Shown: positions 1 to 64,000 of the stretch, piece after piece
Layout of the letters: every line of letters starts with the position of its first letter
Numbering within the stretch: the stretch's first letter is position 1
Origin: Tetracentron sinense
Lineage: Eukaryota; Streptophyta; Magnoliopsida; Trochodendrales; Trochodendraceae
Assembly: GCA_015143295.1 (NCBI GenBank)
Contig: CM026556.1
Coordinates: 15,748,547 to 15,812,546, forward strand
Length of the DNA stretch: 64,000 nt
Direction: 5' to 3'
The notes under the pieces: generated by a model
What the model saw: only the letters and a program-made list of their open reading frames with translations
Database searches by the model: none
What the model was told of the DNA's origin: nothing
Translations under genes and position numbers: made by a program

Positions 1-680
1 GAATCAAGCAAGATAGACAAGACGAGTTTTCAAGCACGAAAGGGTACTTTAAGTCAAGTCAAGCGCATGGTGTTTTCAAGGGTTTATCAGCTTTTATGAA
101 TGCAAGCATGATTATAAATTGCTTTACTTCCTTGTATGATATGAATTGTTTCCGTCTAACATATATGTATTGCTCCTGATTTATGTATTGCCATTTTTAT
201 ACTATAATTGTTGGTTAGTATTTAGTACCCGCTGAGTATTCCATGCTCAGCCGTACTTCTTATGTCGGCAGGTTCTGAGGGAGCTGCTGCTCCATTTGAT
301 GTTTGTGCTCCTGGTCCATAGGTGGAAGAGGAGTACGTCGAGGAGCCTTTGGAGGAACCTCCCGTAGAGGGTTATCAGTAGGTGGTATTAGATTCTGAGT
401 GGATTAGCTGTGGGTGAGATGAGAGATATACATCCGTGTATTTTGGCGGGTCTGTCCGCACTTTCTTTTGGTTACTTTTTGTATAAACTTGGATTCGTAT
501 ATACATAGAGGTTTGTTTAGACTTCCGTTGTGCTATGTTAGAGTATGTTTCCGCTGTTTATATCCCCTATTGTATATGCTCTGTGGGTTTTTGCAGGTTG
601 GTTTGTCAAGCAAGTCATGTGAGACATGATTAGTCGTCCAAAGTTCACTCTAACTCCTAGGGTGGGTTTGGGTCGCGACA
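1..680 (+). repeat. A1 5' LTR, 3' portion only
   Basis: It matches the last part of the 3' LTR at 5795-8191 almost base for base and ends in TCGCGACA directly before the primer-binding site. It contains the GCTGAG stem-loop at 231-251 and the small acidic frame at 262-381. The upstream half lies off the window. Confidence 0.93.
262..381 (+). pseudogene. LTR micro-ORF (MSAG...PWVEEEY type), broken copy
   Basis: This is a 39-codon acidic frame starting ATG TCG GCA GGT, with the same register as intact copies at 7773-7892 and 45703-45822. The tryptophan of the PWVEEEY core is TAG here (319-321), a G-to-A change relative to the other copies. No function is known. It lies in the 5' LTR about 640 bases ahead of the gag start, so it would be an upstream frame in the genomic RNA. 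Confidence 0.6.
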
Positions 681-684
681 GAAG

Positions 685-696
685 TGGTATCAGAGC
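685..696 (+). other. Primer-binding site, initiator tRNA-Met type (A1)
   Basis: TGGTATCAGAGC lies four bases after the LTR end and is the usual plant tRNA-iMet complementary site that primes minus-strand DNA synthesis. Confidence 0.93.
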
Positions 697-1017
697 CTAG
701 GCTTTAGGTCTCTAGGGTCACTTAGAATCTTATACCACAGCTTGACAAGAGCATATGTCAGGAAACAAGTTAGGAAGAAAGTAAGTCGGAAGAGAGTCTT
801 GATCCAAGTTTAAGACTAAACTTTAGTCTTAGTCTAAAATGGTTGCTTTAACCAAGTACGGGTCCTAGGTACGCTAAAAACACTAAGGTGTCAGTATAAT
901 GTGATGAGTATTAGTATTATACAACTAATATAAATTGAATTATTGTGAAACAACATTGAAATAAACTGTGGTTTCAAGTGAGACTCATGTGGTGCTATTG
1001 TTCTCAGGACTTTAGTC

Positions 1018-2257
1018 ATGAGGCGGGGCACACGGGGTCGTGGACCACACACCAGAGCTTCATCTTCTTCCAGAGATGAGGATGAGCAGCCGGACCTTTC
1101 TCAGGTCTTAGGCTCTATTGCTAAGACACTCGCCATACTAGCGGCTCGGCAGGCTATACCATCATCGGCGGCACCTACTCCACCGCCCGCAGCTCCAGTA
1201 CATCGTACCGCTGGAGTTGAGGCATTCAGGAGATTCAGGCCTCCACCATTCCATGGGAGTGTGGACCCTCTTACTGCGGAGGCATGGATCCTCCAGATGG
1301 AGAAGATCTTTACGGTCCTCTCGCCTACAGAGGAGGAGAGAGTAGCATGGGCAGCTTTCATGCTAGAGAGCGAAGCCCACCATTGGTGGTTGTCCGCATT
1401 GAGGATGCGAGAATTGACCATGCAGGGTCAACCTTGGACTTGGGATGAGTTCAAGGACATTTTTTATAAGAAGTATTTTCCGATCGGTGCACGGGAAAAG
1501 AAAGAGAGAGAATTCATCAACCTTGAGCAAGGTTCGATGTCTATGGCCGCTTATGAGGCCAAGTTCTCGGAGCTATCACGCTTCGCGACACATATGATTG
1601 CCATCGAGGCAATGAAGGCGAGGAGGTTTGAGCAAGGGCTCAAAGATGTTATCATGGAGAAGGTTTCAGTTTTCAGACATGCTACCTACCCTGAGGTAGT
1701 AGACAAGGCCTTATTGGTCGAGGCCAATTCAGAGGCGGTGTCCAAGAAGAGGGAGTTGGCGAGAGGCCAAGCTAGTAGTTCAGCACCTCCAGAGAGGCGG
1801 GCTCGTGCCGGCCCTTATCAGTATGCGTGGCCAGCACCACCGATGAGGCCATCTTATGCGCCTCCAGCTCCACGGCAGTATGTGCCTCAAGCACCACGAC
1901 CTCAGGCTCTTCCAGCCCCACGGCCTGTTGCACCTCAGACGATGAGGTATGCTCCACCTCCGACTTTTACACACGAGGTCTGCACTTCATGCGGCCGAAG
2001 GCACCCGGCAGGAGATTGCCGCCGAGCATCGGGTGGATGTTTTCATTGTGGTCGCTAGGGCCATATGATCAGGGATTGCCCCAGTCGGCATTTACCAGGC
2101 CAGTCTCAGGGGATTAGGCCACCAGCACGCCCAGCAGGATCATATCAGGCGTCATCTCAGACTACCCGGTCTACACCTCAGTCTCGTCAGGTGAACCAAG
2201 GGTGAGTTTTTGCCTTAACAGAGGGTGATGCACTTGCATCTGACGATGTGGTGCAAG
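1018..2257 (+). pseudogene. gag: A1 gag (capsid and nucleocapsid), interrupted by stops
   Basis: Gag forms the virus-like particle and binds the element RNA. The start ATG gives MRRGTRGRG; the same start occurs in A2. Residues 90-210 are a plant retrotransposon gag domain (HHWW, then PWTWDEFKDIFYKKYFP). A proline-rich stretch follows and then two adjacent zinc-knuckle-like motifs: CTSC...H...C and CFHC...H...C. The second is cut by TAG at 2056-2058 where A2 has CAG. A TGA at 2203-2205 precedes a short stretch (VFALTEGDA...DDVVQ) that continues the Gag-Pro linker up to 2257, where a GT...AG gap begins. Both stops look like C-to-T changes. Confidence 0.85.
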
Positions 2258-2400
2258 GTACGCGTTTGGAGTTATTTCTTTATTCGTGATTGTTATGTTA
2301 TGTTTTATTCCATGTGTACGTACTTGGTATGCTATATATATATATACCTATGTGTATACACTGTTGATGCTTGAATTGACGTAACTAGCTAAAATTTCAG
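2258..2400 (+). other. Putative spliceosomal intron between gag and protease (A1)
   Basis: The 143-bp gap begins CAAG|GTACGC and ends AAAATTTCAG|G. Removing it joins the gag frame to the protease frame exactly (...VVQ-G-TLLVNE...), whereas read through it shifts frame and hits TGA. It is T-rich with an AT run, as plant introns are. Equivalent gaps sit at the same codon in A2, C and D. Splicing itself is inferred. Confidence 0.6.
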
Positions 2401-5400
2401 GAACCCTACTAGTCAATGAGTGTTTGGCTCGAGTGTTGATTGATACCGGGTCTACTCATTCGTTTGTCTCGCCGAGTTTTTCAGAAGGCTTTTCTGTGGA
2501 ACCTACTCAGCTAGAACCGGAGTTAGCCATTTCGACTCCCCTCGGCAAAACAGTAGTGGCAGACAAAGTGTATAGAAATAGTGTGGTCCAAGTTGGAAGC
2601 CATGAGTTGGTGGTTGATCTCATTGTCCTTGGATTCCAAGACTTTGATGTTATATTGGGAATGGATTGGTTAGCAGCACATCATGGGCATGTAGCTTGCT
2701 TTGAGAAAATGGTACTCTTCAAGCCAGTAGAAGGAAAACCATTCCACTTTCGTGGGTTGAAAAGTAGATATATTGCTCGTTTTGCGGCGTTGAGCTTAGC
2801 TACACCCGAGGCAAATGACTCATCGACTATTCCGGTTGTGAGTGAGTTCCTGGATGTATTTCCAGAGGAGTTGCCAGGATTGCCTCCAGATAGGGAGATT
2901 GAGTTTGTGATCGAGGTTGCACCAGGCACAGCTCCCGTTTTCAGGGCTCCATATAGAATGGCCCCTATTGAACTCAAGGAGTTGAAGACTCAGTTGGAGG
3001 AATTGCAAGGCCTTGGCTTCATTCGACCAAGTGTCTCACCGTGGGGTCCCCGGTGTTGTTTGTTAAGAAGAAAGATGGCTCGATGCGGATGTGTGTCGAT
3101 TACCGGCAATTGCCTAGGATTGATGACTTGTTCGATCAGTTGAAGGAAGCAAGATTTTTCTCAAAGATAGATCTTTGATCGGGTTATCACCAGTTGAAGA
3201 TTAAGGCGGAAGATGTTCCCAAAACTGCTTTCAAGACTCGGTATAGACACTACGAGTTCTTGGTGATGCCTTTTGGACTCACAAACGCGCCGGTAGCCTT
3301 TATGGATTTGATGAACCGGGTGTTCCGGCCATATCTTGATAGGTGCGTGATTGTATTTGTTGATGACATTTTGGTCTATTCCCAGACACGGGAAGATCAC
3401 ACACGCGACCTATGCCTTGCTTTGGAAATGCTAAGAGAGCACAAGCTATACGCCAAACTTAGCAAGTGTGAGTTTTGGTTGGAAGAGGTAGCATTCCTAG
3501 GCCACGTTGTTTCTGCAGAAGGCATTTCGGTGGATCCAAAGAAGATAGAGGCAGTCATGAGTTGGGCGAGGCCCAAGAGTGTCACGGAGATACGCAGCTT
3601 TCTTGGGATGGCAGGCTACTTCAGGAGATTCGTAGAGGGTTTCTCTAGCCTTGCAGCACCGCTTACTTACCTGACAAGGAAGAACGCCAAGTTTGTATGG
3701 AGTGATAAGTGCGAGATCAGTTTCACGGAACTAAAGAAGAGGCTTACTACAGCCCCTGTCCTTACTGTGCCATCCGGACCTTATGGGTATGAGGTGTATA
3801 GTGATGCCTCACACGTTGGACTTGGGTGCGTACTCATGCAGCACAAGAAAGTCATTGCCTATGCATCAAGGCAGTTGAAGGAGCATGAGAAGAATAATCC
3901 CACGCACGACTTGGAGCTTGCGGCGGTCATGTTTGCACTTAAGATTTGGCGTCATTACCTTTGTGGGGTGGAGTTCTATGTGTTCACTGATCACAAGAGT
4001 CTCAAGTATCTCTTTTCCCAAAAGGAGCTGAATCTAAGGCAACGGCGTTGGATGGAATTTTTGAAAGACTATGATTGTACCATTCAATACCACCTGGGTA
4101 AAGCAAATGTAGTGGCTGATGCTTTGAGTAGAAGACCTCCGGGGTTATTAGCACACATGTTGGTGCAAGAATGGAAGCTACTTGAAGACTTGGCAAATCT
4201 GGACATTAGTGTGAATGACTCTGTCCGTGGTCCTATCTTGGCAAATGTCACGGTTCGGCCATACATCATAGATTTAATCCAAGAATACCAAGCCACAGAT
4301 GCTGAATTGTTGGCTTATCGGGACAAGGAAGTTGCTAAGGGTAGTGAGGACTTCTCTCTCACTAGTCGGGGTGCTATCACATTCAAGGGAAGGCTGTGCG
4401 TCCCAGCCAATGCAGATCTTCGAAGAGAGATTTTGGATGAAGCACACCGTTCGAAGTACACAGTGCATCCAGGGGGTACAAAGATGTACAGGAACCTCAA
4501 GAGTCACTTTTGGTGGCGGAATATGAAGAGGGATGTTGCAGAATATGTGGCACGGTGCTTAGTGTGCCAACAGGTGAAAGCAGAACACATGCGACCCGCC
4601 GGTCTATTACAGTCCCTTCTGATTCCCGAGTGGAAATGGGAGAACATATCCATGGATTTCATAGTTGGCTTGCCAAGGACGGCAAAGGGCTCAGATGCGA
4701 TATGGGTAGTAGTGGATCGTTTGACGAATTCCGCTCACTTCTTACCTTACCGAACTACTTTCAACTCTAGTCAGTTAGCTGCTTTGTACATCAAGGAAGT
4801 GGTGAGGTTGCACGTAGTGCCCGTCAGTATTATGTCGGATCGGGATCCAAGATTCACATCACGATTCTGGAAAAGCTTCCAGGAGGCTATGGGTTCCCGA
4901 CTTGATTTCAACACCGCTTTTCATCCACAGATGGATGGACAAACCGAGAGAGTGAACCAAGTCATTGAAGACATGTTTCGGGCTTGTATGTTGGACTTTA
5001 GAGGTAGTTGGGAAGAGTACTTGTCTTTGGTTGAATTCGCCTATAATAACTGCTATCAGGCAAGTATCCAAATGGCACCATTTGAGGCCTTGTATGGGCG
5101 AAGTTGTAGGTCTCCTCTCTATTGGGATGAGGTAGGAGAAAGGAAAATACTTGGTCCGGAGTTGATTGAGCAAACTGCAAACACAGTTAAAATCATTCGG
5201 GATCGATTGAAAGCCGCTCAAGATCGTCAGAAAAGTTATGCGGACACGCGCCGTAGGGACTTGGAATTTCAAGTAGGGGATCAAGTTTTTGTGAAAGTAT
5301 CTCCTAGCAAAGGGATCATGAGATTTGGAAAGTGAGGCAAGCTCAGTCCTCGGTATGTTGGGCCTTTTGAGATTATCACACGAGTTGGTGAGGTTGCTTA

Positions 5401-5692
5401 CAGGGTAGCTCTCCCACCTCACATGGCCGCAGTTCACGACCTCTTCCATGTGTCTATGCTTCGGAAGTACATTGCGGATCCTTCGCATGTCATAGACTTG
5501 GAACCGTTAGAGATTCGAGAGGACCTCACCTTGATTGAAAAGCAGGTTCAGATTTTGGATTGAAGAGATCAGGTGCTTCGCAACAAGACAATCCCTTTAG
5601 TTCTTGTGCAATGGCAACACCATGCTCAGGAAGAAGCTACATGGGAACGTGAAGCCGAAGTCAAAGCAAAGTACCCAGAATTAATTCAATGA
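2401..5692 (+). pseudogene. pol: A1 pol: protease, RT, RNase H, integrase, chromodomain-like tail; disrupted
   Basis: Domains in order: aspartic protease ([13 protein letters not shown] near 2436), reverse transcriptase (MPFGL, then FVDDILVYS near 3355), RNase H ([10 protein letters not shown] and [11 protein letters not shown]), integrase zinc finger (H...H...CLVC near 4440-4570), integrase core ([15 protein letters not shown], and the glutamate in [12 protein letters not shown]) and a chromodomain-like end (QWQHH...EEATWE) before TGA at 5690-5692. Damage visible by comparison with A2: loss of one G near 3047 (frameshift), loss of about 33 bp near 3118 between two TTG triplets, and TGA at 3176, 5333 and 5561 where related copies have CGA. 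The RT active site and the integrase triad are still spelled out, so the copy looks recent but dead. Confidence 0.9.
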
Positions 5693-5777
5693 ATTTTGTA
5701 TAGGTTTTTTATATGTAGCCTGTAGTTTTGTTTGATTCTGTAATGAATGTCTCGTCCAAATTTCGAGGATGAAATTT

Positions 5778-5794
5778 TTGTAAGGGGGGGAAGA
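5778..5794 (+). other. Polypurine tract (A1)
   Basis: A G-rich run (TTGTAAGGGGGGGAAGA) directly precedes the 3' LTR start TGTAGAGCCCC. This is the expected primer site for plus-strand DNA synthesis. The bases just upstream (TTTCGAGGATGAAATTTT) recur before the 3' LTRs of A2 and C and, in weaker form, D. Confidence 0.88.
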
Positions 5795-5931
5795 TGTAGA
5801 GCCCCTGACCTTTTCACAGTTAATGCATGACACTTTCATTGTCATTTTGCCTTTAAAGAGGTATAATTGATAAATAAGGAAGAAATTAGAAATTTTGAAA
5901 TGTCAGAAATGTTCCTTTTCGAAGTACGAGC

Positions 5932-5983
5932 CCAACGCAAGTTGAATCGTCAAAATCGGACGAACGAGTCAAAAGATATGGCC
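5932..5983 (+). promoter_or_regulatory. Conserved U3-like box of about 52 bp, copy 1
   Basis: The box starts CCAACGCAAGTTGAATCGTC and ends AAAAGATATGGCC. Eight further copies occur in LTRs A2 (two), A3, A4, C (two), E and F, always about 130-150 bp inside the LTR start and just before the repeat array. Its position upstream of the leader suggests a control element; no factor is known. Confidence 0.6.
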
Positions 5984-6087
5984 AAAATAGTCTGAACTTA
6001 TAAGCAAAACGTAGCTCGGAAGGCACTAAGGACGTGCTCTGACGTCGTACTCTGATAACGTAGCACAGACAACGTACTCTTAACGTA

Positions 6088-6405
6088 TACGTTGTGCATT
6101 CATTGTACAGCTCACAACGGGTACGTTGTACAGCTCACAACGGGTACGTTGTACAGCACAACGGGCACGTTGTACATAAGACAACGGACTACGAGCTCAG
6201 CACTATGCACGACACAACGTGACAACGGGTTCGGCACCCTTCACAACGGACAACGTGTTTGGTGCTATTCACAGCACAACGAGTTGGCACTATTCACAGC
6301 ACAACGAGTTGGCACTATTCACAGCACAACGAGTTGGCACTATACACAGCACAACGTGTTCAGCACTATTCACAACACAACGTGTTCAGCATTCGTGTTT
6401 TTACA
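6088..6405 (+). repeat. ACGT-rich tandem repeats in the A1 3' LTR
   Basis: First come irregular units around ACGTTGTACA/CACAACGGGTACG, then about six 26-bp units of the type CACAGCACAACGAGTTGGCA (6-bp remainder ACTATT). The same array has 17 units in A4 and 18 and 11 in the two LTRs of A2. Confidence 0.85.
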
Positions 6406-7741
6406 GAAATTCTAGTAAGGGTATTATGGTCTTTTGGTCGGTTCACTCTTACCTTAAGAGTTTAACCCGAGCCTTTAGGGCATCAATTCGACACTTAGAG
6501 AGTTTGAGAGAATAGGAGAAAGGGGAGAAGGCGATTCCAACCTAGGGTTTCCATTTGGGAGAGAAATCAAAGGGGTTTTGAAACCCTAGATCACTTCCAG
6601 TCCGGTTTTCTTCAAGATCTCGGCTCAAGCTCGTGCGAAGCTCGTGTTCCAAGGTAGGGCAGCAACTCACAGTCGTTTGGAAGAGGGATTTCTTCCTCAT
6701 GTCTTCAAGGTCGGTACTTCTTACTACCCTCCTAGTTGTAGTTCCTTCTTCCCCTTTATTTTCTTTTGATTTTCTTTCATTTACACATGTGCTTTGAGAT
6801 GGATAGTTGTGAATGGTGAATGGAGATGGAATGGGCGATTGGATGCCAATGGTGGTGTGTGATAAACAAATGGGGAAGGGCATTGTTCCAATAATGAACA
6901 TACATGTATGATTTGAGTAAAACCCATCTAGAAAAGCATGTTGTAGGGTAAATCCATAATGAACACACCATGTTTGATGAAATGCCAAAGTGAATAAAGT
7001 GAGCTGTAAATTAGTAAATGCATGCCTAATAAATTCTGAATATTGCTAGGGCCTATGATAGTGTGTTTCCTGTTTTCCCTAAATGATATGAATATTTCAT
7101 TGCTCAATCATTGATGTTATACGTGTTGTGAAATTACCCAAATGTCATATTTAAATTTAAATGCAAGTATGTCCACGGTTCCCCCGAGCACTGCATGCAT
7201 GATGTGATTTATCGAGGTTTTCAAGGACGTGGTTAGAGGTGGGACATATCCTACGATATGTTTTACCTCGCTTTTCACAAGAAAAAAAGAACCAACATTC
7301 CACGAGGGGTCTCCCCTCACTCACAAGTGCATATCATGAAGAAGGGCCTCCCTTCCCTCGCAAGTACATACATATCATGAAGAAGGGTCTCCCTTCCCTC
7401 TCAAGGCATCTCACAAGCGCATCTCACAAGTACATCTCACAAGGATATCTCACAAGTTACATGATCACAAGCAAGCACGCATGACATGCATGACATGACA
7501 CGACATACAAGAATCAAGCAAGATAGACAAGACGAGTTTTCAAGCACGAAAAGGGTACTTTAAGTCAAATCAAGCGCACGGTGTTTTCAAGGGTTTTTCG
7601 GCTTTTATGAATGCAAGCATGATTATAAATTGCTTTACTTCCTTGTATGATATGAATTGTTTCCGTCTAACATATATGTATTGCTCCTGATTTATGTATT
7701 GCCATTTTTATACTATAATTGTTGGTTAGTATTTAGTACCC

Positions 7742-7762
7742 GCTGAGTATTCCATGCTCAGC
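7742..7762 (+). promoter_or_regulatory. Conserved GCTGAGTA/TGCTCAGC stem-loop
   Basis: An 8-bp stem with one T-G wobble closes the loop TTCCA. In family C the wobble is replaced by a T-A pair. It lies 10 bases before the micro-ORF start in every family A, C, E and F LTR, suggesting a structured RNA element. Confidence 0.6.
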
Positions 7763-7772
7763 CGTACTTCTT

Positions 7773-7892
7773 ATGTCGGCAGGTTCTGAGGGAGCTGCTG
7801 CTCCATTTGATGTTTGTGCTCCTGGTCCATGGGTGGAAGAGGAGTACGTCGAGGAGCCTTTGGAGGAACCTCCCGTAGAGGGTTATCAGTAG
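7773..7892 (+). CDS. LTR micro-ORF, acidic 39-residue frame (family A, intact)
   Basis: ATG TCG GCA GGT opens a frame of 39 residues ending VEGYQ. The middle carries the core PWVEEEYVEE. The same core, start and register recur in the LTRs of families C, E and F, and without the ATG in D, with changes mostly at third codon positions. No known domain, signal peptide or membrane segment is seen; it is rich in Glu and Pro. It may be an upstream ORF of the genomic RNA or the second exon of a spliced leader product, because CGGCAG|GT overlaps its start like a splice acceptor. Function unknown. Confidence 0.5.
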   Translation: MSAGSEGAAAPFDVCAPGPWVEEEYVEEPLEEPPVEGYQ

Positions 7893-8191
7893 GTGGTATT
7901 AGATTCTGTGTGGATTAGCTGTGGGTGAGATGAGAGATATACATCCGTGTATTTTGGCGGGTCTGTCCGCACTTTCTTTTGGTTACTTTTTGTATAAACT
8001 TGGATTCGTATATTCATAGAGGTTTGTTTAGACTTCTGCTGTGCTATGTTAGAGTATATTTCCGCTGTTTATATCCCCTATTGTATATGCTCTGTGGGTT
8101 TTTGCAGGTTGGTTTGTCAAGCAAGTCATGTGAGACATGATTAGTCGTCCAAAGTTCACTCTAACTCCTAGGGTGGGTTTGGGTCGCGACA

Positions 8192-8808
8192 CAACAACTA
8201 TAAGTGTTACTCTTGTTCCCAAAAGGATTGAATCCATCTGTTGCAAGGCCTAGCCGAACATTACGTGGCTCGACAGCAAAGTCACTCCACCTAATATTTA
8301 ATGATTTCCAACAAGAAGAATCCACCGGATGGCGCATGTGGCTATCATTTTCAACTGAATTTGCATGCCATTTCATACTCTCTGCAATCCATGGTACACT
8401 GTACATTCATTGCAACCTCTGTGTCAATAGAAAATATCTTAGCTTCTTCCACGGTAAAGCTTTAGCCTTCGGCTTTGAGTCGTCCACCGGTTTCCATCTG
8501 CTTTCACCACACGTAGGACAACTATCCTTACTAGCATGCTCTCTCTAGGATAGTATGCAATCATTACGACATGCATGGATAATCTGGTAGTCCATACGCA
8601 AAGACTTGATCAACTTCTTCGTAGTGTAGGTACTATCCGGCAAAGTGTTCTCATCTGGAAAAATCTTTTTGATCGTTTCTAATAGCTCTGTGAAGCTATT
8701 ATTAGACCACTGATGTCTAGCTTTCATGCTCAACAACTGAACTATGACTGATAATTTTGTGTGCTCACCTCGACATGAGGGATATAAGGGTTGCATTGCA
8801 TCCTCCTT
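8192..8808 (-). pseudogene. Tnp2-type (CACTA, En/Spm) transposase fragment
   Basis: Read on the minus strand it gives MQPLYPSC...KLSVIVQLL...WSNNSFTELL, then CPTCGESRWK, then VRLGLATDGFNPFG, all hallmarks of the Tnp2 transposase family of plant CACTA DNA transposons. Two in-frame stops break it: TAG after CILS near 8547 and TGA before MYSVPW near 8407. The downstream part, including catalytic residues, is missing because A1 inserted just after NTYSC; the remainder should lie left of this window. The upstream end stops near 8808 at an LTR-like scrap. The fragment is about 205 codons long, far shorter than a full transposase. Confidence 0.85.
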
Positions 8809-8840
8809 TCATTAAGTGCAGAAAAGTCTGGGGTGCTACA
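8809..8840 (-). repeat. Truncated LTR 5' tip (about 32 bp)
   Basis: On the minus strand the piece reads TGTAGCACCCCAGACTTTTC and onward and closely matches the first bases of solo LTR F (TGTAGCACCCCGGACTTTTT). It abuts the Tnp2 fragment without the rest of an LTR, so it appears to be a deletion remnant. Confidence 0.4.
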
Positions 8841-9805
8841 CCTAGAGGGTCTGTGAAGGTCTACTATGCCTCAAGGAATGGTATATACCCATAGGAGGTC
8901 ACTCCACCTATGGTCTAGGTGGATGAACACCCTTTGAGAGTTTGTTTACAAACTAAACATCATCAGTAAAGCAAATAAACCCCCTGGAAATGACCAAGGG
9001 TTCACAGGGATTGAAACAAGAAATAGGAGGGAGGGGGATAGACCCCTTCACCAGTTCTCTACTTTGCTTCGATGGAGGGATGGATTGTCCACAGGTAGTG
9101 CACTCCGGTGATGCTGCAACAGCTAGGGGTGCTTGGAATTGGCCCAGGGGAATCTTGGGATTACAACCAAGGTGTTGGAGAGGCTGAGGGAGAGGATTTC
9201 AGACAAGGTTTTGCCTGATGGAATTTTGCAGACCGGTGATGGTTGAGGGTGATGTTGGGTTTTATAGAGGAGGCAATTAGGGACGTAGGAGGGATTAAGG
9301 AGAAGAGGAAGAACCTGGTTGGACCCTCTGAAGGTCGAGTAAGGAGGTTAAAATGAGAGTTTGAAGTGAGGGTGGAGTGTGCAGGGGTGTACGCAGTTTG
9401 CAAACCAGAAATCCCATAGTGTCTGTAAATGGTCTACCGACAATATGAAGATAGGCCAAATTTAAACTGTCGGTAGACCCTCTACCGACAATAAGAATAT
9501 TTTTTTTGAATTGGGTCAAGTCCATGCACAGATAGGTTTTGGAGGCTTGCCCTTAAGGTTTTGCGCCTTGTCGGCTCAGGCTAGGGGACAGGCCCTATTG
9601 GCCATGGACTTAGGGTTTAAGCCTTAAGGGCTCTAGGGCTAGGCTAGGGCATCGGCTAGAGTCACCTAGGGCTAGGTTTTGACATGGGTTTTTGTACTAG
9701 GGTTGAGTCTAGAGTGTACCTAGGGTTTAGCTAAGGTTTAGCTGGGGGTAACCAAAGTTAGAGAGCTTTAACCATGGTTAAACAGGGGTGCAAAAATTGG
9801 GTGCT
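8841..9805. other. Non-coding stretch with CACTA-like inverted motif
   Basis: No convincing gene. At 9431-9442 GGTCTACCGACA is answered by its perfect inverse TGTCGGTAGACC at 9468-9479, and CTCTACCGACA repeats directly at about 9480. Repeated short motifs in both orientations are typical of subterminal regions of CACTA transposons, and the neighbouring Tnp2 fragment fits (inference). The remainder (9540-9780) has repeated GGGTTTAG/CTAGGG-like words but nothing I can name. Confidence 0.4.
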
Positions 9806-10808
9806 TACAAAGCCAGTTTAGACCTTGTCCAGGAATTTTATGTGAACATTTACTCTGCAAATCCTCGTAACTTCTCGTTCAAAACTCAGGTTCGGTATAA
9901 GAAAATTTTCATTAATCCGGATATCATTGCCTTCTTCATTGGCGCTCCTCGGGTTCAGGGTGCCAATTATCCTTATCTATATCCCACTGTTGAGGATAAG
10001 CATGACTTGGATATGGTGGCCAGTAATCTATGTGATGATCATTCTCAAAGATGGCCTCATCCTCATTTACTTCACTCCAGTTTTTTCTACATGGCCCATC
10101 TGTTGTGCCTCATTATGTGATTTAATATTCTTCCCAAGGTGCACTCCACTACAATGAGTATTGGTCGGGCTCATTTTCTGTTTAGTGTCATGATTGGGGA
10201 CATTATAGATACTGGTGCCCGCATTATTGACTTGATCCTTCAGGCTATCGCTCTAACTTAAAAGCGTACTGCACTTCCTTTTGGTGTCCTCATTACAAAT
10301 ATCCTGTTCGCTGAGGGCATTAAGGCTAGTGCTTCTAAGGCTTCCAAGCCTTTCCTTCGACCCATCTGTGGTCGCACTTTGTCCAGTAGAGTGTCTCATG
10401 CTGTGATGCCTGAGCATGATGATGATATTGATGATGATATCGCGCCTTCAGCTACGGTTACCGGTTCATCTCCTAGCCATGTAAGAGCTCCTACGGGTCC
10501 ACTTTCTTTCAAGTCTATAGCTGTCATGCTCGCAGATATATCGGCTGCTCAGTCTGCTTTCGCCATCGACCTTCATCCATGCCTTGACACCCACTCGGCA
10601 GCTACTCAAGAGAGTTTTTCGGCAACCAATCACCGGATTGATGTGCTTTCTGACATGGTGCAGGCATCTCGCTAGGAGCTTTGCAATTTCCATACTCGCT
10701 ATGAGGATGATGTCACTCGACGCTTTCCTCCGCTATAGGAAGATTAGGGTTCCTTGGGACGATGTTTGCAGCATTGTTTTGCTCTTGCTTTTTGCTGGAT
10801 ATTAGCTA
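9806..10808 (+). pseudogene. Degenerate plant-transposon-type ORF, copy A
   Basis: One frame reads LVQEFYVNIYSANP, then IIAFFIGAPRV, YPYLYP, DKHDLDMVA, PHPHLLHSS, later LPFGVLITNILFAEGIKAS and an acidic run DDDIDDDIA. This resembles the putative plant transposon protein domain found in gag-like ORF1 products of plant LTR elements. Stops interrupt it at 10118, 10259 and 10673. A second copy of the first half lies at 12661-13392, with the same IIAFFIGAPRV-YPYLYP-DKHDLDMVA order. The family assignment is moderate; the homology between the two copies is direct. Confidence 0.6.
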
Positions 10809-11489
10809 GTCATTCCTTCTATTATGAGTATTGTGGTTTGTGTGTTATGCACCCTCTGTTGATGTATATAGGATGCTACTCTCTTGTTTCTACTGATTAG
10901 TTGATGACTATGCTTCTTGGTATTCCGCTACTCTATTTACAATTGATGTTTGTTGATGACTATGCTTCTTGGTAGGGATGCTACTTCTGGGAGGTTGTTT
11001 CCCCTTGGAAATTCAAGCCAAAAAGGTGGAGAAGATGTGTGGATGGATATATCATCATATGAGCAATTTGTTCTTCATTATCATTATCACATGTTACCAA
11101 GTTGCACTATTCACACATGATTTTATGTATAGTGCACTGTTTCACACATGGGTTGATTCACATGCTTATGCTTCTGAAAATTTTTATCACAGGGGATCTC
11201 ATATTGAGTGGGAGATCTCAAATAATCAAGCATGATGTTCATTGTATTTTTTGTTTTACATTTTATGAAAATCCCCATGTTTCACAAAGTATTGTGTGTG
11301 TTTTTAGCTTTTCAGGGTTGATCCATTCCTCATTGGTCTCAAAAGGAATTGCTTAAAGGAAGATGTCCAACTGTCTAAATTCATGTACTTTTCATTCTCT
11401 TTGTTTTTCATGGGTTTAAGAGAGTCTGTAATATCATGATTCTTCAGTCATGTTGTATGTTTTGTCTCGGAATTGCCAAAGGGGGAGAT
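10809..11489 (+). other. 3' internal region of copy A's element, ending in a polypurine tract
   Basis: No ORF is recognised. A 23-bp direct repeat around GATGACTATGCTTCTTGGTA lies near 10904-10926 and 10952-10974. The end AAAGGGGGAGAT (11478-11489) directly before TGTAAAG is a typical polypurine tract and LTR junction. Confidence 0.5.
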
Positions 11490-12634
11490 TGTAAAGTCAA
11501 AGTTTTGTGTTGGCAAAGGGGAAGAAGCCTTGAAGAAGTATAAAGCTCCATCATCCCAAATTGGCTCAAAAGTTAGGATGGTAAGAGAGACCTAGAAGAC
11601 CAAAAATTACCCTCTTAGAAGTGCTCAAAATCATGAAAATTATTTCCAAAAAGTATAGGGTAAGTGAAGGTATGAATTGAAGGTGTAATAAATGAAAAAA
11701 AATGGAAAAATGCACCTCAGGGTTGACCCTGACCATTGGGGGTTGACCTTGAGTCTCTCAAATTCTGTATGGTGAAAATCGGCAGAGTATAAGAAATGAG
11801 GGTCGACCCTGGAGGATATTTGGGTCGACCGAAGTGCATGGTTGGGTCGACCCAAGTAACCCCCAGGGTCGACCCTAATATGGGGTTTTGTATAAATCTT
11901 GTTTTTGGCAACTCTGGGTCGACCCAACTAATCTCCAGGGTCGACCCTGATATGGAAAAACTTACTATTTAGATTTTTAGTAGTTTATAAACCTTGGGGA
12001 TTGTTCCTCTATATATGGGACCTCTCCCATTCCGTGAAGACTATTCCTTGGAGAGTTTTTAGATCACTTTAAGCTCCTTCTTGAGTTTGTGAAAACTCTT
12101 GAAACAATTCCACTCCATCTCCATTAATCTTTCTCTAGGTTTTACAAGTTTTTCACTTATATTATTATGAACTTGCATCGGATGATCCTCAACCATTGAT
12201 GAGATCACCCCAGAGCTTTTCTAAACCCTAAAATCCATAGTGTGCTCTGTTGTGAGCGTTGGTTGGCTTGAGCCAAAGCCATCAAGGATAGGGATTGATC
12301 TTCGAAGATCGTGGTAGATCGCTTTGAGTAAGATTGGCATGTGAGGAATCGGAGCAGCTGTTGCGGAGATCGAACGTGCTGAGTTCGTGGCTTTCAAGCT
12401 GAGGAATCAATACCAAGGAATGGTGTGTCATGTCCGATTGGGTAAGATTGAAGTCTTGTATTGTTCAAACTCTTCTCATAGTGAAATTTGTGCAAGACTA
12501 GGTCCCGTGGTTTTTCCCAAAAGAGTTTTCCACATAAAAAGTTTTGCGTGTTAATGTGTGATTGAATGAGTGTGATTACTTAAATTTAAAATTGGTGGAA
12601 ATACTTAAGTAGACCTATTCACCCCCCTAGGTCA
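11490..12634 (+). repeat. LTR of the plant-transposon-ORF element (family P)
   Basis: It starts TGTAAAGTCAAAG after a polypurine tract. It contains a TATA-like CTATATATGGG at 12009-12018 and ends around ATTCACCCCCCTAGGTCA, a form common at plant LTR 3' ends. The right edge is an estimate because the primer site is not obvious. Only one LTR separates two internal copies (A left, B right). Confidence 0.5.
11720..11946 (+). repeat. Cluster of GGGTCGACCC palindromes in LTR P
   Basis: Six copies of a perfect or near-perfect GGGTCGACCC palindrome occur at about 20-50 bp spacing (11802, 11821, 11845, 11866, 11917, 11938), preceded by two decayed copies with GGGTTGACC (11722, 11740). They lie upstream of the TATA-like box. 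Confidence 0.75.
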
Positions 12635-12660
12635 AAGGGTTCATTGAAATAAGGAATTTC

Positions 12661-13392
12661 AATGATGAGGATGATGATCAAGCTCTTACAAATTCTGAAG
12701 ATCAATCTTATGAGGTTGGCCTTGGGATTCATGTTGGTTGTCCCATCCGCAATAAGGCATCACAACCCTCGGCTACCCAAAAGCAAGCCGTGGGTGCCTC
12801 CACTTCTCATCCATCTACAAAATCCAAGGGAAAATCCAAACTTCCCCCTTCTCGTGAGCCTGTCATTGAGAAATTTCATAATCCTGGATGTGAAATCCTT
12901 TACAATAACTATCTAAAATTCAGGGGAGTCACGATTGAGAGGGGAACTCTCATTTTTTATCTCTCCCAACCTAGGTTTGTTGATATCATTACTTCTCTTG
13001 GTTGGTTTGGCCTCTTGAACTTTTCTGCCACGCCAATCTAGAACTTGTTAGGGAATTTTATGCAAACATTTTTTCGCAAATTCTATTTCAAAACAAAGGT
13101 TCGAGCTAAGAAATTTGACATCAATCCATATGTGATTGCTTTCTTCATTGGAGCACCTCGAGTTCCGAGCGCCTATTATCCTTATCTATACCCCATTGAT
13201 GAGGATAAACATGATTTAGATATGGTGGCCAACACTCTGTGTGATGACCCTACCTAGAAATGGCCTCATCCGCATCTGCCTCACAATAGTCTCTCCTATC
13301 TTGCCTGTCTGTTTCATCTCATCATGTGCTCTAATATTCATCCACAGGTTCACTCTACCAAACTAGGTACTGATAAGGCTTGTAAGTGGTGA
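12661..13392 (+). pseudogene. Degenerate plant-transposon-type ORF, copy B
   Basis: A single frame runs NDEDDDQAL..., a Ser/Lys-rich linker, then FHNPGCEILYNNYLKFRGV, then RFVDIITSLGW, then after TAG (13039) the shared block IAFFIGAPRV-YPYLYP-DKHDLDMVA and a second TAG at 13255. It lies immediately downstream of LTR P, so it looks like the 5' internal part of a second element of the same kind. It ends abruptly near 13392. Confidence 0.6.
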
Positions 13393-13804
13393 AATTTGTT
13401 TTTTTGCTTATCAAATTTCCTCCATTGTTGTATGAATTTTATTGTTTTGTGTGGGGGACTATCTTTCCAATTTGAGTAAACTCGGACTGGTAATTACCTT
13501 CCTTATTTGGGGAAGAACCTCTGATTAAGAAGAAAAATAATAAGAAGAACAGATATTTGAATAAAGTATTTGTATTTATTCAATGGGGTTACCCAGATCC
13601 CATGTAGGCATTACAAGATACCTCACAAAGGTTTTAGCATCAAAAAGAAAGAAAAGAAAGAGAGGTGGCCATTTTGAGGGTTCACCTGGTATTCTCCTTA
13701 TAGGGGAGATCCTTCTTCTTCCTCCTTGATTGTTGTTTTTCCTACAAAAAAAGAAAGCTTTTTGTTCCTTCTTTTTTATGTGGATATTTTTGCATCCTTG
13801 GGGG

Positions 13805-14640
13805 TTTCTTATAAGAAAATTCATCTTTTATATCTTTGGGAGAGTCATCTTTGGACTCTCCTTTGACTTCCTCTTTTTTAGAAAATCAAAAGAGGCCAAC
13901 TCTCCTTAGAGAGGGCCATTTGTCTAAGACAGCTAGTTTCTCTTATCTTAGAGACACCACATGGATGGGAGTCCTTTTTAAGGGACTCCAAATTGGTTTC
14001 CTTTTCTGGAAAACTTGGAAGGATCAAACTTTTCCTCTAAAAAAGAGAAAGATTCTTATCTTTCTAGAAAATGAAAGAGATAACTTCCCCTTTCGGATAG
14101 GGTGCTATATGACACTCTCTCATTATAAAAAGAGATGGGATCTTCTTGGGATCCCTCAAAGTTGGCAGAGAGTCTTTTTTATTAAGGATTCCTTACGGGC
14201 TGTACCTTAGCGGACAACCCAATACATAGTAGTGGGTTTCAAGAAACCTTCCTGGTTTCAAGGAGTCCCCATAATGAGGGACTCCAGCAACCTACGCAAG
14301 AATGTCTAGAGAAATTCCAGCCATCTGGGCCATCCATTTCAAAGAAATGGATGGCCTAGATCCAATGAGGGGTCCTCTGAGAGACCTCTGGTTCTTTCCC
14401 AGAGCTCTCTTCTCTTTTCAGAGAAGAATTTTATTTCTCCTCTACTTCGATCATCCCTTCTTAAGGTATGTTCGATCCCATTTTTCAGAGAAGAAACCCT
14501 TTCTTGGGTTTCTTGGCTCTTCAGAAGAAGGGGATGTGGACTTTCCTCAACCAAAAGCTTCAAAATGTCTTTTTGGACATTCTAATAAGATTTTTGGTGC
14601 CATTTACCGGAATTCTAAGGTTTTCCGATAAGGAAAACCT
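13805..14640. repeat. Chain of short perfect hairpins
   Basis: No gene is evident. Perfect inverted repeats with 2-8 base loops follow one another: 13805-13818 (palindrome), 13839-13861 (8-bp arms), 13968-13989 (7), 14046-14065 (7), 14137-14155 (6), 14235-14248 (6), 14262-14285 (8), 14328-14356 (13-bp arms, loop AAA), 14386-14404 (6), 14408-14427 (8), 14491-14514 (9) and 14618-14640 (9). Frames here have no recognisable domain. It may be the LTR or 3' region of element T, but its identity is open. Confidence 0.7.
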
Positions 14641-14782
14641 GAAGGGTCATCTAGAAGATAACCTCCTATCCACAGACTTATTTGCAGACTGATCTCTTCC
14701 ACGGACTTTTGTCCCCGGATTTTAATTTGATGTCTACGGGTATTATTCCTATGGGCATTAATTATTGCCCGTGGAAATTTTA

Positions 14783-14927
14783 TCCACGGACTTGGACTTT
14801 TCCAAATTTTTGTTAAGTCCAAAGGTTTGTCCACCGACTTTGGACTTTTCTAATTTTTGGTCAAGTCCAAAAGGCTTGTCCGCAGACTTTGGACTTTTCC
14901 AAATTTTGGTTAAGTCCAAAAGGCTTG
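14783..14927. repeat. Three tandem 47-49 bp units, each a hairpin
   Basis: Units start at 14783, 14830 and 14879. Each contains GGACTT...AAGTCC as an inverted pair with AT-rich spacer and ends AAGG(C/T)TTG. They continue the hairpin pattern to the left. Confidence 0.85.
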
Positions 14928-14954
14928 TCCATGATAGTTTTTTTATCAATAAAT

Positions 14955-14985
14955 GATATATATATATACACATATATATATATGT
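14955..14985. repeat. AT microsatellite
   Basis: Alternating ATATAT with one ACAC interruption. Nothing else is seen between 14928 and about 15020. Confidence 0.9.
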
Positions 14986-15019
14986 ATCCTTACTGACTTC
15001 ATTCCTCTTTTTTTTTATG

Positions 15020-16669
15020 AATTCCCCTCTGTATCTTGAGGAATTGGTGTTCTTTTAGAAGAACAGGCTGAACCCATTTTTAGGCTGGTTACGTGCCTAT
15101 GATAGGATCAAGTCAAATGTAGTTCCAAGTAGGGGTGATTTAGAATCGTAATTTATGAGTAGATAGTTTCCGTTTATATTTAGGAATGTTTGGGCTTGTA
15201 ATTTGAGAACAAGTAGGTAGTTTCTGTTCATACCTAGAAAGGTTTAGACTTGTAATTTGAGAGCGAGTAGGTAGTTTCCGTTTGTACCTAGAAAGGTATA
15301 GACTTGTAATTCAGGGGCAAGCCTTTAAGAAATGATGAATCTTTTTAGCTCGTATTCAGGAGCCTATAAAATCACTCTAATTTTTGCCTAAAGTGGCTCT
15401 TAGAGTGTTAGTTTAGCGAGCTTTTAGTTGTTCTAATTTTTGCCTAGACCTTCTTGAAGTTTTGGTCTAGCGGACTTTTTGTTTTGACTCATTTTTTGTC
15501 TAAGCCATCCTTTCGGATTTTTAACTTAGCGAGCCATTTTACCCTAACTTTTGCCTAAGCCGTCCTTTCGAATTTTCAACTTAGCGGGTATTTTGGTGCC
15601 CTAATTTTGCCTAGACCATCGTTTGAGATTTTGGTCTAGCGGGCTTTGAGAATCTTATAATGGTCGGGGGAGATACTCCATTATCCGTCCATTGTAATCA
15701 CCAGATATGATTCTAATGGTGAGAAGTCCTTCCTTAGAATTGTGGTTTCTTCTTCGTGCATCAGATAACATTTTTCTTTGTTTAACCCATATTGAGGGGC
15801 AATAACAATGATTTTATATCCCAAGGGGATGGTGTTCTTTTAGAAACTGATTGAACCCAAGTTAATTTTCTCAGGTTGCCTATGTACCCATGATAGGATC
15901 GATCAAGTCAAACGTAGTTCAGAAGGGGTGTTTAGATTTGCATTTTGGAGCAAATAGGTAGTTTCCGATCATACTTAGGAAGGTTTAGGCTTCGTTCTTG
16001 TATTTGGGGGGCTTTTGAAGCTTTGATTCACATTTTGAAAGCGAATAGCCAGTTTCCGTTCATGCCTAGGAGGGTTTTGACTTCGGCCTTGTATTTGCGG
16101 GCTTTAGAAGTTTTGATTCACAATTTGATAGCGAATAGGCAGTTTCCGTTCATACCTAGGAGGGTTTGGACTTCGGCCTTGTATTTGAGGGCCTTTGAAG
16201 CTTTGATTCACAATTTGATAGCGAATAGACAGTTTCCATTCATACCTAGGAGGGTTTAGATTTCGGTCTGGTATTTTGGAGACTTTTGAAACGCCGTGAA
16301 CCTTTTTAGCTCATATTCAGGATCCTATCAAATTACTCTAATTTTTGCCTAGACTGACTCTTGGAGTGTTAGTCTAGCAAGCTATTTGTTGCTCTAATTT
16401 TTGCCTAGACCTTCTTTTTGAAGTTTTGGTCTAGCGGGCCTTTTATTTTGACTCAATTTTTGTCTAAGCTGCCCCTTAGGGTTTTCAACTTAGTGAGTCA
16501 TTGTCACTCTAATTTTTGCCTAAGCCACCCCTTAGGGTTCTTTTTGACTTATCGAGCATGACTCTAATTTTTACCTAAGCCACCCCTTAGGGTTTTCAAC
16601 TTAGCGAGTCATTTTGTGCTCTAAATTTTGCCTAGAACGTCTTTTAAAGTTTTGTTCCAGCAAGCGTTT
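15020..16669. repeat. Duplicated block of nested tandem repeats (3' region of T)
   Basis: Two related blocks, about 15020-15790 and 15800-16669, begin alike (GGTGTTCTTTTAGAA...TGAACCCA, then CATGATAGGATC/TATGATAGGATC). Each has a first array of about 55-80 bp units around GGTAGTTTCCG...CCTAG(A/G)A(A/G)GGTTT and then an array of about 57 bp units of the form TAATTTTTGCCTAGACC...GGTCTAGCGG, each able to form a hairpin (CTAGACC/GGTCTAG, or CTAAGCC with a less perfect partner). No ORF is supported. Variable tandem repeats between pol and the 3' LTR are described in Ogre/Tat elements, which fits the integrase end at 16670 on the minus strand. Confidence 0.75.
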
Positions 16670-17983
16670 CGATTCCTAGGAGTAGTATCGCTTGAGGAAT
16701 CTTGCATTGGTTGGAGGGCTAATTCGCTCTCCATCCATTGAAGTCAACAAGTATGCTTCGTTAGAATATACCTTCTCGACGACGTAAGCCCCTTCCCATT
16801 TTCGGTTGAGCTTCCTCTTGGATCGTCGAGTGACAATGATTGGAGTCCTGACCATTAAGAACAAATATCCTGTTTTGAAAGACCTAGTCTTATTCTTTTG
16901 TTGAAGGCATTAGTTAGCCTTTGTCTATACATATCTAAACTCTATTGGGCTTGGAGACGACGTTCATCAAGAGTTTCGAGCTTTGCATGACGAACTTTAG
17001 TTGAGTCTTCTTTTGTGATAGACTGCTGAATTGCTACCCGCAGGGAGAGAATTTGAATTTCGAGGGGAAGAACTGTTTTACCGCCAAAGACTAGGGAATA
17101 CGGCATGGCCTGTGTCGAAGTCCGGTGAGTAGTTCTGTATGCCCAGAGGCTTCAGGTAGGCGTTCGTGCCAATCCCGTTTGCTTTTATCCACAACTTTCT
17201 TAAGGATTTTACACAAAGTCTTGTTGAAGGCTTCAGCAAGACCATTCGCAGCTGCATAGTACCTGGTGGAAAGGTTCTCTCAGATACTAAATTTGGCATA
17301 CAACTTGTGTATAAGGTACTATTCGAAAAGGTTACCCATTATCCGTGATAATGCTTTCTGGAATCTCGAACTGATATATGATGTTGGTCTGGATGAAGTC
17401 TACTACTGAGTGGTATTTGACCTCTTTAAGAGCGACGACTTTGGCCCATTTCAGAAGTAGTCTATCCCAGTTAGGATGTATTGATGCCTAATAGATGATG
17501 GTCGGGTGAATGGTCCTATGACATCCATTCCCCAGGCCGCGAATGGCCATGAATATGTTGTCATGTGGAGAGGCTCGGGAGCCCGATGTATAAAATCAGC
17601 ATAGAGCTGACAAACTTTGCATTTTCTTGCATAGTTGAGATAATCAGTGGTCACCATAGGCCAGTCATAGCCTAATCTTTTCAGCTGCATTTGTAGCTTG
17701 GGCCCAGCTTGATGGGCACCGTAGATCCTAGCATAAGTTTCTTCCATGGCTTGGTCTATTTTATTTCCTGAGAGGCACCTCATTAAGATACCATCCAAAG
17801 ACCTTTTATATAGAGTTTCTTCCAACATCACAAATTTTGTGACTCGTCGAGGGATTTCAGTACGTTTGGCATGGTATCTAGGCAATCGACCATGTTGGAG
17901 ATAATCGATGAAGGGCTATCACTAGTCATCATCTTTTTCTTTAATTATCACAGAACAAACTGTTTTCAGGAGATTTCGTTAGA
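16670..17983 (-). pseudogene. int: T integrase, degenerate
   Basis: From 17965 downward the minus strand reads KEKDDD, three stops, then PFIDYLQHGRLPRYHAKRT..., a zinc-finger region with IYGAHQAG...CKVCQLYADFIH, and WPFAAWGMDVIGP...ILTGIDYF (first catalytic Asp of the core). The core between 17440 and 16870 is broken by stops and frameshifts. The C-terminal tail KLNRKWEGAYVVEKV...YLLTSMDG...RFLKRYY is clear at 16864-16676. A Tat-lineage integrase is the best fit. Confidence 0.8.
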
Positions 17984-19342
17984 CATTATGCCTAGAAAAG
18001 TCATTTAGATTGTAAGATTCTTATTAATTAGATTAATAGAGACATCTTCTTTATCTATTGTAAGTTCATTATAGGTAATTGACCATGATTATGAGATAAT
18101 CTTTACGATATAAGATATCGACAAAGATCCATAGGATATATTATAGGAAAGCTATGTGATGGGATTATCACAGGTAGATATACCATTGGTTAATGTTCTT
18201 ACACTGGGATTCAATTGCAACATGGATATCTCACGTCACTTGCAATTCCGATGTCATTCTTATTTAAGGGTCAATGGGATAACATTAGTTAAGCCAGGAT
18301 TAGAATGTCCCAGAGCAATCTGTGGAGATGCTCACATAAGAAATACAAGCTCAATTAATATATTAAATGTTAATCTATAAATTAAAGGATTAAAAGTTAA
18401 TCGTTAAAAAATGGATTAAATGTTAATCTATGGTTTGGATTAAATGTTTATCTAAATTAAAGGATAATAATAATGATTATTTAATTAACCCAATATAAGG
18501 GGAAATGGGTTTGACCCATATCCATAAAACCCAACAAGAATGGACCTTATTGGTGGGCCCAAGCCCATGGGATTAATTCCCTAGGGTGGGCGCCCATATA
18601 GAGATTCCTAATTGGTTAGGAGTTTGTTAGTTAAATAATTACTAATTAATTAATCCTTATCTTAAGGGATTAGATTCCTTGCTTGGAAATTAAGTAACAA
18701 AGAGATAAGGTATGGCCTTATCATGACTTGGAGACCAAGTGTCCCTCACTCTCACGCCCACTATAGCTCACTCCCCCCCTTGGGGGTTTCCTAATTGGAT
18801 TAGGATCCCTTGTTTTAAGGGAGTTTGTTAGTTCCCATTAATTAAAGAATCCTTTTGTGAAAAGTACTCCTAAATTAGAAAGTTTGTTATAACTAAATTA
18901 CTTATAGATAAGCTAGGAGTTTAATTAATTAATGATAAGAGTTATCATTATTTAATAACTCTAAAAGAGATAACAACTAATTGGATTAGGATTAGGATTT
19001 GATCCAAGCCTATATATAGACCCATACCCAAACCGTGTGGAGATGAATTGCATTCCAATTATTTTTTCCTCCCCCCAAACCCGTGAGCTATACTTGAGAG
19101 AATAGTTCTCACCAAATTTTTGTGAGCTTCATAGGGTCTCTCCAAGTTGATTGAAGGATAGGGTTTGTAAACACTAAGGTTTTGTGAGATAGAAAGTCTA
19201 CTCCATGTAGCGCCCCAGAACTTTTCGTACCTAATGAATAGTGTTCTCATAGCCAATTGGCCTTTCACGTATTCTAACTAATAAATAAAGAAGAATTTGA
19301 AAATTCTAAACATTTAGAAATTTTCCCCTTCGAATGACGAAT

Positions 19343-19394
19343 CCAACGCAAGTTGAATTGTCAAAATCCGATGAACGAGTCAAAAGATATGACT
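19343..19394 (+). promoter_or_regulatory. Conserved 52-bp LTR box (family C copy)
   Basis: CCAACGCAAGTTGAATTGTC...AAAAGATATGACT, the same box as in family A although flanking bases differ. It is followed directly by the CGATCG palindrome array instead of the ACGT array. Confidence 0.6.
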
Positions 19395-19439
19395 GAAATG
19401 CCAAAACAGGGTAAAACAGCAAAAATCTGCAGAGCACCG

Positions 19440-19650
19440 ATCACTAGAGATCGATTGGTCCACAACTGATCGCTTGATCCAAACTAGCGATAGATTGGCC
19501 TCGAACCGATCGATTGGTATCTATTGACCGGTCCAAAATTTTGTATGGGGAAAAATTCCAGAGATGGTGTTTTCAACAGATTGCTTGTTCAAAAACACCG
19601 ATCGCTTAGTAAAAGACCGATCACTCGGTCATAACCACCGATCGCTCAGT
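19440..19650 (+). repeat. CGATCG palindrome cluster in the C 5' LTR
   Basis: About eight copies of words such as ACCGATCG(C/A)T(C/T)(G/A)GT, alternating orientation and partly decayed, upstream of TATAAGG at 19714. Confidence 0.8.
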
Positions 19651-20579
19651 CTTTTGCGTTTTGCAAAAATTTCATTAAGGGATTTTTCATCTTTTGGGCA
19701 TTCCACCCTTGCCTATAAGGTCTTGCTCGAGACATAAGGGTTCATAAACCCTAAGGCATCATATTTGAGAGAGAGTGAGAGAGGAGAAAGGGTTTTTTCT
19801 CCTAGGGTTTCAACTTGAGAGAATCAAAGGTTTGAAAACCCTAGATCATCACAAAGCTTGGATTTCTTCAAGCCCAAGCCTCAAGCCTGTGTGGAGCTCT
19901 TTTCAAGCTAGGGCAGCGCCTTCCACGGCATTCTCAAGGGTTTTCTTCTTCTTCTTTTCAAAGTTAGTACACCCTACTAACTACCTTGGTAATAACCTAA
20001 TTTTTGTTAATATGGTGTATTGATTCTCCCTTTTTTTCCCCTTTTTGATTTCAAATGCTTAACTTCTCAAGATTTAACAAGATAAAGGATGAGTGTGGGA
20101 ATGTATGAATGAATGGTGGATGTTGAGGCGATTGGATGCCTTGTTGGTTGATGAATGTGTGTTGGAAAAATGAAGGATGGGCATTTCAAGCATAAAGAAC
20201 ACACTTTATGTGGTTTGATGAAATAAATGCACTAAGAAGTTGAAATGAAATGACTATGAATGGGTTGCACACCTTGTGTTTGGTAAAAGACCTAAATGAG
20301 AACTAAACGGATTTAATGAAGAACATGAAAGTATGATCTATGTAGTTTTCTTAAAATGGTAAATTATCCAATGTTATACATACTAGTCTAAATTCTCATA
20401 TGATTATGTTAGGAATTGAAATACTATGCTCATGTGATCCTCTCATCCAAGCATGTCATCATGTTTACTAAAATTGTTACACACACACACACACATGCAT
20501 TCATGAATCGGTTTTTCTAAAAGTATATGTACACAAGAAACAACAAGAACAAGAATTGTGATTCACAATACGATTGATA

Positions 20580-20955
20580 AAGCCGGATGTCGGGTCAGTC
20601 AAGGGTAGGGCATATCGCAAGATATGTCATACCTGGCTCACAAGTTAAACAAGCATAATGTCAAGGGTAGGGCATATTGCAAGATATGTCATGCCTAGCT
20701 CACAAGAAAACAAGACAAGGAGGTTCGTGTACCTTTTCTATATATATCTAGCCCTACCTAGCTCACAAGTTAAACAAGCATGAATGTCAAGAGTAGGGCA
20801 TATCGCAAGATATGTCATGCCTGGCTCACAAGAAAACAATACAAGGAGGTTAGTGTACCTTTTCTATATATATCTATTTCGCTGAAGGGAATTTACATTC
20901 CTGGCTCACAAGTCACCCCAAGGGCACTAACCTCTGGCTCACAAGTATACAAGTC
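20580..20955 (+). repeat. Hairpin plus CTCACAAG array in the C 5' LTR
   Basis: Three to four units carry GGGCATATCgcaaGATATGTC (CATATC/GATATG stem) and close with GGCTCACAAG; further units carry GGAATttacATTCC and a third spacer, again ending GGCTCACAAG. The 3' LTR has fewer units (52780-53010). Confidence 0.75.
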
Positions 20956-21313
20956 AAGAACAAGCAAGACATATGATTCCAAACAAGACAAGACACGCAT
21001 GCATGATTTTCACAAGCAAGACCAAGACAAGAAACAGGTTTTTAAATATGACAAGAAAGTTTTGGAAAAACAAACTAATTTCAAGAACAAGTCCAGGTTT
21101 CCAAACGTGAGTTTCACCAGAGTTTTCGCATTCATGCACGCATGTCAAAATTATCATATTACTTTATTTTCAATGCTATAAATGTTATATGTTGCTAGTG
21201 TTGCTTAAAATTGATTATTGTATATTATGGTTCACTATTGTTGTGTGAGGATTATTGCTATTGTTAGCTAGTAGCTTGTACTCGCTGAGTATTTCATACT
21301 CAGTCGTACTTTT

Positions 21314-21454
21314 ATGTCGGCAGGTACCGAGGAAGCCCTCAATCCTAAGCCTTGGGTTGAGGAAGAGTATGTTGAGGAGAGGGAGCCTCCTATCCAAATG
21401 CAGTCGCAGGAGGATAGGGACCGCGATGTCTGGCCTTACCTAGATTACTGTTAA
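21314..21454 (+). CDS. LTR micro-ORF, 46 residues (family C)
   Basis: It opens ATG TCG GCA GGT ACC like family A, keeps PWVEEEYVEE, and ends with a tryptophan-rich acidic tail (DRDVWPYLDYC) and TAA. Length equals that of the copies at 53381-53521 and 56155-56295 (141 nt). Differences from the family F copy in the core are mainly synonymous (for example GTT/GTC for Val and GAA/GAG for Glu). Its start lies 10 bases after the GCTGAG stem-loop. Role unknown. Confidence 0.5.
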   Translation: MSAGTEEALNPKPWVEEEYVEEREPPIQMQSQEDRDRDVWPYLDYC

Positions 21455-21731
21455 GCATAGTGGGCTCAACATTTCATTTGTATTTTGATAGGTGGGCCTA
21501 TCCACCTTTACTTTGATTATGTTATCTATATTTTCACTTGGGATACAGACCGTATATAGAAAGAAAAAAGTTGGTTCACGCTTCCGCACCCATGTTTAGC
21601 TTCCGTGCTCTGATTATCGTTGTTATTGTATCATGTTAGCCTTGTTTATTACAGGATGGTTTGGCAGGTATGAATAGTCACCTCTAAAGTATCCCTTTAC
21701 TCCTATGGGGTATTTCTAGGCGCGACAGAAG

Positions 21732-21743
21732 TGGTATCAAAAC
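21732..21743 (+). other. Primer-binding site, decayed (C)
   Basis: TGGTATCAAAAC follows GAAG after the LTR end. It differs from the tRNA-iMet site TGGTATCAGAGC by two G-to-A changes. Confidence 0.85.
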
Positions 21744-22048
21744 TCTAGGCATTAGAGTCCCTAGGGTCACTTAGTACATGATACCATGATTGAACAAGGC
21801 ATTAGGTGTTACGAAAGAGTCGTATTCGAAGTACAGACTGACAAGTTAGTCTAAGTCAAAACTGGTTGAGGTTCAACCAAACTTAGAGTCCTACGCTAGG
21901 AACATGGATTGTATGTTATGACATCATTATGTAAACCATGTGTGCATTGTTCTATGCTTAGTGAATATGTATTGAGAAAATGGTGAAATTGTTACTAAAT
22001 GCGTATCCAAGTTAGACTTATGTGTATTGTTGTTCTCAGGATCAAATC

Positions 22049-23289
22049 ATGAGATGCAATGCGTGGGGTCGCAGATACAACCCAAAGGGAAATGGAAGTG
22101 ATGCTCCATCGGGTGATGATCAACCCAACTTTGCCCAAGCTTTTGCTTCAATAGCCAAGACCTTGGCTGTGTTGGCCGCAAGGCAACCTACTACTACTCC
22201 TCCGACTGGCACACTTGTAACGGCTCCTCCCAATCGAGCCCAAATCCGGAATAGAGGCTTTTCAAAGGATGGGACCTCCAACATTTTGAGGAAGCATCGA
22301 TCCACTTGTGGTAGAAGGATGGATTCAGCTATTAGAAAAGATATTCTCAGTATTGGCGCCTACTGAGGCAGAAAGGCTTACTTAGGCCGCCTTCATGCTT
22401 GAAGGTGAGGCCGATCATTGGTGGAGGTCCGCACTTAGGACCCAAGATTTGACCCAATAGGGTCTAGTGTGGACATGGGGTGAGTTCATGGACATCTTTT
22501 ACAAGAAATACTTCCTCGTTGGGATGAAAGAAGAGAAGGAAGTTGAATTTATTACCATGGAGCAAGGTAACAAGTCGGTGGCGGCTTATGAAGCCAAATT
22601 TTTGGAGCTATCCAGGTTTCCTTCGCATATGATAGCGACCAAGGTTATGAAAGCTCAGAAATTTGAGAGGGGGTTGAAGGCCTACCTCAAGGATCGTGTC
22701 TCAATATTTAGACATGAGACATATGCCGAAGTCGTGGACAAAGCATTATTGGCAGAGGCTAATTCTAAAGAGTTCTTCAAGAGAAGAGGAATGGAGAAGG
22801 GCTAGTCTAGTGGCTCGGCAGAGAAGAGAGCTAGAACTATGTCATACCAGTCTGTAGGGCCAGCTCAGTCATAGAGGATATACTCTACACCTCAGTCTCT
22901 TCGCCCTTTTGGTCCACAGGCTTTTCGCCCGACTCTTACTCAGGCTCCTCGCCCCACAGTGACTCAGGCTACGGGTTATGCTCCTCCCACCTATTCGCAT
23001 AATATCTACACCCTTTGTGGAAGGAGGCATCCAACAGGGGAATGCCGAAAGGCTACCGGAAGTTGTTTCCATTGTGATGTCCAAGGCCACATTATTAGAG
23101 ATTGCCCCCGACGTCATCTACCAGCTCAGTCTCAGGGGAGTAGGCCCCCTGTTAGGCAGACATCTCAGCAGAGCTCTTCTAAGGCCTTGAGGGCCTCACC
23201 GTCTACCCGACCACCTCGCTAAGCCACCCAGGGCCAAGTTTTTGCCCTGTGAAAGAGAGACGCACGTGCATCCGATGATGTCGTGCAAG
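22049..23289 (+). pseudogene. gag: C gag, disrupted
   Basis: The start ATG gives MRCNAWGRRYNP. The gag domain follows (AAFMLEGEADHWWRSALR, VWTWGEFMDIFYKKYF, AAYEAKFLELSRF...RGLKAYLKDRVSIF) and a double zinc-knuckle region (CGRRHPTGEC, then CFHCDVQGHIIRDC). A frameshift lies near 22255-22330 and stops near 22383 (TAG), 22458, 22803 and 23221. The stretch VFAL...RDARASDDVVQ after the last stop corresponds to the Gag-Pro linker and ends at a GT donor at 23290. The first knuckle has lost its first Cys (Tyr). Confidence 0.83.
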
Positions 23290-23412
23290 GTACGCAATTT
23301 AATTTGAGAATATTTTCTATTATGTGATGAGTTTTTATTTATACTAGGTGTTACCTATGTATGATGTATGTTCTTGTTTGAAATCTGTTGATGTTAGTGT
23401 TTAATCTTATAG
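23290..23412 (+). other. Putative gag-pro intron (C)
   Basis: 123 bp, CAAG|GTACGC to CTTATAG|GT. Removal gives VVQ-G-ALLVNEY in frame; reading through meets TGA after 12 codons. Same position as in A1, A2 and D, although the internal sequence is largely different. Confidence 0.58.
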
Positions 23413-24254
23413 GTGCCTTATTAGTGAACGAGTATCTCACCCGAGTGTTGATCGACACAAGATCCACTCACTCTTTTCTCTCATCCAGTTTTGCAAAGGG
23501 CTTTTCAACTGAGTCTACTCCGTTGGAGCGAGAATTGACCATTGCGACTCCCCTTGGCAAGTCAGTTGATATAGACCGAATATACAAGGATAGTGTGGTT
23601 CAAGTAAGGGAGAATGAACTATTAGTTGATCTCATCATCCTAGATTTCCAAGATTTGGATTTTGATGTAATCCTAGGGATGGATTGGTTGTCAAACCACC
23701 ACGGCCATGTTGCATGTTTTGAAAAGATGGTGAACTTCAAGCTGTAAGGAATTAAGCCATTTCACTTTCGAAGATTGAGAGAAAGGGATATTGCTCGCCT
23801 CACAGCTTTGAGCTTAGCAAACCCAGAGGCACCGAACTCCTCAGCCATCCCAGTTGTGAGTGAGTTCTTGGATGTGTTTTTGGAAGAACTTCCTGGATTG
23901 CCTCCTGATAGAGAGATCGAGTTCGCTATAGAGCTTATTTCGGGCACAGCTCGAATTTCAAGAGCTCCATATAGAATGACCCCGATTGAACTCAAGGAGT
24001 TGAAGGTGCAGTGAGAAGAACTGCAAAGCTTGGGTTTCATTAGACCGAGTGTCTCACCATGGGGTACCCCAGTGCTATTTTTGAAGAAGAAAGACGGTTC
24101 AATGCGCATGTGTATTGATTACTGACAGCCAAATAAGGTCACTATAAAAAATCGTTATCTATTGCCAAGGATAGACGACTTGTTCAACCAGTTGAAGGTA
24201 TCATCAATTGATCTAAAGTCGAGGTATCATCAATTGAAGGTCAAGGAGGGAGAT
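23413..24254 (+). pseudogene. pol: C pol part 1: protease and N-terminal RT
   Basis: Protease motif reads VLIDTRSTHSFLS: the catalytic DTG has become DTR (GGA to AGA type change). The domain continues LGMDWLSNHHGHVACFEKMV, a TAA at 23745 breaks the frame, then the RT N-terminus ([36 protein letters not shown]) with TGA near 24012, and a recognisable but damaged [17 protein letters not shown]. It stops at GAGAT where solo LTR A3 is inserted and resumes at 37105. Confidence 0.85.
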
Positions 24255-24553
24255 TGTCGCGACCCAAAACCCACCCTAGGAGTTAGAGTGAACTTTGGAC
24301 GACTAATCATGGCTTACATGACTTGCTTGACAAACCAACCTGCAAAAACCCACAGAGCATATACAATAGAGGATATAAACAGCGGAAACATACTCTAACA
24401 TAGCAGAGCGGAAGTCTAAACAAACCTCTATGTATATACGAATCCAAGTTTACACAAAAGGAATCCAAAAGAAAGTGCGGACAGACCCGCCAAAATACAT
24501 GAAGATATATCTCTCATCTCACCCACAGCTATTCACTCAGAATCTACAACCAC

Positions 24554-24673
24554 CTAATGGTAACCCTCTACTGGAGGTTCCTCCAAAGGTTCCTCGACGT
24601 ACTCCTCCTCCACCCATGGACCAGGAGCACAAACATCAAATGGAGCAGCAGCTCCCTCAGAACCTGCCGACAT
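24554..24673 (-). CDS. LTR micro-ORF, 39 residues (A3 copy)
   Basis: An intact copy of the family A acidic frame: MSAGSEGAAAPF..., PWVEEEYVEE core, ending VEGYH. On the minus strand it starts at 24673, just after the stem-loop. Confidence 0.5.
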   Translation of the reverse strand: MSAGSEGAAAPFDVCAPGPWVEEEYVEEPLEEPPVEGYH

Positions 24674-25667
24674 AAGAAGTACGGCTGAGCATGGAATACT
24701 CAGCGGGTACTAAATACTAACCAACAATTATAGCATAAAAATGACAATACATAATCAGGAGCAATTCATATATGTCAAACGGAAACAATTCATATCGTAC
24801 AAGGAAATAAAGCAATTTATAATCATGCTTGTATTTCGTAGAAAGCCGATAAAACCTCTTGAAAACATCGTGCACTTGACTTGACTTGAAATATCTTTTC
24901 GTACTTGAAAGCTTGTCTTGTCTATCTTGCTTGATTCTTGTATGTCGTGTCATGTCGTGCATGTCATGCGTGCTTGCTTGTGATCATGTAACTTGTGAGA
25001 TATCCTTGTGAGGTGTACTTGTGAGATGCGCTTGAGAGGTGCCTTGAGAGGGAAGGGAGACCCTTCTTTATGCAATGCACTTGCGAGGGAAGGGAGACCC
25101 TTCTTCATGATATGTATGTACTTGCGAGGGAAGGGAGGCCCTTCTTCATGATATGCACTTGTGAGTGAGGGGAGACCCCTCGTGGAATGTTGGTTCTTGT
25201 TTTATTGTGAAAAGCGAGGTAAAACATATCGTAGGATATGTCCCACCTCTAACCATGTTCTTGAAAACCTCGATAAATCATGTGATGCATGCCGTGCTCG
25301 TGGGAACCGTGTACATACTTACATTTAAATTTAAATATGACATTTGGGTAATTTCACAACACATATAACATCAATGATTGAGCAATGTAATATTCATATC
25401 ATTTAGGGAAAGCAAGAAACACACTATCATAGGCCCTAACAATATCCATAATTTATTAGGCATGCGTTTCCTAATTTACAACTCACTTTATTCACCTTGG
25501 CATTTCATCAAACATGGTGTGTTCATTATTCATTTACCCTACAAAATGCTTTTCTAGAAGGGTTTAACTCAGATCATGCATGTATGTTCATTATTGGAAC
25601 AATGCCCCCCCATTTTAATCATCACAACACAACCATTGGCATCCAATCGCCCATTCCATCTCCATTC

Positions 25668-25712
25668 ACCATTCACCATTCACCATTCACCATTCACCAT
25701 TCACCATTCACA
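25668..25712. repeat. 7-bp microsatellite (ACCATTC)n in LTR A3
   Basis: About six perfect ACCATTC units. LTR A4 has about four GAATGGT units at the equivalent place (44680-44712), while A1 and A2 have fewer. Confidence 0.85.
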
Positions 25713-26409
25713 ATCATCTATCTCATAGTACAAATGTAAATAAAGGAAAATAAAGAGAAATAAAGGGAAAAGATGAACTATAACTAGGAGGGTAGTAAGA
25801 AGTACCGACCTTAATCAAGTGAGGAAGAAATCCCCTTCCAAAAACGACCGTGAGTTGCTGCCCTAGGTTGAGGAGATGCTCCTCACGAGCTTGTGCCTTG
25901 ATCTTGAAGAAAAATGGGCTTGAGTTGAGTGTGGGTTCACAAACCCCCCGATTTCTCTCCAAAATGGAAACCCTAGGTTTAGGAATCGCCCTCTCCTCTC
26001 TTCTTATCTCCCAATCTCTCTAAGTGTCGAAATGAAGCCCTAAATGCTCGGGTTAAACTCTTAAGGTAAGAGTGAACCGACCAAAAGACCATAATACCCT
26101 TACTGAAATTTCTACACAAACACGATGTCGCGACCCAAAACCCACCCTAGGAGTTAGAGTGAACTTTGGATGACTAATCATGACTTGCTTGACAACCAAC
26201 CTGGAAAACCCACAGAGCATATACAATAGAGGACATTATAGCGGAAACATAACTACAAAACACAGCGGAAGTCTAACAAACCTCTAAGTATATACATATG
26301 GTCCAAGTTTACACAAAAAGTAACCAGAAAGTGCAGACAGACCCGCCAAAATACATGGATATAATCTCTCATCTCACCCACAGCTAATCCACTCAGAATC
26401 TACAACCAC

Positions 26410-26529
26410 CTAATGGTAACCCTCTACTGGAGGTTCCTCCAAAGGCACCTCGACGTACTCCTCCTCCACCCATGGACCAGGAGCACAAACATCAAATGGA
26501 GCAGTAGCTCCCTCAGAACCTGCCGACAT
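26410..26529 (-). CDS. LTR micro-ORF (A2 3' LTR copy)
   Basis: 39 residues, MSAGSEGATAPF..., PWVEEEYVE core, ending VEGYH. Two replacements relative to A3 (Ala to Thr, and Glu to Val after the core). Open from start to stop. Confidence 0.5.
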   Translation of the reverse strand: MSAGSEGATAPFDVCAPGPWVEEEYVEVPLEEPPVEGYH

Positions 26530-27941
26530 AAGAAGTACGGCTGAGCATGGAATACTCAGCGGGTACTAAGCACTAACCAACAGTCATAGCATACGGATAA
26601 CATACATAAAGCAGGAAACAATTCATATCATACAAGGGAGTAAAGCAATTTATAATCTTGCTTGTATTTCGTAGAAAGCCGATAAAACTTATTGAAAACA
26701 TTGTACACTTGACTTGGCTTGAAATATCTTTTCGTACTTGAAAGCTTGTCTTGTCTATCTTGCTTGATTCTTGTATGTCGTGTCGTACGTGTCATGTCAT
26801 GCGTGCTTGCTTGTGATCATGTAACTTGTGAGATACACTTGTAAGATGTACTTGTGAGATGCGCTTGTGAGATGCCTTGAGAGGGAAGGGAGACCCTTCT
26901 TTATGCAATGCACTTGCGAGGGAAGGGAGACCCTTCTTCATGATATGTATGTACTTGCGAGGGAAGGGAGGCCCTTCTTCATGATATGCACTTGTGAGTG
27001 AGGGGAGACCCCTCGTGGAATGTTGGTTCTTGTTCTCTTGTGAAAAGCGAGGTAAAACATATCGTAGGATATGTCCCACCTCTAACCATGTTCTTGAAAA
27101 CCACGATAAATCATGTCATGCATGCCGTGCTCGTGGAAACCATGTACATACTTGCATTTAAATTTAAACATGACATTTGGGTAATTTGACAACACATATA
27201 ACATCAACGATTGAGCAATGTAATATTCATATCATTTAGGGAAAGCAAGAAAACACACTATCATAGGCCCTAGCAATATTCAGAATTTATTAGGCATACA
27301 TTTCCTAATTTACAACTCGTTTTATTCACCTTGGCATTTCATCAAACATGGTGTGTTCATTATTCATTATTCCTTTAAACCTAAATCATGTTTTTCTAGG
27401 TGAGTTTACTCACATCACACTTGTATGTTCATTATTAGTACAATGCCCTTTCCCATTCATTCATCACATCATCCACACGGCATCCATTCGCCAACATCCA
27501 CCTCCATTCACCATTCATAACCATCCATCTCATAGCACATGTGTAAATGAAAGAAAATCAAAAGAAATAAAGGCGAAAGAGGAACTATAACTAGGAGGGT
27601 AGTAAAAAGTACCGACCTTGATCAAGTGAGGAAGAAATCCCCTTTCCAAAATGACTGTGTAGCTGCTGCCCTAGCTTGGGGAACGCTCTCCACGAGTGCT
27701 TGAGCCGAGATCTTGGAGAAGAGCCGAGCTTGAAGTGATCTAGGGTCTCAAACCCCTTTGATTCTTCTCCAAAATGGAAACCCTAGATTTAGGAATCGCC
27801 CTCTCCTCTCTTCTTATCTCCCAATCCCTCTAAGTGTTGAGAATGAGCCCTAAAGGCTCGGGTTAGACTCTTAAGGTAAGAGTGAACCGACCAATTGACC
27901 ATAATACCCTTACAGAACTTTCTGCCAAAAACACTAGTGCC

Positions 27942-28392
27942 GAACACGTTAGGCTGTGAATAGTGCCAAACACGTTGTGCTGTGAACAGTGCTGAACACG
28001 TTGTGCCTTGAACAGTGCTGAACACGTTGTGCTGTGAACAGTGCCGAACTCGTTGTGTTGTGAACAGTGCTGAACACGTTGTGCTGTGAACAGTGCTGAA
28101 CTCGTTGTGATGTGAACAGTGCTGAACACGTTGTGCTGTGAACAGTGCCGAACTCGTTGTGCGGTGAACAGTGCTGAACACGTTGTGCCTTGAACAGTGC
28201 TGAACACGTTGTGCTGTGAACAGTGCCGAACTCGTTGTGCTGTGAACAGTGCTGAACACGTTGTGCTGTGAACAGTGCCGAACTCGTTGTGCGGTGAACA
28301 GTGCTGAACACGTTGTGCTGTGAACAGTGCTAAACACGTTGTGCTGTGAACAGTGTTGAACACGTTGTACTGTGAACAGTGCCGAACACGTT
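27942..28392 (-). repeat. 26-bp tandem array, about 18 units (A2 3' LTR)
   Basis: Units of CAGCACAACGTGTTCAGCAC plus TGTTCA (minus strand), a few with CGAGTTCGG instead. Because 26 is not a multiple of three and no stop word occurs, all three frames of this strand stay open and spell a 26-residue periodic peptide. It is not a gene. Confidence 0.93.
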
Positions 28393-28544
28393 GTCCGTTG
28401 TCTTATGTACAACGTGCCCGCTGTCTGCTGTACGACGCACCCGTTGTTGCTGTACAACGTACCCGTTGTCCGTTGCACAACGGATGCACAACGTATACGT
28501 TGTTTGTGCGTTGTTTGTGCCTTATCAGAGCACGTTGTCAGAGC

Positions 28545-28650
28545 ACGTTATCCGAGCTACGTCCTTACTGCCTTCCGAGCTATGTCCTTAGCGCCCTCCG
28601 AGCTACGTCCTTAGCGCCTTCCGAGCTACGTCCTTAGCGCCTTCTGAGCT
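28545..28650 (-). repeat. 23-bp tandem array, about 4 units (A2 3' LTR)
   Basis: Units CGAGCTACGTCCTTAGCGCC plus TTC on the plus strand. Two to four units occur at 36208-36305 and about seven at 36740-36895, but only one in A1 and A4. Confidence 0.85.
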
Positions 28651-28867
28651 ACGATTTCCTGCAGGTCCAGACTGTTTTGGCCATATCTTTTGACTCGTTC
28701 GTCCGATTTTGACGATTCAACTTGCGTTGGGTTCGTACTTCGAAAAGGAACATTTCTGACGTTTCAAAATTTCTAATTTCTTCCTTATTTATTAATTATA
28801 CCTCTTTAAAGGAAAAATGGCAACGAAAGTGTCATGCACTAAATGTGAAAAGGTCCGGGGCTCTACA

Positions 28868-28885
28868 TCCTCCCCCCCTTACAAA
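28868..28885 (-). other. Polypurine tract (A2)
   Basis: On the minus strand GTAAGGGGGGGAGGA directly precedes the 3' LTR. Confidence 0.88.
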
Positions 28886-28967
28886 AATTTCATCCTCGAA
28901 ATTTAGACGCTACTTGCATTACAAACCAAAACAAAAATTCCAGTCATACACAAACTTATACAAAAAC

Positions 28968-31900
28968 TCATTCAATTAATTCTGGGTACTTTGCTTTGAC
29001 TTCGGCTTCACACTCCCATGTAGCTTCTTCCCGAGCATGGTGTTGCCATTGCACAAGAACCAAAGGGATTGTCTTGTTGCGAAGCACCTGATCTGTTCGA
29101 TCCAAAATCTGAACCGGCTTTTCAATCAAGGTGTGGTCCTCTCGAATCTCCAACGGTTCCAAGTCTATGACATGCGAAGGATCCGCAATGTACTTCCGAA
29201 GCATAGACACATGGGAGACGTTGTGAACCGCGGCCAAGTGAGGTGGGAGAGCTACCCTGTAAGCAACCTCACCAACTCGAGTGATAATCTCAAAAGGCCC
29301 AACATACCGAGGACTCAGTTTGCCTCGCTTGCCAAATCTCATGATCCCTTTGCTAGGAGATACTTTCACAAAAACTTGATCCCCTACTTGAAATTCCAAG
29401 TCCCTACGGCGCGTGTCCGCATAACTTTTCTGGCGATCTTGAGCGGCTTTCAATCGATCCCGAATGATCTTAACTGTGTTTACAGTTTGCTCAATCAACT
29501 TCGGACCAAGTACTTTCCTTTCTCCTGCCTCATCCCAATAGAGAGGAGACCTACAACTTTGCCCATACAAGGCCTCAAATGGTGCCATTTGGATACTTGC
29601 CTGATAGCTGTTATTATAGGCGAATTCAACCAAAGGCAAGTGCTCTTCCCAACTGCCTCTGAAATCCAACATACAAGCCCGAAGCATGTCTTCAATGACT
29701 TGGTTCACTCTCTCGGTTTGTCCATCCGTCTGTGGATGAAAAGCAGTGCTGAAATCAAGTCGGGAACCCATAGCTTCCTGAAAGCTTTTCCAAAATCGTG
29801 ATGTGAATCTTGGATCCCGATCCGACACAATACTGACAGGCACTCCGTGCAACCTCACCACTTCCTTGATGTACAAAGCAGCTAACTAACTAGAGTTGAA
29901 AGTAGTTCGGTAAGGCAAGAAGTGAGCGGACTTCGTCAAACGATCCACTACTACCCATATCGCATCTGAACCCCTTGCCATCTTTGGCAAGCCAACTATG
30001 AAATCCATGGATATGTTCTCCCATTTCCACTTGGGAATCGGAAGGGACTGTAATAGACCTGCGGGCCGTATGTGTTCTGCTTTCACCTGTTGGAACACCA
30101 AGCACCGTGCTACATATTCCGTAACCTCCCTCTTCATATTCCGCCACCAAAAGTGACTCTTGAGGTTCCGGTACATCTTCGTACCCCCTGGATGCACAGT
30201 GTACTTTGCCCGGTGGGCTTCATCCATAATCTCCCTCCGAAGATTTGCATTGGCTGGAACACACAACCTTCCCTTGAATGTGATAGCACCTCGGCTAGTG
30301 AGAGAGAAGTCCTCACTACCCTTAGCAACTTCCTTGTCCTTATAAGCCAACAATTCAGCATCCGTGGCTTGGTATTCTTGGATCAAATCTATAATGTATA
30401 GCCGAACCGTGACATTTGCCAAGATAGGACTACGAACAGAGTCATTCACACTAATGTCCAGATTTGCCAAGTCTTCAAGTAGCTTCCATTCCTGCACTAA
30501 CATGCATGCTAATAACCCCGGAGGTCTTCTACTCAAAGCGTCAGCCACTACATTTGCTTTACCCGGGTGGTATTGAATGGTACAGTCATAGTCTTTCAAA
30601 AATTCCATCCAACGCCGTTGCCTTAGGTTCAGCTCCTTTTGGGAAAAGAGATACTTGAGACTCTTGTGATTGATAAACACATAGAACTCCACCCCATAAA
30701 GTTAATGACGCCAAATCTTAAGTGCAAACACGACCGCCGCAAGCTCCAAGTCGTGCTTGGGATAATTCTTCTCATGCTCCTTCAACTGCCTTAATGCATA
30801 GGCAATGACTTTCTTGTGCTGCATGAGTACGCACCCAAGTCCAACGTGCGAGGCATCACTATACACCTCATACCCATAAGGTCCGGATGGCACAGTAAGG
30901 ACAGGGGCTGTAGTAAGCCTCTTCTTCAGTTCCGTGAAACTGATCTCGCACTTATCACTCCATACAAACTTGGCGTTCTTCCTTGTCAGGTAAGTTAGCG
31001 GTGCTGCAAGGCTAGAGAAACCCTCTACGAATCTCCTGTAGTAGCCTGCCAACCCAAGAAAGCTGCGTATCTCGGTAACACTCTTGGGCCTCGCCCAACT
31101 CATAATTGCTTCGATCTTCTTTGGATCTACCGAGATACCTTCTACAGAAACAACGTGGCCTAGGAATGCCACCTCTTCCAACCAAAACTCACACTTGCTA
31201 AGTTTGGCGTATAGCTTGTGCTCTCTTAGCATTTCCAAAGCAAGGCATAGGTCGCGTGTGTGATCTTCCCGTGTCTGGGAATAGACCAAAATATCATCAA
31301 CAAATACAATCACGCACCTATCAAGATATGGCCGGAACACCCGGTTCATCAAATCCATAAAGGCTGCCGGCGCGTTCGTGAGTCCAAAAGGCATCACCAA
31401 GAACTCGTAGTGTCCATACCGAGTCCTGAAAGCAGTTTTGGGAACATCTTCCGCCTTAATCTTCAACTGGTGATAGCCCGATCGAAGGTCTATCTTCGAG
31501 GAAAATCTCGCTCCCTTCAACTGATCGAACAAGTCATCAATCCTAGGCAAGGGATACCTATTCTTTATAGTGACTTTGTTCAATTGCCTGTAATCGACGC
31601 ACATCCGCATCGAGCCATCTTTCTTCTTAACAAACAACACCGGGGCACCCCACGGTGAGACACTTGGTCGAATGAAACCAAGGCCTTGCAATTCCTCCAA
31701 TTGAGTCTTCAACTCCTTGAGTTCAATAGGGGCCATTCTATATGGAGCTCTGAAAACAGGAGCTGTGCCTGGTGCAAGCTCGATCACAAACTCAATCTCC
31801 CTATTTGGAGGCAATCCCGACAACTCCTCTGGAAATACATCCAGGAATTCACTCACAACCGGAATAGTCGATGAGTCCTTTGCTTCAGGGTTAGCTAAAG

Positions 31901-32294
31901 CTCAACGCCGCAAAGCGGGCAATGTCTCTACTTCTCAACCCTCGAAAGTGAAATGGTTTTCCTTCTACCGGCTTGAAGAGTACCATCTTCTCAAAGCAAG
32001 CTACATGCCCATGATGTGATGCTAACCAATCCATTCCCAATATAACATCAAAGTCTTGGAATCCAAGGACGATGAGATCAACTGCCAACTCGTGGCTTCC
32101 AACTTGGACCGCACTATTTCTATACACTTTATCTGCCAATACTGTTTTGCCGAGCGGAGTCGAAATGGCTAACTCCGGTTTTAGCTGACTAGGCTCCACA
32201 GAAAAGCCTTCTGAAAAACTCGGCGAGACAAACGAATGAGTAGACCCGGTATCAATCAACACTCGAGCCAAATACTTATTGACTAGTAGGGTTC
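28968..32294 (-). pseudogene. pol: A2 pol: protease to chromodomain-like tail, nearly intact
   Basis: Protease [13 protein letters not shown] with an intact DTG; RT with [46 protein letters not shown] and FVDDILVYS; RNase H with [10 protein letters not shown]; integrase with its zinc finger, [17 protein letters not shown] and [14 protein letters not shown]; tail [18 protein letters not shown] ending at 28968. Damage: one extra T near 31896 (frameshift after protease), TAC to TAA after KIWRH near 30703, D to N in the second RNase H motif (FINHKSL), and CAG to TAG near 29887. It is a useful reference for reading damage in A1. Confidence 0.92.
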
Positions 32295-32438
32295 CTGAAA
32301 TTTTAACTATCGGAGTTAATCCATGCATCAACAGTGTATACATGTAGGTATATATATATATAGCATACCAAGTACGTACACAAGGAATAAAACATAACAT
32401 AACAATCATGAATAAAGAAAATAACTCCAAACGCGTAC
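32295..32438 (-). other. Putative gag-pro intron (A2), open in frame
   Basis: 144 bp, CAAG|GTACGC to AAAATTTCAG|G. Unlike the other copies it is a multiple of three without stops, so retention would add 48 residues including a hydrophobic run (FSLFMIVMLCFIPCV) between Gag and protease. Confidence 0.58.
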
Positions 32439-33595
32439 CTTGCACCACATCGTCAGATGCAAGTGCATCACCCTTTGTCAAGGCAAAAACTCACCCCTGG
32501 TTCGCCTGGCGAGGCGGAGGTGTAGACCGGGTCGTCTGGGATGATGCCTGATATGATCCTACTGGGTGTGCTGGGGGCCTAATCCCCTGAGACTAGCCTG
32601 GTAAATGCCGACTGGGGTAATCCCTGATCATATGGCCCTGGCGACCACAATGAAAGCATCCACCTGATGCCCTTCGGCAATCTCCTGCCGGGTGCCTTCG
32701 GCCGCATGAAGTGCAGACCTCGTGTGTATAAGTCAGAGGGGCCGGAGGTGGAGCATTAAGATGGCCTCATCAGTGGTGCTGGCCACGCATACTGATAAGG
32801 GCCAGTACGAGCCCGCCTCTCTAGAGGTGCTGAACTACTGGATTGGCCTCTCGTCAATTCCCTCTTCTTGGACACCGCCTCAGAGTTGGTCTCAACCAAC
32901 AAGGCTTTATCCACCACTTCAGCGTAAGTGGCGTGCCTAAAGACCGACACTTTCTCCATGATGACATCCTTGAGTCCTTGCTCAAACCTCCTCACCTTCG
33001 TTGTCTCGGTGGCAATCATATGTGTCACGAAGCGTGATAGCTCCGAGAACTTGGCCTCATAAGCGGCCACAGACATCGAACCTTGCTCAAGGTTGATGAA
33101 TTCTCTCTCTTTCTTTTCCCGTGCTCCAATCGGAAAATACTTCTTGTAAAAAGTATCTTTGAACTCCTCCCAAGTCCAAGGTTGACCCTGCATGGTCAAA
33201 TCTCGCGTCCTCAATGCGGACAACCACCAATGGTGGGCTTCACCCTCTAGCATGAAAACTGCCCATGCTACTCTATCCTCCTCTGTAGGCGAGAGGACCG
33301 CAAAGATCTTCTCCATCTGGAGGATCCATGCCTCCGCAGCAAGAGGGTCCACACTCTTATGGAAGGGTGGAGCCCTCAATCTCCTGAATGCCTCAACTCC
33401 AGCAGTACGATGTACTGGAGCTACGGGCGGTGGAGTAGGTGCCGCCGATGATGGTATAGCCTGCCGAGCCGCCAGTATGGCGAGAGTCTCAGCAATAGAG
33501 CCTAAGACCTGAGAGAGGTTCGGCTGCTCATCCTCATCCCGTGAAGAAGAGGAAGCTCTGGTATGTGGTCCACGACCCCGTGTGCCCCGCCTCAT
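32439..33595 (-). pseudogene. gag: A2 gag, disrupted by a deletion
   Basis: ATG at 33595 gives MRRGTRGRGPHTRAS as in A1. Gag domain HHWWLSALRTRDL, PWTWEEFKDTFYKKYFP, AAYEAKFSELSRF is intact. After MRPS (near 32757) about 110 bp present in A1 are missing between two GATGAGG(C/T)-type repeats, which shifts the frame and makes TAA. Downstream the knuckles CTSCGRRH..., CFHCGRQGHMIRD are readable, as is the linker ending DDVVQ. The TGA before VFAL is shared with A1. Confidence 0.87.
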
Positions 33596-33939
33596 GACTA
33601 AAGTCCTGAGAACAATAGCACAACATGAGTCTAACTTGAAACCACAGTTTACTTCAATGCCATTTCACAACAATTCAATTTGTATTAGTTGTATAATACT
33701 AATATACATTACATCAAGTCATCAGAGTATTCCTCACATTATACTTATACTTTAGTGTTCTAGCGTTCCTAAGACTCGTACTTGGTTGAAACAACCATTT
33801 TGACTAAGACTAATGTTTAGTCTTACACTTGGATCAAGACTCCCTTCCGACTTACTTTCTTCCAAACTTGTTTCCTGACATATGCTCTTGTCAAGCCGTG
33901 GTATAAGATTCTAAGTGACCCTAGAGACCTACAGCCTAA

Positions 33940-33951
33940 GCTCTGATACCA
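33940..33951 (-). other. Primer-binding site (A2)
   Basis: GCTCTGATACCA on the plus strand is the reverse of the tRNA-iMet site, four bases from the 5' LTR. Confidence 0.93.
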
Positions 33952-34242
33952 CTTCTGTCGCGACCCAAAACCCACCCTAGGAGTTAGAGTGAACTTTGGA
34001 CGACTAATCATGACTTGCTTGACAACCAACCTGCAAAACCCACAGAGCATATACAATAGAGGACATTATAGCGGAAACATAACTACAACACACAGCAGAA
34101 GTCTAACAAACCTCTAAGTATATACATATGGTCCAAGTTTATACAAAACGTAACCAGAAGAAAGTGCGGACAGACCCGCCAAAATACATGGATATAATCT
34201 CTCATCTCACCCACAGCTAATCCACTCAGAATCTACAACCAC

Positions 34243-34362
34243 CTAATGGTAACCCTCTACTGGAGGTTCCTTCAAAGGCTCCTCGACATACTCCTCCTCC
34301 ACCCATGGACCAGGAGCACAAACATCAAATGGAGCAGCAGCTCCCTCAGAACCTGCCGACAT
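34243..34362 (-). CDS. LTR micro-ORF (A2 5' LTR copy)
   Basis: 39 residues with PWVEEEYVEE and the VEGYH end, open throughout. Confidence 0.5.
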   Translation of the reverse strand: MSAGSEGAAAPFDVCAPGPWVEEEYVEEPLKEPPVEGYH

Positions 34363-35781
34363 AAGAAGTACGGCTGAGCATGGAATACTCAGCGGGTACT
34401 GAGCACTAACCAACAGTCATAGCATACGGATAACATACATAAAGCAGGAAACAATTCATATCATACAAGGGAGTAAAGCAATTTATAATCATGCTTGTAT
34501 TTCGTAGAAAGCCGATAAAACTTATTGAAAACATTGTGCACTTGACTTGGCTTGAAATATCTTTTCGTACTTGAAAGCTTGTCTTGTCTATCTTGCTTGG
34601 TTCTTGTATGTCGTGTCGTACGTGTCATGTCATGCATGTCATGCATGCTTGCTTGTGATCATGTAACTTGTGAGATAACTTGTAAGATGTACTTGTGAGA
34701 TGCGCTTGTGAGATGCCTTGAGAGGGAAGGGAGACCCTTCTTTATGCAATGCACTTGCGAGGGAAGGGAGACCCTTCTTCATGATATGTATGTACTTGCG
34801 AGAGAAGGGAGGCCCTTCTTCATGATATGCACTTGTGAGTGAGGGGAGACCCCTCGTGGAATGTTGGTTCTTGTTCTCTTGTGAAAAGCGAGGTAAAACA
34901 TATCGTAGGATATATCCCACCTCTAACCATGTTCTTGAAAACCTCGATAAATCATGTCATGCATGCCGTGCTCGTGGAAACCGTGTACATACTTGCATTT
35001 AAATTTAAACATGACATTTAGGTAATTTCACAACACAGATAACATCAACGATTGAGCAATGTAATATTCATATCATTTAGGGAAAGCAAGAAAACACACT
35101 ATCATAGGCCTTAGCAATATTCAGAATTTATTAGCCATACATTTCCTAATTTTCAACTCGTTTTATTCACCTTGGCATTTCATCAAACATGGTGTGTTCA
35201 TTATTCATTATTCCTTTAAACCTAAATCATGTTTTTCTAGGTGAGTTTACTCACATCACACTTGTATGTTCATTATTAGTACAATGCCCTTTCCCATTCA
35301 TTCATCACATCATCCACATGGCATCCATTCGCCAACATCCACCTCCATTCACCATTCATAACCATCCATCTCATAGCACATGTGTAAATGAAAGAAAATC
35401 AAAAGAAATAAAGGCGAAAGAGGAACTATAACTAGGAGGGTAGTAAAAAGTACCGACCTTGATCAAGTGAGGAAGAAATCCCCTTTCCAAAATGACTGTG
35501 TAGCTGCTGCCATAGCTTGGGGAACGCTCTCCACGAGTGCTTGAGCCGAGATCTTGGAGAAGAGCCGAGCTTGAAGTGATCTAGGGTCTCAAACCCCTTT
35601 GATTCTTCTCCAAAATGGAAACCCTAGATTTAGGAATCGCCCTCTCCTCTCTTCTTATCTCTCAATCTCTCTAAGTGTTGAGAATGAGCCCTAAAGGCTC
35701 GGGTTAGACTCTTAAGGTAAGAGTGAACCGACCAATTGACCATAATACCCTTACAGAACTTTCTGCCAAAAACACTAGTGC

Positions 35782-36050
35782 CAAACACGTTAGGCTGTGA
35801 ATAGTGCCAAACACGTTGTGCTGTGAACAGTGCTGAACACGTTGTGCCTTGAACAGTGCTGAACACGTTGTGCTGTGAACAGTGCCGAATTCGTTGTGTT
35901 GTGAACAGTGCTGAACACGTTGTGCTGTGAACAGTGCCGAACTTGTTGTGCGGTGAACAGTGCTGAACACGTTGTGCTGTGAACAGTGCTAAACACGTTG
36001 TGCTGTGAACAGTGCTGAACACGTTGTGCTGTGAACAGTGCTGAACACGT
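35782..36050 (-). repeat. 26-bp tandem array, about 11 units (A2 5' LTR)
   Basis: Same unit as 27942-28392 with seven fewer copies (7 x 26 = 182 bp, near the 174-bp LTR length difference). Confidence 0.92.
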
Positions 36051-36734
36051 TGTCCATTGTCTTATGTACAACGTGCCCGTTGTCTGCTGTACGACGCACC
36101 CGTTTCTGTACAACGTACCCGTTGTCCGTTGCACAACGGATGCACAACGTATAAGTTGTCTGTGCGTTGTCTGTGCCTTATCAGAGCACGTTGTCAGAGC
36201 ATGTTATCCGAGCTATGTCCTTAGTGCCTTCCGAGCTACGTCCTTAGTGCCCTCCGAGCTACGTCCTTAGCGCCTTCCGAGCTACGTCCTTAGCGCCTTC
36301 CGAGCTACGATTTCCTACAGGTCCAAACTGTTTTGGCCATATCTTTTGAATCGTTCGTCTGATTTTGACGATTCAACTTGCGTTGGGTTCGTACTTCGAA
36401 AAGAAACATTTTTGACGTTTCAGAATTTCTAATTTCTTCCTTATTTATTAATTATACCTCTTTAAAGGCAAAATGGCAATGAAAGTGTCATGCACTAAAT
36501 GTGAAAAGGTCCGGGGCTCTACACACGAGTGCCGAACACGTTGTGCTGTGAACAATGCCGAACACGTTGTGCTGTGAATAGTGCTAATCACGTTGTGCTG
36601 AGCTCGTTGTCCGTTGTCTTATGTACAATGTGCCCATTGTACTGTACAACGTACCCATTGTCTGTTGCACAACGGATGCACAATGTATACATTGTCTATG
36701 CGTTGTCTGTGCCTTATGAGAGCACGTTGTCAGA

Positions 36735-36897
36735 GCACGTTATCCGAGCTACGTCCTTAGTGCCTTCCGATCTACGTCCTTAGCGCCTTCCGAGCTACGT
36801 CCTTAGAGCCTTCCGAGCTACATCCTTAGCGCCTTCCGAGCTACGTCCTTAGCGCCTTCCGAGCTACGTCCTTAGCGCCTTCCGAGCTACGATTGCC
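36735..36897 (-). repeat. 23-bp tandem array, about 7 units (A3)
   Basis: CGAGCTACGTCCTTAGCGCC plus TTC, with single-base variants. It is expanded in A3 compared with other family A LTRs. Confidence 0.88.
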
Positions 36898-37104
36898 TAC
36901 AGGTCCAGACTGTTTTGGCCATATCTTTTGACTCGTTCGTCCGATTTTGATGATTCAACTTGCGTTAGGTTCGTACTTCGAAAAGGAACATTTTTACGTT
37001 TTGGAATTTCCAATTTCTTCCTTATTTATTAATTATTCCTCTTTAAAGGCAAAATGGCAACGAAAGTGTCATGCATAAAATGTGAAAAGGTCCGGGGCTC
37101 TACA

Positions 37105-38270
37105 GAGATATTCCGAAGACGGCTTTCAGGACTCAGTATGGGCACTATGAGTTCCTTGTTATGCCTTTTGGTTTAATGAATGCACTGGTGGCATTCATGG
37201 ATTTGATGAACCAGGTGTTCAGACCTTATCTCGATAGATGTGTTGTGATGTTCGTAGACGACATATTAGTATATTCCCTGACACGGGAAGATCATGATCG
37301 AGACCTTCACCTTACTCTAGAGACGCTCCGAGAGAACAGGTTATATGCCAAGCTAAGTAAGTGTGAATTCTGGTTGGAGATGGTGGCTTTCCTAGGTCAT
37401 GTGGTATCCACAGAAGGCATTTTAGTAGACCCAGTCAAGGTAGAGGCAGCATTGAATTGGGAAAGACCCAGAAGTGTCACCGACATTCAGAGTTTTCTCA
37501 GGTTGGCAGGCTACTACCGGAGATTTGTAGAGGGATTCTCCAATTTGGCTGCACCTCTCACTTACTTGATAAGGAAAAAAGCCAAGTTCAGTTGGAGTGA
37601 CAGATGCAAAGTGAGCTTCTAGGAATTGAAGAAACGGCTCACTACAACTCCCGTCCTCACAGTGCCTTTCGGGAGTGGTGGTTTTGTCGTGTATAGTGAT
37701 GCCTCCCACATGGGATTGCGATGTGTGCTCATTCAGCATGGTAGGGTCATTGCCTATACCTCAAAGCACTTGAAGGAGCATGAGAAAAACTATCCCACCC
37801 ACGATTTGGAACTCGCCACAATTTTCTTTGCCTTGAAGATTTGGCTACATTATCTCTACGGAGAACAGTTTGAAATATTCACAAACCACAAAAGTCTAAA
37901 GTATCTGTTTTCCCTGAAAGAGCTGAATCTGTGGTAAAGGAGATGGATGGAGTTTTTGAAAGATTATGAATGTTCCATTCAATACCATCTAGGCAAGGCG
38001 AATGTTGTAGCTGATGCTCTTAACCGGAAGCCTACTGGACTTTTGGCTCACATGATGCTAAAGGAGTGGAGGTTGTTGGAGGATGTTTCCAACCTTGACA
38101 TTTGATTCAGTCCACCTACGCACGGGCCATTGATGGTAAATATCACAGTGAAGTCGTGCATTATAGATCGGATCCGAGAGTTACAAGTAGCGGATGGCGA
38201 GTTGATTGCTCTCCGTGATAAGGCGGTTAGCAAAGGAAGTGTTGAGTTCATCACGAATGGTGATGGGTCA
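37105..38270 (+). pseudogene. pol: C pol part 2: RT core and RNase H
   Basis: Resumes with [61 protein letters not shown]-type [16 protein letters not shown], then RNase [19 protein letters not shown] and [11 protein letters not shown] (TDH to TNH, so a catalytic Asp is lost). Stops: TAG near 37619, TAA near 37935, TGA near 38104. It ends at the D insertion site in the integrase N-terminus (NGDG). Confidence 0.87.
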
Positions 38271-38564
38271 TGTAGAACCCCAAATCTTCGTTTCACTAAG
38301 TAGTGAATAGTGTGTGAATAGTGCTCAAGTGTGGTGTTATACACTAATGGGCCTTATGCTAATATACGTGTTTGGATTTACGGCATGCATATTTTGATAG
38401 GTTTACATATCCTTAAGGAGTGTGTTTAAAGCATAAAAGGTGTTGGAAATGGGATTGGAGAAGATCAAAGTAGTGAAAATAGGGTTTTGCAGCAAAACAG
38501 GGGATTTTCTGCAATCTCCACTCCTTTTGTATGGGGAAAACAGGTGATGGGTCATGTAGCTCAG

Positions 38565-38750
38565 TGACAACCACCGATCGCTTGGTGATAACCTCCGATC
38601 GACCGGTCGTCTACCGATCGCTCGGTAGCTATCTACTGGTTAACTAATTTGTATGGGAAAAAATTCCAGAGAGGGTGTTTTCAACCGATCGCTCGGTTGA
38701 AACCACCGATCGCTCGGTCTATACCACCGATCGATCGGTTGTACAGAGAT
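38565..38750 (+). repeat. CGATCG palindrome cluster (D 5' LTR)
   Basis: Copies such as ACCGATCGATCGGT and ACCGATCGCTCGGT, several perfect, interrupted by a TTTGTATGGGAAAAAATTCC segment also present in family C. Confidence 0.85.
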
Positions 38751-38796
38751 TTTCTTCATTAAGGGTTTTTGAGTCTTTAGCCACTACTCCTTTGCC

Positions 38797-38804
38797 TATA
38801 TAAG
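38797..38804 (+). promoter_or_regulatory. TATA box (D 5' LTR)
   Basis: TATATAAG in CCTATATAAGGC, repeated in the 3' LTR at 48577-48584. It lies just after the palindrome cluster, so transcription should start near 38830. Confidence 0.75.
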
Positions 38805-39738
38805 GCTGGGTTCGTGCCTTAGGGTTTCATAAACCCTATGTGCACTATTTTGAGAGAGATTTGAGAGGAGAAGAAGGAGAGAAGCTAGGTGTTGCTCAAA
38901 CTTGAACGGAGATCTAGATCCTTCCTTCCTTTGATGTTTCTCAACAAATAACTCGAGGTTTTCACGTGTTCCAAGCTTTTGGAATCAAAGTCACCGATTT
39001 CATCAAGGTAGATACACTCTACTACCAATCTTGTGATACTACTAGTTACCATATGTTATGCTTCTCATTCTATACTACAAGCCTTGCTTTGTTATGGTGT
39101 GGGATGTTATTTGTATACTTGGATGCAAGCTACCACTATTATGCACTCTACGTGTTTGTGTAAATGCCTCTAAGGGTTTTTTTGGGTGTTAAAACATGTT
39201 ATCATTCTCATATGCTCATATGTTCGCATGTCTCGCATGAACCGAGGTTTTTCCATGGATTTCTCAAAGTTACGAAAATGATTTTGAATGAATGACTTAT
39301 ATGAATGATTCTAAGCAACTCTATGATATCTCTAAGATCGGTTTACAAGCTCAAAAGGATCATAATACACTCACAAGAACTCTATAATAATGTCAAAGAT
39401 TCTCTCACAAGCTCTAAGGATCACAAATACAAATTCTCTAAGATCTCTATGGTATTAGCTCTAAGGTTATGCTCTATGGTATCGCTCTATATCTCTACGG
39501 ATCATAAATGACTCTAAAGAACTCTATAAACTCCAAGAACTCACAAGGCTATGATTATCGCATGACTCATACGGTTTTGGTTTCGGATTTCATCATATGT
39601 GCTATTTCACAGTTTCTACACTTCAATATGTTTTACAGATTTCATTCTCCATGATTCGCATGCTCTATGCTATTATTGCTTTATTGTTAGTAGTATGTAT
39701 ACACTAAGTATTCCATGCTCAGCCAATATTTGTTATCA

Positions 39739-39879
39739 TCGGCAGGTGCTCTGGTTCCATTCCACTTATGTGGTACGGAGCCTTGGGTAGAGGAAGAGTA
39801 CTTCGACCCGGAGCCTTCTATGGATCACTACCAGGATGACGACTCATTAGATAGCCGTCATGACTTTGACTTTTGTTGA
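39739..39879 (+). CDS. LTR acidic frame (family D), without the ATG
   Basis: In the register of the other micro-ORFs it reads SAGALVPF..., PWVEEEYFDPE, and ends DFDFC and TGA, paralleling the DYC stop of C and F. The upstream ATG TCG is TCA TCG here, so it may depend on the CGGCAG|GT acceptor, or be decayed. Extent is set by homology. Confidence 0.4.
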   Translation, partial: SAGALVPFHLCGTEPWVEEEYFDPEPSMDHYQDDDSLDSRHDFDFC

Positions 39880-40200
39880 TCGACTTAGAAAGAATATGAT
39901 ATTTTGTTAAGTGAGAGTGGGACTAGTTCACTCCATCCTTTTGGATATTTACATACGTGTATCTTTTGTAGGTTCATACTTGGACCGAGTAATAGGAGTG
40001 TTGAGTTATACATTTGGCTTCTGCTATGTTAGTTATTTCTTTTGCTTCCGCTATGCATTGTAAATCGTCTCCGCTATGTATGTCTATGTATTCTGACAGG
40101 TTTATGTGTGTGCCTTATGTATCATATTGGAGGTATGATACGGCGGTCACGAATCATAGTATCCCTAACTCCTAGGGGGTTTTTTGGGTCTCGACAGACT

Positions 40201-40212
40201 TGGTATCAGAGC
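40201..40212 (+). other. Primer-binding site (D)
   Basis: TGGTATCAGAGC, perfect, four bases after the LTR. Confidence 0.93.
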
Positions 40213-40593
40213 TCTAGGGATTAGTTTTCCTTGGGCTAAGCAGAAGTCAGTTCTTTGAGTTGAACTTAGAACTCAGATGGACTTGTTTTTGTAAGGCTTG
40301 TTACCACGATATAACTAGTGTCAAGCAAATCCTCAGGTCGGTCTAGGATCTTAGTCTAGGTGCAAGTCTAGACCATGTCCTTAGTTTTATTCCAAAGGAA
40401 AAGGTAGATACCCAACACAAGGATCTTAGCTATGTTAGGAAACTCTAAGTTATAATTATATGATTATGTGTATACTTCGATGTCTACTACATGCGGTAAT
40501 AGCATTTCATCTTTATTAGATTGCTATATGTTGTGTGAGGATCGGTATCCAAGTTAGACTTATGTTTTTCCATTAATCCCAGGATTTTACATC

Positions 40594-41824
40594 ATGAGAC
40601 ACGGTAATCGAGGTTGTGGTTACCATACTCGGAGATCCGAGGGTGAGGTTCTGAGAGAAGAGGAGCCGCTTTACTTCACGAATGTCATGGATTCTATAGC
40701 AGAGACTTTGGCTTTGTTAGCAGCTAGACCTGCTGTGAATACTCCTACCCCACCGACTACTCCTGTGCCTCCGTCGATGCATCACACTGCGGGACTTGAA
40801 GCTTTTTGGAGACTACGGCCTCCTACATTCTATGGTACTCTGGACCTAATGGTGGCAGAGGCTTGGATTATGCAGTTGGAGAAGACATTTCGGACTCTCT
40901 GATGTACTGAGGAGCAGTGGGTCGAATGGGCTTCCTTCATGTTGGAGGGTGAAGCCGAACATTGGTGGAGAGCTGCCCAAAGGCAGAGAGATCTTGTGAA
41001 GGAAGGGGAACCCTGGACATGGGTGGAATTCCTAGATACCTTCCGTGAGCAGTATTTTCCCAGATTCATTCGGGAACAGAAGGCGAGGGAGTTTATGCTT
41101 TTGGAACAGGGAGCCATGAATGTGGCCGAGTATGAGGCTAAGTTCACGGAGTTGTCAAGATTTGGTCCACATCTAGTTGCGACTGAAGCCCTAAGGGTCA
41201 GAAATTTTGAAATGGGGTTGAAGGCTTATATCCAGGATAGGGTGTCCATTCTCCAAGTGGAATCCTTGAGAGAGATAGTGGGAAAGGAGAAAATTGCCGA
41301 GAAGAATGCAGAAGATTTTCTCAAGAGAAGAGATAGTGGCTTTGGGAGGAGCATGTCTCAGGGCCAATCTAGTGGTTCTTCACAGTCCAAGAAGAGGACT
41401 AGGATTGCACAAAACCAGTTCCCTCAGCCGATGTTGGCTCAAAGGCCTAATTATGTGCCTCAGGCACCGCGCCCTATGACGTCACAGGCTACAAGGGTTA
41501 CGCTTTCGGCTTCCTTCGTAGCTCAGGCTTTTGAGGAGTGCCCAACATGTGGCCGTTGGCACAAGACTGGGGATTACCGAAGATTATCAGGTGGATGCTT
41601 CCACTGTGGTGAGGTTGGCCACGTGATTTAGGACTGCCCACGCAAGCAGTCACAGACTGGGCCACAGGGAGTCTGACCTCCAGGCAGGCAGACTTCACTT
41701 CAAGGGTCTTCATCTCAGGCCTCTAAATCCTTGCCGCTCACCCAGCAGCCTCGTCAGGCTAATCAGGGCAGGGTATTCACCATAACTGATAGAGACGCAC
41801 AGGCATCTACTGATGTTGTACAAG
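40594..41824 (+). pseudogene. gag: D gag, disrupted
   Basis: ATG gives MRHGNRGCGYHTR. TGA near 40900 interrupts (CGA in a functional copy is likely). The domain then reads ASFMLEGEAEHWWRAAQRQRDL, WTWVEFLDTFREQYFP, AEYEAKFTELSRFG, MGLKAYIQDRVSIL. Knuckles: CPTCGRWHKTGDY (last Cys lost) and CFHCGEVGHVI-stop-DC. The linker VFTITDRDAQASTDVVQ reaches the GT donor at 41825. Confidence 0.85.
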
Positions 41825-41969
41825 GTACGCGCGAGTTTGATATTGTTAAAGTTCTAGAGTTGCCATGATATATTATGTGTATATATCTTATGTGGTGTTT
41901 TGCTATGCTTGTATCTATATGTATTAGGTATGTAGGTTATGTTATAACTTGGGTAGTTAAAATTCTCAG
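41825..41969 (+). other. Putative gag-pro intron (D)
   Basis: 145 bp, CAAG|GTACGC to AATTCTCAG|GT; splicing yields VVQ-G-SLLVNE in frame. Confidence 0.58.
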
Positions 41970-43386
41970 GTTCGTTGCTAGTAAATGAATGTTTGGCATA
42001 AGTGTTGATCGACATGGGATCCACTCATTCATTCGTCTCACCTAGTTTTTCCAAAGGCTTTATGTCTGAGCCGAGTAAGCTACCTCGGGAGTTGTCTATT
42101 TCGACTCCATTGGGCAAGTCTGTTGAGACAGATAAAGTGTATCTGGGCAGTGTTGTGCAAGTCATACAGCACGAGTTACCGGTCGACCTGATCATTCTGG
42201 GATTTCAGGATTGGGATTTTGACGTCATCCTAGGTATGGATTGTCTCTCAGCTCACCATGAACATGTGGTGTGTTTTGAGAAGGTTGTAAACTTTAAACC
42301 CACTAGCTTAAAGCCATTTCATTTCAGGGGACTTCAGAGGAGAGACATTGCTCACTTTACAGCTCTCAGTCTCAAGAATGTAGAGGTAGGAGACTCCACA
42401 TCCATTCCGGTAGTGTGTGAGTACATGGATGTTTTTCTGAAGACCTTACCGAGATTACCTCCTGATCGGGCAATTGAGTTTGCGATTGAGCTAGCTCCAG
42501 GCACAACGCCGATTTCAAGGGCTCCGTATAGGATGGCCCCTATTGAGCTTAAGGAGCTAAAGGACCAGTTGGTAGAATTACAGGGCTTTGGCTTTATCCG
42601 GCCAAGTGTCTCACCTTGGGAAGCTCCGGTGCTCTTCGTGAAGAAGAAAGATGGGTCGATGCAGATGTGCATTGACTATAGGCAGTTGAATAAGGTCACT
42701 ATTAAGAATCGTTATCCATTGCCTCGAATAGACGACTTGTTTGATCAGTTGAAGGGTGCAAAGTTTTTCTCAAAGATTGACCTTCAATCTGGTTATCATC
42801 AGTTGAAAATCAAGCAAGAAGACATTCTGAAGATGGCATTCAGAACTCGATACGATCACAACGAGTTTTTGGTTATGTCTTTTGGCCTGACTAACACGCC
42901 AGCTGCATTCATGGATCAGTGTGTGATCGTATTTGTAGACGATATCCTTGTCTATTCATAGACAGAGGATGATCACACGAGAGTTCTCTGCCTTATATTA
43001 TAGACTCTTCGAGAGCATAGTCTATATGCTAAGTTGAGCAAGTGCGAGTTTTGGCTAGACAAGGTATCTTTTCTTGGTCATGTGGTGTCTGTCGAGGGTA
43101 TCTCAGTCGATCCTGCAAAGATTGAGGTAGTGATGAATTGGGAGAGGTCGAAGAGTGTTATCGAGATTCACAGTTTTCTCGGCCTGGCAGGATACTATAG
43201 GAGGTTCGTGGAAGGATTTTCCAGCTTAGCGGCACCGCTTACCTACCTCACGCGAAAGAACGCTAAGTTCACTTGGAGTGACAAGTGCAAGGAAAGTTTC
43301 TTGGAGTTGAAGAAAAGGCTTACCACAGCCCCAGTTCTCACAGTTTCGTCTGGAAGCGGTGGCTTCAAAGTTTATAGTGATGCTTC
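41970..43386 (+). pseudogene. pol: D pol part 1: protease, RT, start of RNase H
   Basis: Protease reads [13 protein letters not shown] (DTG to DMG). RT is clear ([39 protein letters not shown]) but lacks about 12 residues between FMD and QCVIVFVDD that A1 and A2 have ([12 protein letters not shown]), an in-frame deletion. TAG at 42959 and TAG near 43001 follow the active site. It ends at YSDAS where solo LTR A4 inserted. Confidence 0.87.
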
Positions 43387-43829
43387 TGTAGAGCCCCAGA
43401 CCTTTTCACATTTTATGCATGACACTTTCGTTGCCTTTTTGCCTTTAAAGTGGTATAATTAATAAATAAAGAAGAAAATGGAAATTCTGAAATGACAGAA
43501 ATGTTCCTTTTCGAAGTACGAACCCAACGCAAGTTGAATCGTCAAAATCGGAAGAACGAGTCAAAAGATATGGCCAAAATAGTCTGGACCTGCAGGAAAT
43601 CGTAGCTCGGTTATGCACTAAGGACGTAGCTCTGACAGCGTGCTCTGATAAGGCACAGACAACGCATAGACAACGTATACGTTGTGCATCCGTTGTGCAA
43701 CAGACAACAGGTACGTTGTACAGCAACAACGGGTACGTTGTACAGCAACAACGGGTACGTTGTACAGCAACAACGTGTACGTTGTGCAGCTCACAACGGC
43801 ACGTTGTGCATAAGACAACGGACAACGAG

Positions 43830-44265
43830 CACAACGTGTTCGGCACTGTTCACAGCACAACGTGTTCGGCACTGTTCATAGCACAACGTGTTCAGCACTG
43901 TTCACAGCACAACGTGTTCGGCACTGTTCACAGCACAACGTGTTCGGCACTGTTCACAGCACAACGTGTTCGGCATTGTTCACAGCACAACGTGTTTAGC
44001 ACTGTTCACAGCACAACGTGTTCGGCACTGTTCACAGCACAACGTGTTCGGCACTGTTCACAGCACAACGTGTTCGGCACTGTTCACAGCACAACGTGTT
44101 CGGCACTGTTCACAGCACAACGTGTTCGGCACTGTTCACAGCACAACGTGTTCAGCGCTGTTCACAGCACAACGTGTTCAGCACTGTTCACAGCACAACT
44201 TGTTCAGCACTGTTCACAGCACAACGTGTTCGGCACTGTTCACAGCCCAACGTGTTCGGCACTCG
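43830..44265 (+). repeat. 26-bp tandem array, 17 units (A4)
   Basis: Unit ACAACGTGTTCGGCACTGTT plus CACAGC. All three plus frames are open across it. Confidence 0.94.
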
Positions 44266-45702
44266 TGTTTTTGCAGAGAGCTCAGTAAGGGTGTTATGGT
44301 CTTTTGGTCGGTTCACTCTTACCTTAAGAGTTTAACCCGAGCCTTTAGGGCATCATTCGACACTTAGAGAGTTTGAGAGAATAGGAGAAAGGGGAGAAGG
44401 CGATTCCAACCTAGGGTTTCCATTTTGGAGAGAAATCAAAGGGTTTTGAGACCCTAGATCACTTCAAGCTCGGCTCTTCTCCAAGATCTCGGCTCAAGCA
44501 CTCGTGGAGAGCGTTCTCCAAGCTAGGGCAGCAACTCACAGTTGTTTTGGAAAGGGGATTTCTTCCTCACTTGATCAAGGTCGGTACTTCTTACTACCCT
44601 CCTAGTTATAGTTCCTCTTTTCCCCTCTATTTCTTTTGATTTTCCTTTATTTACACTTGTGCTATGAGATGGATGGTTATGAATGGTGAATGGTGAATGG
44701 TGAATGGTGAATGGAGATGGAATGGGCGATTGGATGCCAGTGGTTGTGTTGTGATGATTAAAATGGGGAGGGCATTGTTCCAATAATGAACATACAGGCA
44801 TGATCTGAGTAAAAACCCATCTAGAAAAGCATGTTGTAGGGTAAATGAATAATGAACACACCATGTTTGATGAAATGCCAAGGTGAAGAAAGTGAGTTGT
44901 AAATTAGGAAATGCATGCCTAATAAATTATGGATATTGCTAGGGCCTATGATAGTGTGTTTTTCTTGCTTTCCCTAAATGATGTGAATGTTACATTGCTC
45001 AATCATTGATGTTATATGTGTTGTGAAATTACCCAAATGTCATATTTAAATTTAAATGCAAGTATGTTCACGGTTCCCACGAGCACGGCATGCATGACAT
45101 GAATTATCGAGGTTTTCAAGAACATGGTTAGAGGTGGGACATATCCTACGATATGTTTTACCTCGCTTTTCACAAGAAGACAAGAACCAACATTCCACGA
45201 GGGGTCTCCCCTCACTCACAAGTGCATATCATGAAGAAGGGCCTCCCTTCCCTCGCAAGTACATGCATATCATGAAGAAGGGTCTCCCTTCCCTCTCAAG
45301 TGCATTGCATAAAGAAGGGTCTCCCTTCCCTCTCAAGGCATCTCACAAGCGCATCTCACAAGGGTATCTCACAAGTTACATGATCACAAGCAAGCACGCA
45401 TGACATGCATGACATGACATGACATGACATGACATACAAGAATCAAGCAAGATTGACAAGACGAGTTTTCAAGCATGAAAAGGGTACTTTAAGTCAAGTC
45501 AAGCGCACGGTGTTTTCAAGGGTTTATCAGCTTTCATGAATGCAACATGATGAATTATATTGCTTTACTTCCCTGTATGATATGAATTGTATCCGTCTAA
45601 CATATATGAATTGTTTCCTGCTTTATGTATGCTATCCATATGCTATGACTGTTGGTTAGTGCTTAGTACCCGTTGAGTATTCCATGCTCAGCCGTACTTC
45701 TT

Positions 45703-45822
45703 ATGTCGGCAGGTTCTGAGGGAGCTGCTGCTCCATTTGATGTTTGTGCTCCTGGTCCATGGGTGGAGGAGGAGTACGTCGAGGAGCCTTTGGAGGAACC
45801 TCCTGTAGGGGGTTACCATTAG
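45703..45822 (+). CDS. LTR micro-ORF (A4 copy)
   Basis: 39 residues, MSAGSEGAAAPF..., PWVEEEYVEE, ending VGGYH, open throughout. Eleven bases follow the stem-loop. Confidence 0.5.
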   Translation: MSAGSEGAAAPFDVCAPGPWVEEEYVEEPLEEPPVGGYH

Positions 45823-46122
45823 GTGGTTGTAGATTCTGAGTGGATTAGCTGTGGGTGAGATGAGAGATTTTATCCATGTATTTTGGCGGGTCTGTCTGCA
45901 CTTTCTTTTGGATTCCTTTTGTGAAAAACTTGGATTCGTATATACATAAAGGTTTGTTTAGACTTCTGCTGTGCTATGTTAGAGTATGTTTCCGCTGTTT
46001 ATATCCTCTATTGTATATGCTCTGTGGGTTTTTGCAGGTTGGTTTGTCAAGCAAGTCATGTAAGCCATGATTAGTCGTCCAAAGTTCACTCTAACTCCTA
46101 GGGTGGGTTTTGGGTCGCGACA

Positions 46123-48002
46123 GCTTCACTGTTGGGCTTCGGTGCGTTCTTATGCAGCATAAGCAGGTGGTTGCCTATGTTTCTCACCAGTTAAAGGAGC
46201 ATGAGTAGAACTACCCCATACACGACTTAGAACTTGCAGCCGTCATCTTTGCACTGAAGATTTAGCATCACTACCTCTATGGGGAAGAGTTTGTTGTGTT
46301 TACAGATCACAAGAGCTTGAAGTATCTCTTCTTGAAGAAAGAACTGAATATGAGGCAACGTCAATGGATGGAGTTCATGAAGGACTATGATTGTTCCATT
46401 CAGTACCATCTGGGTAAGGCGAATGTAGTAGTCGATGCACTTAGTAAGAAGCCTTACGGGGTTATGGCTCATTTGAGGGTACAAGAGTTAATATTATTGA
46501 ATAATATGTGTAACCTAGACACTACTCTCAGGCATGCTACCTACGGGCCGATGATGTCAAACATCTCAGTTAGGCCGTATATCTTGAACCAGATTAAGGA
46601 GTTGCAAAATTCGGAAACTGAGTTGCTTGCTTACCGAGATAAGTCAATTAGTAGTGGCGGTCAAGAGTTTGCTTTGAATGGTGATTGTGCCATCACGTTC
46701 AAAGGCAAGTTATGCGTTCCTGCCGGCATAGCATTGAGGAGTGAGATCTTGGACAAAGCTCATCAATCCAAGTACACGGTGCATCAAGGAGGTACTAAGA
46801 TGTGCTAGAATCTCAAGAGGCACTACTGGTGGCGAAACATAAAGAGGGAAGTCACCGAGTATGTTTCTAGATATTTGGTGTGCTAGCAGGTGAAGGCCGA
46901 GCATCAGAGGCCAGTAGGTCTTTTACAGTCCCTCCCTACTCCGGAATGGAAATGGGAGAATATCTCGATGGATTTCATTGTGGGCTTGCTGCAGACAGCG
47001 AAGGGCTCCGATGCTATTTGGGTGATAGTAGACAGATTGACAAAGTCTGCACACTTTGTTTCGTATCGGACTACTTTTAGTTCGAATCAGTTGGTAGCCT
47101 TGTATGGCAAGGAGGTGGTTCATCTGAATGGTGTGCCGGTTTCTATTGTGTCTGATCGAGACCCTAGGTTCACTTTCAGGTTCTGGAAAACCTTTCAGAG
47201 TGCTATGGGTTCTTGTTTAGATTTCAGCACCGCCTTTCATCCTCAAACCGATGGGCAGACTGAACGGGTGAATCAGGTTGTGGAGGATAACTTTCAGGGA
47301 AGTTGGGAGGAACACTTGTCATTGGTTGAGTTTGCTTACAACAACAGTTAACCAGGCAAGCATCCAAATGGTGCCTTTCAAAGCTCTGTATGGTTAGAGT
47401 TGTAGATCACCTCTATATTGGGATGAAGTTGGTGAGAGAAAAGTTCTTGGTCCTGAATTGATCGAGCTGACCGTAGAAAGGGTCAAGGTAATCAGGGAGT
47501 GATTGAAAACTGCTTAGGATAGGCAGAAGAGCTATGCGGACACTCGCCGTAGAGATTTGGAATTTCAAGTTTGGAATTTCAAGTTAGGGATCGGGTCTTT
47601 GTGAAGATTTCATTGAGCCGGGGAATCATGCAATTTGGGAAGAAAGGGAAGCTCAGCCCTAGATACATGGGGCCATTTGAGATCATCACTAGGGTTGGTG
47701 AGGTTGCTTATAGGGTAGCCCTACCACCTCACATGGCAGCGGTCCATAACATATTTCATGTTTCCATGCTTAAGAAATACATTCCGGATCCATCTCACGT
47801 CATTGCTCTTGATCCTATGGAGATTCGAGAGGATCTCACTTCGGTTGAGCAACCAGTTCAGATCTTGGATCGTTGAGATCAAGTCTTGCGCACCAAGACT
47901 ATCCCGTTAGTCCTTATGAAGTGGCAGCATCATTCTAAGGAAGAGGCTACATGAGAGCGAGAAGCTGAAGTGAAGGAAAAGTACCCTCACTTGTTTATAT
48001 AG
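46123..48002 (+). pseudogene. pol: D pol part 2: RNase H end, integrase, chromodomain-like tail
   Basis: Resumes as [24 protein letters not shown] (RNase H Asp kept), integrase zinc finger, [21 protein letters not shown] and [12 protein letters not shown]. Eight residues after VVED (MLRACMLD in A2) are missing. A 14-bp tandem duplication near 47556-47583 (TTGGAATTTCAAGT twice) shifts the frame. Stops: near 46207, 46263, 46806, 46883, 47349, 47393, 47502, 47516, 47874 and 47953. The tail ends KEKYPHLFI with TAG at 48000-48002. Confidence 0.87.
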
Positions 48003-48077
48003 TTTCTATGTTGGATTTCTGTATTTTGTTTTTGTTGTGCTATTTTGTGTCATTCTAATTTTGAGGATGAAATTCTT

Positions 48078-48092
48078 GTAAAGGGGGAGGGA
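48078..48092 (+). other. Polypurine tract (D)
   Basis: GTAAAGGGGGAGGGA directly before TGTAGAACCCC. Confidence 0.85.
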
Positions 48093-50019
48093 TGTAGAAC
48101 CCCAAATCTTCGTTTCACTAAGTAGTGAATAGTGTGTGAATAGTGCTCAAGTGTGGTGTTATACACTAATGGGCCTTATGCTAATATACGTGTTTGGATT
48201 TATGGCATGCATATTTCATAGGTCTACATATCCTTAAGAAATGAGTTTAAAGCATAAAAGGTGTTGGAAATGGGATTGGAGAAGATCCAAGTATTGAAAA
48301 TAGGGTTTTGGAGCAAAACAAGGGATCACTGATCGCTCGGTGCTAACCACCGATCGACCGGTCTTATACCGATTGCTCGGTGATAACCTTCGATCGACCG
48401 GTCGGTAGCTATTGATTGGTTAACTAATTTGTATGGGAAAAAATTTCAGAGAAGGTGTTTTCAACCGATTGCTCAGTTGAAACCACCGATCACTCGATCT
48501 GTACCACTGATCGATCGGTTGTATGCAGATTTTCATCATTAAAGGGTTTTGAGTCTTTAGCCACTACCCCTTTGCCTATATAAGGCTGGGTTCATGCCTT
48601 AGGGTTTCATAAACCCTTTGTGCACTATTTTGAGAGAGATTTGAGAGGAGAAGAAGGAGAGAAGCTAGGTGTTGCTCAAACTTGAAGGGAGATGAAGATC
48701 CTTCCTTCCTTTGGTGTTTCTCAACAAAGAACTCGAGATTTTCACGTCTTCCAAGCTTCTGGAATCAAAGTCACCGATTTCATCAAGGTAGATACACTCT
48801 ACTACCAATCTTGTGATACTACTAATTACCATATGTTATTCTTCTCATTCTATACTACAAGCCTTGCTTTGTTATGGTGTGGGATGTTATTTGTATACTA
48901 GGATGTAAGCTACCACTATTATGCACTCCTCTAAGGGTTTTTTTGGGTGTTAAAGCATGTTATCATTCTCATATGCTCATATGTTCACATGTCTCGCATG
49001 AACCGAGGTTTTTCCATGGATTTCTCAAAGTTACGAAAAGGATTTTGAACGAATGACTTATATGAATGATTCTAAGCAACTCTATGATATCTCTATGATC
49101 GGTTCACAAGCTCAAAAGGATCATGATACACTCACAAGGACTCTATGATAATGTCAAAGATCCTCTCACAAGCTCAAAAGGATCATGATACACTCACAAG
49201 GACTCTATGATAATGTCAAAGATCCTCTCACAAGCTCTAAGGATCACAAATACAAATGCTCTAAGATCTCTATGGTATTGGCTCTAAGGTTATGCTCTAT
49301 GGTATCGCTCTATGCCTCTACGGATCATAAATGAATCTAAGGAACTCTATGAACTCTAAAAACTCACAAGGCTATGATTATCGCATGACTCACACGGTTT
49401 TGGTTTCGGATTTCATCATATGTGCTATTTCATGATTTCTACACTTCGATATGTTTTACGGATTTCATTCTCCATGATTCGCATGCTCCATGCTATTATT
49501 GCTTTATTGTTAGTAGTATGTATACGCTGAGTATTCCACGCTCAGCCGATATTTGTTATCATCAGCAGGTGCTCGGGTTTCATTCGACTTATGTGGTACG
49601 GAGCCTTGGGTAGAGGAAGAGTACTTCGACCTGGAGCCTTCTATGGATCACTATTAGGACGACGACTCATTAGATAGGCGTCATGACTTTGACTTTTTTT
49701 GATCGACTTAGAAAGAATATGATATTTTGTTAAGTGACAGTGGGACTTGTCCACTCCACCCTTTTTGATAGTTACATACGTGTATCTTTTGTTGGTTCAT
49801 ACTTGGACCGAGTAATAGGAGTGTTTAGTTATACATTTGGCTTCCACTATGTTAGTTATTTCTTTTGCTTCCACTATACATTGTAAATCGTTTCCGCTAT
49901 GCATGTCTGTGTATTTTGCCAGGTTTCTATGCGTGCTTTATGTATCATATGGGAGGTATGATACGGCGGTCACGAGTCAAAGTATCCCTAACTCTTAGGG
50001 GGTATTTTGGGTCACGACA
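48093..50019 (+). repeat. D 3' LTR (family D)
   Basis: 1927 bp, collinear with the 5' LTR apart from small changes: a duplicated CTCACAAGCTCAAAAGGATC segment near 49160 and a shorter segment near 48920. Palindromes are at 48325-48535 and TATATAAG at 48577. The acidic frame 49562-49702 has TAG at 49655 where the 5' LTR has CAG. Stem-loop GCTGAG/CTCAGC near 49530 is intact. Confidence 0.92.
49562..49702 (+). pseudogene. LTR acidic frame (D 3' LTR), broken
   Basis: Reads SAGARVSF..., PWVEEEYFD, then TAG at 49655-49657, then DDDSLDRRHDFDFF and TGA. Compare 39739-39879. Confidence 0.4.
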
Positions 50020-51340
50020 GGGCAGTCACGTTCAAGGGTAGACTTTGTGTCCCGGCCGATGTAGATCTCCGGAGAGAAATTTTGGATGAGGCTCACCGGT
50101 CCAAGTATGCCTTTCACCCTGGGTGTACCAAAATGTATAGAAACTTGAAGGGGCACTTTTGGTGGCAGAACATGAAGAGAGAAGTAGTCGAGTACGTGTC
50201 CCGATGCTTGGTGTGTCAGTAAGTGAAGGCAGAACACATGAGGCTCGCAGGACTTTTACAGTCCCTCCCTATTCCCAAGTGGAAATGGGAACACATCTCC
50301 ATGGATTTCATTGTGGGGTTGCCAAAGAGGGTTAGAAACACTGATGCTATATGGGTTGTAGTTGATAGACTCACAAATTCTGCTCATTTCCTTCCCTATC
50401 GGACTACTTTCAACTCAAATTAGTTGGTTGTATTGTGTATCAAAGAGATAGTCCGGTTACACGGGGTGCCAGTGAGCATTGTCTCAGACCGGGATCTAAG
50501 GTTTACTTCCAGGTTCTGGAAGAGCTACCAGAGTGCGATGGGTTCCCGTTTGAACTTTAGCACTGCCTTTCATCCACAAATGGATGGGCAAATAGAACGG
50601 GTGAACCAAATCATCGAGGACATGCTCCGAGCATGTATGCTAGACTTCAAGGGAAGGTGGGAAGACCACTTTTCATTAGTGGAGTTTGCCTAAAATAAAA
50701 TTTATCAAGCGAGCATCCAAATGGCGCCTTTTGAGGCTTTGTACAGGAGAAGTTGTAGATCCCCGTTGTATTGGTATAAAGTTGGGGAAAGAAAGGTTTT
50801 GGGCCCAAAGTTGATTGAGCAGACCGCAGATAGGGTCAAACGTATCCGAGAAAGATTGAAGACCGCATAGGATTGACAGAAGAGCTACTTCGACAACTGA
50901 ATGAGAGATCTCGAATTTCGTGTTGGCGACTTGGTTTTTGTCAAGATTTCGCCAACCAAAGGTGTTATGAGATTCGGGAAGAGAGGCAAGCTTAGCCCGA
51001 GATATGTGGGTCCATTCAAGATCATCACTAGAGTCAGTGAGGTGGCTTACCGTGTTGCCTTACCCGCTCATATAGCGGTGGTCCACAATGTATTCCATGT
51101 CTCTATGCTCCGGAAGTATGTCCTGGACCCATCCCATGACATCGAGCTTGACCCAGTGGAAATCAGGGAGAACCTCACATTTGTGGAGAAACCAGTTCAG
51201 ATTTTGGATCGAAAAGATCAAGGGCTTCTCAACAAGACTATCCCGTTGGTGCTCGTACAATGGCAACATCATACTCGAGAAGAGGCCACTTAGGAGCGTG
51301 AGGCCAAAGTCAAAGAAAAGTACCTAGAATTGTTTGCAAA
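50020..51340 (+). pseudogene. pol: C pol part 3: integrase and chromodomain-like tail
   Basis: [24 protein letters not shown], zinc finger CLVC (TAA replaces the next Gln), [35 protein letters not shown] (the glutamate is kept), [14 protein letters not shown], then [12 protein letters not shown] and [11 protein letters not shown] with TAG replacing Trp. Stops also near 50421, 50691, 50868, 50874 and 50898. The natural end is not clear. Confidence 0.86.
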
Positions 51341-51437
51341 GGGTATTATGTATTTCCATGTAAATTTTTTTTTGTTGTTCCATACATATATGTATCGTCT
51401 AAATTTCGAGGATGAAATTTTTGTAAGGGCGGGCGAA

Positions 51438-53794
51438 TGTAGCGCCCCAGAACTTTTTGTACCTAATGAATAGTGTTCTCGTAGCCAATTGGACATTCAC
51501 ATAGTCTAATTAATAAATAAAGAAGAATTTAAAAATTCTAAAACGTTAAAAATATTTCCCTTCGAATGACGAATCCAACGCAAGTTGAATAGTCAAAATC
51601 AGACGAACGAGTCAAAAGATATGACCGAAATACCAAAATAGGGTAAAATAGCGAAAATCTGTACAGCATCGATCGCTAGAGATCGATGGGTCCAAACTAG
51701 CGATCGCTCGGTCCACAACCGAGATCGGTATCTATCGACCAATCCAAAATTTTGTATGGAGAAAAATTTCAGAGAGGGTGTTTTCAACCGATCACCGGTC
51801 AAAAACACCGATCACTCAGTAGGAGACCGATCGCTCGGTCTTTCACGTTTTGCAGAAATTTCATTAAGGGCTATTTCGTCTTTTGGGCATTCCACCCTTG
51901 CCTATAAGGGCTTGCTCGAGCCATAAGAGTTCATAAACCCTAAGGCATCATATTTGAAAGAGAGTGAGAGAGGAGAAAGGGTTTTTTCTCCTAGGGTTTC
52001 AACTTAAGAGAATCAAGGGTTTGAAAACCCTAGATCATCACAAAGCTTGGATTTCTTCAAGCCCAAGCCTCAAGCCTGTGTGGAGCCCTTTTCAAGCTAG
52101 GGCAGCGTCTTCCACGACATTCTCAAGGGTTTTCCTCTTCTTCTTTTCAAGGTTAGTATACCCTACTAACTACCTTGGTAATAACCTAGTTTTTGTGAAT
52201 ATGGTGTATTGATTCTCCCTTATTTCCCCCTTTTTGATTTTAAATGCTTAACTTCTCAAGATTTAACAAGATAAAGAATGAGTGTGGGAATGTACGAATG
52301 AATGGTGGATGTTGAGGTGATTGGATGCCATGTTGTTTGATGAATGTGTGTTGGAAAAATGGAGGATGGGCATTTCAAGCATAAGGAACACACTTTATGT
52401 GGTTTGATGAAATAAATGCACTAAGAAGTTGAAATGAAATGCCTATGAATGGGTTGCGCGCCATGTGTTTGGTAAAAGAACTAAATGAGAATGAAACGGA
52501 TTTAATGAAGAATATGAAAGTATGATCTATGTAGTTTTCTTAAAATGGTAAATTATCCAATGTTATACATGCTAGTCTAAATTCTCATATGATTATGTTA
52601 AGAATTGAAATGCTATGCTCATGTGATCCTCCCATCCAAGCATGTCATCATGTTTAATAAAATTGTTACACACACACACACATGCATGCATGAATCGGTT
52701 TTTCTAAAAGTATATGTACACAAGAAACAACAAGAACAAGAATTGTGATTCACAATACGATTGATAAAGCCGGACGTCGGGCCGGTCAAGGGTAAGGCAT
52801 ATCACAAGATATGCTAAACTTGGCTCACAAGTTAAACAAGCATGAAAGTCAAGGGTAGGGCATATCGCAAGATATGTCATGCCTGGCTCACAAGAAAACA
52901 AGACAAGGAGATTGGCGTACCTTTTCCATATATATCTATTTCACTGAAGGGAATTTACATTCCCGGCTCACAAGTCACCTCAAGGGCACTAACCTCTGGC
53001 TCACAAGTATACAAGTCAAGAACAAGCAAGACATGTGATTCCAAACAAGACAAGATACGCATGCATGATTTTCACAAGCAAGACTAAGACAAGAAACAGG
53101 TTTTTAAATATGACAAGAAAGTTTTGGAAAAACACAAAAGACTATTTTCAAGAACAAGTCTAGGTTTCCAAACATGAGTTTTACCGGATTTTTTACATTC
53201 ATGCACGCATGTCAAAATTATTATATTGCTTTATTTTCAATGCTATAAATGTCATATGTTGCTAGTGTTGCTCAAAATTGATTATTGTATATTATGGTTC
53301 ATTGTTGTTGTGTAAGTGTTATTGCTATTGTTAGCTAGTAGCTTATGCTCGTTGAGTATTTCATACTTAGTCGTACTTTTATGTCAGGAGGTACCGAGGA
53401 AGCCCTCAACCCTGAGCCTTGGGTTGAGGAAGAATATGTTGAGGAGAGGGAGCCTCCTATCCCGATGCGATCGCAGGAGGATAGGGACCGCGACGTCTGG
53501 CCTTACCTAGATTACTGTTGAGCATAGTGGGCTCAACATTTCTTTTGTATTTTTATAGGTGGGCCTATCCACCTTTACTCTGATTATGTTATGTATATTT
53601 TTACTTGGAATACAGACTGTATATAGAAAGAAAAAAGTTGGTTAACGCTTCCGCACTCATGTTTGGCTTCCGTGCTCTGATTATCATTGTTATTGTATCA
53701 TGTTAGCCTTGTTTATTACAGGATGGTTTGGCAGGAATGAATAGTCACCTCTAAAGTATCCCTTAACTCCTAGGGAGTATTTTGGGGCACGACA
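51438..53794 (+). repeat. C 3' LTR (family C)
   Basis: 2357 bp following the degraded polypurine tract GTAAGGGCGGGCGAA. Box 51575-51626, palindromes 51665-51845, hairpin/CTCACAAG array 52780-53010, stem-loop near 53350 and micro-ORF 53381-53521. Confidence 0.93.
53381..53521 (+). CDS. LTR micro-ORF, 46 residues (C 3' LTR)
   Basis: MSGGTEEALNPE, PWVEEEYVEE, tail DRDVWPYLDYC, TGA. Same length as the 5' LTR copy and open despite a heavily mutated element. Confidence 0.5.
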   Translation: MSGGTEEALNPEPWVEEEYVEEREPPIPMRSQEDRDRDVWPYLDYC

Positions 53795-54042
53795 CTCCAA
53801 CAATCTTCTTCTCTTTGTTTCTTCAATACCAAGTAAAGATTCAAAGCTTTACGGGGATAGCGAAGAACAAGGATCGAGCTTTGAGTATTTCTTCGCGAAA
53901 TCTCTACAAAGAGTTCTAACGGTTCAAGTTGTTTTGCGCTTCACTGGTGAACATCATTCACCAAGATAATTATCTAAACATGTGGTTATTATTATTATTT
54001 TTCTACGGTGTAAAGATCTTCGAGATCCAGCTTTTCACATAA

Positions 54043-54889
54043 ATTTTTTTATCTGGATTCCCTTCAGATCTATCTCTGGAAGGGATTTTAGAGTTCTTCT
54101 TTCCCCCACTGTGATAGTTAGCATCCTGTCTATTGGGAGAGTTAAAGATGCTACAAGACTGGCCAAAACATCGGCTTGATTGTTGAGTCCTCTATGGACA
54201 TGGAAGAGACTACTTCTTGGAATTTGAGTAAGTAGTTGGTTCACTCTCTTCTAATAAGGAAGGAGGCATACTCTACGCACGGAATATTATTCTCGAATTT
54301 GTTTGATTCTATAAGGCTTCTTAAGGCTCTATCAAAGTACATATCCCAGCTTGGTTTGACCCATACCTGTATAACTTTTTCATCAGGGAAGTTGGTGACC
54401 AAAGACGAGCTTGCGAGAATCAGATATGTTGCAAAGAAGTCAGTAAAAGCTTGTCATTGACTTTTGGGGCACGAATTCAATTTCGAATTCGGACAGGAGT
54501 ACCACCCATTTTTTCGTTCTTCCCGAGAGAGTGGGGCGAGACATTATGTATTTGAGATGATCAACTCTGGATATCAGTTTCACCATATGTTCGAGCATAT
54601 AATGCCTTAATTTTTTCAAAACGAAGATGAGGGTCAGACAGACTTTCTCTATTGGCGAATATCTGCATTTTGCTCCAACTAGAGTCCTGCTTAGATAGTA
54701 TAGGGCATTTTCCTTTCCTTGGTCATTATACTGAGCAAAGAGAGCTCTGAGAGATCCTTCAAGCGCTCCTATATAGAGGATAATTGGCTTTCATCTAGTA
54801 GGACCCATGAGGACTGGAGGGTTAGTGACATAGATTTTGATGCTATCGAGGGCAACTTAACAAGCCTTATCCCACTGGAATGGTATTCA
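54043..54889 (-). pseudogene. T RNase H and second RNase H-like region, degenerate
   Basis: Minus strand from 54889: PFQWDKACQEAF..., then ALFAQYNDQGKENALYYLSRTLVGAKCRYSPIEKVCLTLIFVLKKLRHYM, the RNase H of a Tat-type pol. Further on, LFHVHRGLNNQADVLASLVASL...ERRTLKSLPE (54244-54035) matches the end of the additional RNase H-like domain that characterises Tat elements. Several stops and frameshifts. Confidence 0.75.
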
Positions 54890-55604
54890 TGTAGAACCCC
54901 GGAAATTCAAGTTCACTATACTATGAATAGTGCCAATGAAAGGTGCCCTTGTATGGTATGTGTGAAGGCCTAAGGCCTCCCATTGTGTTCTTGATATTAT
55001 GATTAGTCAATTGAGGGTTTTAGGTACATGGTTTGAGTCGTAAAAAGAGAGTGTAAAGATACTCTAAGTAAGTGAAATCAAGGGTACAAATACCCTAAGT
55101 GTTTCAATGGGTTGTTGGTGAATAGTGCTAGTGCATGAGGCATAGAGAGGCCGGAGCCTCTCATGCATGTCGGTGTGAATTTAATGATCATTGAGGTGCG
55201 TTAAACACTTATGGAGAATGATTTATGAGGTGTGAGTAGGGTGTTGGACACAAGGGAAAAAGAGTGTGAAAACACTCGAGGTATTCTAGGTGTTGAAAAG
55301 GTATGTTTCTGCATTTACCTCAACTTTGAATGGCTCTAGTTTAGTCATAGTTGCTTAGAATTGAGTGATTACTAAATTTTTGGAAAGGTATTAGAACCCT
55401 CTTCAAGGTTCATGTTGATCACTTTCCATGATTTTGAGTCGGGGTTGAGTCAAAAGTAGGATTTCCAAAATCGGGTCTGCTGCAAATTTGGGCTGTCGCA
55501 ACCCATTGCAGACCAGTCAGCTTTAGGATAATTTTTGTCCATGAATAAAGAAGAATTAGAATTTTTTTCAAAACATGAAAGTTGTTCCTCTTCAAAAGAC
55601 AAAT

Positions 55605-55656
55605 CCAACGCAAGTTGAATCGTCAAAATCGGAGTACCGAGTCAAAAGTTATGGCC
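55605..55656 (+). promoter_or_regulatory. Conserved 52-bp LTR box (family E copy)
   Basis: CCAACGCAAGTTGAATCGTC...AAAAGTTATGGCC. Here it is about 715 bp from the LTR start, further in than in A and C, but again directly before the palindromes. Confidence 0.58.
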
Positions 55657-56154
55657 AAAATACTGAAGTACGTTCTGCAGCACCAGTCAAGACCGAGAGA
55701 TCGGTCCACTACCGGTAGATCGGTCATAAGCACCGATCGATCGGTCCACTACCAGTAGATCGGTCATCTATTGGTCCTACGCGATTTTCAGAAATATTTT
55801 TAGGGGTTTTTTGGTTTTTTGGTCTTTTGGCCACTCCACCCTTATTTTTAATGGTTGGCTCGAGCCAAGGGTGTTCATGTCACGCCCCAAAATACCCCCT
55901 AGGAGTTAAGGGATACTTTAGAGGTGACTACGTGTACCTGTCAAACCATCCTGTAATGCAAGAGGCTAAACATAAGATAATACAATGATAATCAGAGCGC
56001 GGAAACTAAACATAAGTGCGGAAGCATAAGCCAACTTTTTCTTTTCTATAATTCCAAATAGTATTCCAAGTTAACATATACCAAATACAATCAAAGTAAA
56101 GGTGGACATGCCCACCTATCAAAATACAAAAAGGAACTCTCTAACCCTCTCCTC

Positions 56155-56295
56155 TCAACAGTAGTCGAGGTATGGCCACTTATCCAAATCCCTATCCTCC
56201 TGAGACTGCCATGGGATAGGTGGCTCCCTCTCCTCTACATACTCCTCCTCGACCCAAGGCTCGGGGTTGAGGACATCCACAGTACCTGCCGACAT
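56155..56295 (-). CDS. LTR micro-ORF, 46 residues (family F)
   Basis: MSAGTVDVLNPE, PWVEEEYVEE, tail DKWPYLDYC, TGA. Protein closely matches C although many third codon positions differ. Starts after a GCTGAG/CTCAGC stem-loop. Confidence 0.52.
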   Translation of the reverse strand: MSAGTVDVLNPEPWVEEEYVEEREPPIPWQSQEDRDLDKWPYLDYC

Positions 56296-56569
56296 AAAAG
56301 TACGGCTGAGCATGGAATACTCAGCGAGTACAAACTACTAGCTAACCATAACAATAGCGAAAGCATAACAACAGTGAGCAATACAAGATATTAATTTAAA
56401 GCAATAGTGAAAGCATACGATACATAGCCATATCTTGACATGCGTGCATGAATGCAAAAACCTCGGTAAAACTCATGTCTCGGAAACCTTTTTCGTGTCT
56501 CGGTCAAATCATGTATGTGTGTCGTGTCTTGTCTTGTATTTCATGCTTTGATTTGTTCTTGACTTGTAT

Positions 56570-56765
56570 GCTTGTGAGCCAGAGGCTAGCACCCTTCCTT
56601 AGGCTACCAACCTCCTTGTCATGTTCTTGTTCAATTTCTCTTGTGAGCCAGAGGCTAGCACCCTTCCTTGGGCTACCAACCTCCTTGTCATGTTCTTGTT
56701 CCATTTCTCTTGTGAGCCAGAGGCTAGTACCCTTCCTTGGGCTACCAACCTCCTTGTCATGTTCT
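56570..56765 (-). repeat. About 62-bp tandem units in LTR F
   Basis: Three units containing CTTGTGAGCCAGAGGCTAG (reverse of CTAGCCTCTGGCTCACAAG) and GGCTACCAACCTCCTTG. Equivalent to the E array in the other orientation. Confidence 0.85.
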
Positions 56766-57734
56766 TGATTCATCATATACATATACAATCTTGGAAAACC
56801 CGGTTTCATGCATGCATGCGTGGTGTGTATAGCACTTGTAATATCATGATGACAATATGACATGAAGAGTAGTGTATAGCAATTCAATCCACAGTATAAC
56901 CATATTGGAATTTGAGTAGTCTACGTGGCATTTGAATAGTTCATCATTCATAAGAACACATGCATAAGGCCTACTTTCATTTTCTTCATTTATGTCATTT
57001 ATTCCTAGTTTAGGCATTTTCTCAAACACATAACATGCAAGGTTCCTTAATGGTTCATCTTCTTCTTTTTAGTGCCTACTTTCCATCCAAAAATTAAGGT
57101 ATGTTCATTATTGGTAAAATGCCCATCCTCCATTTTCCATTCTTCACACCACACATTCATACACCATACATTTGGCATCCCATCGCCTCAATCAACCTCT
57201 CATCCATGCATCCACACCATTTTCCTCACCTTGTTTATATTTAGTGAATATGATACATTTCATAAGGGAGAAATACATAGTAGCAAAATCATATAGTTCA
57301 TAGAAAAACTAGGTTATTGTTAGGGGAAGTTAGTAGGGTGTACTAACCTTGAATCGAAGCTTGATCTTGGTGTAGACCTTGATTTAAACTCCAACTTGGA
57401 AGAAGAAAGCCCTTACTCAAACTATACTTGATTGGGTAGGAAACCCTCTTGAAAATACCGTAGAGAGTGCTGCCCTAGCTTGAGAAGGGAACCCCACACG
57501 AGCTTGAGTTGAAATCTTGAAGAAAACGTGCTTGGGGACGATCTAGGGTCTTCACCCCTTTGATTTCTTCTCCAAAAGCAACCTAGGTTTAGGAAACCCT
57601 TTTCTCTTCTCTCTTATCTCCCAACTCTCTCTAAGTATCGTGAATGATGCCCTAAGGCTCGGGCAAGCCTTAAGGAGAAAGGGTTTAGCCCCCAAAAGAC
57701 GAAAAAGCCCTTACTGAAATTTCTGCAAAAACGC

Positions 57735-57915
57735 GAAGACCGAGCGATCGGTGGTTATGACCGATCGATCGGTTGCCTACCGATCGATCGGTGTTTATGA
57801 CCGATCGACCGGTCAAAAACTCACTCTCTGGAAAATTTCCCCATACAAAATTTCTGACCGTGCGATAGCTACCGATCGATCGATCGCTGACTGGACCGAG
57901 CGATCGGTGCTCTGT
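57735..57915 (-). repeat. CGATCG palindrome cluster (F)
   Basis: ACCGATCGATCGGT-like words, at least seven, several perfect, between the leader and the 52-bp box. Confidence 0.85.
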
Positions 57916-58929
57916 ATGTCTGGACTGTTTTGACCATATCTTTTGACTCGCTCGTCGGATTTCGACGATTCAACTTGCGTTGGGTTCGTCTTTCGAAAAC
58001 GCACATTTCTGACCTTTCAGAAGTTCCAATTTCTCCCTTATTTATTAATTAGACTACGAAAACGGCCAATTAGCTACGTAAGTGCCATTCATTAAAAATG
58101 AAAAAGTCCGGGGTGCTACAGTTCATAAACACCCTTAGCCATATTTTGAGAGGGAGTGAGAGAGGAGAGAAGGGGTTTTCACCCTAGGGCATCAACTTGA
58201 GAAAATCAAGGGGTTTTGGAACCCATGACCATCTCAAAAGCTTGGATCTCTCAAATCCAACCTCATGCACGTGTGGAGTCCCATTCCAAGCTAGGGCAGC
58301 GTTTTTCAAGGGTTTTCTTCTCTTCTTCAAGTTAGTACACCCTACTAACTTACCCTAGCAATAAATCTAAGTTTTCTTTATGAAATGTGATTTAAGCTAT
58401 TATGTTTGCTTTCTTGTGAAATGTATCATCCCTAATAAATATAAACAAGATAAAGAAATGGTGTGGATGTTGGATGTGGCGATTGGATGCTGAATGGGTG
58501 ATGTATGGTATGTGTGGGTTGTGGATTGGAAAATGGAGGATGGGCATTACACAAATAATAAACTTACCTTGTGTGATTGAATGTAAAATATGCACTAAAA
58601 AGGAGAAAATGAACAATGAGGAAACTTGCATGCTAAGTGTTTGACAAAATACCTAAACTATGAAATAATGACTTGAATGAAGATAATGGAAATAGGCCTC
58701 ATGCATGTACTCTTATGAATGATGAATTGATCAAGTAATGTGATCAAGTAATGTGAAAATTTCTTAAGTGCTCCTATGCTTATATGATGAATCGAATTAT
58801 GATGTCATATCTCTCTTGCTATCCTCATTCCACGATGGTCACTATTGACACATACACGAGCATGCATGTTAGCATGAACTGCGATTTCAATTGCATATGC
58901 ATATAATAACAACAAGAAAATATTGAATA

Positions 58930-59310
58930 TCAAGGAGGTTGGTAGCCCAGGGACATTCGGGTACTAACCTCTGGCTCACAAGTGCATTGCATATCAAGGA
59001 GGTTGGCAGCCCATGGGGGATTCGGGTGCTAGCCTCTGGCTCACAAGAAAATATTGCATATCAAGGAGGTTGGTAGCCCAGGGACATTCGGGTACTAACC
59101 TCTGGCTCACAAGTGCATTGCATATCAAGGAGGTTGGCAGCCCAGGGGGATTCGGGTGCTAGCCTCTGGTTCACACGAAAACATTGCATATCAAGGAGGT
59201 TGGTAGCCCAGGGACATTCGGGTACTAACTTCTGGCTCACAAGTGCATTGCATATCAAGGAGGTTGGCAGCCTAGGGAGATTCGGGTGCTAGCCTCTGGC
59301 TCACAAGTTA
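58930..59310 (+). repeat. Alternating hairpin units with CTCACAAG (E)
   Basis: Six units of about 62 bp alternate between two forms: GGTTGGTAGCCC...GGGTACTAACC and GGTTGGCAGCCC...GGGTGCTAGCC, each followed by TCTGGCTCACAAG or a close variant. The GTA/TAC pair of one form is replaced by GCA/TGC in the other, so pairing is preserved. Confidence 0.85.
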
Positions 59311-59608
59311 CAAGATGCAAGTTTACAAGATGATGACAAGACATTCATGCATGCACGCATACATGATTTCCACGAAGCATACCGAGACATGACCTGGGTT
59401 TCCAAGCATGAGTTTTATCGGCATTTTTGCATCCATGCACGTACATCAAGATGATAATATTGCTCCATGGTTAATATTGTTTAATTCTATGATTTTACTA
59501 TTGCCTTGAACTGATGATTGGTATTGTATTACTCTTCGCGTATTTATTATTGTTATGGTTAGCTAGTAGCTTGTACTCGCTGAGTATTCCATGCTCAGCC
59601 GTACTTTC

Positions 59609-59785
59609 ATGTCGGCAGGTACTGAGGGAGCCCTCGACCCGGAGCCTTGGGTCGAGGAAGAGTATATCGAGGAGAGAGAGCCATCTATCCCACTGCAGTC
59701 TCAGGCGGACCGAGACCTTGACGTGTGGCCATACCTCAAACTACTGTTGAGGGGAGAGTATGAGAGGGTCTTTTATGTATTTTGA
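59609..59785 (+). CDS. LTR micro-ORF, extended copy (family E)
   Basis: MSAGTEGALDPE, PWVEEEYIEE, tail DLDVWPYL, then a one-base insertion replaces the usual DYC-stop by LKLLLRGEYERVFYVF before TGA (58 residues). Confidence 0.48.
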   Translation: MSAGTEGALDPEPWVEEEYIEEREPSIPLQSQADRDLDVWPYLKLLLRGEYERVFYVF

Positions 59786-60063
59786 CATTTTGATAGGTGG
59801 GTCTGTCCACCTTAGACTTAGACATGTTTTGTATATATGTTAACTTGGAATACTAGTTTGGAAATCTTAGAAGAAAAAAAAAAGGTTAGAAAAGAAAAAA
59901 GTTAGTTTACGCTTCCGCATTTATGTTTAGCTTCCACACTCTGATTATCATTGTTTTAGTACTGTAATTATCGTGTTTATGACAGGATGGTTAGGCAGGT
60001 ACGTTTAGTCACGCCTAAAGTATCCCTAAACTCCTAGGGTGTATTTTGGGGCGTGACAATTCC

Positions 60064-61334
60064 CTTCTTCATCAGCTAGGAAAATGGTTGACATCTTCTA
60101 GCCAAGTTGGAGATGAATCTCTGGATATAAGCGAGTTGACCCTGAAGTCCTTTCAACTCGTGAAGATGTTTTGGGAAAAGGCATATTGCGAATGGCCTTT
60201 ATCTTAGTAGGGTCAATTTCGATTCCTTTGTGGCATACCACAAAACCTAGGAATTTCCCAGATGCAACTCTGAATTCACATTTGAGCGGGTTCATTTTGA
60301 ACTGATGTTGCTGTAATCTATCAAAGATTTCTCAAAGATCATCCAGATGATTGCTTAGTTGCCTTGTTTTGACAATCAAGTCATCGACATACCACTCGAC
60401 TTTGTCATGGAGAATATCCCCAAATATGATAGTCATGGCTCTTTGATAGGTTGCTCCATCATTTTTGAGGCCGAATGACATGACTTTGTAGTAGAACACT
60501 CCCTTTGGGGTACAAAAGGCTGTCAGTTCTCCATCTTTTAGAGCCATCTTGATTTGGTTGTATCCGGAATATCCATCCATGAAAGGTAGGGCTTCAAAGG
60601 TGGTTGTAGCATCGACCATCATTTTTGTGATGGGCAAAGAGAAGTCGTCCTTGGGACAAGCTTCATTCAAATTCCAGAAGTCTATGCATACCTGGATCTG
60701 TCCATTCTTCTTCTTTACGGGAACAATGTTGGGCCAAGTAGGGTATTGAACCTCTTTTATAAACTCAGCTTTGAGGAGTTGATTTACTATTGGCTTCAAT
60801 TTGAGCGACCAGTTCTGGGTGAGCTTGTCTTTGTTCCTGCTTGATTGGCCTGACATCTTCTTAAGTTGTTAGATGATGTACTGCAATTTTCAGATCTAAG
60901 CCAGATATTTTTATATAGTTCCAGGCAAAAACATCCTTGTACTCTTTTAGGAGACGAAGATACTCCTCATTTTTTGTTTCAGAGAGGGAAGCATTGACGA
61001 ATGTCGGCCTTGGGTCTTGTTTTGAGTCAAGGTTAACTTCGAAGAGATCATCAACTGTTGCTTGATCTCCTGCTTCAAATTCTAGAGGAGTCGGATGGAC
61101 TTCCATTTCTTTCGGTGGTTCTTTCATGATCATTTCTTCCCCTAAAGAGTAGTCTTCATCTACCATAATAGTATTTACAGTCCAGATCAGATCTTTATTT
61201 GATGAAGGATTAGAATTTCCTAACTCAGATTTTCCCAAGTTTGAGCTAACCTGCTTATAGGTAGCCGAAGTCCTGAATGCTGGCATAATTTCGTGCTCAG
61301 CTTGCTTTTCTTCAGTATTAAATCCACTTCTCAA
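60064..61334 (-). pseudogene. T reverse transcriptase with N-terminal linker
   Basis: From 61334 downward: PRPTFVNASLSETKNEEYLRLLKEYKDVFAWNY, then a stop at 60861, then LKPIVNQLLKAEFIKEVQYPTWPNIVPVKKKNGQIQVCIDFWNLNEACPKDDFSLPIT, FMDGYSGYNQIKM, KVMSFGLKNDGATYQRAM and WYVDDLIVKT (YVDD active site intact) to FLGFVVCHKGIEIDPTK. A frameshift follows, and the LQGQLAYIQRFISNLARRCQPFS stretch up to 60064 is in another frame. Clear Tat-lineage RT. Confidence 0.9.
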
Positions 61335-62930
61335 GCATTTTCTTGATTGTTGGATTAAACATGAGCTTCCTTTGATCAGGGTTCATTCTTCTATCCTTTC
61401 TGTTATTTCGGGGGCTGGCTTTGCTTGCTCGTCCCGTGGAATTAAAAATAATAGGCTTTTCCCATGCTCCTCTTGATGGGATAGTGACACTAAGAATGAC
61501 TTCCGCTGTTGGCCGTATTTGCCATGCACTGAGACTGACCTTAGCCAGGCCATCAATCATATCTTGATGTGTTGCCTCAACCCATGGGGATGCTTGTAAG
61601 GACTTCGCTTTTTCTAGAAGCCATTCCATAGAGACTTTTTCTGACATGGGCTCCTCCCTAACCATGACTATATTCACGGTCTGGTTATGATTTCTCCCAA
61701 ATATAAAGACTGGGGGATTATACCCAAATCTTGGCGTATCTGTATCAACATAGTTACCAGTACCTAGGGCTTTATGTTGCTCCATTTTGAGCAAGGCTTC
61801 ATAAGCTGGTAGGAGAGTTCCTTTGACTTGCTCTCCTTTTTCGGGATCAAACCCTTGACCTTTGAGGAACTTGGTAGTTGTTTTACCAAAGATAATTTTC
61901 TTCCTATAAGGATTGGCGGCCCTGCTATTTTCATCCGTTCATGAGGGGTTTATCTTGTCATATGCACCTAGGGAATTGAAGAACATCGACTTCTGTCCTC
62001 TTTTCTTGACCGGGACAATAAGACTAGAGGAATTTTCTACCATTGTACAATCCATCTTCCTCAAAGGGACTAGATGATCACCTTTCAGAGCTTGAAGAAG
62101 GTCAACTTGTTCAGTCTCGTAGATCCGGAAGGGATCGGCTGGTTTATCCTTCTTAGACTTCTGGGAAGATTCGACCAAAGCTATAGTTGGTTGTCCTTAT
62201 TTTGTTGAAGACTTTTGGGTATATTTGAATACCCTTTTCAGAACTGCAGTTTGGGCAGGTCCATGATTGCTTTTTGGACTACTTTTAACATTTTCTCCTT
62301 TGGGCTTTTATTGAATACTTCTTTGGGCACTCTTGACATAGAAACGCATATATGTATAATATGCCTTTGCATCATTAAATAGATCATCATCAGTATCGAT
62401 CCTTGCTTGCCTGTTCCCTTGAGGGTATTTAAGTCATTGGTGAGAAGTGGATGACATGACTAGATGGTTATGCATCCACTGATGTCCCAATATGGCATTA
62501 TACGATGTATCAACATCGATCACCAGAAACATTGTGGTTTCAACAATATCCCCAAACCTGGTTTTGAGGTTGATCATGCCCATGGGCTTTTGGTCATTTT
62601 GGTTGAAGCCTTAAATGATCAGGTTGCTTTCATGAAGCCGGCCTATCTGTACGCCAAGCTTGGATAGCATCCTTTTTGGGAGGATATTGACCACCGAACC
62701 TCCATTAATCATTACTCGGGAAATGCTAGTTTCATTAACTAGACCCGTGATGAATAATGACCGATTGTGTTGGAGAGTCTCAGCTCGCATGTCTTCATCA
62801 TCAAAAGTGATTGTGAAGAGGCAGGAAGTTCCTGTTTCAAGAGGCTACGGTGGCTGACTTGTAACTTCTTTAGAGAAATCTTCCGGATTGGAGAGGGCAT
62901 ATATGAGAGACCTTCTCAATTCAAGGGACA
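61318..62930 (-). pseudogene. T protease and protease-RT linker
   Basis: Minus strand near 62740: VNETSISRVMINGGSVVNILPKRMLSKLGV, a retroviral-type protease whose DSG/DGG site is now NGG, and YNAILGHQWMHNH, the usual second protease motif. Then a long linker including GAYDKINPS, GFDPEKGEQVKGTLLPAYEALLKMEQHKALG, and YNPPVFIFGRNH. Stops near 62611, 62423, 62310, 62198 and 61937. Confidence 0.75.
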
Positions 62931-64000
62931 TCTTGAGAGCGTCATAAATGCTTAACAAGGAAGGGATTTTCTTTAAATGGGCCAGAATATCGTACTTGAC
63001 CCTCTCATTTTTGGGAGCGGTTTGGGCTGGGGCCAGTTGAGTTCTAGCCCAATTTTCATGTTGGACTGGCACAAACCTCGGTTGTAGCTTTCTTCCTAAT
63101 CGAAGGTTGAGTTGAAAGACTTTAACAATTGTCTAATCTATTATTTCAGACGACTCTCCTTCTAAGAGTTGGACTATGTTCACGGAATTGAAGTCCAGCT
63201 TCCTTTTCTTGCTTTAAAGGGCAATCGCCTTCTTCTTTCACATTGCCCTGTCAGACTTCCAGGGTGGGCTAAAATTTGTTCAAATGCTAGTGAATTGTTA
63301 GCTGGCCCTGAGTTTAGGACTGCTTCTTCTATTGGAGGGTACTTATTCAAACCGACTGTAGCAGGTGAATCTTGATTCCCGGGTTAAGTTGAGATTTGCA
63401 CTGATCGTTGCATCTGACGATGGTTTAGATTTGGGGCCTCAGGTGTATTTAGCCTTTCTTAGGAGAAATCAAATTGTACGTGTTCATTATCCGCCTCTCA
63501 TTCTCCTCCAAATGAAAATCCTTCAAAAAGATCTTAAAGTCCCATAGGCGTCCATCCTGGTATGGATGGTCTTCTTTCTGGGAGTTTAATATCTTTAGAT
63601 TGATCTAGCTAATCTTGAAATGCCTGGTGCCTTTCTGGAATGCAGGCTGCCACTTGTCTTGACATATTCAACCATGAAGGGTCTTCATTTGAGACCGCAT
63701 CGATGACATAACAAGAGAAGATATTGGATTTATCTCCCGAGTCTGTTGACTAGAGGCTATCCTAATCACAGTCGGAGTAGAAGTCTGGAGGGTTGAAGTC
63801 CGTCAAGGTGATTTTCATTAATGGCTTTTCCAGAAGAGTATCTTAGGTTGGGCCATTTTTCTTGGCTTTCCTTGTCCTTTCCCTTTTCTTCTTCTTTTCA
63901 GCCTTGACTATGCACTTCCCTTCTTTTCTTCGGGCTTAAGCCTGCCTTGTAGCTTGAGCTTGCTTTTTAGCATCAGCATTTTGGGCTAATTGTTTTTTCT
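62931..64000 (-). pseudogene. T gag C-terminal part, degenerate
   Basis: KYDILAHLKKIPSLLSIYDALKMSLELRRSLIYAL (63020-62880) is typical of the gag-protease junction of Tat elements. Upstream a mostly continuous minus frame includes MKITLTDFNPPDFYSDCD, SNIFSCYVIDAVSNEDPSWLNMSRQ and RPSIPGWTPMG with several stops. No zinc knuckle was recognised. The window ends within it. Confidence 0.55.

Follow-up and report, generated by a model that had tools for sequence, protein, structure and literature searches.

A short reading frame inside the LTRs of Tetracentron sinense retrotransposons, here called the micro-ORF, is a real protein-coding frame on which purifying selection acted when the elements were still replicating. 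It was studied in a window of 64,000 nt (contig CM026556.1, positions 15,748,547-15,812,546, forward strand), where it occurs twelve times. The evidence consists of constraint on its amino acids, indels that keep the frame, an in-frame ATG upstream in each family and decay confined to single copies. Constraint at the amino-acid level implies that an acidic peptide of 39-54 aa was maintained by purifying selection during element replication. LTRs of plant retrotransposons account for a large fraction of plant genomes, and annotation normally treats them as having no coding function. If they contain a selected micro-ORF, a peptide could be encoded by a very large number of LTR copies, among them solo LTRs, and there would be a handle on how ATG-rich element leaders permit gag production.

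All twelve frames were found at the positions and on the strands given by an earlier sequence-only reading of the window; we designate them by family letter and number. Family A, with LTRs of 2.4-2.7 kb, contributes six. A1 (262-381, +) belongs to the 5' LTR of element A, which starts outside the window, and A2 (7773-7892, +), an intact frame of 39 aa, to the 3' LTR of the same element (5795-8191, +; 2397 nt, TGTAGAG...GCGACA), which is preceded by the polypurine tract GGGGGGGAAGA. Its start at 5795 agrees with BLAST end points, flanks and target-site duplications (TSDs), and the two LTRs are 98% identical. A3 (24554-24673, -) lies in a solo LTR (TSD ATCTC) interrupted by another element, whose 3' and 5' LTRs carry A4 (26410-26529, -) and A5 (34243-34362, -; TSD TCGTG); A5 is followed by a primer-binding site (PBS) and gag. 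A6 (45703-45822, +) lies in a solo LTR (43387-46122, TSD GCTTC). C1 (21314-21454, +; 46 aa) and C2 (53381-53521, +) belong to the 5' and 3' LTRs of element C (TSD CTCCA). Element D, whose flanks GGTCA and GGGCA form no exact TSD, contains D1 (39715-39879, +; 54 aa, core 39739-39879) and, in its 3' LTR, D2 (49562-49702, +). E1 (56155-56295, -; 46 aa) is located in a solo LTR (55878-58120, TSD GTTCA taken from the flanks) and F1 (59609-59785, +) in an LTR that is partial as far as seen. The copies appear to go back to eight insertions, distributed over A, C/E/F and D as the deep lineages. Five diverged families had been proposed, of which C, E and F form one group, so that the number of deep lineages is three.

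Judged by the domains they encode, the micro-ORF-bearing elements are chromodomain Ty3 elements. Pfam matches in element A comprise Retrotrans_gag, RVP_2, RVT_1, RT_RNaseH and Integrase_H2C2, followed by a Chromo match (E 7e-07). The order gag, protease, RT, RNase H, integrase and C-terminal chromodomain is that of Ty3 chromoviruses; the reading frames are broken in places. From the look of the chromodomain, we take these elements to be Tekay/Del-like. LTRs start with TGTAG and end with CGACA or a variant, and polypurine tracts precede the 3' LTRs containing A2, A4, C2 and D2. In A, C and D the 5' LTR is followed by a primer site of the TGGTATCAGAGC type, with TGGTATCAGAGC itself after A1, A5 and D1 and TGGTATCAAAAC after C1; presumably these sequences correspond to initiator tRNA-Met.

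Nine of the twelve micro-ORFs contain no internal stop or frameshift, and the three broken ones (A1, D2, F1) are damaged in different ways. In A1 the tryptophan codon TGG is changed to TAG, D2 has an in-frame TAG (CAG to TAG), and in F1 a private 1-nt insertion close to the 3' end lengthens the frame. The heptapeptide PWVEEEY, reported to be kept in all families, is present in 11 of 12 copies, A1 retaining all of it except the W codon, and is identical in the nine copies aligned from A, C/E/F and D. An MSAG-type start had likewise been described for most A, C, E and F copies; exact ATGTCGGCAGGT was found in nine of twelve. C2 has ATGTCAGGAGGT, and this ATG is absent from D1 and D2. Every family has one or more in-frame ATGs just upstream with no intervening stop, D2 being a copy without any in-frame ATG. 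The D(Y/F)(D)(Y/F)C-stop ending attributed to C, F and D holds for C1, C2 and D1, extends to E1 (PYLDYC or DFDFC) and fails for F1, where it is frameshifted. The family A frame stops earlier and does not have it. Alignment shows that indels between families keep the frame. The four peptides computed have a pI of 4.05, with 10-13 D/E and 4-6 P residues.

Differences between families fall mostly at third codon positions, as the sequence-only reading had pointed out. Over 43 codons of C1, C2, E1 and F1, the variable columns number 8, 10 and 22 at positions 1, 2 and 3, respectively, and 22 at the third position are reached in 63 of 100,000 column shuffles. A ten-codon core compared in A2, C1, D1, E1 and F1 gives 2, 1 and 8. 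Pairs within C/E/F (all except C1-C2) differ by 12-15% at positions 1 and 2 and by 26-42% at third positions; their LTR flanks differ by 21-30% downstream and 30-35% upstream. Since third positions diverge about as much as the flanks, they behave much like flanking DNA, and divergence at positions 1 and 2 amounts to roughly one third to one half of this. Recent exchange of the segment between families as DNA, named beforehand as an observation that would tell against selection, is excluded by the same divergence of third positions.

Maximum likelihood codon models gave omega of 0.147 for C1, C2, E1 and F1 (lnL -353.8 versus -370.4 at omega = 1; 2dlnL 33.2) and 0.138 for ten of the twelve copies, A1 and D2 being excluded and F1 trimmed to 43 codons (lnL -687.8 versus -720.8; 2dlnL 66.0). 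A separate model of all twelve copies gave 0.163 (lnL -740.5 versus -773.9; 2dlnL 66.8). The earlier proposal of protein-level selection, either on a product or on an upstream ORF, is thus supported: within the window omega is 0.14-0.15 rather than near 1, and omega = 1 is rejected. Further, pN/pS was scanned along the C/E/F LTR alignment in 2036 scored segments of 40 codons on both strands. The 15 lowest values (0.15-0.20) all lie in the micro-ORF frame, five of these segments extending beyond its own stop. Among the 1516 segments elsewhere, the minimum is 0.36 (in a segment with 7 stops) and the median 0.80; off-frame segments at the micro-ORF position exceed 1.3. As a control, gag gave 0.22, 0.27 and 0.43 for A1 versus A5, C1 and D1, respectively. 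By pN/pS, with other pairs compared, constraint on the micro-ORF is at least as strong as on gag.

The signal is clearest in the core and weaker, yet present, toward the stop: codons 25-48 of C/E/F, with the stop and one codon beyond included, have 6, 8 and 13 variable columns (23 codons counted). Codons 1-8, with 0, 4 and 3 variable columns, do not show a coding pattern. The codons TCG GCA GGT are altered in C2 and D2 alone, and the 50 nt preceding the frame differ by 4-16% among C1, C2, E1 and F1. With these codons near-invariant and the 50 nt ahead of the frame conserved at the DNA level, an extra constraint overlaps the start of the ORF.

Constraint was also compared before and after insertion. 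A branch model assigned omega of 0.113 to change before insertion (other branches, including solo-LTR tips) versus 0.389 to the tips of LTR pairs (2dlnL 5.7), and fixing the latter at 1 costs 2dlnL of 4.4. As the tip value is also below 1, change after insertion is relaxed, not cleanly neutral. With nonsense changes excluded, the synonymous and nonsynonymous changes are 0 and 0 in A1/A2, 1 and 3 in A4/A5, 6 and 4 in C1/C2, and 3 and 6 in D1/D2. C1/C2 probably contributes most to the low tip value; its synonymous excess, in counts uncorrected for methylation-driven transitions, speaks against simple neutrality.

Surrounding LTR DNA, which had been called hardly alignable, is alignable in part. 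LTRs of C, E and F align at 72-76% across 640-960 nt. A block of some 80 nt, taking in the start and a hairpin upstream of it, matches between A2 and C1, E1 and F1 at 83-85% and between A2 and C2 at 76%; between A2 and D this block was found only inside a longer match of 68-69%. The hairpin, GCTGAGTAT-TCC-ATGCTCAGC at 7742-7762 (+), 10 nt upstream of the A2 micro-ORF, occurs in all five families. Its arms pair in every family, though D1 has two pairs broken and D2 a single one. No two-sided compensatory change was detected in the nine of twelve copies folded, so the hairpin is to be regarded as a conserved sequence able to pair, not as a proven RNA structure. The block is among the best conserved LTR DNA between families, family A LTRs being compared over their 3' three quarters. 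An ATG in the hairpin loop is in frame with the micro-ORF in D1, where it is the sole in-frame ATG (39715), and in E1 and F1; it is out of frame in A.

The order in DNA is micro-ORF, PBS and gag in A, C and D, and the micro-ORF ends about 270-320 nt short of the LTR 3' end. It sits in the 3' part of the LTR, probably in R/U5. TATAAAT is found 125-149 nt upstream of it in four of five family A LTRs examined and is missing from A6; by eye, C1 and C2 have an upstream TATA-like site too, and no TATA-like site shared by D, E or F was seen. A second TATA-like stretch in family A lies downstream of the micro-ORF and would place the latter in U3. In element A, the leader runs from the 5' LTR end at 680 to the presumed gag ATG at 1018 (681-1017, +), with PBS TGGTATCAGAGC at its start. 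Unspliced leaders contain 11 (A1), 15 (A5), 18 (C1) and 18 (D1) further ATGs between micro-ORF and gag, which means that gag synthesis needs some control or bypass.

Such a bypass might be splicing. An acceptor-like TTGTTCTCAG/G lies 10 nt before the gag ATG in A1 (1008-1017, +), 9 nt before it in C1 (22040-22048) and 11 nt in D1 (40583-40593), and CAG/G at a distance of 9-11 nt is also present in A5 (33605, -). A U5 stretch following an acceptor-like TTTTTGCAG/GTTGG (597-680, +) is repeated across the five families, with C1 (21655) and D1 (40100) as examples. The leader sites are consensus matches only, scored with hand-entered donor and acceptor matrices. Given these acceptor-like sites, gag may be translated from a spliced leader without the primer-binding site: joining a U5 donor to the gag acceptor would cut out the primer site together with most ATGs, the micro-ORF staying ahead of gag. 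BARE offers a parallel, with distinct RNA pools for translation and for the genome (PMC3735527), and separate pools or spliced gag RNA are described for the plant LTR elements BARE and EVADE (PMC3735527, PMC12786077); those, however, are Copia elements.

Our preferred reading, held tentatively and built on sequence comparisons, is that the micro-ORF acts as a peptide-dependent upstream ORF of the leader. It would lie in the 5' leader of element RNA as the 5'-proximal upstream ORF, behind the conserved hairpin and in a weak start context, and ribosomes would translate it on part of the RNAs. The nascent acidic, proline-containing chain (PWVEEEYVEE...EPP) would then control the ribosomes' next move, by pausing or by early release and reinitiation, and so set gag output from an RNA that also serves as genome. 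It could act through nascent-chain destabilisation, as D/E-rich N-terminal chains abort translation in eukaryotes (PMC9718836); runs tested there are, as far as shown in the accessible text, denser in D/E than the micro-ORF peptide. The invariant W and Y of the core suggest that more than acidity was selected.

Several findings weigh against a peptide-dependent upstream ORF. Stalling uORF peptides usually conserve their C-terminal end, and family A does without that part. The start context is poor, with C or T at -3, the TATA-like site is missing in A6, D2 has no in-frame ATG, and leader folds disagree between families (z of -4.05 in A5, -2.55 in C1 and +0.10 in D1). Nothing consistent emerged from these folds as a shared leader structure.

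Conserved-peptide uORFs (CPuORFs) have been described for cellular mRNAs. Those of plant mRNAs, named in PMC5902531, are likewise short upstream frames with a conserved amino-acid sequence, and purifying selection on amino acids is found here too (omega 0.14-0.16). Unlike them, the micro-ORF resides in a retrotransposon LTR and has lost its C-terminal end in family A.

Certainty is lowest for whatever follows translation, and a microprotein acting in trans is nearly as likely. The LTR would then be a small gene for a free acidic peptide, with aromatics in the acidic run, whose partner would be a protein of the host or of the element (e.g. histones, Gag, or an RNA-export or translation factor), leader translation being merely its route of production. 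Preservation of specific residues, not only charge, across the deepest split fits such a product, as do the PYLDYC or DFDFC ending with stop in C1, C2, E1 and D1 and a constraint not below that of gag. On the other hand, the peptide is very short, its start context weak and its C-terminal part dispensable in family A; AlphaFold2 predicted two short C-terminal helices only, with no confident fold (mean pLDDT 70, pTM 0.17), and none of the four submitted peptides matched a Pfam family. Somewhat less probable, in our estimate, is the fuller version, an accessory gene wholly inside a plant chromovirus LTR whose acidic microprotein, with its invariant PWVEEEY core, acts in trans on element RNA, Gag or host chromatin. 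If true, this gene would be copied with each insertion, and its copy number would equal that of the LTRs, with solo LTRs counted.

Proteins encoded in LTR sequence are known from MMTV (sag) and, by overlap, HIV (nef); these genes occupy U3 of the 3' LTR, and their length is much greater. The likeness to the far shorter micro-ORF is by description only. Closer to the present elements are the eORFs and aORFs of plant Ty3 elements, additional coding frames upstream of gag in chromodomain elements, among them the Tekay 5'aORF present in 500 of 523 sunflower group-2-like elements (PMC11728184). Such frames were scored at 250 codons or more in one survey (PMC6317226), and reviewed aORFs are described in the internal region (PMC7264820), whereas the micro-ORF, at 39-54 codons, does not extend beyond the LTR.

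It is improbable that the frame is an exon of a larger spliced protein. Conserved CAG/GT at codons 3-4 would serve as 3' splice site and the frame as terminal exon, which might for example be read downstream of pol in the 3' LTR. In all seven copies scored this site ranks within the top six acceptors, if the C2 site, displaced by 3 nt, is counted. Variation at its third positions is confined to C2 and D2, and D keeps CAG/GT despite lacking the MSAG ATG. However, no good upstream donor was found: with the one at -48 (A) or -51 (E, F) the intron would measure just 58-61 nt, and in C1, C2 and D1 this donor does not rank with the best. The in-frame upstream ATGs with no stop in between also argue against an exon. 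Fusion of the peptide to gag by splicing is unlikely and was rejected, because the acceptor-to-ATG distances (10, 9 and 11 nt) fall in three different phases and the micro-ORF ends in a stop codon of its own; the peptide therefore does not form the N-terminus of gag.

Still less probable is a leader sORF used solely for ribosome shunting or reinitiation, with peptide sequence irrelevant. We know of no pararetrovirus in which the peptide of the leader sORF matters. Plant pararetroviruses (CaMV, RTBV) resemble our elements as reverse-transcribing elements with a long, ATG-rich leader and a 5'-proximal short ORF, and the mechanism is described for caulimoviruses (PMC5902531). In contrast to these leaders, the micro-ORF shows peptide-level selection (omega 0.14), unexpected if only position and length matter, and no shared large hairpin beginning after its stop, as shunting would use, was found in the three folds (A5, C1, D1).

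Conservation at DNA or RNA level (promoter, packaging or polyadenylation element) mimicking a frame, or recent gene conversion between LTRs, is very improbable: the adjoining hairpin stretch is indeed conserved as nucleotides, but variation within the frame concentrates at third positions, to about the level of the flanks, and only the micro-ORF frame has low pN/pS at this position.

Database searches covered collections other than plant genomes, and absence of relatives there therefore says little. The PWVEEEY DNA pattern had no matches in viral contigs, the hairpin pattern none in prokaryote genome contigs, and an RT query returned no confirmed relative in viral contigs. Keyword searches of titles and abstract starts of open-licence papers revealed no such LTR peptide among the matches listed. 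The nearest was a mass-spectrometry survey of grape, which places 47 non-conventional peptides in LTR-retrotransposon regions (PMC9070638), which indicates that such regions can yield peptides.

Between 19205 and 60058 the insertions are nested, most with readable target-site duplications. Element C is split by the A3 solo LTR and by D; the A3 solo LTR is itself split by the A4/A5 element, and D by the A6 solo LTR. The E1 solo LTR adjoins the F1 LTR. Antisense to the 3' part of pol in the A4/A5 element runs a stop-to-stop frame of 273 codons (28980-29801, +) without Pfam match. The 5' part of family A LTRs contains tandem arrays of a 26-bp unit (27936-28394, 35777-36053 and 43828-44263), and the copy number differs between the two LTRs of one element (17.7 in that of A4 and 10.7 in that of A5).
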